Assembly: GCF_003443875.1 (NCBI RefSeq) | Contig: NZ_CP027482.1 | Location: 2,604,001 to 2,668,000, forward strand | Length of the DNA stretch: 64,000 nucleotides | Direction: 5' to 3' | DNA from: Aeromicrobium sp. A1-2 | GTDB taxonomy: Bacteria > Actinomycetota > Actinomycetes > Propionibacteriales > Nocardioidaceae | In this document: positions 1 through 64,000 of the stretch, piece after piece | How the letters are laid out: every line of letters starts with the position of its first letter | Position numbering within the stretch: position 1 is the first letter of the stretch | Made by a program: the position numbers and the translations under genes | Notes under the pieces: generated by a model | What the model was told of the DNA's origin: nothing | Seen by the model: the letters and a program-made list of their open reading frames with translations, nothing else | The model's database searches: none

Positions 1-294
1 TTCGTCGACGCGAGCGCGATCAACGAGGGCAAGATCAGTCGCGGTTGGCCGACCGCGAGAAAGCGCATCTCATGGGCCGGGGAGATCGTCATCATCGACA
101 CCACGAATCTGACCTCGGACGCCAACAAGGTCGCGCTTGCGACCCGATCCGACTCGGTCCTGCTGGCCCGCTCCACGACCGACGATGCCCTGGCACTGCG
201 CCGGTTGGCCGGGCTGCTGCGCTCCAAGAGCGTCGACATCGCCCTGACGGCACTGTTTCCGCCGCGGCCGGAGATGATCACGCTCAACCGCTAG
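1..294 (+). CDS. C-terminal end of a CpsD/CapB-like polysaccharide co-polymerase or tyrosine kinase (5' truncated)
   Basis: Only the last 97 codons are inside the window; frame 1 is open from base 1 to a TAG at 292-294. The visible text has VIIDTTNLTSDAN followed by DSVLLARSTTDDALALRR. This resembles the end of the P-loop ATPase domain of Wzz/BY-kinase proteins, where a Walker B-like IID is followed by a beta strand carrying VLL and a helix. Such proteins control chain length in capsule or exopolysaccharide export at the inner membrane. The downstream methyltransferase, flippase and ligase-like genes fit a glycan locus. The call rests on a short fragment, so another ParA/MinD-type ATPase is possible. 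Confidence 0.5.
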   Translation, partial: FVDASAINEGKISRGWPTARKRISWAGEIVIIDTTNLTSDANKVALATRSDSVLLARSTTDDALALRRLAGLLRSKSVDIALTALFPPRPEMITLNR

Positions 295-342
295 ACCCAA
301 CCCGGGGCGGACTGGCGGCCCGTACGACGACGAGGACATCCC

Positions 343-1086
343 ATGGGCGACGCACGACGCACGCTGGCCGACTACTTCGAGCTGGTCGATGTGGCGCAAG
401 ACCGCCTAAACGGCACCAACGCGACCGACTCGCGGTTGCGCAGGATCACCAAGCACGCCGTGCCGGTCCGATTCCGGGGCACCGCGCGCATGCTCGTGAC
501 GGATGCGATCACCCCGATCCAGCGACGCAAGGCACGACGCATCCAGCAGGAGCCCCCGGCGCTCCGCCTGCACCTGGGCAGCGGCGGCCAGCCGAAGTCG
601 GGCTGGCTCAACGTTGACCTGGCCGGCGATCCCGTCGAGCTGGTCTGGGACCTCGCTCACGGAGTGCCGTTCGAGGACGCCCGTGTCGATGCGATCTTCC
701 ACGAGCACCTGCTCGAGCACATCCCGCTCCGAGCCGGCGCGGGCCTGCTGGACGAGTGCTACCGGGTCCTGCGGCCCGGTGGGATCCTGCGAGTCGGCGT
801 GCCTGACGCAGGCGCGTTGCTGGAGTCCTACACCGGCGACGGGACGTACATCGGCGCGCTGCATCCCGACCGGCCGACCCGCATGCTCGCGCTCCAGGAG
901 CTCTTCTACTGGCACCGCCACACCACGATGTTCGACGAGGAGACGCTGGCGCTGCTGTTCCGTGCAGCTGGATTCCCGGAGCCGTCCAGACGGTCCTTCG
1001 GCGAATCCGACCTCGACTCCGCACCGGACACCGAGCGGCGTCGCGCCGAGACGCTCTACATGGAGGCGCGCAAGCCGCTGGCCTGA
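343..1086 (+). CDS. SAM-dependent class I methyltransferase
   Basis: A 247-residue protein with a Rossmann methyltransferase core. The SAM-binding glycine motif LHLGSGG lies near residues 76-82. It is followed by EHLLEH near 121-126 and the post-core RVLRPGG near 141-147, the arrangement of Methyltransf_11-type enzymes that act on sugars or small molecules. The N-terminal 70 residues carry no clear motif. It follows the CpsD-like gene by 48 bp on the same strand and ends 3 bp before the convergent flippase gene, so it probably modifies a cell-surface glycan. The substrate cannot be read from sequence. Confidence 0.75.
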   Translation: MGDARRTLADYFELVDVAQDRLNGTNATDSRLRRITKHAVPVRFRGTARMLVTDAITPIQRRKARRIQQEPPALRLHLGSGGQPKSGWLNVDLAGDPVELVWDLAHGVPFEDARVDAIFHEHLLEHIPLRAGAGLLDECYRVLRPGGILRVGVPDAGALLESYTGDGTYIGALHPDRPTRMLALQELFYWHRHTTMFDEETLALLFRAAGFPEPSRRSFGESDLDSAPDTERRRAETLYMEARKPLA

Positions 1087-1089
1087 TGC

Positions 1090-2589
1090 TCAGCTGCGAT
1101 GCTCGGCCAGCGCGACCAGTCCAAGCCGGTGACGCAGCGGCCAGCTGACGACGAGGTACACCACGGCGACTGTCGCAATGGTGCCGAGCATGACGCTCAG
1201 CGACGAGCCGAAGGCGATCCGCGACCCGACGGTGAGGGTGCCGGCGACGCCGATCGCGAGAGCCGCGGCCGACCACAGGTGCCGACCGGCGGGGCTGACG
1301 CCCATGAGTCCCTGCACCTGCCACACGACGACCACCGTGTCGATCACGATCGTGATGGCCCACGCCAGCGCCGCGCCGTCGATGCCCCACAACGGGATCA
1401 ACACGAGATCCAGGGCGATGTTGAGCGTCAGCGCAAGAGACTTGTCGGCCAGCTGCCAGCTGCTGCGACCGCCCATCAACAGGATCGTCTGCACCGTGCC
1501 GGCCGCCGTCGCCAAGGCCATCGCGAGGCTCAGCACCGCGAGCGAGGTGGCCCCGTCGGAAAACCCCGGCCCGAACAGCGACAGGACGGTGTCGCCAAAG
1601 ATCGCGAGCACCAGGAAGAACGGCCACGCCAGCCAGATCATTGTTGCTGTCACCAGGCCGTAGATCTCCCGGGCCTCATGTGTCGCTCCGCGGGCCAGGG
1701 CAGCACTGATCTGCGGGCCCACCGCCACCCGTGCGGCCTGCTGGATCACCTCACCGGCCCGGGCGCACCGGGTCACGACGGCGTAGATGCCGGCCTGTGC
1801 GGGTGAGGCGAGCGCGCCCACCAGGATGACGTCCATCCACTCAAGCAGGATCTCGACGGCCGCCGCGACTCCTCGCGTTGCACTGAAGCCCCAGAACTCG
1901 GCCGAAAGCCTCCGCCGGTCGGACGGTCGGACCGGTGCGACACGCAGGCTGCCGGCGTGACGTGTCGTCAGACGCGCGACCGCCGCCACGGCGAGTGCGA
2001 GCACCACCGCAACCGGCGCCAACCAGGAGCCGAGCACCCCGATGACACCCCAGCCGGCCAGGACTGCCACGCCCACGCCGAGCAGCCGCATCACAGGGAG
2101 GGTGATGTTCTGCAGAAGGGGATAGGACACGACGTCGCCGAGTCCCCGCGAGATCGCGAGTGTGACCGCCAGCAGAGCCGACAGCACCGCGACACCGGCC
2201 GCGATGACGATCAGCCCGCCGGGCAACGGCGCGAACAGATCGGGATACGTCGAGGTGGCCCCCGCGACCACGGCGACGAGGACCACGCCGGTGATGAGGA
2301 CCGGAGCCACCGCCATCCGGACCAGAGCGGGAACGTCGGCCAGGCGTCCACGGGCGCGAGCGGCGGAGACGTACCGGACGAGCCCGGTGTCGGCGCCCAG
2401 CTCGGTGACGTTCGAGACGATCATGAAGACCGCCACCACCAGGAAGTAGGTGCCCGCCCCCTCGGTGCCCAGGTGTCGGCCGATGACTGCGGCGAGCAGG
2501 AGACCGATCAGCGAGCCCGTGGCACCGCCCGCCAGGTTGACGACACCTGCCCAGGCGATCCCGCGCGACTGGATCGTCAGGTCAGCCAT
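1090..2589 (-). CDS. Oligosaccharide flippase / lipid-linked glycan exporter (MOP superfamily)
   Basis: A 499-residue polytopic protein with about twelve to fourteen hydrophobic segments. It begins MADLTIQSRGIAW and continues with a glycine-rich first helix, as in Wzx and RfbX-like polysaccharide flippases. These move undecaprenyl-linked repeat units across the membrane. A longer open frame extends upstream, but it lies inside the ligase-like gene and reads as low-complexity Ser/Cys text. The ATG at 2589 is therefore the better start and gives an 8-bp overlap with the upstream gene. It is the last gene of the leftward block that begins at 7997. Confidence 0.8.
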   Translation of the reverse strand: MADLTIQSRGIAWAGVVNLAGGATGSLIGLLLAAVIGRHLGTEGAGTYFLVVAVFMIVSNVTELGADTGLVRYVSAARARGRLADVPALVRMAVAPVLITGVVLVAVVAGATSTYPDLFAPLPGGLIVIAAGVAVLSALLAVTLAISRGLGDVVSYPLLQNITLPVMRLLGVGVAVLAGWGVIGVLGSWLAPVAVVLALAVAAVARLTTRHAGSLRVAPVRPSDRRRLSAEFWGFSATRGVAAAVEILLEWMDVILVGALASPAQAGIYAVVTRCARAGEVIQQAARVAVGPQISAALARGATHEAREIYGLVTATMIWLAWPFFLVLAIFGDTVLSLFGPGFSDGATSLAVLSLAMALATAAGTVQTILLMGGRSSWQLADKSLALTLNIALDLVLIPLWGIDGAALAWAITIVIDTVVVVWQVQGLMGVSPAGRHLWSAAALAIGVAGTLTVGSRIAFGSSLSVMLGTIATVAVVYLVVSWPLRHRLGLVALAEHRS

Positions 2590-3883
2590 CGGCGATGGCA
2601 GGGCCGGAGCCCGTCTCGTCCAGTCCGTAGCGCCGGCGCAGCAGGACCGCGGCGACCAGCATGATCGTGAGGAACTGCATGATGTCGAGCCCGTAGACCA
2701 CGATGATGACACTCGCCACGACGAGCACACTGTGGAGCACCAGATCGACATCACCCGGGGCTCGCATCGTCCGCAAGGTCGTGCCCCAGAGGAACAGCAG
2801 GAACAGGGTCAGCCCCACGAACCCAAAGCTGAACATCAGCATCCAGACGTAGCCCTGGGTGCCCAGAGATATCTCCTGGGAGGGCGAAGGACGTGGTGCG
2901 CCGTAGCCGAGCAGCGGCGACTGGAGCGTCCGCGTGAAGGTCTCCTGATAAAGGGAGAACCGTGTGCCGGAGGAGTCGCCGTACTGTTGACGGGTCGAGA
3001 TCTGGGACAGCAGCCCGTTGCCGATCAGGACCACCGCACCGATGGCCCCCAGGATCGCGATCGTCAGGACCGGAGCCGCTCGGTCACGCAGCGCGAGGCG
3101 GACCACGACGTAGACCGCAGCGAGCGCCAGGCCGGCGAACATCCCGCGGTTGCCCGTCGCCATCGCGGGAGCGATCATGGCGGCCAGGCCCACGACGACC
3201 GCAGCACGCAGCGGTCGCGACCGGGTCATCATGAAGGCGGCGACGGCGACAGGGGTCAGCAGCACGATCGCGACTCCCCAGCTGTTGGCGTAGGGGAACG
3301 GCGCCGACGGTCGGACGAAGGTCTGCGGCGATCCGAAGGGGTGCTGGACCTCGGCGAACGGTGGGAAGAACAGGTCGCGGACGTACTCGTTGCCGGTCAG
3401 CGAGTCGGGGAGCAGCAGACCCACCGGGGTGGTCAGCCGCACCTCGGGGAACGCCATTCCCAGCAGTCCGCCGGCGATCGTCACGAACCACACGAACGTC
3501 AGGGCATTGACGATCCGGCGCCGGCTCAGGGCCACACCCGCACTGATCGTGTAGACGAACGCCGTGCCGACGACGGCCAGGATCGAGAAGCGGTAGAGCA
3601 GGCCCAGCATGCGGGCCGTGGAGTCGATCATGACGGCGCACGGGACGACCCAGACGACGAACGCCGTGAACGCGTAGACACCGGGGACGAACCGCACGGC
3701 GCGGCTGTGCGCGAGGAAGGACAGCATCACGACCGAGAGCAGCACGCCGGCAATGACGGTGGCGCCGAGCGTCCAGAAGATCGGGAAGCCCCACAGCAGC
3801 GCGAGGACCGGCCACGCCGGCAGGCTGTCGCGGTCCGCGTCGGTCGTGGCGACCGCGGAACGGGAGGCGGTCGTGGCACTCAC
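2582..3883 (-). CDS. O-antigen ligase / WaaL-Wzy-like membrane protein
   Basis: A 433-residue membrane protein with about ten or more hydrophobic helices and a long external loop in the middle (around SLTGNEYVRDLFFPP). It is of the O-antigen ligase or polymerase type, which joins or polymerises lipid-linked glycans. The start is taken as GTG at 3883, because the preceding open frame is Arg/Ala-rich shadow of the upstream gene. This GTG overlaps the upstream TGA by four bases (GTGA). Its position between a flippase and a CDP-alcohol transferase supports a role in surface polymer assembly. Ligase and polymerase cannot be told apart here. Confidence 0.7.
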   Translation of the reverse strand: MSATTASRSAVATTDADRDSLPAWPVLALLWGFPIFWTLGATVIAGVLLSVVMLSFLAHSRAVRFVPGVYAFTAFVVWVVPCAVMIDSTARMLGLLYRFSILAVVGTAFVYTISAGVALSRRRIVNALTFVWFVTIAGGLLGMAFPEVRLTTPVGLLLPDSLTGNEYVRDLFFPPFAEVQHPFGSPQTFVRPSAPFPYANSWGVAIVLLTPVAVAAFMMTRSRPLRAAVVVGLAAMIAPAMATGNRGMFAGLALAAVYVVVRLALRDRAAPVLTIAILGAIGAVVLIGNGLLSQISTRQQYGDSSGTRFSLYQETFTRTLQSPLLGYGAPRPSPSQEISLGTQGYVWMLMFSFGFVGLTLFLLFLWGTTLRTMRAPGDVDLVLHSVLVVASVIIVVYGLDIMQFLTIMLVAAVLLRRRYGLDETGSGPAIADG

Positions 3884-4608
3884 GCCGCACCTGCCGAGAG
3901 CGACAGAAGCTCGCGGTGTCGGCGCACGAGGGTTGCCGCGAGCAGCAGCGCGTTGAGCACGCCCAGCAGCCCGTATGCGCACAGGAAGGCCGTGCTCCAG
4001 GGCCACAGGAGCACGACCAGGTTGACCAGCCCGGTGTCCGCCGGTGTCTGGATCCAGGCATGGAACCGCGGCACGGCCCCCCGACCGGCAACCGGGTCAC
4101 GGCCCGCGAGCTGCTCGGCCAGGATCTGGGCGAAGAAGCGGACCGTGGCAACCAGGGCGAAGGCCAACGGGATCAACAGGACCGCGTCCGACACGTCGGT
4201 AAAGCGGTGCAGCCCCACCAGGATCGCGAGGTGGAACAGCAGGTGCCGGGCGGAGTCGACGACGTGGTCCAGCCACTCCCCCGCCGGCGACCCGCCGCCA
4301 CGCAGGCGAGCGAGCTGCCCGTCGGCGGAGTCGAGTGCGAAGCCGAGCTGGAGCAGGAGCATCGCGCCGATCGCCATCGTGATCCCCGGCCGGGCGGTGA
4401 CCAGCACCGTCGCACCGCCCAGGAAGGCCGCGAAGCTGGCGGCGGTCATGTGATTGGGGGTCAGCCGTCCCTGTGCCGCCACCGCGGCGAGTCCCCTGCC
4501 CAGTCGACGATTGACCGCTCGCATGTACCAGGGAACGCCTGCGCCGCTCTTCTGCGCTCGAGCAAGCTCCTGGTAGGCCGCGCGGGCGCCGGTGCCGGAC
4601 CCGGTCAT
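3880..4608 (-). CDS. CDP-alcohol phosphatidyltransferase family membrane enzyme
   Basis: A 242-residue protein with the complete family motif at residues 93-118: D93, D96-G97, A100-R101, G110, D114 and D118. These are the metal- and CDP-binding residues. The enzymes move a phosphoalcohol from CDP-alcohol to an acceptor alcohol such as inositol, glycerol phosphate or choline. Several transmembrane helices follow. It overlaps the upstream surface-protein gene by four bases (ATGA) and the downstream ligase-like gene by four. The context suggests it makes a lipid anchor or a phosphodiester-linked glycan substituent. The acceptor is unknown. Confidence 0.85.
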   Translation of the reverse strand: MTGSGTGARAAYQELARAQKSGAGVPWYMRAVNRRLGRGLAAVAAQGRLTPNHMTAASFAAFLGGATVLVTARPGITMAIGAMLLLQLGFALDSADGQLARLRGGGSPAGEWLDHVVDSARHLLFHLAILVGLHRFTDVSDAVLLIPLAFALVATVRFFAQILAEQLAGRDPVAGRGAVPRFHAWIQTPADTGLVNLVVLLWPWSTAFLCAYGLLGVLNALLLAATLVRRHRELLSLSAGAA

Positions 4609-7600
4609 GAGATCGCGATCAGGGCCAGGTCCATGCTCGCGCTCGGCGTGGAGCGGTAGTGCGAGTGCATCTCGACCGCGATGACGTTCTTGCCGGCGCG
4701 GATGGCCGACAGCGGGACGTCGAGGGTCACCGGGTTCGCGATGGCTGTCGCGGTGTTGGGAGCCGAGAGTGCGTACATGTTCGGGCTCACGTCCCCCGTA
4801 GGCAGGTTCGACCGTCCGATCTCGATGCCGTTGACATAGACCACGACGCCGTCATCCGCACGAGTCGTGATCTCGAGCGCCGATATCGAGGCTGGGTCGG
4901 CCACGTCGAAGGTCCGTCGGTAGTAGGACGCGAGCGCGCGATCGCCGGTCGTCGGTGTGTCGATGTCGGTCGCGATCGGACCGGTGCCCCAGCCCAGTGG
5001 CGCGGCTCCGGTCGACCACCCACTGACGTCGAAGGAAGCCTCAGCCCAGCCGGCCGGGACCGTGACGTCCCGGTCGAACAGATAGGACCACGTCGATCGG
5101 GCCGGCACCAGCGCCACCGCCTGGCTTGCCGGCTGAGGAGCGTTCGCGCCGGCCGTCGCGACGATCGCGGCGTCCATGCTGGTCGAGCTGGTCGACCGGT
5201 AGTTGGAGTGGACCTCGACGGCCACCGAGTTCGAGCCGATCTTGAGCAGTGACACCGGGATCTCGAACTTCGCCGGGGACGCCGCCGCGGTCGAGGTGCT
5301 CGGCGCCGACAGCGCGTACGTGCCGCTGGTCAACGTGCCGGCCGGGAGGTTCGACCGCCCTACCTCGGTGCCGTTGACGTACACCGCGACACCATCGTCG
5401 GCCCGGGTCGTCAGGTCGACCGTGCCGTACTTCGCGCCGGCCGGGATCGTGAACGTCGTCCGGTGATAGGACGTCAGCGCGCGGGCGCTCGCCGGGGTGA
5501 CGTCGATGTTGGTCGAGATGGGTCCGCTGCCCCAGCCGAGGGGCGCCGTACCGGTCTGCCACGAGGAGTCGTCGTAGAACGACTCGCGCCACGTGCTCGG
5601 CAGGGACGTTGCGGAATCGAAGAAGTACGCCCAGGTCGCCGCGCTCGACAGCAGCGTCGTCGTGGCCGTGGTCGTCGGGGTGACACCTGCGGTCGATGCG
5701 GATCGGTTGCCCCAATCATCGGCCGACCGCACGAAGAATCGGTCGCCGGGCGCCGAGCCCGCGACCGTGGTGGTCGTCGACGAGGTCGTCGCCACGACGC
5801 GGTCGTTGCGCAGCACCTCGTACGTCACACCCGACGTCGAGCTGGCGCTCCACGTCAGTTTCGCGTCGGCACCGGTTGCGGTGACCGCAAGCCCGGCGGG
5901 CTTGCCGGGCGCCGTGTGCGGACGTGCCGCAAAGCGCACGAATCCACCGACCCAGCCGTTGCTGCCGTTCTCCTTGACCGCCGAGGTCATGGTGCCACCG
6001 GCCCACAGGGTGCCGTCGGCGGCGACCTTCAGCGCCCACGCGCCCCGACCGCTGCGCGCCTTCATCTCGGGTGTGAAGTCGGGGACATAGTCACCTGTCG
6101 TGGCGTCCCAGGCGCCGACGAAGAAGATCTTGTCTGCCTGGGACCAGCTGATGTTGGTCGAGCCCGGGCTCGTCGAGTCGTACAAGGCGGTGTCGGAGTA
6201 GTTCCAGTTGAGGCAGTGGCAGCCCGCGAAGACCAGCCCGTTGCCCTTCTCGATCGCCTGGATGTCGCCGCCGGCCTTGGTGATGTGCTTGTTCTCCAGC
6301 GCGAAGGTGCCCGTGTTGTACGAGAACATGCTGTGCTGCGAGCCGCCGAGCCAGACCTTGTTGCCAACCTGCTTGATCGCCTGCTGATAGCGGGCCGATC
6401 CAGCCGTGCTGAACGTCGGCTGCCACGTCGGCGTGATCCGCGGGGCGCCGGTTGCGGTGCTGAACGCGGCCGCGCGGTCGGCCGTCACACCCTTGGCCGT
6501 CGTGAAATAGCCCGAAAAGTAGACCCGGCTCTTGTCGTCGCTGACGTCCAGCGCGGTGCCGGTGCCGTTGAACTCGGGATTCCAGCTGTTGTCCGGTACA
6601 CCGTTCGACAGCTGGATCCGGGCCGCGCCCTTGGCGTAGCGGTCCGAGATGCCCGGCTTGACCAGGTGTGTGAAGGCGCCGGTCAGATACAGGTAGGTGC
6701 CATCGGTGTCCAGGCCCCGCACCGAGACCGTGGGAGCCGTCATACGGTTCTCGACGTTGGCCTGCCAGCTCGTGTCGAGGGCTCCGGTCGTCGGGTTGAG
6801 CACCACCAGGCCCGCGCGCGTTGCGCCGCTGACCTTGGTGAACTCGCCGCCGACGGCCAGTCGTCCGTCGGGCAGGGCCAGCAGCGACTTGACCTGGTTG
6901 TCCAGGACGGGAGCAAAGCCGGGGATGTAGTCGCCGGTCGTGGCGTTGAACGCCGCCAGGTAGGGCCGTGCCACCTTCTCGGCGCCGGTGGCGTTCGCAC
7001 CCTTCTGCACCGTCGTGAAGTTGCCGCCGACGTACATGACGTTGCCGATCTGCGCGAACGCCTGGACCTCGGACGCAGTCTCTGCGCCGCCCGCGGCCCC
7101 GAGGCCTGTGACGCCCCAGTCGGAGGTCAGCGAGCCGTTGCGCGGAACGGCCTTGATGGTCTGCGCGGCGGTGCCGGCACTGGGGATCGCGGCGAAGGTC
7201 AGGTCGCTCGTGCGCAGCTTGGGCCGGATGAAGACCTGGGAGAATGGACTGCCGTAGTAGCCATTCGAGGCCGAGGAGTAGATGTAGCTGCTCGCCGAGG
7301 TCGACCCGATGCCGTTCTGCCCGAAGTTGAAGCCGCGGACATAGTTGTTCTTCGACGACTCGTACGTCCACAGTCGGCGGTAGGCCGAGTCGGATCCGAA
7401 CTCGTACGTCGTGGTGTTGCTGGCGGCGACGCCGTCGAGGTTCGCGGCGGCGATGCCGAGCCCCGCGCCGAGCGCCCACGTCCAGCGATCGCGTGACTTG
7501 TACGTCCAGCGGGTCTCCTGCCAGTTCGTGCCACTCTGGTTGGTCGCCCGGCGGACCCGGACACCGTCGGAGAACGAGTCGAAGCGACGGCCACCCATCA

Positions 7601-7997
7601 GCCCGTTGATGACGTTCGCGTCGAGCTGGCGCGGGGAGAACGCCCCCGTGCCGGTCACGGTCCCGGCGACCTGCGCCGGCGTGCCTGCGCCGTTGTAGTC
7701 GTACGTCCAATTCTCGCGGCCCCGGCCGACGAGCTCCCAGCCGCCGCCGTCCGTCGTCATGTCGCAGTAGATCTCGGTCGGGACCTGCAGCTGCGGGGTC
7801 AGGATCCAGTAGACGCCGCCGGGCGCCGAGGAGTTGACCTGCTTGGCCTCCCAGCACGAGGCCGCGGCGGTCGGCTGGGTCGTACCGTCATTGCCCACTG
7901 CCGCCTGGGCGGCCCCACCGGTGCCGATGAGCACTCCGGCCGCGAGGACCGCGACAGCCAGCCAGGGACGAAGAGGGCGGAGCTTGGGAGTGGGCAC
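4605..7997 (-). CDS. Large secreted multidomain protein: fibrinogen-like, propeller, FnIII and two C-terminal repeats
   Basis: An 1130-residue exported protein. Residues 1-32 are a signal peptide ending AQA before AVGNDG. A fibrinogen-C-like domain covers roughly 48-265 (YCDMTTDGGGWELV is typical). Next comes a long region, about 290-690, with recurring MYVGGNF, RLAVGGEF and LYLTGAF strands that looks like a beta-propeller. An FnIII-like domain (about 693-775) and two homologous C-terminal modules of about 160 residues follow, each with TTRADDGV, VYVNG and GRSNLP, resembling carbohydrate-binding jelly rolls. No LPXTG motif or C-terminal transmembrane helix is present. The GTG start follows a TGAGGAA ribosome site. 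It is translationally coupled to the glycan genes. Confidence 0.8.
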   Translation of the reverse strand: MPTPKLRPLRPWLAVAVLAAGVLIGTGGAAQAAVGNDGTTQPTAAASCWEAKQVNSSAPGGVYWILTPQLQVPTEIYCDMTTDGGGWELVGRGRENWTYDYNGAGTPAQVAGTVTGTGAFSPRQLDANVINGLMGGRRFDSFSDGVRVRRATNQSGTNWQETRWTYKSRDRWTWALGAGLGIAAANLDGVAASNTTTYEFGSDSAYRRLWTYESSKNNYVRGFNFGQNGIGSTSASSYIYSSASNGYYGSPFSQVFIRPKLRTSDLTFAAIPSAGTAAQTIKAVPRNGSLTSDWGVTGLGAAGGAETASEVQAFAQIGNVMYVGGNFTTVQKGANATGAEKVARPYLAAFNATTGDYIPGFAPVLDNQVKSLLALPDGRLAVGGEFTKVSGATRAGLVVLNPTTGALDTSWQANVENRMTAPTVSVRGLDTDGTYLYLTGAFTHLVKPGISDRYAKGAARIQLSNGVPDNSWNPEFNGTGTALDVSDDKSRVYFSGYFTTAKGVTADRAAAFSTATGAPRITPTWQPTFSTAGSARYQQAIKQVGNKVWLGGSQHSMFSYNTGTFALENKHITKAGGDIQAIEKGNGLVFAGCHCLNWNYSDTALYDSTSPGSTNISWSQADKIFFVGAWDATTGDYVPDFTPEMKARSGRGAWALKVAADGTLWAGGTMTSAVKENGSNGWVGGFVRFAARPHTAPGKPAGLAVTATGADAKLTWSASSTSGVTYEVLRNDRVVATTSSTTTTVAGSAPGDRFFVRSADDWGNRSASTAGVTPTTTATTTLLSSAATWAYFFDSATSLPSTWRESFYDDSSWQTGTAPLGWGSGPISTNIDVTPASARALTSYHRTTFTIPAGAKYGTVDLTTRADDGVAVYVNGTEVGRSNLPAGTLTSGTYALSAPSTSTAAASPAKFEIPVSLLKIGSNSVAVEVHSNYRSTSSTSMDAAIVATAGANAPQPASQAVALVPARSTWSYLFDRDVTVPAGWAEASFDVSGWSTGAAPLGWGTGPIATDIDTPTTGDRALASYYRRTFDVADPASISALEITTRADDGVVVYVNGIEIGRSNLPTGDVSPNMYALSAPNTATAIANPVTLDVPLSAIRAGKNVIAVEMHSHYRSTPSASMDLALIAIS

Positions 7998-8120
7998 GAC
8001 AATTCCTCAGGTGGACCGACAGTGACAGGGACGCCGGCAGCGCCGAGTCCTTCAGAGGTCAAGAGGGTCCACCCGCCCGGTCATGACGACAGTCGCTCCC
8101 CGAAGCTGCCGAGACCCGGC

Positions 8121-8510
8121 TCACGGGGCGGCGTACGTGCTCAGCTCTGCTGTCTCCTCCTCGGTGAAGATGCGCGACCGGATGATGAACCGGTTGCCGG
8201 TCGGCCCCTCGATCGAGAAGCCCGCTCCGCGACCCGGGACGACGTCGATCGTGATGTGCGTGTGCGACCAGTACGCGAACTGCTCGCGCGATATCCACAC
8301 CGGCGCGACCTCGGTCGCTCCGTACTCCAGGTCGCCGAGATGCACGTCCTGGTGCCCGGTCATGAACGTGCCCTGCGTGAAGCACATCGGCGCGGAACCG
8401 TCACAGCACCCGCCGGACTGGTGGAACATCAGGGGCTGCGCGTGCGAGTCCCGCAGGCTGCGGAGGAGCTCCGCAGCCTGCGGGGTGATCGCGACGCGTT
8501 CCACCGTCAC
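8121..8510 (-). CDS. DUF779 protein, small Cys-rich partner of aldehyde dehydrogenase
   Basis: A 129-residue protein that reads as DUF779 along its length, with the conserved cluster SGGCCDGSAPMC and His-containing segments (GHQDVHLG, WSHTHITIDV). Cys and His residues suggest metal binding, but I know of no firm biochemical role. The GTG start lies 25 bp after the aldehyde dehydrogenase stop, so the two are almost certainly one transcript. DUF779 genes commonly sit next to ExaC/AcoD-type aldehyde dehydrogenases, which supports a shared function. Confidence 0.85.
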   Translation of the reverse strand: MTVERVAITPQAAELLRSLRDSHAQPLMFHQSGGCCDGSAPMCFTQGTFMTGHQDVHLGDLEYGATEVAPVWISREQFAYWSHTHITIDVVPGRGAGFSIEGPTGNRFIIRSRIFTEEETAELSTYAAP

Positions 8511-8535
8511 GCGTGCCTCAGGGTGTGGGCACCCA

Positions 8536-10059
<1,524 letters not shown>

Positions 10060-10089
10060 GGGAACTCCTTCGACTTGGGTGGGACTTAA

Positions 10090-10103
10090 GTGACGCTAGT
10101 CAC
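10090..10103. promoter_or_regulatory. GTGAC-N4-GTCAC inverted repeat upstream of the aldehyde dehydrogenase
   Basis: Perfect 5-bp arms (10090-10094 and 10099-10103) around GCTA, 31 bp upstream of the dehydrogenase start. The same arms with the same spacing occur before the adjacent GAF regulator gene. That makes it a candidate binding site for this regulator. Confidence 0.5.
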
Positions 10104-10138
10104 ACCCCCGTTGCAAGGAAGTTGCGGCGGCCGGGAAC

Positions 10139-11425
10139 CTAGCCGAGCTCGCGGTCCAGCCGGTCGACCTGAGCGACGACCTGAGCGTGGCGCGGCGACG
10201 AGGGTGGGAGGATCGCCAGGACCCGCTCCCAGATCTCGTAGTCGTCGCGCCCGTGGGCGGTGTCCGCGAACGACAGCAGCGCGTCGGCATCGTCGGAGGC
10301 GAGCAGGCACGATCGGACATACATGTGGATCCCGTCGCGCAGCTGCTCGACGCCCGGTGCGGACGATGACGGCAGGACCGGACCGCGGTAGTGCGCGACC
10401 GCGCTGCGCAGGCGCCCGGCCACCAGGTCCTCGCGCACCCGAGAGACGTCGGTCCCGATCGCGTTGAGCAGCCGATAGGGGCGCGAGGCGAGCTCGACCG
10501 GACCGAGCACGGTCCGCAGACGGGACAGCTCGGCCCTGACCGTGACCTGGGCCTGCTCGTCATCGCTCAGCGCGACGGCGAGCTCGGCGGTCGTCATGCC
10601 GTCGTCCGACTCGGTCAGCAGGAGCAGGATCTCGCTGTGCCGAAGACTCAGCCGGGTCGTCGTCGTGCCGTGCCGCAGCGTCGCGCCATGGCCCCCGAGG
10701 ACGTCGAGCGACGGGATCGACCAGTCGCTGGAGGGCACCGACGTGGGGCGGGAGGGGCTGAGTCGCTCGATCCGTAGCTCGGCCTCGACAGCGGCGACCG
10801 TCGCACGCACCAGGGTCAGGCTCTGCGGAGTGGCCACCTCGGCGCCGCCGGTCAGGTCGAGCACGCCGAGGATCGCTCCGGTGTCGGGGTCGTGGATCGG
10901 GGCGGCCGAGCAGCTCCACGGCGTGACCTGCCGCGCCAGGTGCTCGGGCCCGAAGATCTGTACGGGCCGATCGAGCGCGAGAGCCGTGCCGGGGGCGTTG
11001 GTGCCGGCGCTCGCCTCGCTCCAGTCCGCTCCGGGGATGAAGTGCATGGCTTCGGCGCGGGTGCGTAGCGACGCGCTGCCCTCGACCCACAGGAGCTGAC
11101 CCGCGGCATCGCTGACCGCGACGAGCAGTCCGGACTCTGCGGCGCTCTCGACCAGCAGCCTTCGAATGACCGGCATGCCGGCCGCCAACGGGTGGGAGTC
11201 GCGGATCGCGGCGAGCTGCTCGTCGTCAAGCCGGATCGGGGCCAACGACTGCTCGGGGTCGAGACCACCGGTCACGCTCCGCTGCCACGACTCCAGGACC
11301 AGTCGTCGCAGTCCAGGATCGGCGGTTCCCATGCTCACGAACTTGTCATGGGCCACGTTGAGGTGTCGCGACAGCGTCTCGGGATCGGCTCCCGGCGGCA
11401 TCGCGAGATCGTTCCTGGTCCCCAT
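10139..11425 (-). CDS. GAF-domain transcriptional regulator (AcoR-like, no AAA+ domain)
   Basis: A 428-residue protein. Residues about 35-230 match the N-terminal half of AcoR-type activators: LVLESWQRSVTGGLDP, then a GAF domain with LLWVEGS, PGADWSEASAGTNAPGTAL and APIHDPDTGAILGVLDLTG. The sigma-54 AAA+ module is absent. The C-terminal half (from about 240) carries a winged-helix-like stretch (HSEILLLLTESDDGMTTAELA) that probably binds DNA. It lies directly upstream of the aldehyde dehydrogenase operon on the same strand. The most likely role is sensing aldehyde or alcohol and controlling that operon. This is inference from family and position. Confidence 0.75.
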   Translation of the reverse strand: MGTRNDLAMPPGADPETLSRHLNVAHDKFVSMGTADPGLRRLVLESWQRSVTGGLDPEQSLAPIRLDDEQLAAIRDSHPLAAGMPVIRRLLVESAAESGLLVAVSDAAGQLLWVEGSASLRTRAEAMHFIPGADWSEASAGTNAPGTALALDRPVQIFGPEHLARQVTPWSCSAAPIHDPDTGAILGVLDLTGGAEVATPQSLTLVRATVAAVEAELRIERLSPSRPTSVPSSDWSIPSLDVLGGHGATLRHGTTTTRLSLRHSEILLLLTESDDGMTTAELAVALSDDEQAQVTVRAELSRLRTVLGPVELASRPYRLLNAIGTDVSRVREDLVAGRLRSAVAHYRGPVLPSSSAPGVEQLRDGIHMYVRSCLLASDDADALLSFADTAHGRDDYEIWERVLAILPPSSPRHAQVVAQVDRLDRELG

Positions 11426-11446
11426 GCCGCGAGTGTACGTCGGGTT

Positions 11447-11460
11447 GTGACGGGGGTCAC
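11447..11460. promoter_or_regulatory. GTGAC-N4-GTCAC inverted repeat upstream of the GAF regulator
   Basis: Arms at 11447-11451 and 11456-11460 flank GGGG, about 22 bp before the regulator's start codon. Same arms and spacer length as the site before the aldehyde dehydrogenase, suggesting autoregulation. Confidence 0.45.
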
Positions 11461-11515
11461 GGTGAAACCAGGGGACGAGCGCAGCGGGCGCGTCCCGTTC
11501 AGCAGGGACGCTCCG

Positions 11516-12220
11516 TCAGCCGAGTCGCTCGAGGTAGTCGCCGAGGACCTCGCGGGCGAGCTTCTCGGCATGGCCGTCCGGTCGTCCCTCACGCAGGATC
11601 TCCACGGTGACCACGACCGCGTACGCCCCACTTCTCACCGATGCCTCGGACGCCACCCGGCCCTCGGTCTGGTCGTCGAACGTCAACGTGCCACGCCGGT
11701 TGCCGATCAGACCCGACCACTCGCCGAGGGTCAGTGTCTCGATCGTCCCGGTCCCTGCCAGCGCCGGCGAGACCCGCCCTTCGCCCCTCTCCTGCTCGAT
11801 GTCGTACGACCCCTCGTACATTTCCTGCCCGGACCGAAACATCGCGATCGACTTCTTCGCAGCGGCATCGGTCTCGTGCTTCCAGGCGCTGACGAAGACG
11901 ATGTCGTCGAGCAGCGTGTCCTTCTCAGCCCGCTCGACGTCCGCGGAGGAGGTCCCGGTCACCGGGGAGAGCTCCAAGAAGCGGCTGACCTGCTGCCCCT
12001 CCGACACTCGTGTGCCACATCGTTCGCTGCCGCCGTCGGGGCACGTCGTCGTGACAGCACGGGCACCGTCCACGTCATCAGCTGTCGGCAGTGCGGCCTT
12101 GAGCTCCTCCACCGTGTCGTCCCGCGCCGGGGCTGGCCCAGCCGAGCTGATCGGCTCTGACCCGCTGCAGGCAGTGAGGACCAGGACGACGAACAGCAGA
12201 ACGACGGCGCGACGAATCAC
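11516..12220 (-). CDS. Putative lipoprotein of unknown function
   Basis: A 234-residue protein with a short lipoprotein signal: MIRRAV, a hydrophobic stretch, then the lipobox LTAC with acylated Cys at about 18. The mature part has two further Cys residues (TTCPDGGSERCG) that could form a disulphide, and no recognisable catalytic motif. It looks like the PknH-sensor-like or other single-domain lipoproteins of actinobacteria, but the match is too weak to name. It stands alone between the GAF regulator and the acyltransferase gene, all on the same strand but with gaps of 59-90 bp. Confidence 0.65.
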   Translation of the reverse strand: MIRRAVVLLFVVLVLTACSGSEPISSAGPAPARDDTVEELKAALPTADDVDGARAVTTTCPDGGSERCGTRVSEGQQVSRFLELSPVTGTSSADVERAEKDTLLDDIVFVSAWKHETDAAAKKSIAMFRSGQEMYEGSYDIEQERGEGRVSPALAGTGTIETLTLGEWSGLIGNRRGTLTFDDQTEGRVASEASVRSGAYAVVVTVEILREGRPDGHAEKLAREVLGDYLERLG

Positions 12221-12278
12221 GGAACAACCTTTCCCGAGGATGAGAGGTCAGCATGCCAGAGGTGCGCGCGCCCGAAGA

Positions 12279-13004
12279 TCACGGCAGGTCGTCGGGACTC
12301 CATCCGACGTCCTCACGGACGATCCGGGCCGGCGAGCCGGCTGCCACGGCGTTGGGGGGCACCTTCTGACCTCGCACCATGCTCCGCATCCCGACCACGG
12401 CACCGTCGCCGATCTCGGCGTGCCCCGTGACGACCGCGTCCCGGCACAGCCACACATGGCGGCCGAGCCGGATGTGCGCTCCGAAAGGATTGATCCGCTC
12501 CCCCGTGCGAGGGTCCTCGAGACGGTGCATGTCATCGGTGGCGATGTAGACGTTCGCGGCCCACAGCTGATCGGCCAGCGCCAGGATGCTCCCCCCGTTG
12601 CGGGCGTCGACGATCGCGCTGCGCGTCGCGACGACCGGACCGTGCAGCACGATGCTGGACTCGCCGCCGCAATAGATCTCGCCTGCTGTCATGGCGCAGC
12701 GACGGTCGAGGAAGACCGTGGCACCGTCGCCGCCGACGAGCAGCGACGACAACCAGTCCATGGGTGAGCCGACCGCGATCAGGACGTTGCGGAGGGGGAA
12801 CGTCGTGAGGTCGGACAGCACGTGGTCGGGCAGCCGCGCCCCCTCGCCGAGGTAGAGCGCATTGCCCTGGTCGTGCCACCACTGCGGCAGCGGGTCGCGA
12901 ACGCGCCGCCAGGTCAGGGCGTCGAGCGCGGAGGCCTCGGTCCCTGCGGCCCGAAGCCGGTCGCGGTGCAGCACGTGCATCGCGTCGTCGAGGGTGCCGT
13001 CCAC
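12279..13004 (-). CDS. Hexapeptide-repeat (left-handed beta-helix) acyltransferase-like protein
   Basis: A 241-residue protein whose C-terminal half has trimeric LbH acyltransferase text: FGAHIRLGRHVWLCRDAVV, then GHAEIGDGAVVGMRSMV and the closing loop VPPNAVAAGSPARIVR. The V-x-G-x-PA signature is typical of WbbJ/LacA-type O-acetyltransferases. The N-terminal half (WWHDQGNALYLGEGARL) resembles the sugar or polysaccharide O-acetyltransferase-associated region. It uses GTG at 13004; the ATG slightly upstream is out of frame. Probable acceptor is a sugar, but none can be assigned. Confidence 0.75.
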   Translation of the reverse strand: MDGTLDDAMHVLHRDRLRAAGTEASALDALTWRRVRDPLPQWWHDQGNALYLGEGARLPDHVLSDLTTFPLRNVLIAVGSPMDWLSSLLVGGDGATVFLDRRCAMTAGEIYCGGESSIVLHGPVVATRSAIVDARNGGSILALADQLWAANVYIATDDMHRLEDPRTGERINPFGAHIRLGRHVWLCRDAVVTGHAEIGDGAVVGMRSMVRGQKVPPNAVAAGSPARIVREDVGWSPDDLP

Positions 13005-13041
13005 CGCCGAATCATGGCACGTCCCGTCTGCGCAGCGACGT

Positions 13042-13860
13042 TCAGGCGTCCCGGCGCAGGAACAGGGCGTATGCCCCCGACAGCAGCGCGGTGACGAACA
13101 CCAGCATCACGACACCTCCGCCGACCGCTCCGAACGGGACGACGCCGAAGAACTGCAGCAGGTCGCCGATCGACGCTCGTGTGTACATCTGACCTCCCGC
13201 GTCGTAGGGGAGGTACTTCAGGATCTGCACGAGCCCACCCGAGCCGAGCGGATCGTCCGACGCGGCCTTGATCGCCAGCACGATGGCCCGGACGATCTGC
13301 TCGACGAGCGACGGGATCAGCATCAGCAACGCGACGGCAGCGGTCTGGTTGCGGGTCAGCGCGGCGTACGCCAGACCCGAGAGCGTGAACAACGTCGTGA
13401 AGGCCACGGTGCCGATCGTCAGGTCGACGACCTCGCCGATCTCGGGGAGGTCGAGCCCGAACACGACGACGGACAGCAGCCCCATCGCGATGCACCCCAG
13501 CGCCGCCGCGGCGGCCACGAGCGCGGTCGACACGACCTTGGCGAAGAAGACGTGGCTGCGGTTGGGCACCGCCGTCAACGTCGCCCGGATCATGCCGTGG
13601 CGATACTCGTGACCCGCCGAGAACACGCCCAGCAGGCCCAGGACGTAGGCGATGAACAGCGGTGCGAGACCCGTCGAGGCGCCGATCGTCGCGACGATGT
13701 CGAAGGCGTCACCGGCACGTGGCGGGTTGGCCGCGACGGACATGCGCCACGCGATCAGCATGCTCATGACGAGCTGGAAGGTCAGCGCCAGGCCGATCAG
13801 CCAGTAGGTCGAGCGGATCGTCCGCAGCCGGACGTATTCATAGCGCAACGCGTCGATCAT
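13042..13860 (-). CDS. ABC-2 type transporter permease
   Basis: A 272-residue membrane protein with six hydrophobic segments and the ABC-2 pattern: a cytosolic start ([20 protein letters not shown]), then a [21 protein letters not shown] loop after the second helix pair. The start overlaps the ATPase stop by four bases. Together the pair forms a two-component exporter. Cargo unknown; related pairs export peptides or antibiotics. Confidence 0.85.
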
Positions 13861-14783
13861 GCCTGGCCACCGTCCCCGCCCTGGGTGCCACGAAACTCCT
13901 CGGCGATCCCGGTCGCGGCGAGGAACGCCTCCTCCAGGGTCGCGTCGACCGTCGCCAGTCGGTGCAGCCGGGCACCGGCGTCGAACGCCGCGTCGCCGAT
14001 CTGCTCGGCCGTCGCACCCTTGACGACCAGCAGCCCGTCGACCTGCTCGGTCGTCGCGCCGAGCGCGGTCAGCGCCGGGATCAGCAGCGCGCCGTCCGGT
14101 GTGCGCACCTGGACCGTCGTGAGCCCGCTGGCGGACACGAAGTCCGTGACCGGACCGTTGGACAGCATCTGGCCGCGGCCGATCACGACCAGCTCGTCGG
14201 CGAGCACCGCCATCTCCTGCAGCAGGTGACTCGACACCAGCACCGAGCGACCCTCGCCGGCGAGGTGCTTGAGCAGCGTCCGCAGCCAGGTGATTCCCTG
14301 CGGGTCGAGCCCGTTGCTGGGCTCGTCGAGGATCAGCGTGTGCGGGTCGCCCAGCAGGGCCGCGGCGATGCCGAGCCGCTGTCCCATGCCCAGGCTGAAC
14401 TTGCCTGGCTTGCCGGACTGCACGCTGGTCAGCCCCACCATCTCGAGCACCACATCGACTCGTCGGTCGGGGATCCGGTTGGGAGCGGCCAACATGCGCA
14501 GGTGGTTGCGGGCGTGCCGGGTCGGGTGGAACGGCTTGGCCTCCAGCAGCGCGCCGACGTGGCGCATGGGCCGGTCCAGCTCCGCGAACGTCTTGCCGTC
14601 GAACGTCGTGACCCCGTCGCCCTTGTCGAGCCCCAGCATGAGCCTCATCGTGGTGGACTTGCCCGAGCCGTTGGGCCCGAGGAAGCCCGTCACGCTGCCC
14701 GGGTGGACCTCGAACGAGAGGTCATGGACTGCACGGGTGGATCCGAACGTCTTGCCCAGTCCGCGAGCCTCGATCAACGCCAT
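13857..14783 (-). CDS. ABC transporter ATP-binding protein
   Basis: A 308-residue ATPase of the ABC-2 exporter class. Walker A is GPNGSGKST at 36-44, the signature FSLGMGQR at about 130-137, and Walker B LILDEP at about 151-156, followed by SNGLDP and the switch His in SSHLLQEM. The C-terminal 80 residues are the extra regulatory region of CcmA/DrrA-type ATPases. It is the first gene of a two-gene operon with the overlapping permease and is divergent from kynA, with 75 bp between them. Confidence 0.9.
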
Positions 14784-14858
14784 GCCTCCACCCTGTCAGA
14801 GCCGACCCCGTCCTGCATCGGTGATGACCATGACGCCGCCACGGCATACCGTGCACAC

Positions 14859-15704
14859 ATGACTGAGTCATTCAGACCGATCGAGGACGGGGTCGCGACC
14901 GACCTGCGTGGCGAGATGACGTATGCGAGCTATTTGCACCTGGCGGAGCTTCTCTCGGCGCAGCAACCCGTGTCGGACCACCACGACGAGATGCTCTTCA
15001 TCGTCCAGCACCAGGTCACCGAGCTGTGGCTCAAGCAGCTGACCCACGAGCTGCGCTCGGCGATTGCCCTGATCGCCGCCGACGACCTGCCGCCGGCGCT
15101 GAAGCGGCTGGCCCGGGTCAAGGCGATCCAACGGCAGATGTTCGAGCAGTGGGCCGTGCTCGAGACGTTGACGCCGATCGAATACGCGCAGTTCCGCGAC
15201 TCGCTCGGCAAGGCCTCGGGCTTCCAGTCCCCGCAGTACCGCACCGTCGAATTCCTGCTCGGCAACAAGAACCCGCAGATGATCGCGGTGTTCGCCCACG
15301 ACGAGATCCTGCGATCCGCTCTGCAGGCCGATCTCGAGGCACCCAGCCTGTACGACGAGTTTCTCCGCTATCTGGCGCGGCACGGCCACGAGGTGCCGGC
15401 CTCGGTGCTGGAGCGAGATGTCACGCAGCCGTACACCGCTGATCCCGGGGTGATCGAGGTGCTGCGCCGGATCTACGCCGATCCCGACACCTACTGGGCC
15501 GCCTACGAGATGTCCGAGGAGCTCGTCGACGTCGAGGGCAGCTTTCAGCTGTGGCGGTTCCGACACCTCAAGACCGTCGAGCGGATCATCGGCTTCAAGC
15601 GTGGGACCGGCGGCTCGTCGGGCGTCAGCTTCCTGCAGAAGGCCTTGGAGCTCACGTTCTTCCCCGAGCTGCTGGACGTGCGGACGCACATCGGCGCCCC
15701 CTAG
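14859..15704 (+). CDS. kynA: Tryptophan 2,3-dioxygenase
   Basis: A 281-residue haem enzyme that opens the indole ring of L-tryptophan to N-formylkynurenine, the first step of the kynurenine pathway. It has the family segments [29 protein letters not shown] (substrate and haem pocket), SGFQSPQYR and [20 protein letters not shown]. The length is normal for bacterial TDO. The ATG at 14859 fits the family's N-terminus; longer in-frame sequence upstream runs antisense through the ABC ATPase and is not used. No other kynurenine-pathway gene lies in the window. Its TAG stop shares a CTAG with the convergent xdhC-like gene. Confidence 0.95.
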
Positions 15705-16846
15705 CGCGGCCCGGGGTTGTGCTCGTGGTGGACCCCCCCCGCGGAGCGCGACAGCGGTTGGGCGCTGCCGCCCCAGCGTCGTGCGATGATCTCCGCCATG
15801 ATCGACACGGCGGTCTCGGCGGGTGTGCGCCCACCCAGATCGAGACCGATCGGGCTGGCCAGCACCGACAGCTGCTCCTCGCTGAGCCCCGCCTCGCGGA
15901 GCCGGTCGAGCCGTTCGACATGCGTGCGCCGCGATCCCATCGCGCCGACGAACGCCGGCCGGTGGTCGCCGCCCAGTCGCAGCGCCACGTCCAGCACCGG
16001 CACGTCGAACTTGGGATCGTGGGTCAGGACGCAGATCACGGTGCGCCGATCGACGCGACCACCGGCAGCCTGCTCCGCGAGGTAGACGTGTGGCCACGCC
16101 ACGACGACGTCATCGGCACCCGGGAACCTGGCCGCTGTCGCGAACACGCCCCGAGCGTCACACACCGTGACGTGGTAGCCGAGCAGTGCGCCCTGGTCCG
16201 CGACGGCAGCCGCGAAGTCGATCGCCCCGAACACGATCATGCGGGGTCGTTCCCGCAGGCTCGCGACGAACACTCGCATGCCGGTCTCCATGCGCTGGCC
16301 CTCCGGGCCGTACGTGAGTGTGCCGGTCGTGCCGACGTCGAGCAGCCCACGGGCATCGTCGATCACGGCAGCATCAGCCCGTTCCAGCCCGAGGCTGCCG
16401 ACCACCGAGTCCGGGCGCACGACGATCCGTCGCCCGATCCACTCATCGGCCGGATGCTCCACGACCGTCGCGACGGCAACCGGCCGCCCGGCCTCGACGT
16501 CCGCGGCGATCCGTCCGAGCTCGGGATGAGTCGTGGCTGACACCGGCTCGACGAAGACCTCGATGGTCCCTCCGCACGTGAGCCCCACCGCGAAAGCCTG
16601 CTCGTCGCTGTATCCGAACCGCTCGAGCGCGGGCCGACTCCGCGTGATCACGGTCTGCGCGAGGTCGTAGACGGCGCCCTCGACACATCCTCCCGAGACC
16701 GACCCGTCCACCGTGCCGTCGGCGAGCACCACCATCGACGCACCCGCGGGCCGGGGCGCTGACTGCTCGGTGTGGATGACGGTCGCCAGCGCCACGACCT
16801 CGCCACGCCGCCACGAACCCAGCAGCTGCCCCAAGACCTCACGCAC
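15701..16846 (-). CDS. XdhC/CoxI family protein (molybdoenzyme maturation)
   Basis: A 381-residue protein. The N-terminal XdhC_CoxI domain has [18 protein letters not shown] and the [11 protein letters not shown] loop with its conserved Cys, plus [14 protein letters not shown]. The C-terminal Rossmann domain runs from [15 protein letters not shown] through [10 protein letters not shown]. XdhC proteins sulfurate and insert molybdenum cofactor into xanthine dehydrogenase-like enzymes. No molybdoenzyme structural gene is in the window, but a MobA-like gene lies 18 bp upstream on the same strand, so the pair probably works together. GTG start at 16846. Confidence 0.9.
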
Positions 16847-16864
16847 GGAAGCGGCGCCCAGTCA

Positions 16865-17440
16865 TCATGAGCCGATGATAGGTCGGCGATGATCGACGTC
16901 CGCGCCGGTCCCGAGGTCCCGACAGTCGACCACGACAGGGCCATGCTGTTCGAGGTAGGCACGGGCGCCCTGGTCACCCGTGACGGACGCTGCGACAGCC
17001 GGCCAGTGTGCTCGACCGATCAGGACGGGATGCCCGTGACCCTGCCCGTAGTCCGCCCGGGCCAGCACCTCGGACGAGGCGACCGCGAGCAGTCGGCGGA
17101 CCACCCGGGCGTCGACGTCAGGCAGATCCACCAGGTGCACGAGGGCGGCAACCGCCTCATCGTCGTCGATGGCGCGCAGGCCTGCCGCCAGCGACGCGGA
17201 CATGCCATCGGCCCAGTCGGTCGCCCGGACCACCCAGACGGGCTCTGACTCGAGGGCGGTCTCGACCAGGTCCGCCGCCGCGCCGATCACCACGACCACG
17301 CGGTCGCAGCCCCCCGCCGCCAGCATCCGGGCCGCGGACACCACCCACGGCACACCGCCAGCGCCTTCCACGAGAGCCTTGGGCTGACCCATCCGTGTAC
17401 CCGCACCGGCCGCGAGGAGCAGTCCCGTCACCTGAGTCAC
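16865..17440 (-). CDS. Nucleotidyltransferase of the MobA/MocA type (molybdenum cofactor cytidylyl- or guanylyltransferase)
   Basis: A 191-residue NTP_transf_3 protein. It starts with LLLAAGAGTRMGQPKAL, the nucleotide-binding loop of MobA/MocA enzymes. DWADGMSASLAAGL and LVHLVDLPDV follow, then GHGHPVLIGR, typical of MocA-like cytidylyltransferases paired with XdhC. It would add a nucleotide to molybdopterin. It is 18 bp upstream of the xdhC-like gene and likely co-transcribed. Start GTG at 17440. Guanylyl versus cytidylyl specificity is uncertain; the XdhC partner favours cytidylyl. Confidence 0.85.
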   Translation of the reverse strand: MTQVTGLLLAAGAGTRMGQPKALVEGAGGVPWVVSAARMLAAGGCDRVVVVIGAAADLVETALESEPVWVVRATDWADGMSASLAAGLRAIDDDEAVAALVHLVDLPDVDARVVRRLLAVASSEVLARADYGQGHGHPVLIGRAHWPAVAASVTGDQGARAYLEQHGPVVVDCRDLGTGADVDHRRPIIGS

Positions 17441-17471
17441 GCCACCAGTGTCGCGGTCGCCCGGCGAATCA

Positions 17472-17508
17472 CGAAGGCCCCCGCCCGTTCACACGGTGGG
17501 GGCCTTCG
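17472..17508 (-). terminator. Hairpin terminator after groEL2
   Basis: An 11-bp perfect stem (17472-17482 with 17498-17508; arms CGAAGGCCCCC and its complement) and a 15-nt loop, about 40 bp downstream of the groEL2 stop. No strong T-run follows. Confidence 0.65.
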
Positions 17509-17547
17509 CTGGGTCTGCTGGCGAGTTGCCTCGTCAACGCGGGGTGA

Positions 17548-19215
<1,668 letters not shown>

Positions 19216-19301
19216 TCAGGCGATGCCCGCGACGGACGGCTGCGGCGTGTGGCGAACCCTTCTCGCCGCAGCCCACAACCTCATCGGTCTGATCTGCTGT
19301 C

Positions 19302-19328
19302 TTAGCACTCTCATCATACGAGTGCTAA
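19302..19328 (-). promoter_or_regulatory. CIRCE operator (HrcA site) of groEL2
   Basis: Exact match to the CIRCE consensus: TTAGCACTC (19302-19310), nine bases, GAGTGCTAA (19320-19328). HrcA repressor binds this element before groE genes and releases it on heat stress. Confidence 0.95.
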
Positions 19329-19342
19329 TCAACGTCGCGCAA
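19313..19342 (-). promoter_or_regulatory. Candidate groEL2 promoter overlapping CIRCE
   Basis: Reading leftward, a TTGCGC -35-like hexamer (19337-19342) and TATGAT -10 (19313-19318) are 18 bp apart. The -10 lies in the CIRCE spacer, which would explain repression by HrcA. Confidence 0.5.
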
Positions 19343-19385
19343 TCAGGTGGACGGAATCGGTCCCATTGCGTACGCCATCCCGACA

Positions 19386-19444
19386 AGATGTGGGCACTTG
19401 TCGTGACTTCCAGAGGTCCGAAACGCCCGAAAGTGCCCACATCT
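19386..19444. repeat. Long inverted repeat after the membrane operon
   Basis: Perfect 14-bp arms, AGATGTGGGCACTT (19386-19399) and its complement (19431-19444), enclose 31 bp. It starts 8 bp beyond the stop codon of the 410-residue membrane protein and could act as a terminator or be a small mobile or REP-like element. Confidence 0.6.
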
Positions 19445-19451
19445 GGCGGAC

Positions 19452-20684
19452 TCAGACGGAGAAGAGGAGGAACAGGCCCGTGAACGTGTAGGCGACCATC
19501 AGGACCAGCATGGCCAGCTGCCCGCTGAGCCGGTGCTCCTTCGGCAACAGGGCCAGAGCCCGGTCGTGCGCGGCGATGACGGCGAGGACGTGGCCGACGA
19601 CCACGAAGGTCACCTTGAGCGCGGCGAGCATCGAGGTGTGCTCGGACAGGACGTATGCCGTCGCCGGGTCACCCAACGGCGCCCACCCGCGGCCGAGCGG
19701 GTCGAGCAACGCGAAGAACGCGGTCTGCCCCTTCTCCATCAGGTAGGTCAGGTAGTGGGCGAAGACGTAGCCCACGACGATCGGCACCAGGGAGTGCGCA
19801 AGCCGGCCCGGCAGCGCTCGCCGCTCCCGCCCGCTGACGCCTCCCGTCGCCCGTCCGGCGAGGACGAACAGCGCAGCGACCACGACGCAGAAGGCCAGCA
19901 GGGTCACGGTGTGCTGCCAGGTTGCCAGCGTCCTGCTCTGCCAGAACGACGACGCCGAAAAGCTGTCGTACGCCGTCGAGCCCAGCAGCGTCGCAAGCAC
20001 CGCGACGAGACCAGGCTCGACCGGGATCGACGGCAGACTTCGCAGCGGGTTGTGGAGGACCCAGCGACCGTCCCGTACGAACGGCGACAGCTTGGCGATG
20101 ATCGCGCTGTAGACGTCGAACGGGTCGGCCCGGTCGAACCAGCGCTGACCGAACGCCACACCACCCAGGAGCATCATGGCGACGTAGCAGGCAACCCAGG
20201 CACGCACCGCGGCGATGCTGCCGGGGTCGGGCGAGGCGAGCTCGAGCCACACGAACGCGAACAGTCCGGCGACCGCGGGCCAGTAGCCGAGTCGCTCGGG
20301 ATAGGCCCACAGCCCAGGCCACCGACCGGTCAGGCTCCGCCACGGGGACAGGCCGCGCCAGATGTGACCGGCGACGAGCGCCAACGGGACCAGCCCGACC
20401 CACACGAAGATGTAGAGCGCGCCGACCCCGCCGTTGCCCGAGTCCGACGGTCCCGCGAAGAGCGCCACCATGGCCCAACCGGTCAGCAGCAGCCCCACGA
20501 TCGCGAGCCACCGCCGACGCGGTGGAGCTTCGCGAGGCGCCGGTTCACCGGCGAACTTCGGTTCCTTCCACGCCAGGGCCAGCACCGCGAACGAGATGGT
20601 CAGCGCCCATGAGGCGCCGACCATCGCGTAGAGGAAGGGGATCGGCAGGTCGGTCGACCCGCCGAGGCCGTGAGTGTGGATCAC
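19452..20684 (-). CDS. Polytopic membrane protein, last gene of a four-gene membrane/cupredoxin operon
   Basis: A 410-residue protein with about ten to twelve hydrophobic helices. Possible metal or redox sites include MIHTHGLGG at the N-terminus, [22 protein letters not shown] in the middle and [13 protein letters not shown] near the end. It is not a known transporter family that I can name. Actinobacterial relatives of this type are sometimes labelled fenitrothion hydrolase, but I see no hydrolase motif. The GTG start overlaps the stop of the cupredoxin-like lipoprotein by four bases, so it must be made with that protein. Confidence 0.6.
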
Positions 20685-21097
20685 GGACGAACGACGAGCT
20701 GCACGATCGTGACGTCGAGGTGGTGGGCCTCGACCGCAACCTGTCCCGGGGTGTCGATCGTGAACGAGAACGACTCGTCGTCGCCGGCGGACACCTCGAA
20801 CTCGTGTTCCGGGTCGGAGTGGACGTGGAGCTCCTCGTCGGCGTCACTCGTGACGTGGAGCGTGACCTTTTGACCCACCCGGACGTCGATCCGCTTGCCC
20901 TGTGGCGTGACGGCACCGCCCTTCAGCACGATGTCGACTGTCACTCCGGCATCGGTCGGGGCCGGCGACGGACTTGTGGAGGTCGGCGCCGCGGTCGACG
21001 TCGAACCGTCTTCCGCCGGCGCCTCGTCGGCGGAGCTCGAGCCACCACATCCTGCAAGCAGCAGGACGCAGGCGCACAGGGCTGACACGATCTTCAC
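20681..21097 (-). CDS. Cupredoxin-like lipoprotein
   Basis: A 138-residue lipoprotein. The signal ends in lipobox LLAGC, followed by a Ser/Thr/Pro-rich linker to about residue 50. The remaining 90 residues have a cupredoxin-like beta-sandwich pattern: GKRIDVRVGQKVTLHVTSD, then EELHVHSDPEHEF, FTIDTPGQVAVEAHHLDV. His-rich loops (HVHSDPEH, EAHH) could bind copper, although the classic Cys ligand of blue-copper sites is absent. GTG start. It overlaps both neighbours by four bases, which points to a complex at the outer face of the membrane. Confidence 0.75.
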   Translation of the reverse strand: MKIVSALCACVLLLAGCGGSSSADEAPAEDGSTSTAAPTSTSPSPAPTDAGVTVDIVLKGGAVTPQGKRIDVRVGQKVTLHVTSDADEELHVHSDPEHEFEVSAGDDESFSFTIDTPGQVAVEAHHLDVTIVQLVVRP

Positions 21098-21273
21098 TCG
21101 TTCTCCTCGGTGTCGAAGGCGCGGTCGATGAGATCGCGCTCGGCTTGTTCTTCCCTGCGGTCCTTGCGCGCGATGTAGAGCACGACACCCACGACGACGA
21201 CCGCCGGCACCAGGGCCGGAATCGCCAGAAGTGCCGCGTGGTGCGCGAGGAGCTGGTCTCCGGCCGGCGTCAT
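21094..21273 (-). CDS. Small single-pass membrane protein (59 aa)
   Basis: A 59-residue frame beginning MTPAGDQLLAHHAALLAIP, with one long hydrophobic helix (LVPAVVVVGVVLYIA, about residues 21-35) and a charged tail KDRREEQAERD ending at EENE. Its ATG overlaps the upstream stop by four bases, and its stop overlaps the lipoprotein's GTG by four. This tight coupling on both sides is the main evidence that it is real. It may be an assembly or stabilising subunit of the membrane complex. I recognise no family. Confidence 0.7.
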   Translation of the reverse strand: MTPAGDQLLAHHAALLAIPALVPAVVVVGVVLYIARKDRREEQAERDLIDRAFDTEENE

Positions 21274-23096
21274 GACGTCAGCGTAGGGGTCTGTTCGGAC
21301 TCAGCGGCTTCATACTCCTCGATCTTGCGAGCAACCCGCGAGACGGCCACCGAGATGCCCAGGACGATCCCCAGGCTGCAGAGCAGGACGACCATGTTGG
21401 CCACGCCCCACATCCAGGCCGGGCCGTCACCGTTGCGCTCCCGCTGCAGGATGTCGATCTCGGGCACGAATTCCCGCGTGAAGGTCGCCGAGGCCGGGAC
21501 CTCGCCGACGTCAAGCGGCGCGTCGGCGGGCAGGAAGATCGGCACGGCCGCGAGCGTCCGGCCGTCCTGCACGCGCAGCAGCGTCTTCCAGTTGCCGCCT
21601 ACGGGGACCGGCTTGGTCGACTCCCAGGTGTTCTGGCCGGTACGTCGGAGACGATCGGTCACGACGCCTGCGCCGCCGCCCTGCCATGCGGTGATCTGGA
21701 CCCAGGTGGGGTTGTCGTCGACCAGGTCGGCCGGAGTGACCGTGAGCTTGGCGGTGACCTCGGGGTTCGCTGCGGTGCCAACCTGGGTCAGCGCGAAGTC
21801 GGCCGAGGCGTTGCTGGGGACCGTCGCGTGCAGCCCGTTCGCGACGGCGAGCGCGGTCACGAGCACCGAGGCGGTCACGATGACCCGGCCGACGTTCTTG
21901 GCCGGCGGGCGACCCTGCAGTCCCAGTGCGAACAGCGCGCCGCACAGGCCTGCGGCGATTCCGACGGGCACGGACATCGCCAGGCCCTCGGCCCAGATGT
22001 CGCGCGGCCACGGGAACTGGAAGACCTCGTCGTTCCAGAGCTTCTCGATGACGCCACCGACGCTCGCGATCAGCAGACCGCCGACGGCACCGAACCACAG
22101 CGGCTTGTCCTTCAGCCTCGACAGGGCCAGCAGCTCGATCAGCACTGCGCTGCCGAGGTAGAGCGGGAAGACGTGGTGGGCCTGGCCCATGACGTCGGTG
22201 ACGACGAAGGAGATGATCCCGCGCATCAGCAGGAAGAACACAACAGCGGCGATCGCGGCGCCGGGACCGACGTACAACCGCGCGGCGACGAGGGTCAGGC
22301 CCGCCGCAGCGGCGATCATCATCGGGGCGAACACCAGGCGGAACTGCGCGATGCCGAAGTCGAACTCGGCCTGGAAGACCGACAGCCCGATCAGCAGCGA
22401 GCCGAAGGCCGTCGAGACCATCACGGTGCGCAACCAGACCGGGACCTCCCGACCCTTCAGCCGCATCGCGATCTCGGCCTCACGATTGAGCAAGATGATG
22501 CCCGCCGTCGATAGTCCGGCACCACCGATCAGCATCAGGTGCGTCGGTCCCCACAGCGTGACGTCCTGGCCGAAGAGGCGGTGCCAGACGTCGTCGAGCG
22601 GGAAGCCGATCAGGGCGTACAGTCCGCAGGCGGCGATGAAGATGCCGCTGACGGGGGCGTACCAGTGCCGGGTGATGCGCACCGAGGCGATGCCGGGCTT
22701 CTCGCCGTCACGCGGATAGACGACCGCCGACATGCCCGCGATGAACAGCGCGAACAGGCCGTACAGGATCAGGTAGTGGGCCGGGTTGGCCAGCGGGCCA
22801 GCGTCCCGGCCACGTCCGGCGTGCAGGCTGACGTCCCACATGAAGCCCAGCAGCGCGACGATCAACGAGCTCGCGACGAACACCGTCGGGATCGTGGACC
22901 AGCCGGGCTCCCCCGTGCGGCGGCCCAGCGCGCTGCCGAGCCGGTCGAACCACTCGATGCGGTGGGTGCGGTGCGCCCATGCGATCACGAGCAGCACGCC
23001 CGTGACGAGCGTGGCGGCGATGGACAGACCGATGACCTGGCCGAGCTCTGCACCACCGACTGGGGCAGTGGCGGGGTCGGACGCGGAGATGAACAT
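21270..23096 (-). CDS. Large polytopic membrane protein with extracytoplasmic C-terminal Ig/YtkA-like domain
   Basis: A 608-residue protein and the first gene of the operon. About eleven hydrophobic helices fill residues 15-425. A conserved-looking loop WDVSLHAGRGRD plus NPAHYLILYG, and a later PTHLMLIGG, offer His/Asp ligands. Residues about 430-540 form a soluble beta-rich domain (NPEVTAKLTVTPADL, PVGGNWKTLLRVQDG) like the YtkA/FixH-type domains seen in copper-handling proteins. One more helix and a charged tail follow. Function is not known to me; metal or redox work at the membrane is an inference from this domain and the cupredoxin-like partner. Confidence 0.65.
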   Translation of the reverse strand: MFISASDPATAPVGGAELGQVIGLSIAATLVTGVLLVIAWAHRTHRIEWFDRLGSALGRRTGEPGWSTIPTVFVASSLIVALLGFMWDVSLHAGRGRDAGPLANPAHYLILYGLFALFIAGMSAVVYPRDGEKPGIASVRITRHWYAPVSGIFIAACGLYALIGFPLDDVWHRLFGQDVTLWGPTHLMLIGGAGLSTAGIILLNREAEIAMRLKGREVPVWLRTVMVSTAFGSLLIGLSVFQAEFDFGIAQFRLVFAPMMIAAAAGLTLVAARLYVGPGAAIAAVVFFLLMRGIISFVVTDVMGQAHHVFPLYLGSAVLIELLALSRLKDKPLWFGAVGGLLIASVGGVIEKLWNDEVFQFPWPRDIWAEGLAMSVPVGIAAGLCGALFALGLQGRPPAKNVGRVIVTASVLVTALAVANGLHATVPSNASADFALTQVGTAANPEVTAKLTVTPADLVDDNPTWVQITAWQGGGAGVVTDRLRRTGQNTWESTKPVPVGGNWKTLLRVQDGRTLAAVPIFLPADAPLDVGEVPASATFTREFVPEIDILQRERNGDGPAWMWGVANMVVLLCSLGIVLGISVAVSRVARKIEEYEAAESEQTPTLTS

Positions 23097-23117
23097 ACCG
23101 GGAGTATGTCAGTGTCG

Positions 23118-23140
23118 ATGTGACATGGCAAGTGTCATAT
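23118..23140. promoter_or_regulatory. TGACA/TGTCA inverted repeat upstream of the membrane operon
   Basis: Arms ATGTGACA (23118-23125) and TGTCATAT (23133-23140) match at 7 of 8 positions around 7 bp. A second TGTCA at 23107-23111 forms an overlapping repeat. It lies just upstream of the 608-residue protein gene and is a candidate operator for an unknown regulator. Confidence 0.4.
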
Positions 23141-23160
23141 ACCTGGTGGGGTCGCCAGAC

Positions 23161-23198
23161 ATGAAAGAACCCGGTCCCCCCGGACCGGGTTCTTTCAT
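23161..23198. terminator. Strong hairpin terminator after the cold-shock gene
   Basis: A perfect 17-bp stem (23161-23177 with 23182-23198) around a CCCC loop begins 5 bp after the cold-shock stop. The GC core with an A-rich and T-rich outer stem gives a terminator shape on the cold-shock strand. Confidence 0.85.
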
Positions 23199-23203
23199 TG
23201 GAC

Positions 23204-23404
23204 TCAGTGCGCGATGACCTCGTGAGCCTCGCGACCCTTGGGCCCGTCGACCACCTCGAACTCGACCTTCTGGCCGTCCTCGAGAGTCTTGTAGCCGTCT
23301 GACGCGATCTTGGACCAGTGGACGAAGACGTCGTCCTGGCCCTCGACCTCGATGAAGCCGTAGCCCTTATCAGCGTTGAACCACTTGACGGTGCCTTGCA
23401 CCAT
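23204..23404 (-). CDS. Cold-shock protein (CspA family)
   Basis: A 66-residue single cold-shock domain: [18 protein letters not shown] (RNP1 motif KGYGFI) and DDVFVHW (RNP2-like VFVHW). It binds single-stranded RNA or DNA and prevents secondary structure. The upstream in-frame Gly/Arg-rich extension is not needed, since ATG at 23404 fits the family start. It is flanked by groEL2-side genes and cysO/thrC, a grouping also known from Streptomyces. A very strong terminator follows, so it is likely a single-gene transcript with abundant mRNA. Confidence 0.95.
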
Positions 23405-23476
23405 GCCGCCACTCCCACCTGTTACCCGACGAACCCCACCTGCCGAGGGGCTCATTCGCAGAGCCTACAAGGCTGC

Positions 23477-23654
23477 GCACCCACCGGCCACGGCCGGGCA
23501 AGCCCGGCCACCGCGTCACCCAGGCTCAGCACCCCCCGGCCACGGCCGGGCAAGCCCGGCCACCGCGTCACCCAGGCTCAGCACCCACCGGCCACGGCCG
23601 GGCAAGCCCGGCCACCGCGTCACCCAGGCTCAGCACCCACCGGCCACGGCCGGG
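23477..23654. repeat. 52-bp tandem repeat (3.4 copies) between cold-shock gene and cysO
   Basis: Three complete units start at 23477, 23529 and 23581, plus a 22-bp partial copy at 23633-23654. The copies are nearly identical. Each has a GGCCGGGC hairpin arm pair with a two-base centre. The partial copy is the 3' end of cysO, so each full unit carries a duplicate of that coding end. There are no unique spacers. Confidence 0.95.
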
Positions 23655-23908
23655 ATGATGGAGACCTGGGTTCCGGCCGGCGTAGCGGTGTCGAGTCCCT
23701 GCGCGAAGCGCACGTCCTCCTCGGCCACATAGATGTTGACGAAACGGCGCAGCTTGCCCTGCTCGTCGACGACTCGTGCCTTGATGCCGGGGAAGCTGCC
23801 CTCCAGCGAGTCGAGGACCTCGGCCAGCGTGCCACCGTCGGCGGCGACCTGTGACTGGTCGCCCGTGTAGGTGCGCAGGATCGTGGGGATTCGGACGTTG
23901 ATGCTCAC
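23630..23908 (-). CDS. cysO: MoaD/ThiS-family sulfur carrier protein CysO
   Basis: A 92-residue ubiquitin-like sulfur carrier close to mycobacterial CysO: VRIPTILRTYTG, LRRFVNIYVAEEDVRF, SIIPAVAGG. In the known CysO pathway the C-terminal glycine is thiocarboxylated and used by CysM to build cysteine, then Mec cleaves the CysO-cysteine. Here the reading frame does not stop after GG but adds one Cys before TGA, so the protein ends VAGGC. That end lies in the 52-bp repeat. GTG start with an AAGGAGC ribosome site. thrC lies 25 bp upstream on the same strand. Confidence 0.9.
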   Translation of the reverse strand: MSINVRIPTILRTYTGDQSQVAADGGTLAEVLDSLEGSFPGIKARVVDEQGKLRRFVNIYVAEEDVRFAQGLDTATPAGTQVSIIPAVAGGC

Positions 23909-23933
23909 GGTGCTCCTTGAGATGTTCTGGGGA

Positions 23934-25217
23934 TCAGACGATGCCGGAGGCGACGAAGGCCTCGTACGTGGGGGCGATGGTTGCTGCCGGGCCCACCAGG
24001 CCGGTGACCGCGTCGAGGGTCTTGAGGCCGTGTCCGGTGTTGATGACGACGGTCTCGAGCTCGGGGTCGAGCAGCCCGGTCTGGACCAGCTTCTTCAGCA
24101 CGCCGACCGTGGTGCCGCCGGCCGTCTCGGTGAAGATCCCCTCGGTGCGGGCGAGCAGCACGATCGCCTCGCGCACCTCGTCGTCAGAGATGTCCGCGAT
24201 GGCCCCACCGGTCTCGCGGCAGATGTCCAGGACGTACACGCCATCGGCCGGATTGCCGATCGCGAGCGACTTGGCGATCGTGTCGGGCCGGGTCGGCCGG
24301 ACCACGTCCCATCCCTCGCGGAACGCCTCGGAGACCGGCGAGCAGCCGGTGGCCTGGGCACCGAACACGCGATAGGGCTTGTCATCGACCAGGCCGAGGG
24401 AGATGAGCTCCTGGAACGCCTTGTGGACCTTGGTGAGCTGAGAGCCCGATGCGACCGGGATGACGATCTGGTCGGGCAGGCGCCAGCCGAGCTGCTCGGC
24501 GATCTCGTACCCGAGCGTCTTGGAGCCCTCGGCATAGAACGGACGGACGTTGACGTTGACGAAGGCCCAGCCTTCCTCCTCGCCCGCGATCTCGCTGGCG
24601 AGCTTGTTGACATCGTCGTAGTTGCCGTCGACCGCCACGAGGTTCTCGGTGTAGACCGCGGAGTTGATCTGCTTCGGGGTCTCGAGGTCGCTGGGGATGA
24701 ACACCACGGTCCTGATCCCCGCGCGCGCGCCAGCGGCAGCGACCGCATTGGCCAGGTTGCCGGTCGACGGACACGCGAAGACCGTGCTTCCGAACTCACG
24801 CGCAGCACTCAGCGCACACGCAACGACGCGGTCCTTGAACGAGTTGGTCGGGTTGGTGCTGTCGTCCTTGACCCAGAGCTTTGCCAGACCCAGCTCTGCG
24901 GCCAGGTTGTCCGCACGCAGCAGCCGGGTGTAGCCGGGCTCGAGGTTCGGGCTGAGCTCGATGTCGTCGGGGGCGGGGAGGAGCGCCTTGTAGCGCCAGA
25001 TGTTGCTCGGCCCGGCTTCGATCTGCTCCCGGGTGATGACCGGAAAGTCATAGCGGATCTCAAGTGGCCCGAAGCACTCGTGACACACGTAGTGCGGGCC
25101 GAGCTCCTTGGTCGTGCCGCACTCGCGGCAGACGAGCTCAACGGCATTGCCGAAGGCGCCTTCGCGAATCGCGGGGCGGGTGGTTGTCGGTGCGACTTCT
25201 TGAGCAGTGACGGTCAC
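23934..25217 (-). CDS. thrC: Threonine synthase
   Basis: A 427-residue PLP enzyme that converts O-phosphohomoserine to threonine. The N-terminus has a zinc-ribbon-like CxxC pair (C30, C33, C45, C48), then the PLP lysine K128 in NPTNSFKDR, the phosphate loop around STGNLANA, and VASGSQLTKVHKA. The GTG start at 25217 is preceded by GGAGG at 25223-25227; further upstream the frame is non-coding because it holds a SAM riboswitch. It is likely co-transcribed with cysO. The order groEL2, csp, MoaD-like, thrC matches other actinobacteria. Confidence 0.95.
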   Translation of the reverse strand: MTVTAQEVAPTTTRPAIREGAFGNAVELVCRECGTTKELGPHYVCHECFGPLEIRYDFPVITREQIEAGPSNIWRYKALLPAPDDIELSPNLEPGYTRLLRADNLAAELGLAKLWVKDDSTNPTNSFKDRVVACALSAAREFGSTVFACPSTGNLANAVAAAGARAGIRTVVFIPSDLETPKQINSAVYTENLVAVDGNYDDVNKLASEIAGEEEGWAFVNVNVRPFYAEGSKTLGYEIAEQLGWRLPDQIVIPVASGSQLTKVHKAFQELISLGLVDDKPYRVFGAQATGCSPVSEAFREGWDVVRPTRPDTIAKSLAIGNPADGVYVLDICRETGGAIADISDDEVREAIVLLARTEGIFTETAGGTTVGVLKKLVQTGLLDPELETVVINTGHGLKTLDAVTGLVGPAATIAPTYEAFVASGIV

Positions 25218-25230
25218 GCGATCCTCCAGG

Positions 25231-25337
25231 TCATCTTTCCCGGATCGGCTGTCGCCCGGGACGGATTGAGCACCTGGTCGCTGACCGACTGGTTGCTGGG
25301 GTGTCGTAGGGCCGTATCCCTCTACCCCTCGTGATGA
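25231..25337 (-). promoter_or_regulatory. SAM riboswitch (SAM-I/SAM-IV clan) in the thrC leader
   Basis: Read leftward, the leader has the conserved SAM-aptamer core: closing stem TCATC (25333-25337) with GATGA (25231-25235), then GAGGGA, GGCCC, a CCCC-AGCAACC block, AGGTGC followed by AATCCG, and a final GC hairpin CCGGG. These match the S-box/SAM-IV core order and spacing. The 3' closing strand ends 3 bases from the thrC ribosome site GGAGG, so control of translation is plausible. The SAM-I versus SAM-IV subclass is not resolved. Confidence 0.88.
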
Positions 25338-25390
25338 GTGACTCCAATGTAGGACGCGTCTCACGATGTGTCCACTCTGTCCACATGTTG

Positions 25391-25423
25391 GACGGGCCCG
25401 TCTCATTGGACGGCCAAGGGCCG
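25391..25423 (-). terminator. Possible hairpins after the HExxH membrane protein gene
   Basis: CGGCC-AAG-GGCCG (25411-25423) lies 2 bp beyond the stop codon and a 12-bp palindrome GACGGGCCCGTC (25391-25402) follows. They could stop transcription before the thrC leader. No T-run. Confidence 0.35.
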
Positions 25424-25425
25424 CG

Positions 25426-25881
25426 TCAGTGGTGGCGGGAGAATCGCGTCGCCGGAGGCGGATAGTCGCCGTCCGCGAGGTTGGCCAGCCGCTCGAACGG
25501 GTTGTACGACGAGTGATCTCCCGCGATCGCGTACGAGATCCCGACACACAGGAAGTACAGCGGGAGCATCGCGACCCCGAGGACGAAGGCGTACTGGGTG
25601 CAGTGCCGGTCCTCGTGTCGCAGCAGCGCGGGCCGGTCGCGTAGGTGGTCGACATCGTGCTTGCTGGTGATGACGCTGCCGATCGTGAACGCGCCGGCGA
25701 CCGGGAAACCGTAGCGATAGCCCGTGGCGAGGTACGTTCCACGGCCGCGGCCAACGATCGTCGCACCGCCGATCCGCGCGATCAGCAGCCCGAGCGGCGT
25801 GCTGAGGTTGAGCCAGTTGAGCACCGTCCGCACCCGAGTCCAGGGCGTGTGCGGCAGCACCGGAACCGACTCAGATCTCAT
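25426..25881 (-). CDS. Membrane protein with a putative HExxH zinc site
   Basis: A 151-residue protein. Two hydrophobic stretches (LVIARIGG region and FVLGVAMLPLYFLCVGISYAIAG) flank the motif RHEDRHCTQYA, an HExxH pattern. The tail has YNPFERLANLADGDYP, like the NPFExxA motif that follows HExxH in some small membrane-bound metalloproteins. Zinc binding is therefore plausible; catalysis is not shown. The ATG at 25881 gives an 11-bp overlap with otsB. The longer upstream frame is antisense text of otsB. Confidence 0.65.
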   Translation of the reverse strand: MRSESVPVLPHTPWTRVRTVLNWLNLSTPLGLLIARIGGATIVGRGRGTYLATGYRYGFPVAGAFTIGSVITSKHDVDHLRDRPALLRHEDRHCTQYAFVLGVAMLPLYFLCVGISYAIAGDHSSYNPFERLANLADGDYPPPATRFSRHH

Positions 25882-26662
25882 CGGCCAGCTCTTCGAGCCA
25901 GCCCGCCACTGCATCCGGTCCGTCGAGGACCACGTCTGCCCGGGCCACGAGGGCATCCTGCTCGTTCGAGGCCGAGCAGATCAGGAGCCCCCGGACGCCG
26001 GACCCACGCAGGTCATCGACCGCGTCGAAGGCGGGCAGGTCGCCGAGGTCGTCGCCGGCGAAGATGACCTGGCGGGCGCCGACCTCGGCGACCAACGCGC
26101 GGACGACGTCCCCCTTGTCGGTGCCTGGCGCCCGCAGCTCGATGACCTGACGGCCGGGCTCCACCGCCAGGCCGAGTCCGGCGGCCAGCTCCGCGAGCGG
26201 CTCGGCGAGATCGTGGAGCACCTCAGGGTCGATGCCGCGGGTGTGTACCGCGATCGCGAGGCCCTTGTCCTCGATACGCACGTGGTGCGCTCCTCGCTGC
26301 TCCAGCCAGTCCGGCAGCGTCTCGGCGAGGCGGATGATCGCCTCGGAACGCTCGGGCTCGATCGTGACCCCGGTCGCCGCGTCCCACCGCTCGGCGCCGT
26401 ACTGCCCGCAGATGATGAGCCGCTCCAGGCCCTCGACCCCGACGAATCCGCCGAGCTCCAGCGCCTGCCGCACAGGGCGACCCGTGACGATCGCAACCTG
26501 TCCCAGCACCCGGCCGAGGTGCGCGAGAGCAGCGACCGAGCTCGCATGGGCGTAGGCCTGGGTCGGATCGTCGACGATGTGGGCCAGAGTGCCGTCAAAG
26601 TCCAGAGCGAGCAGGGTGCCGCGGGGATCGGAGATCACAGCGGCGCGGGTGGTTCCGGACAT
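25871..26662 (-). CDS. otsB: Trehalose-6-phosphate phosphatase
   Basis: A 263-residue HAD-type phosphatase that removes phosphate from trehalose-6-phosphate to give trehalose, an osmoprotectant. Motif I is LDFDGT with nucleophile D21 and acid D23, motif II VTGRP, and the late motif AGDDLGD. GQYGAERWD and the KGDVVRAL lysine also fit OtsB. Its synthase partner otsA lies 1.9 kb away on the other strand. The gene sits in a leftward run with the VirR-like and DUF3263 genes and overlaps the HExxH protein gene. Confidence 0.92.
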   Translation of the reverse strand: MSGTTRAAVISDPRGTLLALDFDGTLAHIVDDPTQAYAHASSVAALAHLGRVLGQVAIVTGRPVRQALELGGFVGVEGLERLIICGQYGAERWDAATGVTIEPERSEAIIRLAETLPDWLEQRGAHHVRIEDKGLAIAVHTRGIDPEVLHDLAEPLAELAAGLGLAVEPGRQVIELRAPGTDKGDVVRALVAEVGARQVIFAGDDLGDLPAFDAVDDLRGSGVRGLLICSASNEQDALVARADVVLDGPDAVAGWLEELADEI

Positions 26663-26666
26663 CTTC

Positions 26667-27194
26667 CTATTGTTGCGGGCCGGACAAGATGACCGTCAAG
26701 CGGTCCGTCCGCATCGGCGACACGCTCGGCAGGATCCGGTCGATGCCGACGTCATCGCCGAGCCGCCGCCCCTGCTCGGCGAGTGCCGGCGGGTAGTAGA
26801 CCGTGTTGCTGGAGATCGCGCCTCGCCAGTTGCCGATCCCGACGACATTCCAGCCGGCCTTGCGCACCGTGACGGCGAATGTGTCGGCGAGACCGCCGAT
26901 CGTGGTGTTGTTGAGCACCGACACCGGCGCCGTGCGGTCGATCACGGGTTCGGTGGTCTCAGCAGGTGCCGGGGTCGTCGCTGGCGCGGCCGAGGCAGTC
27001 TCGGTGGCTGTCGGCACAGGGGTCGTCGCTGTCGTGGCAATCGGCGCGGGGTCGGCGCTCGTCGAGTCCTCGTCCTGGTCGACAAGCAGCCAACCGAGCC
27101 AGCCTGCCGCTCCGACGCACAGCAGCACGGTCAGGACGATGAACCAGCTGGCGGGCACGTACGCCTTGCGGCTCGGGGTCCGGCGATGATCCAT
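26667..27194 (-). CDS. LytR C-terminal domain membrane protein (VirR-like)
   Basis: A 175-residue protein: short cytosolic start, one transmembrane helix (ASWFIVLTVLLCVGAAGWL), a Thr/Ala/Pro linker, then a LytR_C domain of about 90 residues (VSVLNNTTIGGLADTFAV, WNVVGIGNWRG). In Mycobacterium the adjacent pair DUF3263 plus LytR_C (Rv0430/Rv0431, VirR) is the same arrangement, and VirR affects cell-envelope integrity and vesicle release. Here DUF3263 lies 8 bp upstream. Function in this organism is inferred from synteny. Confidence 0.82.
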   Translation of the reverse strand: MDHRRTPSRKAYVPASWFIVLTVLLCVGAAGWLGWLLVDQDEDSTSADPAPIATTATTPVPTATETASAAPATTPAPAETTEPVIDRTAPVSVLNNTTIGGLADTFAVTVRKAGWNVVGIGNWRGAISSNTVYYPPALAEQGRRLGDDVGIDRILPSVSPMRTDRLTVILSGPQQ

Positions 27195-27202
27195 CTGGAC
27201 CT

Positions 27203-27499
27203 TCAGAGGTCGATGCCGAGACGCCTGGCCGAGCGGCTGCGCTGGCGTTGGGCTCGCAATCGACGAAGGCGCTTGACCAGCAACGGATCGAAGGCGAGGG
27301 CATCCTCACGATCGATCAACGCGTTGAGCACCTGGTAGTAGCGGGTCGCCGACATGTCGAACTTGTCGCGGATCGCCTGCTCCTTGGCGCCGGCGTACTG
27401 CCACCACAGGCGCTCGAGGGCCAGGATCTCGCGATCGCGATCAGACAGCGTCTCGACGGCGGCCGGACTTCCGGCGTTCGACTTCTCCACGGCGCTCAT
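27203..27499 (-). CDS. DUF3263 protein (Rv0430-like)
   Basis: A 98-residue, mostly helical protein: LSDRDREILALERLWW, then a helix-turn-helix-like stretch (FDMSATRYYQVLNALIDRE) and a basic tail RRLRAQRQRSRSARR. DUF3263 is a small actinobacterial family next to VirR homologues. The basic tail and HTH-like pattern suggest DNA binding, without proof. It starts the operon with the VirR-like gene and is divergent from the oxidoreductase gene across a palindrome-rich 52-bp spacer. Confidence 0.8.
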   Translation of the reverse strand: MSAVEKSNAGSPAAVETLSDRDREILALERLWWQYAGAKEQAIRDKFDMSATRYYQVLNALIDREDALAFDPLLVKRLRRLRAQRQRSRSARRLGIDL

Positions 27500-27535
27500 G
27501 CCCTGATCCTAGAACACGAACTACACATGTGTCAT

Positions 27536-27558
27536 TTGCCATGATGAAGTCATGGCAA
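27536..27558. promoter_or_regulatory. Perfect 9-bp inverted repeat at the start of the oxidoreductase gene
   Basis: TTGCCATGA (27536-27544) and TCATGGCAA (27550-27558) around 5 bp, covering the ATG at 27552. Just upstream is the palindrome ACACATGTGT (27523-27532). They could be an operator or an mRNA hairpin that hides the start codon. Confidence 0.45.
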
Positions 27559-28541
27559 CTGAATTTGCAGCAGATCGACCCATTCGCTGGGGCATCCTGG
27601 CCACTGGACACATTGCCGAGTCCTTCGCGACCGATCTGGCGCTGGCCGACGGCAACGAGCTGACGGCGGTGGGATCGCGCAGCCGCGAGTCTGCGAGCGA
27701 GTTCGCCGAGCGGTTCGGCGCAGCCAGGTCACACGCTTCCTACGCTGCGCTGGCCGAGGATCCCGACGTCGATGTCATCTACGTCGCAACGCCGCACAGC
27801 AGGCACCTTGAGGACGTCATGGCCTGCTTCGAGGCCGGCAAGGCCGTGCTGTGCGAGAAGGCGGTCGCGCTGAACGCGGCGGACGCCGGCACGCTGGTCG
27901 ACGAGGCCCGCCGTCGTGGGCTGTTCTTCGCCGAGGCGATGTGGATGCGCACGAATCCCAACATCCGCCGCGCCGCCGGGCTGGCCGCCGACGGCGCCCT
28001 GGGCGAGATCGGCCAGGTCCGGGCCGAGCTCGGCTTCGTCGCCCCGCCCACCACAACCCGGCTCTGGGACCCCGCCCTCGGTGCGAGCGCGCTGCTCGAC
28101 ATCGGCATCTACCCGCTGACGTTCGCGCACCTGGTCCTCGGCGAGCCGACAGCCATCGCCGCGGCGGGGGTCCGGTCCGACCTCGGCATCGACGTCAACG
28201 GCGGGGCCACCCTGACGTACGCGAGTGGCGCGGTTGCGAGCATCGCGTGGACGCAGGTCGCCCAGAGCGACAACCGCGCCTCTATCGCTGGCGACCTGGG
28301 GATCGTCGAGATCCCGGGACGATTCCACCACCCGACCGAGGTCCACCACATCCACGACGGGCGTACCGACACGATCCGCGAGCCCGTCACGGGTCGGGGC
28401 TACGCCCACGAGATCGCCGAGGTCGCGGCCTGCCTGCGAGCCGGCGCGACCGAGTCCTCGCTGCTCCCGCTCGACGAAACCGTGTCGATCATGGCGCAGA
28501 TCGACGAGATCCTGAACCAGATCGGGGTCGACGAGCGGTGA
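27552..28541 (+). CDS. Gfo/Idh/MocA family NAD(P)-dependent oxidoreductase
   Basis: A 329-residue enzyme. The N-terminal Rossmann fold begins IRWGILATGHIAESFA; the EKAVALNAADA region is the family's EKP-like catalytic loop, in which the usual Pro is replaced (CEKAVAL). The C-terminal half has the DIGIYPL catalytic segment with conserved Asp. Members act on sugars or cyclic diols. It lies 29 bp before otsA, but the substrate is unknown. Its start codon is inside a perfect inverted repeat. Confidence 0.88.
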   Translation: MATEFAADRPIRWGILATGHIAESFATDLALADGNELTAVGSRSRESASEFAERFGAARSHASYAALAEDPDVDVIYVATPHSRHLEDVMACFEAGKAVLCEKAVALNAADAGTLVDEARRRGLFFAEAMWMRTNPNIRRAAGLAADGALGEIGQVRAELGFVAPPTTTRLWDPALGASALLDIGIYPLTFAHLVLGEPTAIAAAGVRSDLGIDVNGGATLTYASGAVASIAWTQVAQSDNRASIAGDLGIVEIPGRFHHPTEVHHIHDGRTDTIREPVTGRGYAHEIAEVAACLRAGATESSLLPLDETVSIMAQIDEILNQIGVDER

Positions 28542-28570
28542 CGCTCCCCACATCGGGCTAGGCTGCGGTC

Positions 28571-29998
28571 ATGGCCGTCGGCACCGCAGACTTCGTCGTG
28601 ATCGCCAACCGCCTGCCCGTGGACCGAGTGACCGCTCCGGACGGCAGCACGATGTGGCGGACCTCCCCCGGTGGGCTCGTCACGGCCCTCGAGCCGGTCA
28701 TGCGTCGCAACGGCGGCGCGTGGATCGGCTGGCACGGTGCCGCCGACGAAAAGCTCAAGCCCTTCGTCCACAACGGACTGCACCTGGTCCCGGTGCCCCT
28801 CAGCGAGCAGGAGGTCGCCGAGTACTACGAGGGCTTCTCCAACTCGACTCTCTGGCCGCTCTACCACGATGTCGTGGCGCCGCCTGAGTTCCACCGCGAG
28901 TGGTGGGACTCCTACGTCCGCGTCAACCGCCGCTTCGCCGAGCGAGCAGCCCAGGTCGCCAAGCCGGATGCCGTCGTGTGGGTGCAGGACTACCAGCTCC
29001 AGCTCGTGCCGAGCATGCTGCGCGAGCTGCGGCCCGACCTGCGCATCGGCTTCTTCCTGCACATCCCGTTCCCGCCGGCCGAGCTGTTCCAGCAGCTGCC
29101 CTGGCGCCGCCAGATCCTCGAAGGCCTGCTCGGCGCCGACCTGGTCGGTTTCCAGATGCCAGGAGCCTCGCAGAACTTCGTCCGGCTCGTTCGGCAACGG
29201 GTCGGCCACAAGACGCACCGCGACATGATCTATCTCCCCGACGGACGCACCGTGCTGGCACAGGCGTATCCCATCTCGATCGACGCCGCTGGCTTCGAGG
29301 AGCTCGCCCGAACACCCGAGGTGATCGCCAGGGCTGCGGAGATCCGGGAGAGCCTCGGCAATCCCAAGACGATCCTGCTGGGCATCGACCGGCTCGACTA
29401 CACCAAGGGGCTGCGTCAGCGCCTGCGCGCCTTCGGCGAGCTCATCGGTGAAGGCTCCTTGCACGTCGACGACGCCGTGTTCGTGCAGGTCGCGACCCCG
29501 TCCCGTGAACGGGTCGACCAGTACAAGATCCTGCGCGATGACATCAACCGCCTCGTGGGCCGCATCAACGGCGACGTCGCCCGCATCGGCCAGCAGCCCG
29601 TGACCTATCTGCACGCCTCCTATCCACGCGCCGAGATGGCCGCTCTCTACCGTGCCGCCGACGTCATGGTGGTGACGCCACTGCGCGATGGCATGAACCT
29701 GGTCGCCAAGGAGTACGTCGCCTGCCGATACGACGACCGGGGTGCACTGGTGCTGAGCGAGTTCGCCGGTGCGGCCTCGGAGCTCAAGTCGGCCTATCAG
29801 GTCAACCCGCACGACATCAACGGTATGAAGAGCAAGATGCTCGAGGCCATCAACGCCAGCCCGCGGGAGAATGCACGGCGCATGAAGGCGATGCGCAAGC
29901 AGGTCATGGAGAACGACATCGAGCTGTGGGCCTCCAACTTCCTGCGCGAGCTCACCGCCAGTCGCGATCCGCACGTCAAGAACCCGCGACCGGTTTGA
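28571..29998 (+). CDS. otsA: Trehalose-6-phosphate synthase
   Basis: A 475-residue GT20 glycosyltransferase joining UDP- or GDP-glucose to glucose-6-phosphate. It has NRLPVDRV, the [11 protein letters not shown] loop, [17 protein letters not shown], and the nucleotide-sugar motif [16 protein letters not shown]. It is on the opposite strand to otsB, 1.9 kb away. With otsB it completes the OtsAB trehalose route, used for osmotic and desiccation protection. Confidence 0.95.
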
Positions 29999-30073
29999 TC
30001 CCCCACGCCGTGCTCGCCTTGTTCCGTTCACGTCCGGCCGCGCTCGGCCGCCCGGGCACAGCATGACCGCTCG

Positions 30074-31402
30074 ATGAGCGCGCTCGATCCGTCGGTACGC
30101 CGCGGGTATGCACTCGGTAGCGTCGCGACCGGGACCTTCGGCACTGTCCCGGGCCTGCTGCTGCTGCCCTACCTGACCGACTCGCTCGGCATCACCGCGA
30201 TCGTCGCGGGTTTCATCGTGTTCGTTCCCAAGGCGTGGGACGGCGTGCTCAACCCGATCGCCGGCCGGATCAGCGACCGCTCGACGTCGCCCGCCGGCCG
30301 GCGGAGGCCGTTCCTCCTGAGGGGCGGCCTGGCGCTCGCTGCCTGCTTCGCGCTGCTCTTCGCCGGACCGGTCGGGCCGCCGGTCGTCGCGGGCACGTGG
30401 GTCGTCGTCTGGTTCCTGGCGTGCGCCACGGCCTACGCCTTCTTCCAGGTGCCCTACGTCGCGATGCCGGCCGAGATGACCCTCGACTACCGCGAACGCA
30501 CCAAGCTCATGACCTGGCGGGTCGTCGTGCTGGCGCTGGCGATCCTGCTGTCCGGCGCGACCGCCCCGATGGTGGTCAACGCCTTCGGCGACGAGGGGAC
30601 CGCCAAGGGCTACCGCTTCATGGGTGTCTACATTGCGGCGATCCTCGCGCTGGGGGTCTATGGCGCGTGGCGCGGCACCCGCAACGCGCCCGAGCACCGC
30701 GTCGAGACTGCCGCCGGCTCGCTGCGCGACCAGCTCCGCCTGGTGTCGGCGGTCCGTGACTTCCGGATCCTGCTGTTGACGTTCGTCCTGCAGGCGGTCG
30801 GAGTCGGGGCGATGCTGGCCGGCGTCGCGTACGTCGCGGACGACCTGCTGGACAGCGCGGCCGCCGCGACGATCCTGTTCGCGGCCTTTGTCGGCCCCGC
30901 CCTGCTCGTGACGCCGCTGTGGGAGCGATATGCCGAGCAGCGCGGCAAGAAGTCCGGCTACCTCATCGCTTCGGGATTCCTGGTGCTCGGCGCCGCGGCT
31001 CTGTTCCAGGCCCGGGCCGAGCAGACCGTCGCCGTCTACCTTGCCGCCGCGGTCGTCGGCATCGGCTACGCGGGCGCGCAGGTTTTCCCGATGGCGATGC
31101 TGCCCGATGTCGCCGCCCGCGACGCCGCGGTGTCCGGCGAGAACCGGATCGGCGTCTTCACCGGCGTATGGACCGCTGGCGAGACCCTCGGACTCGCGAT
31201 CGGGCCCGGCCTGTTCGCCGTGATCCTGGCGATCGGCGGCTACGTCTCCTCAACCGACCACACCGCGGTCCAGCCCGAGAGCGCACGCACTGCGATCGCG
31301 ATCGGCTTCTCGCTCGTGCCCGCAGCGCTGATCGCGGCCAGCATGCTGTTCCTGCGGCGCTATGCCCTCGACGACGACCTGAAGGTGACTCATGAACTCT
31401 GA
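30074..31402 (+). CDS. MFS / GPH-type transporter
   Basis: A 442-residue permease with about twelve helices. It reads as GPH (glycoside-pentoside-hexuronide) sugar:cation symporter: KAWDGVLNPIAGRISDRS after the second helix, and the VPYVAMPAEMTLDYRERT segment. The last 11 bp overlap the PLP decarboxylase gene, so the two are likely co-expressed. The substrate is probably a sugar or an amine or acid linked to the decarboxylase; sequence does not decide. Confidence 0.82.
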   Translation: MSALDPSVRRGYALGSVATGTFGTVPGLLLLPYLTDSLGITAIVAGFIVFVPKAWDGVLNPIAGRISDRSTSPAGRRRPFLLRGGLALAACFALLFAGPVGPPVVAGTWVVVWFLACATAYAFFQVPYVAMPAEMTLDYRERTKLMTWRVVVLALAILLSGATAPMVVNAFGDEGTAKGYRFMGVYIAAILALGVYGAWRGTRNAPEHRVETAAGSLRDQLRLVSAVRDFRILLLTFVLQAVGVGAMLAGVAYVADDLLDSAAAATILFAAFVGPALLVTPLWERYAEQRGKKSGYLIASGFLVLGAAALFQARAEQTVAVYLAAAVVGIGYAGAQVFPMAMLPDVAARDAAVSGENRIGVFTGVWTAGETLGLAIGPGLFAVILAIGGYVSSTDHTAVQPESARTAIAIGFSLVPAALIAASMLFLRRYALDDDLKVTHEL

Positions 31403-32819
31403 CGACATCCTGCGCCGGCTCGAAGAGCTGCGCGCCGACGACCTACCGACCCACGGGGGACGCACCCTCGCGTACGTCTACGACTCGGGCCTGGCCGAGG
31501 CCGACCGGATCGGCAAGCAGGCTCTCGCGATGTACGCCTCGACGAACGGACTCGACCCGACGGCCTTCCCGAGCCTGCTCGCGATGGAACGCGAGCTCGT
31601 GGCGTTTGCCCGGCCCATGTTCCACGGCGGCGAGGACGTCGTGGGCACCGTGACCTCGGGTGGCACGGAGTCAATCCTGCTGGCGGTGCAGGGCGCCCGT
31701 GACGCGCTGCCCGGCACGACCGCTCCGGTCATGATCCTCCCGACCACGATCCATGCCGCGTTCAACAAGGCGGCGCACTACTTCGGGGTCGAGCGGGTCG
31801 CGGTCGACGTCGACCCGATCACCAAGCGCGCCGATCCGGCCGCCATGGCCGCCGCGATGGACGCCTACGGCGACCGGGTCGTGCTCGTCGCCGCCTCGGC
31901 CCCCTCGTACGCGCACGGCGTCGTCGACCCGATCGAGGAGATCGCGGCCGAGACCATTGCGCGTGGCCTCCGCCTGCACGTCGACGCCTGCATCGGCGGC
32001 TGGGTGCTGCCGTGGGCCGAGCGGCTGGGGCACGCCGTGATGCCGTGGGACTTCCGGGTGCCCGGCGTCACGAGCATCTCGGCCGACCTGCACAAGTACG
32101 CCTACACGCCCAAGGGCGTCTCGCTGCTGCTGCACGCCACACCCGACCTGCGCCGGCCCCAGTTCTTCGCCAGCGCCGACTGGCCCGGCTACACGATGCT
32201 CAACGCGACGACGCAGTCCACCAAGTCTGGCGGACCGCTCGCCGCGGCGTGGGCCGTGGTCAACCTGATCGGCGACGACGGCTACCTCGACCTGGTCCGC
32301 ACGACGCTCGACGGCACGACCGCGCTCGTCACCGGGATCGAGGCGCAGGAGCACGTACGCCTGGTCACCCGTCCCGACTCCTCCCTCGTCACCCTGGACA
32401 CCGACGAGACCTGCGACGTCTTCACGATCAGCGACCAGATGCTCGCCCGCGGGTGGTTCGTGCAGCCGCAGATGTCATATCGCGACATGCGCGCGTCCCT
32501 TCACCTGACGGTGTGCGCCGCGACGGCCCCGGCAGTGCCGGAGTTCCTGACTGCCCTGGCCGAGTCTGTCGAGGCAGCCGTCGCCGCCGGACCGATCGTG
32601 ATCGATGCCGAGCTGCGCGCCGCGGCCGAGTCGCTCGACCCCGAGACCCTCGACGATGCCGCGTTCGACGGGCTGCTGGCGCTGGCCGGTCTCGGCTCGG
32701 AGACCGGAGCAGTGACCGCACCGGAGCAGATGGCGCCCGTCAACGCACTGCTCGACGTGGCTCCCCCCGCCCTGCGGGAAGCCCTTCTGATCGCCTTCTT
32801 GGACAGGCTCTCCCGCTGA
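31392..32819 (+). CDS. PLP-dependent decarboxylase (aspartate aminotransferase fold, group II / sphingosine-phosphate-lyase-like)
   Basis: A 475-residue PLP enzyme. The cofactor lysine is in HKYAYTPKG; upstream are TSGGTESILLAVQ (phosphate loop) and HVDACIGGW with the Asp that binds the pyridine nitrogen. The overall text matches the group II decarboxylase and sphingosine-1-phosphate-lyase superfamily found across actinobacteria. The C-terminal 70 residues, ending LLIAFLDRLSR, form an extension. It overlaps the GPH transporter by 11 bp and the ASCH gene by one base. Substrate unknown, possibly an amino acid or phosphoethanolamine-like lipid base. Confidence 0.75.
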   Translation: MNSDDILRRLEELRADDLPTHGGRTLAYVYDSGLAEADRIGKQALAMYASTNGLDPTAFPSLLAMERELVAFARPMFHGGEDVVGTVTSGGTESILLAVQGARDALPGTTAPVMILPTTIHAAFNKAAHYFGVERVAVDVDPITKRADPAAMAAAMDAYGDRVVLVAASAPSYAHGVVDPIEEIAAETIARGLRLHVDACIGGWVLPWAERLGHAVMPWDFRVPGVTSISADLHKYAYTPKGVSLLLHATPDLRRPQFFASADWPGYTMLNATTQSTKSGGPLAAAWAVVNLIGDDGYLDLVRTTLDGTTALVTGIEAQEHVRLVTRPDSSLVTLDTDETCDVFTISDQMLARGWFVQPQMSYRDMRASLHLTVCAATAPAVPEFLTALAESVEAAVAAGPIVIDAELRAAAESLDPETLDDAAFDGLLALAGLGSETGAVTAPEQMAPVNALLDVAPPALREALLIAFLDRLSR

Positions 32820-33313
32820 TGACCGACGCCGAGGACATCGACCTGTTCTGGGCAGCAGCCCGGCACCAGACGCGCACCAACCCGGTTCCGGGCTACCTCG
32901 GCAGCTATGCCGGCGATGCGGTCGCACCACCGGCCTGGTCGTTCGGAGGAAGCCCCGAGCAGGCCGACGAGCTGCTCGGGCTCGTGCTCGACGGCACCAA
33001 GACCGCCACGGCCAGCGCCCTGTGGGACTACGAGCACGATGACGAGCCGATCCCCCGGGTCGGCGACCTCAGCATCGTGCTCGACGGCGCCGACCATCCA
33101 CGCGGGCTGCTCGAGACGACCCACGTCGACGTCGTGCCATTCGACCAGGTCGACGCCGAGCACGCCGACCTCGAGGGCGAGGGCGACCGCACCCTGGACT
33201 ACTGGCGCGAGTGCCACGAGCAGTTCTTCAGGACCCACGCCTCCCACACCCGCGGGTTCTCGCCCACCATGCCGGTCGTGCTCGAACGATTCCGGGTGCT
33301 CTACCCGCGATGA
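32819..33313 (+). CDS. ASCH-domain protein
   Basis: A 164-residue ASCH-fold protein, a small RNA-binding or regulatory beta-barrel related to PUA domains: WSFGGSPEQADELLGLVLDGTKTATASALWDY is the family's LVLxGTKTAT segment. The start ATG overlaps the decarboxylase stop (TGATG), and its stop overlaps the next ATG. Families of this kind include amidohydrolases (YqfB, N4-acetylcytidine) and RNA binders. Which one this is cannot be told. Confidence 0.85.
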   Translation: MTDAEDIDLFWAAARHQTRTNPVPGYLGSYAGDAVAPPAWSFGGSPEQADELLGLVLDGTKTATASALWDYEHDDEPIPRVGDLSIVLDGADHPRGLLETTHVDVVPFDQVDAEHADLEGEGDRTLDYWRECHEQFFRTHASHTRGFSPTMPVVLERFRVLYPR

Positions 33314-33906
33314 CCAAGGCGGCGCCGGACTTCTGGGCAGCACCGACCCTGACCGGGCGGCACGTCCGGCTCGAGCCACTGGAGCCAAGCCATGCCGCCG
33401 GAGTCCTCCGCGCATCGGACGACGACGAGGTCTTCCGTTGGCAGGCCTTCTCCCGTCCCGACACGATCGAGCAGGCCGAGGCCCTGGTCGGGCTCTACCT
33501 GGCCAGGCCCGGCACGATCGCCTGGGCCCAGGTCGATGTGGCAACAGGTGTCGTCGCCGGGCTCACGACGTACTACGACATCGACCCGGCCTTGCGCACC
33601 GTGGCGATCGGCTCGACCTGGCTTGGCCGCCGATACTGGCGCACAGGGGTCAACACCGAGGCGAAGCTCCTGCTCCTACGCCGCGCCTTCGATGATCTGG
33701 ACTGCGCGCGCGTCGTGTGGCACGTCGACAGTCTCAACGAGCGTTCGCAGGTTGCGGTCACCCGGATCGGCGGCGTACGCGAGGGCGTGCTGCGCAAGCA
33801 CCGCATCCGTCGCGACGGGTCCTGGCGCGACACCATCGTGTTCTCCATGACCGACGACGAGTGGCCCGCAGCCCGCGACTCGCTACACGCCCGACTGGAC
33901 CACTGA
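33310..33906 (+). CDS. GNAT acetyltransferase
   Basis: A 198-residue RimJ/RimL-like acetyltransferase: TGRHVRLEPLEPSHAAGVLRAS, YYDIDPALRTVAIGSTWLGRRYWRTGVNTEAK (the acetyl-CoA site) and HVDSLNERSQVAVTRIGGVREG. The start is ATG at 33310, inside a four-base overlap with the ASCH stop; the longer frame upstream is a shadow. Such enzymes acetylate amino groups of proteins or small molecules. Confidence 0.85.
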   Translation: MTKAAPDFWAAPTLTGRHVRLEPLEPSHAAGVLRASDDDEVFRWQAFSRPDTIEQAEALVGLYLARPGTIAWAQVDVATGVVAGLTTYYDIDPALRTVAIGSTWLGRRYWRTGVNTEAKLLLLRRAFDDLDCARVVWHVDSLNERSQVAVTRIGGVREGVLRKHRIRRDGSWRDTIVFSMTDDEWPAARDSLHARLDH

Positions 33907-33942
33907 CCTGCTCCAACTTCACGCTGCGAGACAATGAGGGCA

Positions 33943-34986
33943 ATGACTGACACCACGAGCGTTGACCTGACCCCCGAAATGCCCGAGCTGCCCGGACCTT
34001 GGCGCGCCCGCGTCCCGGCGTACGACGACATCGCCGCGCTGGTCCAGCTGCGGCACCTCGACGAGCTCCAGGGGACCGGCGAGGCGCACATCGACCCCGC
34101 CGGCATCGAGTCCGAGGTCGCAGGCCAGGCCTCGTGGACACGTCGCCAGATCGTCGCGGTCGGTGCCGACGATGTCCCCCGCGCATGGATCACGGTGCAC
34201 GACCGGGCAGCGGGCCGCGCCCTGATCTGGGGCTACTTCGATCGTGACGTCGTCGAGATCGACACGATCGCCGGGGCGTTCTACGCCTGGGCCGAGGAGA
34301 CCGCCATCGCGATGGCTAGGATGCGAGGGGTCACCGAGACGCGCCTCGACGAGAGCCCGTTCGCCGAAGACACCCGCCAGGCGGGCTGGCTCGCAGCCGC
34401 GGGCTACACCAAGCGCCGCACCTGGCTGCACATGAACCGGCCAGTCACCGCCGAGGACGCGACCCTCGAGCCACGCGCGGGTGTCACGGTACGCCCCGTC
34501 GAGCGCCACGAGAACGGCTTCCCCGTCGCGGCCGACCTGCAGATCGTCCACCAGATGCTGGAGGCGTCCTTCGAGGACCACTTCAACTCCTACCGCGAGA
34601 GCTTCTCGGAGTTCCTCCAGCGACAGCGGGAAGAGCCCGGACACCGCTGGGACCACTGGTGGCTCGCCTACGTCGATCCCGAGGACGGCGGTGAGCCCGT
34701 TGCTGCCGGAACGGTCGTCTGCTCAGTCCTGTCCGCTCCCGAAGGCGGCGTCGAGGGCTCCTACGTGGAATACATCGGGGTCAACCGCGAGGCGCGAGGC
34801 CGTGGCGTCGCCAAGGCATTGCTCTGGACAGTGTTCGCCGATGCGGCGAGCCGCGGCCGGGACCGTGTCGGTCTCGAGGTCGACGACGACTCCCCCACCA
34901 AGGCCGACCAGCTCTACCTCGCGCTCGGGTGGACGACGGACTACGCGACCGACTCGTGGTTCAAGGACATCCAGCTCACGGACTGA
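33943..34986 (+). CDS. GNAT acetyltransferase with two GNAT-like halves
   Basis: About 347 residues. The C-terminal half has EYIGVNREARGRGVAKALL, a clear acetyl-CoA loop. The N-terminal half shows a weaker GNAT layout (RLDESPFAEDTRQAGWLAAAGYTKRR), like mycothiol synthase-type double GNAT proteins. An ATG 9 bp upstream (33934) is in frame and equally possible as start; I chose 33943. It is 36 bp after the previous GNAT gene. Confidence 0.75.
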   Translation: MTDTTSVDLTPEMPELPGPWRARVPAYDDIAALVQLRHLDELQGTGEAHIDPAGIESEVAGQASWTRRQIVAVGADDVPRAWITVHDRAAGRALIWGYFDRDVVEIDTIAGAFYAWAEETAIAMARMRGVTETRLDESPFAEDTRQAGWLAAAGYTKRRTWLHMNRPVTAEDATLEPRAGVTVRPVERHENGFPVAADLQIVHQMLEASFEDHFNSYRESFSEFLQRQREEPGHRWDHWWLAYVDPEDGGEPVAAGTVVCSVLSAPEGGVEGSYVEYIGVNREARGRGVAKALLWTVFADAASRGRDRVGLEVDDDSPTKADQLYLALGWTTDYATDSWFKDIQLTD

Positions 34987-35171
34987 CGCTCGCGACCCCA
35001 CCGGGCACGTTGGTCAGCCCACGCTGCTCGCGCTGGCCGGGCGTCATCGAACTTCCTTCGAATCAGCCCGGGATATCGGGGGCAGTTCAACGTTTTGAGC
35101 GACCATGCCGCCCCGGTACGTAGATCATTCGGACAGTTGCATCCCTGACCGCAGATACTTCACCATGGCGT

Positions 35172-36419
35172 ATGACTTCATCTCCCCGCCACGTCGTCGT
35201 GATCGGTGCCGGCATGGTCGGCCTCTCCACCGCGTGGCACCTGCAGTCCGACGGCGTGCGCGTGACCGTGCTCGATCGTTCGGGTGTCGCGGCCGGATCG
35301 TCGTGGGGCAACGCCGGCTGGCTCGCCCCGGCGCTGACTCTGCCGCTCCCGGACCCCGCGATCCTGGCCTCCGGGGTGCGGGACACGCTCAAGTCGTCGT
35401 CTCCTGTCTACGTCCCCTTCTCGGCCAATCCGCGCCTGCTCCGATTCCTGGCCGGATTCGCCCGGCACTGCACCCCGACCAAATGGCACAGCGCGATGTC
35501 GGTCTACAGCCAGATCAACCGACTCGGGCTCGCAGCCTTCGACGAACTGGCCGACGGGGGCGTCGCCGAGCCGACCCACGAGGCGCAGCCGTTCCTGGCC
35601 GGATTCGCCACCGAGGCCGATCGCGAGACCTTGGTGGCCGAGTTCCGCCACGTCGTCGAGGCCGGCGGCGCGACCGACTACGACCTGCTGACCGGGCACG
35701 AGATCAAGCAGCTCGAGCCGAGCCTCGGTGACGGCGTCACATCGGGTCTCGCCCTGCACGGCCAGCGCTTCATCAACCCCGGCCGCTACGTCCACTCGCT
35801 CGCGGAGTCCGTGCGGGCCCGCGGCGGCGAGATCATCGGCGGGGTGCGCGTGCGCGACGTCAAGGACCTGGGCAGCGCCGGCGTCGAGGTCCTGACCGAT
35901 GGCGCCTCAGTCCATGCCGACACCGCGGTCCTCGCGACCGGCGCGTGGCTCGGCGACCTCGGTCGCCGACACGGCGTCAAGAAGATCGTGCAGGCCGGCC
36001 GCGGCTACAGCTTCACGGTCCAGCCGACACACATGCCCAAGAATCCCGTCTACTTCCCGAGCCAGCGCGTGGCCTGCACACCACTGGGCGATGGCTTCCG
36101 CGTGGCCGGGATGATGGAGTTCCGCAGCCCCGAGGATCCACTCGACCCACGCCGGGTCAACGCGATCATCGACGCGGTTCGCCCGATGCTGACAGGTGTC
36201 GACTGGGATGCCAGGACCGACGAGTGGGTTGGCTCCCGCCCCTGCACCGCCGACGGCCTGCCGCTGATCGGCGCGACCCGGTCGCCCCGGGTCTTCGTGT
36301 CCGGCGGCCACGGCATGTGGGGCATCGTGCTCGGACCGCTCAGCGGTCGACTGCTGGCTCAGCAGATCACCCGCGGCGAGCGCCACCCTTTGATGCAGAG
36401 CTTCGACCCGCTGCGCTGA
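35172..36419 (+). CDS. dadA: FAD-dependent D-amino-acid dehydrogenase (DadA-like)
   Basis: A 415-residue flavoprotein of the DAO/DadA fold. The N-terminus has VVVIGAGMVGLSTAWHL with the FAD-binding GxGxxG, then DRSGVAAGSSWGNAGWLAPA, and near the C-terminus WVGSRPCTADGLPLIGATR and SGGHGMWGIVLGP. DadA oxidises D-alanine and other D-amino acids to keto acids. It stands upstream of the Lrp gene and ald, a plausible D/L-alanine catabolic locus. The D- versus glycine/sarcosine specificity is not proven. About 185 bp lie upstream without a gene or a motif I could identify. Confidence 0.82.
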   Translation: MTSSPRHVVVIGAGMVGLSTAWHLQSDGVRVTVLDRSGVAAGSSWGNAGWLAPALTLPLPDPAILASGVRDTLKSSSPVYVPFSANPRLLRFLAGFARHCTPTKWHSAMSVYSQINRLGLAAFDELADGGVAEPTHEAQPFLAGFATEADRETLVAEFRHVVEAGGATDYDLLTGHEIKQLEPSLGDGVTSGLALHGQRFINPGRYVHSLAESVRARGGEIIGGVRVRDVKDLGSAGVEVLTDGASVHADTAVLATGAWLGDLGRRHGVKKIVQAGRGYSFTVQPTHMPKNPVYFPSQRVACTPLGDGFRVAGMMEFRSPEDPLDPRRVNAIIDAVRPMLTGVDWDARTDEWVGSRPCTADGLPLIGATRSPRVFVSGGHGMWGIVLGPLSGRLLAQQITRGERHPLMQSFDPLR

Positions 36420-36425
36420 GCGACC

Positions 36426-36893
36426 TCAGTCGGCGAGCCGGCCGCGCTTGTGCTCGAAGATCAGGTTGGTCTCGGTCAGGGCCACCTCGGGGGCCGAGCT
36501 CAGGTTGTCCACGACGAACGCGCGTAGGTCATCAGGATCGCGGGCCGCCACGTGGACGTGGAAGTCATCGGCGCCCGCGAGGAAGAAGACGTTCAGGACT
36601 TCGGGCATCTCGGCGAGTCGGTCCGAGAACTCGTTGATCGAGCCACGGGCATCGCCCCGTAGGCGCACCGCGATCATGGCCTGGATGGGGCGACCGATCC
36701 ACGCCGGATCGACCTCGGCATGAAAGCCCGCGATCACACCGCGCTCGACCAGGCTGCGCAGACGGGTCAGGCAGGTCGATGCCGCGACACCGACCCGGTC
36801 GGCCAAGGCATTGTTCGGCATGCGGCCATGGCTGCGCAGTGCCGCGACGATCCGCTGGTCGATGTCGTCCAACTCGCGAACATCATTCGGCAT
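36426..36893 (-). CDS. Lrp/AsnC transcriptional regulator (AldR-like)
   Basis: A 155-residue Lrp regulator: ELDDIDQRIVAALRSHGRMPNNALADRVGV is the winged HTH, and the C-terminal RAM domain begins GFHAEVDPAWIGRP. The start is ATG at 36893, because the frame beyond it is unlike Lrp. It is divergent from ald across 131 bp with a Lrp-like palindrome, matching mycobacterial AldR, which responds to alanine and controls ald. Confidence 0.9.
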   Translation of the reverse strand: MPNDVRELDDIDQRIVAALRSHGRMPNNALADRVGVAASTCLTRLRSLVERGVIAGFHAEVDPAWIGRPIQAMIAVRLRGDARGSINEFSDRLAEMPEVLNVFFLAGADDFHVHVAARDPDDLRAFVVDNLSSAPEVALTETNLIFEHKRGRLAD

Positions 36894-36966
36894 ACGCACT
36901 CCACGGCTCAGAATTTCGGCGTCTTCCACGTCGAACGGGCATCGTACAGAATCATCTTCACGCTGT

Positions 36967-36982
36967 TGCAGAGTATTCCGCA
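36967..36982. promoter_or_regulatory. Near-palindromic Lrp-type site between aldR-like and ald
   Basis: TGCAGAGTATTCCGCA matches its own complement at 12 of 16 positions with an AT centre, the shape of Lrp boxes. It is about 45 bp before ald and lies between two divergent genes. Confidence 0.4.
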
Positions 36983-37024
36983 CTTACTTCACGATGGGGG
37001 GACATTCCGCCTGAAGGAGCAGTC

Positions 37025-38134
37025 ATGCTGGTCGGTGTCCCCCGCGAGATCAAGAACCACGAGTACCGCGTCGCCATCACGCCCGCGGGCGTGCACGAGT
37101 TGACCCGTCACGGGCACGATGTCGTCATCGAGAGCGGCGCCGGTCTCGGCTCGGCGATCAGCGACGACGAGTACGTGGCCGCTGGGGCCAGGATGCTCGA
37201 CACCGCAGAGGCCGTGTGGGAGTCCGCCGACCTGGTGCTCAAGGTCAAGGAACCGATCGCCGCCGAGTACGGCAGCATGCGCCGCGGACAGGTCCTGTTC
37301 ACCTACCTCCACCTCGCCGCGAGCCGCGAGTGCACCGACGCACTCCTCGCTGCCGGGACGACGTCGATCGCCTACGAGACGGTCCAGCTGCCTGATCGCT
37401 CGCTGCCACTGCTGGCACCCATGTCGGAGGTCGCGGGTCGCCTCGCACCCCAGGTCGGCTTCCAGCACCTGATGGCGAGCAACGGTGGTCGCGGGGTCCT
37501 TCCCGGCGGCGTGCCGGGCGTGTATCCCGCCGACGTCGTGGTGATCGGCGCCGGAGTCTCGGGCGTCAACGCTGCCGAGGTCGCGCGCGGCATGGGCGCT
37601 CGGGTCGAGATCCTCGATCTGGACGTCGCCAAGCTGCGGCAGGTCGATGCCCGGTTCGCCGGGATGATCACGACTGTCGCCTCCAACTCGTTCGCGATCG
37701 AGAAGGCCGTGCGCGAGGCGGACCTCGTGATCGGCGCGGTCCTGGTGCCCGGCGCCAAGGCGCCCAAGCTCATCAGCGACGATCTCGTGGCCACGATGCG
37801 ACCCGGATCGGTGCTCGTCGACATCGCGATCGATCAGGGCGGCTGCTTCGAGAGCTCGCGGCCCACGACCCACGACGACCCGACCTTCAAGGTCCACGAC
37901 TCGATCTTCTACTGCGTCGCGAACATGCCCGGCTCCGTGCCACGGACCTCGACCTATGCTCTGACGAACGTGACACTGCGATACGCGCTGGCACTGGCCA
38001 ACAAGGGCTGGAAGCAGGCCGTGACCGACGACGCTGCCCTCGCTGGCGGTCTCAGCACGCACGACGGCCATCTCGTCAACGGCCCGGTCGGCGAGGCCCT
38101 GGAGATGGAGATCACCCCGCTCAGCGCCCTCTGA
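37025..38134 (+). CDS. ald: L-alanine dehydrogenase
   Basis: A 369-residue NAD enzyme for reversible deamination of L-alanine to pyruvate and ammonia. Landmarks are [20 protein letters not shown], the catalytic KVKEP and HLAASRE regions, the NAD fold [19 protein letters not shown], and [15 protein letters not shown]. Start ATG at 37025 follows GAAGGAGC. It is divergent from the Lrp/AldR-like gene and near dadA. It would supply carbon from alanine or support redox balance when oxygen falls. Confidence 0.95.
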
Positions 38135-38184
38135 CCGTTGGCAGTCGGCCTGCCGATCCGGCCTGATCGCGGTTGACTGTGTCG

Positions 38185-38412
38185 ATGAGCCAAGGACCAG
38201 CCGCACGGCCGGGTGACGCGGAGCTCGCGATCGCCGGCCGTTCGGCGATCGTGGCGGTCACCGGATGGTTCTTCGCCGACCTGTCCTCGGCGATGCAGTC
38301 ACCCCTGGCTCTGTCGCTGACCTTCTTGCTGTGGCTCGGCACTCTGTTGGCTGCGGCTCGCACGGTCCTCGCTCTGGCGATCGGGCTCTGGAAGCGCACG
38401 CGCCGGCGATAG
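38185..38412 (+). CDS. Small membrane protein (75 aa), hypothetical
   Basis: A 75-residue frame beginning MSQGPAARPGDAEL with two hydrophobic stretches (SAIVAVTGWFFA and SLTFLLWLGTLLAAARTVLALAIGLW) and a basic end KRTRRR. No Shine-Dalgarno is obvious and no family is recognised. It lies 50 bp after ald and ends 8 bp before the convergent MFS gene, in a space that would otherwise be empty. It may be real or chance. Confidence 0.4.
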   Translation: MSQGPAARPGDAELAIAGRSAIVAVTGWFFADLSSAMQSPLALSLTFLLWLGTLLAAARTVLALAIGLWKRTRRR

Positions 38413-38420
38413 CTCGGAAG

Positions 38421-39635
38421 TCAGGCCGTGTACGGCCGGGCGCGACGCAGCGCCCGGTTGGCGACCGCGGCCAGCACCACCGCGGCACCCGCCGCCGCCA
38501 CGGTGACGGCGAACGCTGGGGTGTGGCCCCCGTCGTCGGCGAGCCGCCCCGCGACCGACGCACCCAGGGCGTAGCCGATGCCGGTCGACCCTGCGAGCAA
38601 CGTCATCGCGGTGCCGACCCGGTGAACCGGGACCAGGATCCCAGCGAGGGCGAAGTTGCTGATCATGTAGGGCGCGACTGCGAAGCCCAACAGCGCAATG
38701 ACCCCGATGAGCGCACCGATCGAGTCGACGAGCAGCAGCGGCAGCGCGAGCACCAGGAGACCGACGGCGGCGACCAGCATGCGGGTCGCGTACAAGATGC
38801 GCTCGGGCAGGGCGGTGATGGCGAGCCCCGCCGTGACGCTGCCGATGCCCAGCACGGCGTGGATCAGTCCGGCCACCCCGGCATGCCCCTCCGTGCGGGC
38901 CAGCACCGCCGTGCCGGTCTGGACGCTGCCGAAGATCGTGCCGATGCACAGCTGGGCCACGACGAGCACCGCGAAGGCCACCGACCACAGCGCGGCCGAT
39001 CCTGGCCCGCCGGTCGTCGAGCGCTTCGCGACCAGGGCCGACGTCGGGTGAACTGCGAACCACGAGCCGAAGACCGCGAGGATCACCGCGGCGGCCAGCA
39101 GCGCCCCGGCCGGCTCGGCGATGATCGCGAGCAGGCCGATCATGGCGGGGCCGAGGACGAATGACGCCTCGTCGGCGGCGCCTTCGTAGGAGAATGCGGC
39201 ATCGACGAGTCGTCGCTGGTCGCCCGCATCCCGCGTGATGGGCCTCCAACGCACCCGCGCGAGGGGGCCGACCTGCGGCATCGCGAACCCCGTCACGCCG
39301 GCCACGGCGAAGATCAACACCCGGGACGCATCGGGCGTGGCCACCACGACGATGGCCGCCAGACCGACCGCACCCACGAGCGACTGCACCAGGACGACGG
39401 GTCGCTGCCCCACCCGATCGGCGAGGCTCCCGGCGATCGGCGATCCCACGGCGTTGGCGACCGCGAGGACCCCGGCCGCGGCGCCGCCGGCACCATAGCT
39501 GTCGAGCTCGGCGCTCACCAGGACCAAGACACCGAGCTGGCTCATGGCAAGCGGAATTCGCCCGAGGAAGGCTACGAAGATGTAGGCGGGCCCGACGATC
39601 CGCAGAAGTGCGCGGTAGGCGGCGATGGCTGACAC
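38421..39635 (-). CDS. MFS transporter
   Basis: A 404-residue permease with about twelve helices. The inter-helix loop ANAVGSPIAGSLADRVGQRPVVLV is an MFS motif A variant. Similar to actinobacterial efflux or permease proteins of unknown cargo. GTG start at 39635. It is divergent from the next MFS gene, with 38 bp between them; no regulator gene lies beside the pair. Confidence 0.82.
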   Translation of the reverse strand: MSAIAAYRALLRIVGPAYIFVAFLGRIPLAMSQLGVLVLVSAELDSYGAGGAAAGVLAVANAVGSPIAGSLADRVGQRPVVLVQSLVGAVGLAAIVVVATPDASRVLIFAVAGVTGFAMPQVGPLARVRWRPITRDAGDQRRLVDAAFSYEGAADEASFVLGPAMIGLLAIIAEPAGALLAAAVILAVFGSWFAVHPTSALVAKRSTTGGPGSAALWSVAFAVLVVAQLCIGTIFGSVQTGTAVLARTEGHAGVAGLIHAVLGIGSVTAGLAITALPERILYATRMLVAAVGLLVLALPLLLVDSIGALIGVIALLGFAVAPYMISNFALAGILVPVHRVGTAMTLLAGSTGIGYALGASVAGRLADDGGHTPAFAVTVAAAGAAVVLAAVANRALRRARPYTA

Positions 39636-39673
39636 AGCCCGGGCAGTCTAGCGCCCGCCGATAGGGTCGCTTC

Positions 39674-40822
39674 ATGCCGTTGTCCCGTGCCCGTCGCTCG
39701 ACGTTCGCGATCTTCGCGCTCAACGGTTTCCTGCTCGGGATGTGGGTCGTCAACATCCCCGAGATCCGTGATCGCACGGGTGCCAGCACCGTCACGCTGG
39801 GCTACCTCCTGCTACTGCTCGGAGGCAGCGCCCTGCTCGGCATGACGGTCGGCGGCTGGCTGATCGACCGATTCGGCAGCAGCATCGTGACGGTCGTCGC
39901 CGGGCTGGGGCTGAGCGCCAGCGTGATCGGCCCCGCACTCGCGACCAGCGTCGCGGGACTCGCGGTCGCACTCGGCACGCTCGGCCTCTTCAACGGCACG
40001 ATCGACGTCGCCCAGAACGCCCACGCGGTCGAGGTCGAGCGAGCGTACGGGCGACCGATCATCAGCGCCTTCCACGCGTTCTTCTCGCTCGGCGGGCTGC
40101 TCGCGGCGCTGGTCGGCGGCGGCCTGATCGCTGTGGGGGCCGATGTCCGCTGGAGCCTCGCCGGGGCTGGCGCAGCCGGTGTCGTGGTGACGCTGGCCGC
40201 CCGGTCGGCGCTGCTACCTCCAACCGCGGCGACGACCCGGGCCGCCGGCACCCCGCGGGCGCGCTCGCCGTGGAACCTGCGCCTCGCGGTCCTGGCGCTC
40301 CTCGCGTTCATGCTCCTGCTGGCGGAGGGCGTCGCCTACGACTGGAGCACGGTGCACCTGCACGACTCGCTCGGCGCCAGCAAGACCCTCGCAGCGTGGG
40401 CCTTCGGCGCCTTCTCGATCACCATGACCCTGGTGCGGCTGGTGGCAGACCGGGTCGTTGCCCGGATCGGCGCCGCAGCGTACGTCCAGCGTGCCGCCCT
40501 GGTCGGCGCGGTCGGCCTGCTCGGCGCGGCGCTCGCCCCGAGTGCCGGTGTCGCGATCGCGGCGTGGGCGGTGTTCGGGATCGGCTTGGCTGGCTGCGTG
40601 CCGCAGTTCTTCAGCGCAGCGGGCAACATCGATCCGGCAGCTGCCGGCACGTACCTCGCCAGGGTGACCGGGATGGGCTACCTCGGGCTGCTGGCCGGCC
40701 CGGCAATCATCGGGGTCCTGACCCAGTGGGTGCCCCTCACGACGGCGTTCACGGTCCCCATCGTCGGGTGCCTCATGGCTGGGCTGCTCGCACCGTCGGC
40801 ACTGCGCAAGGTCGACGCGTGA
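39674..40822 (+). CDS. MFS transporter
   Basis: A 382-residue MFS permease with about twelve helices: [19 protein letters not shown] (motif A-like) and [17 protein letters not shown]. It resembles YbjJ/FucP-like carriers. Its stop shares a GTGA overlap with the ung start. Cargo unknown. Confidence 0.82.
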
Positions 40823-41496
40823 ACGGCCCGCTCGGCGAGCTCATGGCACCGGACTGGGCCGAGGCACTTGCGCCGTTCGCCGACCAGATCGCCGCGATGG
40901 GGCAGTTCCTTCGGGACGAGAGCGGGGCCGGACGTCCTAGTCTGCCCACGAGCGATGCCATCCTGCGGGCGTTCGCCGAGCCGATGGCCAACGTCAAAGT
41001 GCTGATCGTCGGGCAGGACCCCTACCCGACCCCGGGCCACGCGATGGGCCTGTCGTTCTCCGTCGCGCCTGACGTACGGCCGGTGCCACGCAGCCTGGGC
41101 AACATCTTCACCGAGCTCGAGGCCGACCTGGGTGTCGCCCGCTCCCCCAGCGGTGACCTGACCCCCTGGGCCCGGCAGGGCGTCCTCCTGCTCAACCGGG
41201 TGCTGACGGTTCGCCCCGGCGAGGCGGCAAGCCATCGCGGCAAGGGGTGGGAGGCCGTGACCGAGCAGGCGATCCGCGCGCTCGCCTCCCGGGGCACCCC
41301 GCTGGTGGCGATTCTCTGGGGTCGGCAGGCACAGGGGCTGGCGCCGATGCTGGGTGACGTGCCGCGGATCGAGTCGACGCACCCCAGCCCGCTGTCGGCC
41401 TCACGCGGCTTCTTCGGGTCTCGACCGTTCAGCCGCGCCAACCATCTGCTCGCCACCCAGGGTGCACAACAGGTCGACTGGTCGCTGGACCACTAG
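40819..41496 (+). CDS. ung: Uracil-DNA glycosylase, family 1
   Basis: A 225-residue base-excision repair enzyme that removes uracil from DNA. It carries the water-activating motif [18 protein letters not shown] and the base-binding [13 protein letters not shown] (DNA-insertion Leu/Ser loop), plus [10 protein letters not shown]. The GTG at 40819 overlaps the MFS stop by four bases and gives the normal length of the family. The longer frame to the left is an antisense shadow. An AI-2E-like gene follows 9 bp downstream. Confidence 0.95.
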
Positions 41497-41505
41497 GCTG
41501 ACGAC

Positions 41506-42639
41506 GTGGCCGAACAGGGGAAGATCCGTGACCGTGGCGTCGTGATCGACGAGGGTTTCGCGGGCATGCAGCGATGGGGTCTGCGGATCGTGATCATCGC
41601 CGCCGCCGCGTGGATCATCGGCTGGATCATCGGCCACACCTGGATGGTGCTCTACCCCGTCTCGCTGGCACTGATCCTGTCGACCGTCCTGGCTCCGCCG
41701 GTCTCTTGGCTGCGGGCCCGCAAGGTCCCGTCCGGACTGGCCGCGGCGGCCGTCGTGCTGGGATTCATCGGCGTCGTCGTCGGCATCATCGCGATCCTGA
41801 CCCCGCAGGTCGCCGACAAGTCCGGCGAGGTCGCCGCCGGCGCCACGGACGGGTTGCAGAAGATTCGTGACTGGGTCACGGGCGAGCCACTCAGCCTGTC
41901 AGACGGGCAGATCACGAGCGCGATCGAGGCCGTGCAGGACAAGGTCACCTCCAGCGCCAGCGCGATCAGCTCGGGCGTGTTCTCGACTATCGGCACCGCG
42001 ACCTCGGTCATCATCAACCTGGTCCTGATCCTGATGCTGACATTTTTCTTCGTCAAGGACGGCCACAAGTTCCTCCCGTGGATCACGACCCTCGGTGGGG
42101 CACGCACCGGCACACACCTTGCCGAGGTGCTCGGACGCTCGTGGAACACCCTCGGCGGATTCATCCGGACCCAGAGCCTCGTGGCCCTCATCGATGCCGT
42201 CATCATCGGCACGGGCCTGGCGATCCTCGGGTCACCCCTCGCCATTCCGCTGGCGGTCATCACCTTCTTCGGCGGCTACATCCCGATCATCGGTGCATTC
42301 GTGAGCGGTGGGCTGGCTGTCCTCGTGACCCTCGTGACGAACGATCCCAGGGACGCGTTGATCGCGTTGATCATCGTGGTTGCGGTGCAGCAGCTGGAGG
42401 GCAACGTCCTGTCGCCGTGGTTGCAGGGCAAGAACATGAACCTGCATGCTGCCGTCGTGCTGATGTCGGTCACCGCCGGCGGCACCGTCTTCGGCATCAC
42501 CGGCGCCTTCCTTGCCGTCCCGGTCGTCGCCACGATCGCCGAGATCCTCCGTTACACCAACGAGCACATCGACGACTCGGTGTCGGTCCTCGCCCCCAAG
42601 CTCGACTCCGAGGCCGCCGAGACCCTCGACGCCGACTGA
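41506..42639 (+). CDS. AI-2E family transporter
   Basis: A 377-residue membrane protein of the AI-2E (TqsA/YdiK-like) family. About seven helices; hydrophobic pairs near the N-terminus, a periplasmic loop with VADKSGEVAAGATDG, and the C-terminal GGYIPIIGAFVSGGLAVLVTLV and GNVLSPWLQGKNMNLHAAVVLMSV segments. Start GTG at 41506. The family moves or exports small molecules; autoinducer transport is known for only a few members. Confidence 0.88.
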   Translation: MAEQGKIRDRGVVIDEGFAGMQRWGLRIVIIAAAAWIIGWIIGHTWMVLYPVSLALILSTVLAPPVSWLRARKVPSGLAAAAVVLGFIGVVVGIIAILTPQVADKSGEVAAGATDGLQKIRDWVTGEPLSLSDGQITSAIEAVQDKVTSSASAISSGVFSTIGTATSVIINLVLILMLTFFFVKDGHKFLPWITTLGGARTGTHLAEVLGRSWNTLGGFIRTQSLVALIDAVIIGTGLAILGSPLAIPLAVITFFGGYIPIIGAFVSGGLAVLVTLVTNDPRDALIALIIVVAVQQLEGNVLSPWLQGKNMNLHAAVVLMSVTAGGTVFGITGAFLAVPVVATIAEILRYTNEHIDDSVSVLAPKLDSEAAETLDAD

Positions 42640-42661
42640 TCCTGACGGCGAAGGAGGACAG

Positions 42662-43309
42662 ATGGCGGTCGAGACGGCACAGACCCTGGATCGCGGACTG
42701 CGCATCCTGTCGCTCGTCGCGGCCTCGGACTCCCGCTTCACGATCAAGGAGATCGCCGAGTCACTCGGGATCAGCCGCACCGTGGCCTATCGGCTCATCG
42801 TGACCCTGGAGGAGCGCGACCTGCTGCAGCGCGACGAGCAGGGCCGCCTGGGTGCGGGGTTCGGCATGATGGCATTCCGCAACGCCTACCTCCCCGAGCT
42901 CAAGTCCCGGGCGTACGCAGCGCTGACCGAGCTGGCCGACTCGAGCCGCGCCACGGCCCACCTGACGATTGCCGACGGCGACGATGCCGTGGCGCTCCTG
43001 GTCGTCGAGCCCGGCCGCAGCGACCTGCACGTGGCGTACCGTGTCGGGGCGCGCCACCGGCTGGACACCGGCGCAGCGGGCAAGGCGATCCTGCTGGGGC
43101 GGCAGCACGCAGGTGGCGCAACCCCGATGGCCAGCACCTCCGGCGAGCTGCAGCCGGGCGCCGAGGGGCTCGCGGCACCCGTGCTGGGTGTGCCAGGCCT
43201 GGAGGCGTCGATCGGCATCGTCAGTCTGCACCACATCGATGCGGCTGTGGAGCCCCTGGTGCTCAAGGCGGCCCGAGCCGTCACCGAGGCGCTCACCGCC
43301 GGCTCCTAG
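42662..43309 (+). CDS. IclR family transcriptional regulator
   Basis: A 215-residue IclR-type protein: TAQTLDRGLRILSLVAASDSRFTIKEIAESLG is the winged HTH start, followed by the ligand domain (YRVGARHRLDTGAAGKAIL). It follows the AI-2E gene with an AAGGAGGAC ribosome site. Its stop overlaps fahA's stop in a CTAG. Because it faces fahA and hmgA, it is the best candidate regulator of the homogentisate genes, but this is inference. Confidence 0.85.
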   Translation: MAVETAQTLDRGLRILSLVAASDSRFTIKEIAESLGISRTVAYRLIVTLEERDLLQRDEQGRLGAGFGMMAFRNAYLPELKSRAYAALTELADSSRATAHLTIADGDDAVALLVVEPGRSDLHVAYRVGARHRLDTGAAGKAILLGRQHAGGATPMASTSGELQPGAEGLAAPVLGVPGLEASIGIVSLHHIDAAVEPLVLKAARAVTEALTAGS

Positions 43310-44472
43310 CCGACGATCGTGCCGGTGACCTCGCCGAGCGTCAGCACCTCGCCGTCGGCGCCGGGCGCCGTGGCTCGAAGCGTGACGGTGTCACCGTCCT
43401 CGAGGTAGGTCCGGGTGCTGCCGTCGTCGAGGGCGAAGGGCTCGGTCCCGCCCCACGACAGCTCGAGCAACGATCCACGCCGATTGGGCTCCGAGCCCGA
43501 TATCGTGCCGGAGCCGTAGAGGTCGCCTGTGCGCAGCGAGGCGCCGTTGACCGTCATGTGGGCCAGCATCTGGGCCGGCGACCAGTACATCGCTGCGTAA
43601 GGGGGACGCGACACCGCCGTGCCGTTGAGATCGACCTCGAGATCGATCGCGTAGCCGGCCGGGCCCTGCACCACGAGGTAGTCCAGCGGCGCAGGATCCT
43701 GTCCGGGCAGCGGGACGCGCGCTGCGTCCAGGGCAGCGAGCGGGGTGATCCACGGCGAGATCGAGGTCGCGAACGACTTGCCGAGGAACGGCCCGAGCGG
43801 GACGTACTCCCACGCCTGGATGTCTCGCGCCGACCAGTCGTTGAGCAGCGTGACGCCGAAGACGTGATCGGCGAAGGCGTCCGTGCCGACCGGCCGACCC
43901 TGCTCGCTCGGGGTGCCCACCACGAACCCCAGCTCGGCCTCGATGTCGAGCGCACGCGACGGTCCGAAGCCGGGCCGGCCGTCCGGGCCCGGGCGCTGCT
44001 GACCACTCGGACGCACAACCGGCGTGCCCGACGCCACGACGGTCCCGGCCCGCCCGTGATAGCCGACCGGGAGGTGGCGCCAGTTGGGCAGCAGCGGCTC
44101 TGCGTCGGGACGGAAGATCCGGCCGAGGTTGGAAGCGTGCTCCAGCGAGGCGTAAAAGTCGACGAAGTCGGCGACCGCGAACGGCATGCGGGTCACGACC
44201 TCGGCCACGGGGATGCGCGCGGTCGACGTACCGGAGGCGAGGACGTCCTGCAGCCACGTGCGCGCCGCCGCCCACACGCGGGGGCCGGCTGCCATCAGCG
44301 CACCGAGGTCCGGCGTCGCCAGCACCGCCGGATCGACGCCCGGCGGCGGGGACGCCGAGGCCAGCGCGGCCAGGTCGATGACGTCGTCGCCCAGACGCAC
44401 GACGATGAGCTCGCGGCCGGCGTATGTGACTGCGGCGTACGGCAGGTGCGCCAGTCCGAATCCCGCGCTCAT
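43306..44472 (-). CDS. fahA: Fumarylacetoacetase
   Basis: A 388-residue enzyme of the FAA hydrolase family that splits fumarylacetoacetate into fumarate and acetoacetate, the last step of tyrosine and phenylalanine degradation. It has FYASLEHASNLGRIF, LPVGYHGRAGTVVASGTP, DIEAELGFVVG and VFGVTLLNDWSARDIQAWEY, with metal-binding acidic residues. Full length. It overlaps the unknown protein gene by four bases (ATGA) and is convergent with the IclR gene. Confidence 0.95.
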   Translation of the reverse strand: MSAGFGLAHLPYAAVTYAGRELIVVRLGDDVIDLAALASASPPPGVDPAVLATPDLGALMAAGPRVWAAARTWLQDVLASGTSTARIPVAEVVTRMPFAVADFVDFYASLEHASNLGRIFRPDAEPLLPNWRHLPVGYHGRAGTVVASGTPVVRPSGQQRPGPDGRPGFGPSRALDIEAELGFVVGTPSEQGRPVGTDAFADHVFGVTLLNDWSARDIQAWEYVPLGPFLGKSFATSISPWITPLAALDAARVPLPGQDPAPLDYLVVQGPAGYAIDLEVDLNGTAVSRPPYAAMYWSPAQMLAHMTVNGASLRTGDLYGSGTISGSEPNRRGSLLELSWGGTEPFALDDGSTRTYLEDGDTVTLRATAPGADGEVLTLGEVTGTIVG

Positions 44473-45317
44473 TCGGCTAGCCCGAGGTCGACGAGGTCGG
44501 CGTACGGCTCGGCGATGCTGCAGCTGCCGAACCCCCTGAAGATCCTTCGCACGGCGTCCACCTGGTCAGCGTCCCATGACGAGACGATCGCGGCGAGGGC
44601 TCGACCATCGCGCTCGGCGAGGGTCGCCGCGGCGTCCTCCGATGTCGCGCCTGCCAGCAGCCCGTGCACCGCGGCGAGCACGTTGAGGAATCCGTGCTGC
44701 TCGAAGTCCGTGCCGTCCTGGGTGTTGCGCACTGCACGATGCAGGCCCGCGGTCAGCTTGAACCGCTGGCGCTCGCCCACCAAAACCGCGAGCACAGCGG
44801 CGAGCTCGGCCTCGCTCGGGTACGCCTCGGCGACGACTCCACCGGTCCGGAGCTTGACCTGGTGTCCGTCCGAACCGATCCCCTCGAGGGCGACGATCCA
44901 CGCCGCCGACACCCCGACGCCGGGCCGCGGCAGCTCGATCGAGACCGTGGGCCCGTCCTTGGCCCACGCGAGCCCCATGAGCAGGTCGACGGCAGCGGCG
45001 GACAGGTCGGCATCGGCCGCCACCGCGATCTCGGCGCCCACGACTGTGAGGAGCTGAGAGCCGGTCGCGCGAATCACGGCCTGCGCGAGCTCGGCCGGAC
45101 CGGCTGTCCCGATGATGCCGATCCGCAGTGGCTGCTCGTTGACTCCGTCCAGCTCGACGACGTCGTGGTCGCGCACCAGCAGCGGACCGACGAGCCACGC
45201 GTGACTGCTGCTCTGATGCTCGTGGTGCTCGACGACGGCGTCGGCCAGCGACGCATTGCCCGGCGGGAAGACCGCGGCATCATCGATCAGACGGTCGAAG
45301 CAGCGATGGGTTGACAC
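44469..45317 (-). CDS. Conserved protein of unknown function between hmgA and fahA
   Basis: A 282-residue soluble protein, beginning MSTHRCFDRLIDDAAVFPPG and ending GFGSCSIAEPYADLVDLGL. The text has alternating helix and strand segments suggesting a TIM-barrel-like fold, but I recognise no catalytic motif. Similar proteins occur beside homogentisate genes in other actinobacteria, from memory. It is divergent from hmgA and translationally coupled to fahA (ATGA). A step in, or a chaperone for, homogentisate breakdown is plausible. The GTG start is at 45317. Confidence 0.7.
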   Translation of the reverse strand: MSTHRCFDRLIDDAAVFPPGNASLADAVVEHHEHQSSSHAWLVGPLLVRDHDVVELDGVNEQPLRIGIIGTAGPAELAQAVIRATGSQLLTVVGAEIAVAADADLSAAAVDLLMGLAWAKDGPTVSIELPRPGVGVSAAWIVALEGIGSDGHQVKLRTGGVVAEAYPSEAELAAVLAVLVGERQRFKLTAGLHRAVRNTQDGTDFEQHGFLNVLAAVHGLLAGATSEDAAATLAERDGRALAAIVSSWDADQVDAVRRIFRGFGSCSIAEPYADLVDLGLAE

Positions 45318-45347
45318 CCTCCGGACGATATCGCAATGTGTGTTTAT

Positions 45348-45363
45348 CGGATACTCTCATCCG
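45348..45363. promoter_or_regulatory. CGGAT-N6-ATCCG inverted repeat between hmgA and its divergent neighbour
   Basis: Arms at 45348-45352 and 45359-45363 in the 69-bp divergent region. A candidate operator for the nearby IclR protein. Confidence 0.4.
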
Positions 45364-45386
45364 CTATCCGGACACAGGAGCGACCC

Positions 45387-46580
45387 GTGACCTTCTACCG
45401 CAGTGCGGGCACCATCCCGCCCAAGCGTCACACCCAGTTCCGCACCGCCGAGGGCGCCCTGCACCACGAGGAGCTGATGGGCGAGGAGGGGTTCTCCAGC
45501 GACTCCTCGCTGCTCTATCACCGTGGCGTCCCGTCGGCGATCGTCGGCTCGGAGATCTGGGACCTCCCCGACCACACGACCGCCGCGAACCACCCACTCA
45601 AACCCCGCCACCTGCGGCTGCCCGCACTGTTCGCCGAGAGCGACCCCGGGTCGATCGACCTGGTGACAGGTCGTCGACTCGTGCTGGGCAACGGCGACGT
45701 TCGCATCGCGTACGTCGTCGGGAACGCGGCGTCACCGATGTACCGCAACGCGATCGGCGACGAGTGCGTCTTCATCGAGTCTGGCCACGGGACAGTCGAG
45801 ACGGTGTTCGGCAGCCTGCCCTTTCGCACAGGTGACTACGTCGTGATTCCCCGGGCCACGACGCACCGCTGGCTGCCCGACGGGACGGTCCGGGCGTATG
45901 CGATCGAGTCCAACAGCCACGTCGCACCACCCAGGCGCTATCTCTCCCGATACGGCCAGCTGCTCGAGCACGCGCCGTACTGCGAGCGAGACCTGCACGG
46001 TCCGCCCGAGCCACTGGTCGCGGAGGGGCGTGACGTCGAGGTGCTGGTGAAGCACCGCGGATCCGGCCCGAGCGGAATCGTCGGCAGCATCCTGACCTAC
46101 GACACCCACCCGTTCGACGTCGTGGGCTGGGACGGGTGCCTTTACCCCTACACGTTCAACGTCGCCGACTTCGAGCCCATCACCGGGAGGATCCACCAGC
46201 CGCCGCCGGTGCACCAGGTCTTCGAGGGGCAGAACTTTGTGATCTGCAACTTCGTGCCGCGCAAGGTCGACTACCACCCGCTCGCGGTCCCGGTGCCGTA
46301 CTACCACTCCAACGTCGACTCCGACGAGGTCATGTTCTACGTCGACGGTGACTACGAGGCGCGCAAGGGCTCCGGCATCGCGATCGGGTCGATCTCGCTG
46401 CATCCCGGGGGGTACGCGCACGGCCCCCAGCCCAGCGCGATCGAGGCGAGCCTCGGCGTCGAGGCGTTCGACGAGCTCGCCGTCATGGTCGACACATTCC
46501 GACCGCTCGAGCTCGGCGAGGGCGGGGCGGCGACCGACGACGGTGTCTACGCCTGGTCGTGGGCCGGCCGCCGCCTCTAG
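45387..46580 (+). CDS. hmgA: Homogentisate 1,2-dioxygenase
   Basis: A 397-residue non-haem iron dioxygenase that opens homogentisate to maleylacetoacetate. It has the cupin-like PRATTHRWLPDG, HPFDVVGWDGCLYPYTFNVADFEPITGR and SLHPGGYAHGPQPSAIEAS (iron ligands His and Glu). The GTG at 45387 follows CAGGAGC and makes MTFYRSAGTIPPKRH, the family start. It is divergent from the unknown/fahA operon. No maleylacetoacetate isomerase gene is in the window. Confidence 0.95.
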   Translation: MTFYRSAGTIPPKRHTQFRTAEGALHHEELMGEEGFSSDSSLLYHRGVPSAIVGSEIWDLPDHTTAANHPLKPRHLRLPALFAESDPGSIDLVTGRRLVLGNGDVRIAYVVGNAASPMYRNAIGDECVFIESGHGTVETVFGSLPFRTGDYVVIPRATTHRWLPDGTVRAYAIESNSHVAPPRRYLSRYGQLLEHAPYCERDLHGPPEPLVAEGRDVEVLVKHRGSGPSGIVGSILTYDTHPFDVVGWDGCLYPYTFNVADFEPITGRIHQPPPVHQVFEGQNFVICNFVPRKVDYHPLAVPVPYYHSNVDSDEVMFYVDGDYEARKGSGIAIGSISLHPGGYAHGPQPSAIEASLGVEAFDELAVMVDTFRPLELGEGGAATDDGVYAWSWAGRRL

Positions 46581-46620
46581 CCGCCCGACGCCGCACCCCA
46601 ACCTCTGAGAAGGTGAACCC

Positions 46621-47784
46621 ATGGACTCTCGTCACGACCTGCTGAACGTCGACCACCTCCTGACCGACGAGGAGCGTGCGATCCGCGACACCGCCCGCCG
46701 GTTCGCCCAGGATGCGCTCGCACCGCACATCATGGAGTGGTCGGAGTCCGGCGAGCTGCCCGTGCGCGACATCGCCAAGCAGATGGGCTCGACCGGTCTG
46801 CTCGGGATGCACCTCACGGGCTACGGTTGCGCCGGCGTCGGCCCCACGGCGTACGGCCTGGCGAGCGCCGAGCTCGAGGCGATCGACAGCGGACTGCGCT
46901 CACTGTTTTCGGTGCAGGGCTCGCTCGCGATGTACTCGATCCACGCCTACGGCTCGGAGGAGCACAAGCAGCAGTGGCTGCCGGGCATGGCGGCCGGCGA
47001 CTTCATCGGCGCCTTCGGACTGACCGAGCCGGACCACGGCTCGAACCCCAATGGCATGCGCACCCGCGCCAGGCGCGATGGCGACGACTGGGTGCTGAAC
47101 GGCTCGAAGATGTGGATCACGAACGGCAGCGTCGCCGACGTCGTGGTGGTCTGGGCCCAGACCGACGACAAGATCCGCGGCTTCGTCGTGCCGACCGACA
47201 CCCCCGGTTTCTCGGGTCGAGCGATCAAGCACAAGATGTCGATGCGCGCCTCGGTCACGAGCGAGATCACGCTGGAGGACGTCCGCCTGCCCGGCGACGC
47301 GGTGCTGCCCGGGGTGAGCGGACTGCGCGGGCCGCTCAGCGCGCTCAACGAGGCTCGATTCGGCATCATCTTCGGCTCGACCGGTGCCGCCCGCTCGTGC
47401 CTGGAGACCGCGATCGACTACGCGAAGACACGCATCCAGTTCGACAAGCCGATCGGCGCATTCCAGCTGACCCAGGCCAAGCTCGCGGACATGAGCGTGG
47501 CGCACGGCACCGCGCTGCTGCTCAGCGTCCACCTGGGCCGGCTCAAGGAGGCCGGATCAATCACCCCCGCACAGGTCAGCGCGGGCAAGCTCAACAACAC
47601 CCGGGTGGCGATCGACATCGCCCGCAAGGCCCGCACGATCCTCGGCGCCAACGGCATCTCCGGCGAGTACGCCGTCATGCGGCACGCCAATAACCTGGAG
47701 TCCGTGCTGACCTACGAGGGCACCGCCGAGATCCACCAGCTGACGATCGGCCGGGAGCTGACCGGGTTGTCAGCCTTCGCCTAG
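46621..47784 (+). CDS. gcdH: Acyl-CoA dehydrogenase, probably glutaryl-CoA dehydrogenase
   Basis: A 387-residue FAD enzyme. The family text includes LRSLFSVQGSLAM, FIGAFGLTEPDHGSNPNGM, WVLNGSKMWITNGSVADVVVV, IKHKMSMRASVTSEITL and the catalytic glutamate in YEGTAEIHQLTIGRELTG. The Arg-rich SMRAS and RFGIIFGSTGAAR patterns fit GCDH (decarboxylating) better than straight-chain ACADs. It follows hmgA by 40 bp with a GAAGG ribosome site, so the two are probably one transcript. The exact substrate is not proven. Confidence 0.8.
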   Translation: MDSRHDLLNVDHLLTDEERAIRDTARRFAQDALAPHIMEWSESGELPVRDIAKQMGSTGLLGMHLTGYGCAGVGPTAYGLASAELEAIDSGLRSLFSVQGSLAMYSIHAYGSEEHKQQWLPGMAAGDFIGAFGLTEPDHGSNPNGMRTRARRDGDDWVLNGSKMWITNGSVADVVVVWAQTDDKIRGFVVPTDTPGFSGRAIKHKMSMRASVTSEITLEDVRLPGDAVLPGVSGLRGPLSALNEARFGIIFGSTGAARSCLETAIDYAKTRIQFDKPIGAFQLTQAKLADMSVAHGTALLLSVHLGRLKEAGSITPAQVSAGKLNNTRVAIDIARKARTILGANGISGEYAVMRHANNLESVLTYEGTAEIHQLTIGRELTGLSAFA

Positions 47785-47814
47785 CGCCACGCTCCCGCGT
47801 GAGACGCTGGGGCC

Positions 47815-48438
47815 ATGACTGAGGCGGCGGACCAGGCAGCAGCGCCGCGCCGCGGACGTCCCGGCTACGACCAGCAGACTGTGCTCCGCCGGGCGATCGA
47901 CCTGTTCAACCAGCAGGGCTACGACGGCACCAGCATGGGCGACCTGGCCAAGGAGCTGGGGCTGACCAAGTCAGCGATCTATCACCACGTGCCGAGCAAG
48001 GAGCATCTCCTCTCGGCGGCGCTCGACGAGGCCCTGGACGGCTTGTCGGCCGCGGTCGACACCGCCGCGGCGGCCGCTCCGGGCACCAGCGCGTACGAAC
48101 GTCTGCGGACCGTCGTCCAGGAGTCAGTCGAGATCCTCGTCGCACATCTGCCGGCTGTGACACTGCTGTTGCGGGTGCACGGCAACAGCGAGGTCGAGCT
48201 GGCCGCACTCGAGCGCCGGCGCCGGATCGACGAGCGACTCGCGAGCCTGGTGCAGGCCGCGGTCGACGAGGGTGCGCTGCGAGCCGACATACCGCCGGAC
48301 CTGATCAGCCGCCTGTTGTTCGGCATGGTCAACTCGCTCGTCGAGTGGTACCGCCCCGGTGGACCGGTCGACCCCGACGTCCTTGCCACGTCGATCGCGA
48401 CGCTGGCATTCGACGGGCTGTGCTTGCGCGACTCCTAG
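47815..48438 (+). CDS. paaR: TetR family regulator, PaaR-like
   Basis: A 207-residue TetR protein: GYDQQTVLRRAIDLFNQQ, the HTH GTSMGDLAKELGLTKSAIYHH and a ligand domain with LLLRVHGNSEVELAALERRRR. PaaR in Corynebacterium represses paa genes and responds to phenylacetyl-CoA; the paaA-paaZ spacer here contains a site of the PaaR type. The gene ends in a CTAG overlap with paaI. Assignment is by context plus family. Confidence 0.75.
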   Translation: MTEAADQAAAPRRGRPGYDQQTVLRRAIDLFNQQGYDGTSMGDLAKELGLTKSAIYHHVPSKEHLLSAALDEALDGLSAAVDTAAAAAPGTSAYERLRTVVQESVEILVAHLPAVTLLLRVHGNSEVELAALERRRRIDERLASLVQAAVDEGALRADIPPDLISRLLFGMVNSLVEWYRPGGPVDPDVLATSIATLAFDGLCLRDS

Positions 48439-48869
48439 GCGTCGGCGATGTCGCGCCCGAGTGCGCGGCTGCGGCCGCGAAACTCCGCGATCATCGCCGA
48501 GCCGTCCCCCACGACCCGGTTGATCGTCACGTCGTAGATCCCGGTGCGGCCGCGGGAGGCGCGCTCGGCTGCCGTCGCGAGCAGGGTGTCACCAGCATGG
48601 GCGGACTCCAGGAAGGTGATGTCGAACCCCGACGCCACCGTGACCTCCCCGTGGGAGTTGCAGGCCAGCGCGAACGCCGTGTCGGCGAGCGAAGCAACGA
48701 GACCGCCGTGGCACACCTCCCAGCCGTTGACCATGTCGGCCCGCACGACCATCGTGACCTGGGCCGAGCCAGGACCGACCTTGACGACCTGCATGCCGAG
48801 CAGTCGGCTGGCCCGGTCCCCGGCCCACATCCGCTCGGTGCTGGCCTGGGCGATCTCGTGTGCGTTCAC
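48435..48869 (-). CDS. paaI: Hydroxyphenylacetyl-CoA thioesterase PaaI
   Basis: A 144-residue hotdog thioesterase: MVNGWEVCHGGLVASLADTAFALACN is the PaaI active-site helix (the GG and D). It hydrolyses aromatic acyl-CoA stalled in the phenylacetate route, sparing CoA. It is 25 bp after paaE on the same strand and convergent with the TetR gene. GTG start. Confidence 0.93.
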   Translation of the reverse strand: MNAHEIAQASTERMWAGDRASRLLGMQVVKVGPGSAQVTMVVRADMVNGWEVCHGGLVASLADTAFALACNSHGEVTVASGFDITFLESAHAGDTLLATAAERASRGRTGIYDVTINRVVGDGSAMIAEFRGRSRALGRDIADA

Positions 48870-48894
48870 CTGCGTCTCCTCGGTTCGGATGGGA

Positions 48895-50001
48895 TCACGC
48901 GTCGAAGTCGACCGTGACGCTCTCGCTGACGGGATGGCTCTGGCAGGTCAGGACGTAGCCAGCCTCAACCTCGGCGTCCTCCAGGGCGTAGTTGCGACGC
49001 ATCTCGACCTCACCGGAGGTGACCCGGGCCCGGCACGTGCCGCACACACCGCCCTTGCAGGCGAACGGCAGGTCGTGGCGGGTTGCCGCGGCCCCATCGA
49101 GCACGCTCTCGTCGCGTGACATCGGCGCGGTGGTCGTGCGCCCGTCGAGCACGATCGTGACATCGCTCGTGATCCCCGAGACCACATGATCGGCTCGGTG
49201 CAGCTCCGGGGGCGGCTCGTCGACGTAGAACAGCTCGAAGTGGACCCGTTCGGGGGGGACCCCCAGCTCGGCAAGCACCCCACGGGCATCGGAGATCATC
49301 CCGAACGGCCCACACAGCCACACATGGTCGACCGCCCCCACCGGCACCAGGACGGTCAACAGGCGACGCAGCCGATCGGCCTCGAGCCGCCCAGAGAACA
49401 GCTCGACGTCGCGCGGCTCGCGGGACAGCACGTGCGCGAGGTCGAATCGTGATCCGTACCGGTTCTTGAGGTCAGCGAGCTCCTCGGCGAACATCACCGA
49501 GCCGCTGGTGCGGTTGCCGTACAGCATCGTCACGCGGGCATCAGGATGCGTGAGCACCGACGACGCGATCGAGATCATCGGCGTGATGCCCGACCCGGCG
49601 GCGATGCACAGGTGGCGTTCGCCGCCATCGGGATCCGCGCGGAAGCTGCCGGTCGGGGTCTGCACCTCGATCCGGTCGCCGGGGCGTACGTCGTGCACGA
49701 GCCAGGACGAGAACAGCCCCTCGGGAATCTCACGCACACCGATGCGCGGGGAGGCGCCGACGGCGGCGCAGATCGAGTACGACCGACGGTGCTCGGTGCC
49801 CTCGATCACGCGACGCAGGGTCAGCGACTGCCCGGCACCGAAGTCGAAGGCCGACCGCAGGTCGCTCGGGACGTCGAAGGTGACCGCCGCGGAGTCATCG
49901 GTGAGCCGCTCGACCGAGGTGACCGTGAGCGCGTGGAACGCCGCCCGCGGCGTCACGCCGGTCGAGCTTGTACCCGCGGTAGGTGTGCCGATCGAAACCA
50001 T
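48895..50001 (-). CDS. paaE: Phenylacetyl-CoA epoxidase reductase subunit PaaE
   Basis: A 368-residue reductase. It has a ferredoxin-NADP reductase-like domain (RRSYSICAAVGASP for FAD, GSGITPMISIASSVL for NADPH) and a C-terminal plant-type 2Fe-2S domain with FACKGGVCGTC and, further on, LTCQSHP. It passes electrons to the PaaA diiron site. The start is ATG at 50001, which overlaps paaD's stop by one base (TGATG). Confidence 0.95.
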   Translation of the reverse strand: MVSIGTPTAGTSSTGVTPRAAFHALTVTSVERLTDDSAAVTFDVPSDLRSAFDFGAGQSLTLRRVIEGTEHRRSYSICAAVGASPRIGVREIPEGLFSSWLVHDVRPGDRIEVQTPTGSFRADPDGGERHLCIAAGSGITPMISIASSVLTHPDARVTMLYGNRTSGSVMFAEELADLKNRYGSRFDLAHVLSREPRDVELFSGRLEADRLRRLLTVLVPVGAVDHVWLCGPFGMISDARGVLAELGVPPERVHFELFYVDEPPPELHRADHVVSGITSDVTIVLDGRTTTAPMSRDESVLDGAAATRHDLPFACKGGVCGTCRARVTSGEVEMRRNYALEDAEVEAGYVLTCQSHPVSESVTVDFDA

Positions 50002-50504
50002 CAGATCTCCTTGACGTGCTCGAAGGGCTCGAGGCACGCCGTGCAGCGGTAGAGCGCCTTGCAGGCCGTGGGACCGAACTCCGAGGTCAGCTCGACATCT
50101 GCTGAGGCACAGCGCGGGCAGGTCAGTGCGCGACGGGTCGCCCGGAGCGACAGGACGACCGGACCGTCGTGGCGTGGTGCCGGGCCGGGCGCCGACAGGC
50201 CATGGGCACTGAGCGCCCGCCGCCCGCGCTCGGTGATCCAGTCGCTGGACCAGGCCGGGTTCAGGCTCACGCGTACGTCGACCCGGTCGAATCCGTGGTC
50301 GCGCAACGCGTGCACGAGATCGTCACGCATCGTGGCCATCGCAGGGCAGCCCGAGTAGGTCGGCGTGATCGTCACGACGACCGTGCGCTGGTCGACCACC
50401 TCGACGTCTCGGAGCACTCCGAGGTCCTCGAGAGTCAGCATCGGCATCTCCGGGTCGGTCACCGCTGCGACAACTTCCCGCGCCGCGGCCATGCCCTTCA
50501 CCAT
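50001..50504 (-). CDS. paaD: Phenylacetyl-CoA epoxidase subunit PaaD
   Basis: A 167-residue SUF/MIP18-like protein: AAVTDPEMPMLTLEDLGVLRDV, TPTYSGCPAMATMRDDL, and a zinc-binding tail with CPRCAS and YRCTACLEPF. It is needed for the epoxidase and may assist metal cofactor insertion. It overlaps paaC by 7 bp and paaE by one base. Confidence 0.93.
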   Translation of the reverse strand: MVKGMAAAREVVAAVTDPEMPMLTLEDLGVLRDVEVVDQRTVVVTITPTYSGCPAMATMRDDLVHALRDHGFDRVDVRVSLNPAWSSDWITERGRRALSAHGLSAPGPAPRHDGPVVLSLRATRRALTCPRCASADVELTSEFGPTACKALYRCTACLEPFEHVKEI

Positions 50505-51439
50505 GAGCCCATCGGGTGCGCGCGGGCCACGACCTGCAGCTCGGCGAGCAGCCGGCTGAACGCCTCGGTGTGGAGCCCGTCGCGTCCCGTCTCGCCCCGC
50601 ACGCCGGCCAGGGGTCCGACCTCGGGTCGGTCGACACCGCTGGCCGAGAAGACCTGTTCGAGCAGCACGTCGACCTCGTCCGCGACGCTCGCCGGGTCGA
50701 CGCCGACGCCCGCGTCGGCGACGGAGCGCTCGACCGGGTGGGTCGTGAAGAGCTCGGCCAGCAGCGGCCAGATGGCGACGAGTCCCTCGACCACGCGGCG
50801 ACGTGACTCCTCGGTGCCCTGCGCAAGCGTCAGGAACCAGCGGGCGGCGTAGTCACGGTGATAGGTCATCTCCTTGACCCCCTTGACCGCGACGGCCGAG
50901 AGCACGTGGTCCCGGCTGGCCGCAAGGCGTTGGAACAACGCGAGCCGCCAGGTCGAGAACAGCAGCAGTCGGGCCATCGTCATCGCGAAGTCACCGTTGT
51001 CGGCCTCGACCATTCGCACGTTGCGGAAGTCGCGGTCGCCCCGGAAGTAGGCGAGTGCGTCCTCGGCCGGCACCGGTGAGCGCTCGGGCAGGACCGGGAC
51101 GACAGAGGGGTCGGCCGCCGCGGCCCGGGCGAGCAGGAGTCGGGCCTGGCCCAGCAGGTCCAGCGCGATGTTGGCCAGCGCGATGTCCTCCTCGAGGTCG
51201 GGCGCGTTGCTGCACCACTGCGACAGGCGCTGTGACATCACCAGGGCGTCGTCGGCGAGCATCAGGCAGTAGACCGCCAGGTCGTGCCGGTCGACACCAT
51301 CGGGCACGGTTGTGTCGACGCCGGCCAACGGGTCCTCGAAGTCGGTGCCGAACGCCCACTGCGAGTCGTCACCGCCAAGCAACCCGTCGTACACCGAGTC
51401 GTGGTCGGAGACGTGGCTCGGATCAGGTGTGTGATTCAT
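50498..51439 (-). CDS. paaC: Phenylacetyl-CoA epoxidase structural subunit PaaC
   Basis: A 313-residue helical ferritin-like protein with DIALANIALDLLGQARLLL and VKEMTYHRDYAARWFLTLAQG. PaaC binds PaaA to form the catalytic core of the ring 1,2-epoxidase. The ATG at 51439 follows GGGAGC; longer upstream text is the paaB antisense or shadow. The paaB stop is 13 bp upstream. Confidence 0.94.
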   Translation of the reverse strand: MNHTPDPSHVSDHDSVYDGLLGGDDSQWAFGTDFEDPLAGVDTTVPDGVDRHDLAVYCLMLADDALVMSQRLSQWCSNAPDLEEDIALANIALDLLGQARLLLARAAAADPSVVPVLPERSPVPAEDALAYFRGDRDFRNVRMVEADNGDFAMTMARLLLFSTWRLALFQRLAASRDHVLSAVAVKGVKEMTYHRDYAARWFLTLAQGTEESRRRVVEGLVAIWPLLAELFTTHPVERSVADAGVGVDPASVADEVDVLLEQVFSASGVDRPEVGPLAGVRGETGRDGLHTEAFSRLLAELQVVARAHPMGSW

Positions 51440-51452
51440 GGTCAGCTCCCGA

Positions 51453-51749
51453 TCACATGTGGGGGACGTCGTCGGGGATGTCGTAGAACGTCGGGTGGCG
51501 ATAGACCTTGTCGCCACTCGGCGCGAACAGCGGGTCCTTCTCGTCGGGACTCGACGCCGTGACGGCATCCGAACGTACGACCCAGATGCTGACGCCCTCG
51601 TTGCGGCGGGTGTAGACATCGCGCGCGTGCCGCACCGCCATGTCGTCGTCGGCGGCGTGCAGCGAGCCGACGTGCACGTGGTTGAGGCCACGCTTGCCGC
51701 GGACGAACACCTCGTACAACGGCCACTCGGCCTGGACTCCCTGGCTCAT
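51453..51749 (-). CDS. paaB: Phenylacetyl-CoA epoxidase subunit PaaB
   Basis: A 98-residue subunit: [51 protein letters not shown]. PaaB bridges the epoxidase complex. The ATG at 51749 overlaps the paaA stop by four bases. Confidence 0.95.
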
Positions 51750-52699
51750 GCGCGCGTCCCTTCGGTCCGTGCCGCGAAGGCCATCGCGGCCTCACGCACC
51801 CAGGCGCCGTCGTCCCACGCCTTCTTGCGGTGGGCGATGCGTTGGGCGTTGCACGGCCCGTTGCCGCTGATGACGTCCTTGAACTCGTCCCAGTCCGGCT
51901 GGCCGAAGTCGTGCGACTGGCGTTCCTCGTTCCAGCGGAGATCGGGGTCGGGGAGCGTGACGCCGAGCGCCTTGGCCTGCGGCACGGTCATGTCGACCAT
52001 GCGCTGGCGCAGATCGTCGTTGGTGTTGCGCTTGATGCCCCACGCCATCGACTGGGCCGTGTTGGGCGAGTCGTCGTCGGGCGGACCGAACATCATCAGC
52101 GCCGGCCACCAGAACCGGTCGACCGACTCCTGCACCATGGCGCGCTGCTCGTCGGTGCCGCGCATCATCGTGGCCAGCAGCTCATAGCCCTGCCGCTGGT
52201 GGAACGACTCCTCCTTGCAGACCCGGATCATCGCGCGACCGTACGGCCCGTACGAGGTGCGGCACAGCGGCACCTGGTTGCAGATCGCGGCGCCGTCGAC
52301 GAGCCAGCCGATCGTACCGACGTCGGCGTACGACAGCGCCGGATAGTTGAAGATCGAGGAGTACTTCTGCCGCCCGGAGATCAGCATCTCGGTCAGCTCG
52401 TTGCGGGAGACGCCGAGCGTCTCGCACGCCGAGTAGAGGTAGAGCCCGTGACCCGCCTCGTCCTGCACCTTGGCCAGCAGGATCGCCTTGCGTCGCAGCG
52501 ACGGTGCACGGGTGATCCAGCCCCCCTCGGGCTGCATCCCGATGATCTCCGAGTGAGCGTGCTGGGCAACCTGGCGAACGACGGTCTTGCGGTACGCCTC
52601 GGGCATCCAGTCGCGCGGCTCGATCCGATCGTGCTGCTCGATCGTGGACTCGAAGGACGCCTGCAACGCTCTCGTGTCCATCTCGGGGGCCAGGGTCAT
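51746..52699 (-). CDS. paaA: Phenylacetyl-CoA epoxidase oxygenase subunit PaaA
   Basis: A 317-residue diiron monooxygenase. Iron-ligand helices include [17 protein letters not shown] and [15 protein letters not shown] (ExxH motifs). It activates oxygen to epoxidise the ring of phenylacetyl-CoA. I start at ATG 52699, which has GGAGG just upstream; the longer frame to 52729 would place the start inside the operator. First gene of the paaABCDE-paaI transcript, divergent from paaZ. Confidence 0.96.
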
Positions 52700-52729
52700 G
52701 TCGCCTCCAGCTTTCTCGTCCGCAACCAT

Positions 52730-52751
52730 TTACTGACCGAACGGTCTGTAA
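52730..52751. promoter_or_regulatory. PaaR-type palindromic operator between paaA and paaZ
   Basis: Arms TTAC/GTAA and GACCG/CGGTC flank AA, a near-perfect 22-bp palindrome. It fits the PaaR consensus known from Corynebacterium (ACTNACCG then CGGT half-sites). Its position between divergent genes would control both operons. Confidence 0.82.
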
Positions 52752-52798
52752 TAGTCTTGCACGCGACATCGCGATCGCGCAACGAAAGGCAACGACCC

Positions 52799-54835
52799 AT
52801 GAGTGCACACCTCCAGAGCTACGCGGCTGGATCGTGGTTCCGCGCCACCGACGAGGGCCCCCCCCTCCTCGACGCCACCACGGGCGAGGAGGTCGCCCGC
52901 GTCTCGGCGACCGGCCTTGATCTCGCGGCGATGGTCGATCACGCGCGCACGGTCGGCGGACCGGCAGTCCGCGCGCTGACGTTCCATCAGCGCGCCTCGA
53001 TCCTCAAGGCCGTCGCCAAGCACCTCGGCGAGCACAAGGACGAGCTCTACGCGCTGTCGGCCCGTACGGGAGCCACGCTGCGCGACTCGCAGGTCGACAT
53101 CGACGGCGGCATCGGCACGATGTTCAGCTATGCCGGCAAGGGCACCCGCGAGCTGCCCAACGACACCCTGATCCTCGACGGAGGCACCGAGCAGCTGGGC
53201 AGGACCGGGGTCTTCCTCGGCCAGCACGTGTGGACGTCACGCCCCGGTGTCGCGGTGCAGATCAACGCCTTCAACTTCCCGGTCTGGGGCATGCTCGAGA
53301 AGCTGGCACCGGCCTTCCTCGCCGGACTCCCCACGATCGTCAAGCCGGCCAGCCAGACCGCGTACCTGACCGAGCTCACGGTACGACACATCATCGACTC
53401 GGGACTGATGCCCGAGGGCTCGTTGCAGCTGCTGTGCGGCAGCCCCGAGGGCCTGCTCGACCAGCTCGGCGCCCAGGACTCCATCGCGTTCACCGGCTCG
53501 GCCGCGACCGGCGCGATGTTGCGCCAGCACCCCGCGGTGCTGCACGGCGGCGTGCAGCTCGGCGTCGAGGCCGACTCGCTCAACTGCTCGATCCTCGGCC
53601 CCGACGTCACGGCCGACGATCCCGAGCTCGACCTGTTCGTCAAGGGAGTCGTCGCCGAGATGACGGTCAAGGCCGGGCAGAAGTGCACCGCGATCCGCCG
53701 CGCGATCGTGCCCGCCGCGATCGCTGACGAGGTCATCGCCGCGATCAGCGGCAGGCTGGCCCAGATCACGGTCGGCAACCCGACCAGTGAGGGCGTACGC
53801 ATCGGCGCCCTGGCGAGCCTGGGCCAGCGCGACGAGGTGCGCAAGGCCGTCCAGACCCTCCGCGGTTCTGCCGAGATCGTGTTCGGCGACCCCGACCACG
53901 TCGACGTCGTCGACGCCGACGCGGAGACCGGCGCCTTCATGTCCCCGATCCTCCTGCGCGCCGCAGCCGGCGCGTCCGAACCGCACGACGTCGAGCCGTT
54001 CGGTCCGGTCAGCACCGTGCTGACGTACGACACCATCGACGAGGCCGTCGCGCTGGCGGCCCGCGGTCAGGGATCGCTCGTCGGATCGCTCGTCACGCAC
54101 GATCCGGAGGTCGCCCGCGCCATCACCGTGGGGCTCGCGCCGTGGCACGGCCGCATCCTGGTGCTGGACCGCGACGCCGCGCCGGAGTCCACCGGACATG
54201 GCTCGCCCCTCCCGGTGCTGGTGCACGGCGGGCCCGGCCGGGCCGGTGGTGGCGAGGAGCTCGGTGGCATCCGTGGGGTCCTGCACCACATGCAGCGCAC
54301 CGCGATCCAGGCCTCACCTGACATGCTCACCGCGATCACCGGGCAGTGGATCAAGGGCTCGGTGCAGCGTGTCGACGACCAGCACCCCTTCCGCAAGAGC
54401 CTGGCCGAGCTGCGGATCGGCGACACGATCCGCTCGGCGTCACGCACCGTGACGCTGGCGGACATCTCGCACTTCGCGGAGTTCACCGGCGACACGTTCT
54501 ACGCCCACACCGATCCCGTGGCGGCGGCTGCCAATCCGCTGTTCGGCGGAATCGTCGCACATGGCTACCTCGTCGTCTCGATCGCCGCAGGCCTGTTCGT
54601 CGAGCCCAACCCCGGTCCGGTCCTGGCCAACTTCGGCGTCGACAACCTGCGCTTCCTGACCCCGGTCAAGGCCGACGACACGATCGACGTGACGCTGACG
54701 GTCAAGCAGATCACGCCCCGCAACAGCGCCGACTACGGCGAGGTCCGCTGGGATGCCGTCGTCACCAACGCGGAAGGCAAGCCTGTTGCGACGTACGACG
54801 TCCTGACCCTCGTCTCGAAGACCCTCCCGGAGTGA
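52799..54835 (+). CDS. paaZ: Bifunctional oxepin-CoA hydrolase / aldehyde dehydrogenase PaaZ
   Basis: A 678-residue fusion. Residues 1 to about 520 are the aldehyde dehydrogenase (QINAFNFPVWGMLEKLAPAF, GVEADSLNCSIL, catalytic Cys in KAGQKCTAIRR). Residues about 540-678 are a MaoC-type hydratase (HFAEFTGDTFYAHTDPVAA, NFGVDNLRFLTPV). It opens the oxepin ring and oxidises the aldehyde. ATG at 52799. It ends in a convergent hairpin with paaK. Confidence 0.95.
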   Translation: MSAHLQSYAAGSWFRATDEGPPLLDATTGEEVARVSATGLDLAAMVDHARTVGGPAVRALTFHQRASILKAVAKHLGEHKDELYALSARTGATLRDSQVDIDGGIGTMFSYAGKGTRELPNDTLILDGGTEQLGRTGVFLGQHVWTSRPGVAVQINAFNFPVWGMLEKLAPAFLAGLPTIVKPASQTAYLTELTVRHIIDSGLMPEGSLQLLCGSPEGLLDQLGAQDSIAFTGSAATGAMLRQHPAVLHGGVQLGVEADSLNCSILGPDVTADDPELDLFVKGVVAEMTVKAGQKCTAIRRAIVPAAIADEVIAAISGRLAQITVGNPTSEGVRIGALASLGQRDEVRKAVQTLRGSAEIVFGDPDHVDVVDADAETGAFMSPILLRAAAGASEPHDVEPFGPVSTVLTYDTIDEAVALAARGQGSLVGSLVTHDPEVARAITVGLAPWHGRILVLDRDAAPESTGHGSPLPVLVHGGPGRAGGGEELGGIRGVLHHMQRTAIQASPDMLTAITGQWIKGSVQRVDDQHPFRKSLAELRIGDTIRSASRTVTLADISHFAEFTGDTFYAHTDPVAAAANPLFGGIVAHGYLVVSIAAGLFVEPNPGPVLANFGVDNLRFLTPVKADDTIDVTLTVKQITPRNSADYGEVRWDAVVTNAEGKPVATYDVLTLVSKTLPE

Positions 54836-54857
54836 CCCCGCCCCTCAACGGGTGGGG
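54836..54857. terminator. Shared hairpin between convergent paaZ and paaK
   Basis: CCCCGCCC (54836-54843) pairs with GGGTGGGG (54850-54857), one wobble, around 6 bases. It overlaps the paaK stop codon. Confidence 0.5.
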
Positions 54858-56143
54858 CGCTGGTCGAGGATCCGGCGCATCTTGCCGACCGATCGCTCGA
54901 TGACCGCCGGCGCCACCACCTCGACGTCGATGCTGACGCCGATCCTGCTCTTGACGAGTCTCCGTACGCGCTCACCGGTCGCCTGCGCGACGTCGGTCGG
55001 CACGCCTTCGCGGTGCTCGACGCGCACCGTCATCGAGTCGAGCGTCCCGGTGCGGGACAGGACGCACTGGAAGTGCGGCGACAGCTCAGCCGTCGCAAGC
55101 AGGATCTCCTCGATCTGCGTCGGGAACAGGTTGACCCCGCGCAGGATGATCATGTCGTCGCTGCGGCCCGTGATCTTCTCGATCCGGCGCATCGTGCGAG
55201 CCGTGCCCGGGAGCAGGCGGGTCAGGTCGCGAGTGCGATAGCGGATGATCGGCATCGCCTGCTTGGTCAGCGAGGTGAAGACAAGCTCGCCCTCCTCGCC
55301 GTCGGGGAGCACAGCCCCGGTGTACGGGTCGACGATCTCGGGATAGAAGTGGTCCTCCCACACGTGCAGGCCGTCCTTGGTCTCGACGCACTCCTGCGCG
55401 ACGCCCGGGCCCATCACCTCGGACAGGCCGTAGATGTCGACCGCGTCGATGCCGAGCCGCTCCTCCATGTCGCAACGCATGTGGTTGGTCCACGGCTCGG
55501 CGCCGAAGATGCCGACCCTCAGCGACGTCGAGCGCGGGTCGACGCCCTGGCGCACCATCTCATCGACGATCGCGAGCATGTACGACGGCGTCACCATGAT
55601 GATCTCGGGCTCGAAGTCCACGATCAGCCGCACCTGTCGTTCGGTCATGCCACCCGAGACAGGCACGACGGTGCAGCCCAGCTTCTCGGCGCCGGCATGC
55701 GCGCCCAGCCCACCGGTGAACAACCCGTACCCGTACGCGTTGTGCAGCATCTGGCCCGGCCGACCTCCCGCGGCGCGGATGCTGCGCGCCATCACCGTCG
55801 CCCAGGTCTCGAGGTCTTCGCGGGTGTACCCGACCACAGTCGGCTGCCCCGTCGTGCCCGACGAGGCATGAATGCGCGAGACCTGCTCCCGTGGCACCGC
55901 GAACATGCCGAACGGGTAGTTGTCGCGCAGATCGGCCTTGGTCGTGAACGGCAGCTTCCCCAGGTCGGACAGCTCGCGGACGTCGTCAGGATGCACCCCC
56001 GCGCCGTCCAGGGCCTGTCGATAGTGCGGCACGTGGTCGTACGCATGGCGGACCGACCAGCGCAGCCGCTCCAGCTGCAGTGCACGCAGCTCGTCGATGG
56101 AGGCGGTCTCGATCTGCTCCAGCCCGTTGTCGGCAGCCGTCAT
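54845..56143 (-). CDS. paaK: Phenylacetate-CoA ligase PaaK
   Basis: A 432-residue adenylate-forming enzyme that activates phenylacetate to its CoA thioester, the entry step. The P-loop is SSGTTGQPTVVGYT, then the mid motif IYGLSEVMGPG and a C-terminal RGVNLFPTQIEEIL. Normal PaaK length. ATG at 56143 overlaps the amino-acid dehydrogenase stop by four bases, so the two are coupled. Confidence 0.95.
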   Translation of the reverse strand: MTAADNGLEQIETASIDELRALQLERLRWSVRHAYDHVPHYRQALDGAGVHPDDVRELSDLGKLPFTTKADLRDNYPFGMFAVPREQVSRIHASSGTTGQPTVVGYTREDLETWATVMARSIRAAGGRPGQMLHNAYGYGLFTGGLGAHAGAEKLGCTVVPVSGGMTERQVRLIVDFEPEIIMVTPSYMLAIVDEMVRQGVDPRSTSLRVGIFGAEPWTNHMRCDMEERLGIDAVDIYGLSEVMGPGVAQECVETKDGLHVWEDHFYPEIVDPYTGAVLPDGEEGELVFTSLTKQAMPIIRYRTRDLTRLLPGTARTMRRIEKITGRSDDMIILRGVNLFPTQIEEILLATAELSPHFQCVLSRTGTLDSMTVRVEHREGVPTDVAQATGERVRRLVKSRIGVSIDVEVVAPAVIERSVGKMRRILDQRPTR

Positions 56144-57201
56144 CGCGGCGACCCGCCCGCTGCAAGGCGCGCAGCTGCGAGGTCGAGCGCAGCCTGCTCG
56201 CTGCTGATGCCGCCAGCGCGGGCCGTGCCGAAGACGTCGTCGAGGGTCGCACCGATCCCATCGATGTGCGCGGCCACCTCCTCGGTGGACCAGCCCAGGA
56301 CCTCGCGGCCGACCAGGTGGATCGCACCACCGGAGTTGGCGATGAAGTCCGGAGCGTAGACGATGCCGCGCCGGGCCAGATCGTCGCCGACGGCGGGGTC
56401 GGTCAGCACGTTGTTGGCAGCACCGGCCACGACCGCCGTGCGGATCGCCGCGGCCACCCCGGCATCGATGAGCCCGCCCATCGCGCACGGCACGAAGACG
56501 TCCGAGGGGGTGTCCAGCACCTCGGCCGGATCGACGATCGATGCACCCAGCCGGACAGCGCGGGCACAGCGCTCTTCGTCGACGTCGGCGGCGATCAGCT
56601 CGGCCCCGTCCTTGCGGGCGAGCTGCAGCACGTCCATGCCGACCGCGCCAAGGCCCTGGATCAGGATCCGGCGTCCCTCGAAGGAGTGGATGCCGGCCTC
56701 GGCCGCGGCATGCTGCATCGCGACGTAGACGCCCTGGGCTGTCGACGGCGCGCTCGACCCCGGACCTCCGGCCGACTCGGAGCGGCCGAACGCGAAACCG
56801 GACTCGGCATGCAGCACGTCCATGTCGGCCGAGCTGGTGCCCACGTCCGGCCCCGTCCAGTAGCTGCCGTTGAGCGTCGCGAGGTTCTCCGCGTGGATCG
56901 ACAGGATCCGCCGCCAGAGCACGTCGTCGATCTCGTCGCGCGGCGCGGGCAGCGCGATGACCGACTTGCCACCGCCCATCGGCAGATCGGCCGCCGCCAT
57001 CTTGAGCGTCATGGCGCCGGCCAGCCGCTGCGCGTCGGCGATCGCATCGGCGTACGACCCGTAGTGGCGGGCCCGGGTGCCCCCCGCGGCCGGGCCCCGG
57101 CTCCGCGAGTGCAGCGCGATGACGAAGAAGGCACCGGTCTCGCGGTCGTACCGTGCGGAGCACAACGCCCCGTCCCAGGAGGTGAGGACATCGACGGTCA
57201 T
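56140..57201 (-). CDS. Glu/Leu/Phe/Val dehydrogenase family (leucine or phenylalanine dehydrogenase type)
   Basis: A 353-residue NAD-dependent amino-acid dehydrogenase: the catalytic lysine in LPMGGGKSVIALP, GPDVGTSSADM, and Rossmann ILIQGLGAVGMDVL. It deaminates a branched or aromatic amino acid to its keto acid. It lies 12 bp after bkdC and overlaps paaK, so it could feed Bkd (Leu/Val/Ile) or supply phenylpyruvate. Specificity cannot be decided from sequence. Confidence 0.88.
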   Translation of the reverse strand: MTVDVLTSWDGALCSARYDRETGAFFVIALHSRSRGPAAGGTRARHYGSYADAIADAQRLAGAMTLKMAAADLPMGGGKSVIALPAPRDEIDDVLWRRILSIHAENLATLNGSYWTGPDVGTSSADMDVLHAESGFAFGRSESAGGPGSSAPSTAQGVYVAMQHAAAEAGIHSFEGRRILIQGLGAVGMDVLQLARKDGAELIAADVDEERCARAVRLGASIVDPAEVLDTPSDVFVPCAMGGLIDAGVAAAIRTAVVAGAANNVLTDPAVGDDLARRGIVYAPDFIANSGGAIHLVGREVLGWSTEEVAAHIDGIGATLDDVFGTARAGGISSEQAALDLAAARLAAGGSPR

Positions 57202-57213
57202 GGGTCGTCCTTT

Positions 57214-58524
57214 CTAGAGGTGGGCGATGGCCGAGCCGGGTGACTCGATCGCGTCGGCGACGACCCGCATGAAGCCGGCAGCGGTCCCGCCGTCGCACAC
57301 CCGGTGGTCGAACACGAAGGACATCTGGGCGATCTTGCGGACAGCGAGCTCGCCGTCGACGACCCAGGCCCGGTCGATGACGCGACCGAAGCCGAGGATC
57401 GCGACCTGCGGGTGGTTGATGATCGCGGCGCTGCCGTCGACGTTGAATCCGCCGTAGTTGTTGATGGTGAACGTGCCGCCGGTGAGCTCGGCCTGCGTCG
57501 CCCGACCGTCGCGAGCTGCTGCGGTGAGCCGGCGGATCTCACCGTCGAGCTCCATCGTGGTCAGCAGGTGCGCGTCGAGCACCGACGGCGCGAGCAGTCC
57601 GCGATCGGTCTGGACCGCGAGGCCCAGGTTGATCCCGGCGTACTGCACGAGCTCGTCGTTGACGGTGTCGACCTCGCCGTTGAGCTCGGGATGGGCACGC
57701 AGGCCGGCCACCGTGAAGCGGGCCAGATAGGCCAGCAGCCCGGGCACCGACTTGCCGGCCGCCTGGGCTGCCGCGCGAATCGCGAACAGCTCGGTGAAGT
57801 CGACGTCCACCCACACCGTCGCCTCCGGGATCTCGCTCCGGCTGCGTGACAGTGCGGTTGAGACCGCCTTGCGAAATCCGGTCAGCGGGATGCGCTGAGC
57901 GACGTCCAGCCCGGTGCGTTCGCTGCGGTTCGTACGCTCGGTGCTGTCAGCACCGGCCGCGTCGATCGCAGCCTCCACATCGCGCCGGGTGACCAGCCCG
58001 TCGGTGCCGGTGCCGGTGATCTCGCGGACAGAAAGACCTGCCTCGCGGGCGCGACGACGGACCAGCGGGGAGGTGACCCGGGCGACGGGTTGCCCTCCCG
58101 TGGCAGCGATCCCCTGGGTCGCGGCCACGGGAGGGCTGGACTCGATGGCGCGGGGACGCCGGCGGCGGCCACTGCCGGCGCTCTCGGGTGTTCCGTAGCC
58201 GATCAGCACGTTGCCCGATCCGGCTCGTTCCTCCTCGCGATGGCGCTCTCCCGCATCGGCAGGGATGGACGACTCATGGCTACCAGCGGCGTCGATCGAG
58301 ATCAGCGGGCGGCCCACATCGATCGCGGCGCCCTGCTCACCGTGCAGCTCGCTGACCCGACCGGCGTACGGCGACGGGACCTCCACGATCGACTTGGCGG
58401 TCTCGACCTCGACGACCGGCTGGTCGACGACGACGACGTCGCCGACCGCGACGAGCCAGCGGACGACCTCGGCCTCGGTCAGCCCCTCACCGAGGTCCGG
58501 CAGGGTGAAGATCTGGGTGCTCAT
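57214..58524 (-). CDS. bkdC: Branched-chain keto-acid dehydrogenase E2 (dihydrolipoyl acyltransferase)
   Basis: A 436-residue E2. The lipoyl domain (VEVETAKSIVEVPS with the lipoylated lysine) is N-terminal, the E3/E1-binding domain lies around SPLVRRRAREAGL, and the C-terminal catalytic domain ends with FDHRVCDGG (the active-site His and Asp). The start is ATG at 58524, giving an ATGA overlap with the E1 beta gene. An E3 gene is not in the window. Confidence 0.92.
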   Translation of the reverse strand: MSTQIFTLPDLGEGLTEAEVVRWLVAVGDVVVVDQPVVEVETAKSIVEVPSPYAGRVSELHGEQGAAIDVGRPLISIDAAGSHESSIPADAGERHREEERAGSGNVLIGYGTPESAGSGRRRRPRAIESSPPVAATQGIAATGGQPVARVTSPLVRRRAREAGLSVREITGTGTDGLVTRRDVEAAIDAAGADSTERTNRSERTGLDVAQRIPLTGFRKAVSTALSRSRSEIPEATVWVDVDFTELFAIRAAAQAAGKSVPGLLAYLARFTVAGLRAHPELNGEVDTVNDELVQYAGINLGLAVQTDRGLLAPSVLDAHLLTTMELDGEIRRLTAAARDGRATQAELTGGTFTINNYGGFNVDGSAAIINHPQVAILGFGRVIDRAWVVDGELAVRKIAQMSFVFDHRVCDGGTAAGFMRVVADAIESPGSAIAHL

Positions 58525-59510
58525 CGGTCGTCCCACTGCAGGGTGTCGACGGCGTCCAGGATGCGGTCAACGCTGGGCAGGTGGAAGTGCTCGAGCTTCG
58601 GCGGGGGGAACGGGATGTCGAATCCCGTGACCCGACGGACCGGCGCTGCCAGGTGGTGGAAGCAGCGCTCGGTGACCCGCGCGACGATCTCCGACGACAC
58701 GCTCGCGAAGCCAGCTGCCTCGGCGACCACGACGGCACGCCCCGTCGACCGCACTGCGGCGCAGACTGTCTCGTCGTCGAACGGCACGAGGGACCGCACG
58801 TCCACGACCTGCAGGCTGCGTCCTTCCGAGGCTGCGACGTCGGCGGCTTCCAGCGCGATCGGCACCGAGGTGCCGTAGGCGATCAGGGTCGCGTCGGTGC
58901 CCTCGCGACGCACGACCGCGCGCCCTATGCCCGGCTGCGGCTCGTCGAGATCGACCTCGTCCTTGCTGAAGTAGAGTTTCTTGGGTTCGAGCACCACGAC
59001 CGGATCCGGCGACGCGATCGCCTCACGCATCAGGGTGTACGCGTCGGCGACCGTCGCGGGCGCGACGACCGTCAGACCCGGGGTGTGGACGTAGTAGGCC
59101 TCGGACGAGTCGCAGTGGTGCTCGACGCCCCCGATCCCCCCCGCGTACGGGATGCGGATCGTGATCGGCATCCCGACGGTTCCCCGGGTGCGGTTGCGCA
59201 TCTTGGCGACGTGGCTGACGACCTGCTCGAAGGCGGGGTAGGCGAATGCGTCGAACTGCATCTCGACGACCGGCCGCATGCCGTTCATCGCCAGCCCGAC
59301 GGCCATGCCCATGATCCCGGCCTCGGCGAGCGGTGTGTCGAAGCACCGCGCCTCGCCGAACTGCTCGGTCAGGCCGTCCGTGATCCGGAAGACGCCGCCG
59401 AGCGCGCCGACGTCCTCACCGAACATCAGCACCGAGTCGTCGGCTGCCATCGCATCGCGCAGCGCGTGGTTGAACGCCTGGGCCATCGTGATCTTGGTGT
59501 GCTCGGCCAT
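58521..59510 (-). CDS. bkdB: Branched-chain keto-acid dehydrogenase E1 beta subunit
   Basis: A 329-residue transketolase-like beta subunit: VLMFGEDVGALGGVFR, DTPLAEAGIMGMAVGLAM, MQFDAFAYPAFEQ. It pairs with the adjacent E1 alpha for thiamine-dependent decarboxylation of keto acids. It overlaps the E1 alpha stop by one base (TGATG) and bkdC by four. Confidence 0.93.
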   Translation of the reverse strand: MAEHTKITMAQAFNHALRDAMAADDSVLMFGEDVGALGGVFRITDGLTEQFGEARCFDTPLAEAGIMGMAVGLAMNGMRPVVEMQFDAFAYPAFEQVVSHVAKMRNRTRGTVGMPITIRIPYAGGIGGVEHHCDSSEAYYVHTPGLTVVAPATVADAYTLMREAIASPDPVVVLEPKKLYFSKDEVDLDEPQPGIGRAVVRREGTDATLIAYGTSVPIALEAADVAASEGRSLQVVDVRSLVPFDDETVCAAVRSTGRAVVVAEAAGFASVSSEIVARVTERCFHHLAAPVRRVTGFDIPFPPPKLEHFHLPSVDRILDAVDTLQWDDR

Positions 59511-60595
59511 CAGCGGGCCTCCTCCCGGGTCAGCTCTTCGGCAAGGAACGCCGCCTGCTCCACGAGCTGCGGGGTCGGCGTCGCGTAGACGTGGGCAAAC
59601 AGGTCGTCGGGGTTCGGCTCGACATCGGTCATCAGGCCGCCGCGCATCGCTGCCGCAACCTCCTCGGCCTTGCCGGCGAACTCGGCCATCCGCTCCTCGC
59701 CGAGGAGATCGCGCTGCGTGAGGTACGCCTGGCTGCGCCGCAGCGGGTCACGGTCCTGCCATGCCTCGACCTCAGCGTCAGGGCGGTAGCGCGTCGCGTC
59801 ATCGGCGTTGGTGTGCGCCTGCATCCGGTAGGTGTGAGCTTCGACGAGCTGCGGGCCGCCCCCGGCTCGCGCCGACTCGACCGCCTCGCCCAGCACCGAG
59901 AGGAGTGCGGCGACGTCATTACCGTCGACCCGCTCGCCCGGGATGCCATAGCCGATCCCCTTGTGCGCCAGCGACGGTGCGACGCTCTGCCGAGCCAGCG
60001 GCACCGAGATGGCGTACTCGTTGTTCTGCACGAAGAACACCGCCGGGGCCCGGAACACCGCAGCGAAGTTGAGCGCCTCATGGAAGTCACCCTCGCTGGT
60101 CGCTCCGTCTCCGCACATCGCCATCACGACGGTGTCCTCGCCGCGGAGAGTTGCCGCGTGCGCGACCCCGACCGCGTGCACGAGCTGGGTCGCCAACGGC
60201 GTCGCCTGGGGAGCAACCTTCGTGGCCACCGGGTCGTAGCCCGAGTGCCAGTCGCCCTTGAGCAGCACCAGCGCGCCAACCGGATCGACGCCGCGAGCCA
60301 CGATCGAGACCGTGTCGCGGTACGTCGGGAACAACCAGTCGTGCTCGCCGAGCACCAGCGCAGCAGCCACCTCGCAGGCCTCCTGGCCGTGCGAGGACGG
60401 ATAGACCGCGAGCCGGCCCTGCCGCACCAGCGCGTAGGCCTGATCGTTGATGCGCCGGCCGACGACCAGCGCCTCGTGCGCGCGGAGCATGTCCTCGTCG
60501 CTCGGAAAGGCGTGACCGGTGTCATCGGTCCGCGTCCCGTCCGGGTCGAGCAGGCGGACCGGCTGGTCGGACGGCAAGAGGTCGCGATGCGGCAC
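59510..60595 (-). CDS. bkdA: Branched-chain keto-acid dehydrogenase E1 alpha subunit
   Basis: A 361-residue E1 alpha. The TPP/Mg motif runs from GDGATSEGDFHEALNFAAVF to VQNNEYAI. First gene of the bkdABC / dehydrogenase / paaK operon. The divergent Lrp regulator lies 162 bp away across an inverted repeat. Confidence 0.93.
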   Translation of the reverse strand: MPHRDLLPSDQPVRLLDPDGTRTDDTGHAFPSDEDMLRAHEALVVGRRINDQAYALVRQGRLAVYPSSHGQEACEVAAALVLGEHDWLFPTYRDTVSIVARGVDPVGALVLLKGDWHSGYDPVATKVAPQATPLATQLVHAVGVAHAATLRGEDTVVMAMCGDGATSEGDFHEALNFAAVFRAPAVFFVQNNEYAISVPLARQSVAPSLAHKGIGYGIPGERVDGNDVAALLSVLGEAVESARAGGGPQLVEAHTYRMQAHTNADDATRYRPDAEVEAWQDRDPLRRSQAYLTQRDLLGEERMAEFAGKAEEVAAAMRGGLMTDVEPNPDDLFAHVYATPTPQLVEQAAFLAEELTREEAR

Positions 60596-60675
60596 GTGGG
60601 GACACCCTTCGGTACAAGCTGCTGTTCACAGAACAGTGCGCCTGAGGGCCAACCGAGGGCAACAGCTGGCAGATT

Positions 60676-60696
60676 GTCGAGAAAATGTCTCGACAC
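60676..60696. promoter_or_regulatory. Perfect inverted repeat in the bkdA-Lrp divergent region
   Basis: TGTCGAGA (60676-60683) and TCTCGACA (60689-60696) flank AAATG. An AT-centred palindrome typical of Lrp sites. Confidence 0.55.
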
Positions 60697-60757
60697 ACGC
60701 CGGTGTAGCCTGCCATTCATCCACCATGACGTGTGTCACACGGGAAGCGAGAGACAG

Positions 60758-61210
60758 ATGGCCGGAGCTGAGATCGACGACATCGACATCCAGATCCTGG
60801 ACGCCCTCGAGGCCGATGGTCGGCTCTCGATGCGCCAGCTCGCCGAACAGGTCCACATCTCCCGGGCCAACGCCTACGCCCGGGTCGAGCGGCTCACCCG
60901 GTCAGGGATCATCACGGGCTACACCGCTCTCGTCGACCAGGTCGCGCGCGGGCTCGGCACCTCGGCATACCTCACGATGAACGTGCGCCAGACCGACTGG
61001 CGCGAGATCCACAGGCAGCTGCGCGCGCTACCCGGCATCGAGCACATTGCGCTCGTCGGCGGCGAGTTCGACGTCGTCATGCTGGTGCGCGCCCGGGACA
61101 ACTCCGATCTCCGCCGACTCGTGCTCGACGAGATCCAGGGAATCCCGGGCGTGCTGAGCACCCGCACGCTGCTGGTGTTCGAGGAGTCGCTCCCGTCCCG
61201 TCAGCCGTGA
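60758..61210 (+). CDS. Lrp/AsnC transcriptional regulator of the bkd operon
   Basis: A 150-residue Lrp: DDIDIQILDALEADGRLSMRQLAEQVHISRANAYARVERL is the HTH part (shown by its order, with spacing typical for the family) and GIEHIALVGGEFDVVMLVRA the RAM domain. It is divergent from bkdA and likely senses a branched-chain amino acid. ATG at 60758. Confidence 0.9.
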   Translation: MAGAEIDDIDIQILDALEADGRLSMRQLAEQVHISRANAYARVERLTRSGIITGYTALVDQVARGLGTSAYLTMNVRQTDWREIHRQLRALPGIEHIALVGGEFDVVMLVRARDNSDLRRLVLDEIQGIPGVLSTRTLLVFEESLPSRQP

Positions 61211-61220
61211 CCGGACGCGA

Positions 61221-62696
61221 CTACCGCGGGACCACCGTCACGCTCACCGTGGACGGAGTGCCGACCTGAGCGAGGACGAGGGTCGGGGCATTCGCGGCCG
61301 AGACGACCTTGGCGCCCGAGACCCTGACCTCGTAGCCGCGCGGGTACTGCACGGCCGGCGTGGCGACCGTGGTGCGTGCGCCTGCGCCGAACACGCCTCC
61401 GCCCACCTTGCGCGGCGTCCACGAGAACGTGAACCGGCTGGTCGAGCGATCGAACCGGTACGCCCCCGGCGTGCCGGCGACCGCCTTCGGGTGCGCGACG
61501 GCGATCGAGCGGAGCACATCAATCGCGACGTTCGCGCCGGTCGGCGCGATCGCCGGGTCGAGGACAATGGCCTGGTCATCGGCAGGCCTCGCGCCGGTTG
61601 GGTCGTTGCAGCCGCAGTAGGCCCAGTACATCCAACCGATCTGGTGCTTCGCCGCCTGGTCCACGACAGCGGTGTTGATGTCGGTGTTGGTCGTCCCGCC
61701 GAACTCGGTCAGCAGGGGCAGGACCTGACGTTGCTTCGCATGGGCCGCCGCGTTGGCGAAGACCAGACCGTCCATCGCGGCGCAGTCCAGGCCGTAGCTG
61801 CCGAGCAGCCCCCGACCGAGGAAGGTCGCCGTGAGGCAGTACGTGTGGAACGAGAAGCCGAGCTCGGCCCCCCGGGGAGCCACGTGGGTCCTGATGCCGT
61901 TGTTGAACAGCGCATACGGCTCGTAGAACGTCACGGTCCGCTGGTCGACGGCCCGGATCTTGTCGATGACGCGCTGGGAGAACCGCGTCAGCGCAGCGTC
62001 CTGGATCGGGCAGCCGATCGGCAGCGCACACATCGCATAGCCGGTGCCGGGCCACGGCTCGTTGAACAGATCGAAGGACATGACGCCGGCGGTGTCGGCG
62101 AAGTACTCCGCAACGTGACCCCATGCGGCTGCGTACCGGTCCTGGAGGCCCACACCGCCCGGGCCCTTCCGGTTGGCCCAGAAGTTGTCGTACGCACGGT
62201 TGAGCGCGAACATCGCGAGATAGTTCTTGTTGAAGCCCAGCTTGGGCTCGGCCGGGAGCCCGTCGTCCTGGACCGCCCAGTCCGGCGCACCCTCGCCCTC
62301 GAAGCGCTCGTTGAACATGTCCTGGTGGAAGTCCAGCATCGTGCTCACACCATGACGTTCCAGCGTCTGCACCGTCTCGCGGATCCGAGCCAGGTAGGCA
62401 TCGTCGTATTGTCCCGGCGCCGGCTCGACGGCCTTCCAGATGACGCCGAGTCGCACCGAGTCGAGACCGTTCGCAGCGAGGAACGCTGCATCGTCGTCCC
62501 CGAACCCCGTGGCATCAGGCGCGTAGGAGCCCAGCTTGTTGACCATGTTGACGCCGTGCACGACGAGTGCGCGACCTGAGGGGTCGACGAGCCAGGTGCC
62601 CTCCGTGCTCGGTCGGTCCGTCACGGCCTGCGCGGCCGACGGAATCGACACCACCATGCCGGCCACCAGTGCGACAGTCGTCATCCACCTGATCAT
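61221..62696 (-). CDS. Secreted GH5 endoglycoceramidase-like glycosidase
   Basis: A 491-residue secreted glycosidase. Signal peptide MIRWMTTVALVAGMVV to about residue 24 (AQA). The GH5 barrel has HGVNMVNKLG, MLDFHQDMFNERF, the acid/base in FDLFNEPWPG and the nucleophile in LLTEFGGTTN. A beta-sandwich C-terminal domain follows (from about 400). The overall layout matches rhodococcal endoglycoceramidases, which cut the sugar from glycosphingolipids. ATG at 62696 follows GAGGAGC. Divergent from the TetR gene. Confidence 0.85.
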   Translation of the reverse strand: MIRWMTTVALVAGMVVSIPSAAQAVTDRPSTEGTWLVDPSGRALVVHGVNMVNKLGSYAPDATGFGDDDAAFLAANGLDSVRLGVIWKAVEPAPGQYDDAYLARIRETVQTLERHGVSTMLDFHQDMFNERFEGEGAPDWAVQDDGLPAEPKLGFNKNYLAMFALNRAYDNFWANRKGPGGVGLQDRYAAAWGHVAEYFADTAGVMSFDLFNEPWPGTGYAMCALPIGCPIQDAALTRFSQRVIDKIRAVDQRTVTFYEPYALFNNGIRTHVAPRGAELGFSFHTYCLTATFLGRGLLGSYGLDCAAMDGLVFANAAAHAKQRQVLPLLTEFGGTTNTDINTAVVDQAAKHQIGWMYWAYCGCNDPTGARPADDQAIVLDPAIAPTGANVAIDVLRSIAVAHPKAVAGTPGAYRFDRSTSRFTFSWTPRKVGGGVFGAGARTTVATPAVQYPRGYEVRVSGAKVVSAANAPTLVLAQVGTPSTVSVTVVPR

Positions 62697-62731
62697 CAGC
62701 GTGCTCCTCGATCTCGTTGTGCGTGACACTC

Positions 62732-62746
62732 TGACATAAGTTGTCA
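62732..62746. promoter_or_regulatory. TGACA-N5-TGTCA inverted repeat between GH5 and TetR genes
   Basis: Arms at 62732-62736 and 62742-62746 in the 80-bp divergent spacer. Candidate operator for the adjacent TetR protein. Confidence 0.5.
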
Positions 62747-62776
62747 CATTGCCACAAGGCCTCGTAGGATGTGCCC

Positions 62777-63352
62777 ATGTCACCCAGCACGACTCCCGAC
62801 CGCATCGACGAGTATCTGGATGCGGCGCGCGCCTGCATCCTGGATGTCGGCATTCGGCGCACGACACTGACCGACGTCGCCCGGCGAGCTGGCGTTGCCC
62901 GCATGACGCTGTATCGCCGCTGGCCCGACATGCAGACGTTGATGGGCGACCTGATGACCCGCGAGTGGGTGCAGCTCGCCACGACCGCTGGCGCAACACC
63001 CGCACGGTTCGGGCCACAGGAGATCGCCGAGTCGGTCGTCCGGACGATCTCGGCCATTCGCGAGAACGCTCTGTTCCAGAAGATCGTGTCGGTCGACCCC
63101 GAGTTCCTGCTGCCGTACCTTCTGGTCCGTCGCGGACGGACCCACGATGCGATCGTGCAGGCCATCGCGGCCGCGGTCGAGCTGGGTCAGCGCGACGGCC
63201 TGGTCCGCGCGGGCGATGCTCGTGTGTTCGCGGTCGGCATCATCGTCGCCGCGCAGAGCCTTGTGGTGTCGGCTCAGATCATGTCCGACCTCGCCGACCA
63301 GGACACGCTCAACGGCGAGCTCGTGACGATGATCCAGAGGTACCTCGCATGA
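62777..63352 (+). CDS. TetR family transcriptional regulator
   Basis: A 191-residue TetR: DEYLDAARACILDVGIRRTTLTDVARRAGVARMTLYRRW is the HTH region (given as an order of motifs), followed by a C-terminal ligand domain. A GTG 6 bp upstream is an alternative start. Its stop shares ATGA with the flavoprotein gene. Divergent from the GH5 gene, which it may control. Confidence 0.85.
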   Translation: MSPSTTPDRIDEYLDAARACILDVGIRRTTLTDVARRAGVARMTLYRRWPDMQTLMGDLMTREWVQLATTAGATPARFGPQEIAESVVRTISAIRENALFQKIVSVDPEFLLPYLLVRRGRTHDAIVQAIAAAVELGQRDGLVRAGDARVFAVGIIVAAQSLVVSAQIMSDLADQDTLNGELVTMIQRYLA

Positions 63353-64000
63353 GCCGGTACGCCGTGGTCGGCTCGGGGCCCGCTGGAGCAGCCGCCGCGC
63401 ATGCACTTGCCGCCGCCGGCCACGATGTTGTCGTGCTCGAGCAGGCCGACCGCATCGGCGGCCGCACGATCGGCTGGGATGCACCCGACGCGACGGTCGA
63501 CTCCGGAGCAGGATTCTTCACGAACTTCTATCCGGTCCTCGACGGCCTCCTCGATGAGCTGGGTCTGCGGGAGGAGATCATCACGCTCGACCGGAGCAAT
63601 GCGCTCGTGCGAGACAGCGAGATCGCGTCGCTCTCCCTGGGCTCGGTCGGCTCGTTCCTGCGCTTTCCATTCGTCGGACCGGCCGGCAAGGCGCGGATGG
63701 CGCGCGCCACTGTTGCGGCCTCGCTGCGCCGGCGAGGTCTCGACCTCAACGACCCGGCCAGCCTCGCCGCAACCGACGACCGATCGGTCGCCGCGCACGC
63801 ACGGGCCACGGTCGGCGAGCAGGCCTACGAGAACCTGGTGCGGCCCAGCATCGAGCCGTTCTGGTACATCTCGTGCGAAGACGTGTCCCGGTCGATGTTC
63901 CTCGCTCTCCAGGCCCGAGCCGCGACTGCGCGGTTCTACACGTTGCGCCCGGGCATGCAGGCCATCGCCGAACGCCTGTGCGCCGGCCCGGGTATCGAGG
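63349..64000 (+). CDS. FAD-dependent oxidoreductase, amine-oxidase/phytoene-desaturase-like (3' truncated)
   Basis: About 217 codons are inside the window and the frame runs off the end. It opens with AVVGSGPAGAAAAHALAAAG, a GxGxxG FAD site, then VVVLEQADRIGGRTIGWD and DSGAGFFTNFYP. This N-terminus fits the NAD(P)/FAD amine-oxidase and protoporphyrinogen-oxidase-like family. Overlaps the TetR stop by four bases. Confidence 0.8.
   Translation, partial: MSRYAVVGSGPAGAAAAHALAAAGHDVVVLEQADRIGGRTIGWDAPDATVDSGAGFFTNFYPVLDGLLDELGLREEIITLDRSNALVRDSEIASLSLGSVGSFLRFPFVGPAGKARMARATVAASLRRRGLDLNDPASLAATDDRSVAAHARATVGEQAYENLVRPSIEPFWYISCEDVSRSMFLALQARAATARFYTLRPGMQAIAERLCAGPGIE

Follow-up and report, generated by a model that had tools for sequence, protein, structure and literature searches.

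In Wolinella succinogenes, methionine is made by a protein-thiocarboxylate pathway in which HcyS, HcyD and HcyF act together with an enzyme of the MetY type, and which uses O-acetylhomoserine. PMC5764234 mentions a protein thiocarboxylate pathway and states that at least one more homocysteine pathway is still to be found and names other organisms, and part of PMC3227635 describes MoeZR, CysO, CysM and Mec in the cysteine pathway of Mycobacterium. According to a passage of PMC11356490, Streptomyces coelicolor apparently lacks metA and metXY. In the same species SCO4293 (putative threonine synthase) and SCO4294 appear among the sulfate assimilation genes, and share their expression pattern with SCO2910 cysM and cysIHCDN, in one section of PMC2267785. 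Finally, in Streptomyces lividans TK24 an RF00162 element stands before SLIV_16930-SLIV_16925, a gene pair described under threonine biosynthesis in part of PMC8079986.

A SAM riboswitch in front of a "threonine biosynthesis" operon in S. lividans is already reported, and what we propose here is the reassignment of such an operon to homocysteine synthesis; a ThrC homologue acting with a sulfur carrier as a homocysteine synthase was not found in the literature searched, outside which most subscription papers lie. The operon in question lies in a 64-kb stretch of Aeromicrobium DNA (the window). SLIV_16930-SLIV_16925 is very probably the orthologous operon, and we take SLIV_16930, SCO4293 and the switched gene of the window to be orthologues. 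In what follows the switched gene is called ThrC2, and the canonical gene in the hom-thrC-thrB cluster of the same genome ThrC1. The reading we favor, and consider fairly likely, is that ThrC2 and its own sulfur carrier form a SAM-repressed homocysteine synthase governed by a translation-level OFF switch, which fits the comparisons below better than a threonine synthase does.

The riboswitch and the proposed two-gene operon

The original prediction saw a complete SAM aptamer in a thrC leader at 25218-25337, and proposed that Rfam covariance models be run on it and that leaders in related genomes be surveyed. The Rfam SAM model (RF00162) scores well above its gathering cut-off at 25340-25228, which the predicted interval overlaps almost wholly, so that this part of the prediction is confirmed (Table 1). 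The match spans the full model (1-108; E 4.2e-14, cmscan of the whole window) and is the single match at gathering score in the window when all 4227 families of Rfam 15 are used and only the best of overlapping matches within one clan is retained. It is also the sole RF00162 match in the 3.45-Mb genome by a genome search in which 150 of 220 first-look candidates were scored. The single-sequence fold energy of the window leader does not improve on that of shuffles (z -0.04), and it is the covariance model, together with conservation, that carries the identification. By these criteria the RNA in front of the switched gene is a genuine member of the SAM riboswitch family, from which SAM binding would be expected. 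The promoter match agrees with the consensus at 9 of 12 positions, ends 5 nt before the aptamer, and is the one such match in 25200-25480, where shuffles give an expectation of 0.0.

Table 1. Features of the thrC2-scp locus in the window
Feature	Position	Strand	Evidence or remark
Sigma-70-like promoter	25374-25346	minus	TGGACA (25374-25369), 17-nt spacer, TACATT (25351-25346); consensus match alone
SAM riboswitch aptamer (S box, RF00162)	25340-25228	minus	Covariance model, 69.3 bits vs gathering cut-off 44.4
Shine-Dalgarno GGAGG	25227-25223	minus	Read from sequence
GTG start codon, gene behind riboswitch	25217-25215	minus	Read from sequence
ThrC2 (427 aa, first codon GTG), a PLP enzyme of the PALP family with the annotation threonine synthase	23934-25217	minus	TIGR00260, PF00291
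CysO-type sulfur carrier (ThiS family), 92 aa, C terminus ...AVAGGC	23630-23908	minus	PF02597
Tandem array, 52-bp unit, 3.6 copies, 96% matches	23470-23654		End overlaps last codons of sulfur-carrier gene (stop 23630)
Trehalose-phosphatase, upstream of operon	25871-26662	minus	TIGR00685
Member of glycosyltransferase family 20 (type of trehalose-phosphate synthase), upstream of operon	28571-29998	plus	

The carrier gene (scp) begins after a gap of 25 nt behind ThrC2, and the two are presumably co-transcribed. ThrC2 scores 264 bits with the threonine synthase model TIGR00260, above the curated cut-off of 167.1; its best family match is PRK08197 (286 bits, below the cut-off of 303 for that model), and among solved structures it comes closest to the threonine synthase 2zsj (172 bits), cysteine synthases scoring no more than 33 bits. 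The carrier scores 55.6 bits with PF02597 (ThiS/MoaD family), its top match among solved structures is CysO of M. tuberculosis (3dwg, 90.7 bits), and it matches the other CysO of the genome at 57%. It ends in GGC, one residue past the Gly-Gly. The fetched loci supply 113 further carriers, of which 88 have GG as their C terminus while 25 extend 1-6 residues beyond it, the extension being a single C in 16 of these 25.

ThrC2 and the canonical threonine synthase of the same genome

A search with the window protein shows that the genome holds a second, canonical ThrC (ThrC1, 31% identity to ThrC2), which sits between homoserine dehydrogenase (hom) and homoserine kinase (thrB) with lysA and argS beyond (hom, lysA and argS were confirmed by family scan), and for which the closest solved structure is that of M. 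tuberculosis ThrC (2d1f, 431 bits). ThrC2 is thus neither the only ThrC of its genome nor clustered with hom/thrB. The original prediction of a SAM riboswitch on thrC is supported in that the TIGR00260 rules do give the gene behind the aptamer this name, but it is not supported in the sense of an ordinary threonine synthase, the canonical ThrC being the one between hom and thrB. Also encoded in the same genome are MetX, MetY, cystathionine beta-synthase and gamma-synthase-type enzymes, as well as a complete mec-cysO-cysM cluster that includes a JAMM protease (PF14464; L160:2815-3276). The 11 kb around MetX-MetY (locus L095) gave no Rfam match at gathering score. Near the hom-thrC-thrB cluster there is an L31-Actinobacteria ribosomal protein leader (RF03158, 48.8 bits; L093 2181-2226, minus strand).

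Do the two proteins have the same active site? Pocket residues were compared, in 1uim numbering taken from the alignment, among 137 ThrC2 rows (many of them closely related), 7 ThrC1 rows (in which the Aeromicrobium protein appears two times) and a further 11 rows of ThrC-like proteins. The PLP-binding lysine in the SFKDR motif is kept in all 137 ThrC2 rows. Around it ThrC2 has L in place of ThrC1 T88, R in place of N157, S in place of Q164 and S in place of N188 in 137 of 137 rows, and Y in place of R160 in 136 of 137. T88, R160 and N188 are present in all 7 ThrC1 rows (including the doubly counted one), and ThrC2 lacks this canonical set. We take T88, N154, S155, R160 and N188 to be the ligands of the substrate phosphate in T. 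thermophilus threonine synthase. As read from the alignment, the changes show a different pocket in ThrC2; they do not tell which substrate it binds. ThrC2 also has an N-terminal extension with two CxxC pairs, unlike canonical ThrC, and forms one group (SH-aLRT 99) in a quick tree of 60 rows in which long branches meet. A third ThrC-like kind (33-38% identity; L167-L174, L176-L178), with yet other pocket residues, occurs in some Actinomycetota, on haloarchaeal plasmids and on one Chloroflexota plasmid.

The "threonine synthase" label of the switched gene is, judging from these comparisons, probably wrong. One other product to be considered is a different sulfur compound, for example cysteine made from O-phosphoserine, in which case ThrC2 and its carrier would be a second CysM-CysO pair under SAM control. 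The carrier is indeed a CysO paralogue, and SAM-riboswitch regulons in other phyla can take in cysteine genes. Set against this are the complete mec-cysO-cysM cluster that the genome already has, the far greater similarity of ThrC2 to solved threonine synthases than to cysteine synthases (above), and a pattern of gene loss (below) that involves MetX and MetY, which are enzymes of homocysteine synthesis; we regard a cysteine product as quite unlikely.

Distribution of the riboswitch, ThrC2, its carrier and MetX/MetY

Related loci were taken as the best 80 of at least 585, and they extend from Nocardioidaceae to Actinomadura, Lentzea and Streptomonospora. RF00162 is directly upstream of the ThrC2 orthologue in all 80, and the proposed survey of leaders bears out the aptamer part of the prediction. 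The carrier gene is directly downstream of ThrC2 in 72 of them, and one of the other 8 (L085) is cut off within ThrC2. Our sample of the class consists of 148 genomes. With matches of at least 59% identity counted, 102 of these genomes have ThrC2; G007, which has only a 40% match containing a stop, was left out of this count. RF00162 is found in 106 of the 148 at E 0.001 and above the cut-off in 105, and in every one of the 102 ThrC2 genomes it lies on the same strand no more than 500 nt upstream of ThrC2.

A few RF00162 sites, 7 of 109 rows, lie away from ThrC2 (G002, G019, G025 and G050, and second sites in G043, G089 and G119). Their neighbors include an AMP-binding enzyme and a luciferase-like monooxygenase at L161 (G002, whose match is below the gathering score), a GNAT acetyltransferase at L165 (G119) and a 1-Cys peroxiredoxin at L166 (G089).

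The carrier adjoins ThrC2 in 79 of the 102 ThrC2 genomes; in the other 23 no carrier was found beside ThrC2 in the approximately 0.4 to 2 kb of DNA looked at. A CysO-like protein is encoded somewhere in all 102 ThrC2 genomes, vs 22 of the 46 others. ThrC1 was found in 144 of the 148 genomes, and the four without a match (G081, G091, G108 and G135) also lack ThrC2, so every ThrC2 genome has ThrC1 too. In a sample of 198 genomes from the phylum, 78 have a match to the ThrC2 query at E 1e-60, and 70 of these belong to other classes; identity is 49-61% in 65 of the 70 and 33-40% in the remaining 5. Twenty of those 65 loci were picked for spread over families: RF00162 is present in 14, no RF00162 reaching the cut-off was found in the other 6, and the carrier is paired with ThrC2 in 15.

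These counts bear on the idea that ThrC2 is a homocysteine synthase that uses free sulfide (or cysteine) and O-phosphohomoserine, with the carrier serving elsewhere, for example in tRNA or cofactor thiolation. It would accommodate the 23 ThrC2 genes that have no adjoining carrier, including the 6 whose genomes are among the 52 without MetX and MetY (below), but it sits poorly with the CysO-like gene found in every ThrC2 genome and with the ThrC2-carrier pair, which persists in 15 of the 20 loci taken from other classes. We think it unlikely, and favor the carrier as the sulfur donor.

Is the presence of ThrC2 related to that of the known homocysteine enzymes? The cut-off of the curated MetX model was reached by none of the 148 genomes and none of 14 controls, so we set our own threshold for MetX presence at E 1e-90 or better, a limit at which scores drop from 313 to 169 bits. 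The four genomes G016, G041, G071 and G106, whose MetX-like matches are of intermediate strength, were counted as lacking MetX. MetY presence was set at E 1e-100 or better. By these measures MetX is present in 50 and absent from 52 of the 102 ThrC2 genomes, while it is present in 43 and absent from 3 of the 46 others (Fisher p = 4e-8 for MetX absence, a statistic that ignores phylogeny). MetY is absent from all 52 MetX-less ThrC2 genomes; of the 50 that have MetX, 49 have MetY too. Both are absent from 52 of 102 ThrC2 genomes vs 2 of 46 genomes without ThrC2. The two losses are not independent, since MetX and MetY are neighboring genes in the one genome looked at (L095). Among ThrC2 genomes their presence is mixed within ten families, so the loss looks repeated. 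MetA gave matches in 4 of 148 genomes, a single one of them strong: that in G062, which belongs to the three genomes lacking both ThrC2 and MetX. MetX, MetA or ThrC2 is present in 146 of the 148; the exceptions are the ThrC2-negative G007 and G009, which gave no MetX, MetY or MetA matches and in which loss, auxotrophy or an assembly gap is possible. Two genomes of the same genus as G009 (G027 and G040) have ThrC2.

In the class sample, the Aeromicrobium genome and a further 48 with ThrC2 retain both MetX and MetY, so in these ThrC2 need not be the only homocysteine route. An O-phosphohomoserine-dependent cystathionine gamma-synthase could be an alternative replacement for MetX.

The original prediction suggested that SAM could be working as a flow controller at the threonine/methionine fork. 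That suggestion loses ground with the separate ThrC2 clade, its changed pocket, the frequent pairing with a carrier, and the lack of MetX and MetY in about half of the ThrC2 genomes. In its most explicit form ThrC2 would be a real threonine synthase and the riboswitch an ON switch: where MetX and MetA are missing, methionine and threonine would, as in plants, both derive from O-phosphohomoserine, which SAM would steer toward threonine. A plant-like fork is conceivable in the 52 of 148 genomes that have ThrC2 without MetX and MetY, and ThrC2 does pass the TIGR00260 cut-off, but a canonical ThrC is present in all 102 ThrC2 genomes, the 50 ThrC2 genomes that have MetX carry the riboswitch just as the others do, and the carrier partner is left unexplained.

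Direction of control and comparison with known systems

Control was analyzed in 81 leaders, in all of which the first in-frame start codon lies 6-18 nt behind the end of the aptamer match. Transcription attenuation inside the leader was rejected because of this short distance and because no terminator-like site was found in 25200-25480. The Shine-Dalgarno (SD) hexamer was taken as the best match to AGGAGG (just 3 or 4 of 6 positions in 19 of the 81), the P1 helix as 5, 6 or 8 pairs, and SD accessibility was computed with five P1 pairs forced. P1 overlaps the best SD hexamer in 45 leaders and ends 1-3 nt before it in the other 36; in the window leader it ends 2 nt before the hexamer TGGAGG. The mean computed SD accessibility in the 81 leaders is 0.35 with P1 forced, 0.55 with P1 forbidden and 0.40 unconstrained, and compared with forbidding P1, forcing it reduces accessibility by over 0.1 in 47 leaders, with an increase in 3. 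In the window leader the two values are about equal (0.61 forced, 0.62 forbidden), so an effect on the SD there would have to be steric. Within this model the closeness of P1 to the SD in all 81 leaders supports translational repression by SAM.

The original prediction had raised the possibility of an ON switch, as a genetic version of the SAM activation of plant threonine synthase. It now stands as a minor rival. P1 lies no more than 3 nt from the SD hexamer, or overlaps it, in 81 of 81 leaders, as fits repression. In the centroid fold of the window leader a CCAGG/CCUGG pairing could mask part of the SD in the SAM-free state, as an ON switch would need, and was considered as such a device; it was rejected, since the CCUGG partner is kept in none of the five close relatives inspected (L013, L014, L016, L017 and L085). 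Together with the effect of forced P1 on SD accessibility and the points given above, this makes a threonine-directed ON switch very improbable. Complements of at least 5 nt to the SD region occur within the aptamer in 35 of 81 leaders vs 24.4 expected from mononucleotide shuffles, a weak excess found mostly in related Nocardioides-type leaders; no argument is based on it here, though some leaders might use such pairing. The idea that the 5' strand of P1 pairs with AUGAGC at the start codon was likewise set aside, because other leaders start with AUGGCA, AUGACU or GUGACC. Further controls exist besides the riboswitch, since ArgR binding upstream of SCO4293 is reported in passages of PMC3293853 and PMC5839063.

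The linkage of ThrC2 to the riboswitch and to a carrier, the canonical ThrC encoded elsewhere in the genome, the pattern of MetX/MetY replacement and the altered pocket together argue for ThrC2 as a homocysteine synthase. From them we infer SAM binding, the direction of control, and the substrate, sulfur donor and product of the ThrC2 system, which might work as follows: When SAM is plentiful, the SAM-I riboswitch would turn off translation of thrC2-scp, SAM stabilizing P1, whose 3' strand, lying within 3 nt of the SD or overlapping it, would hinder ribosome binding. ThrC2 would most likely eliminate phosphate from O-phosphohomoserine, the carrier thiocarboxylate would add to the PLP-bound intermediate on ThrC2, and a Mec-type JAMM protease would then release homocysteine.

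Somewhat less firmly, though still as the better bet, the sequence comparisons point to a methionine pathway found across the Actinomycetota, in which a ThrC-like enzyme under a SAM riboswitch would make homocysteine directly from O-phosphohomoserine and a dedicated thiocarboxylated carrier; this would explain methionine synthesis in S. coelicolor and other actinomycetes that lack MetA, MetX and MetY, and many "threonine synthase" genes of the phylum would be misnamed. If so, a known gap in the methionine synthesis of Streptomyces-type bacteria, a major antibiotic-producing group, would be filled: a single operon of two genes is what the riboswitch, the sulfur carrier and the pattern of MetX/MetY replacement suggest as the route in S. 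coelicolor. The common "threonine synthase" annotation would then be wrong across the phylum and metabolic models would need changing, and a ThrC-type enzyme would have taken on carrier-dependent sulfur chemistry.

Compared with described SAM-I riboswitches (RF00162), the element has the same full-length covariance-model match and the same position upstream of a biosynthetic operon, but there is no room for a separate expression platform (6-18 nt in 81 of 81 leaders), and its target is labelled thrC and is not a met gene. The S. lividans pair SLIV_16930-SLIV_16925 has the identical RNA family before two genes, there described under threonine biosynthesis and here reassigned to homocysteine synthesis. 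Canonical ThrC (T. thermophilus 1uim and M. tuberculosis 2d1f) shares with ThrC2 the PALP family and the PLP lysine, whereas ThrC2 belongs to a separate clade with an N-terminal two-CxxC extension and changes at T88, N157, R160, Q164 and N188. The CysM-CysO-Mec pathway, whose cluster the Aeromicrobium genome has too, likewise joins a PALP-family enzyme to a ThiS-like carrier of the same family, but here the enzyme is ThrC-like with a SAM riboswitch in front, and where CysM-CysO-Mec converts O-phosphoserine to cysteine, ThrC2 is proposed to convert O-phosphohomoserine to homocysteine. The W. succinogenes pathway would have in common with the one proposed here a carrier-bound thiocarboxylate as the sulfur donor for homocysteine; the enzyme there is of the MetY type, whereas here it is of the ThrC type and often occurs in genomes without MetX and MetY.
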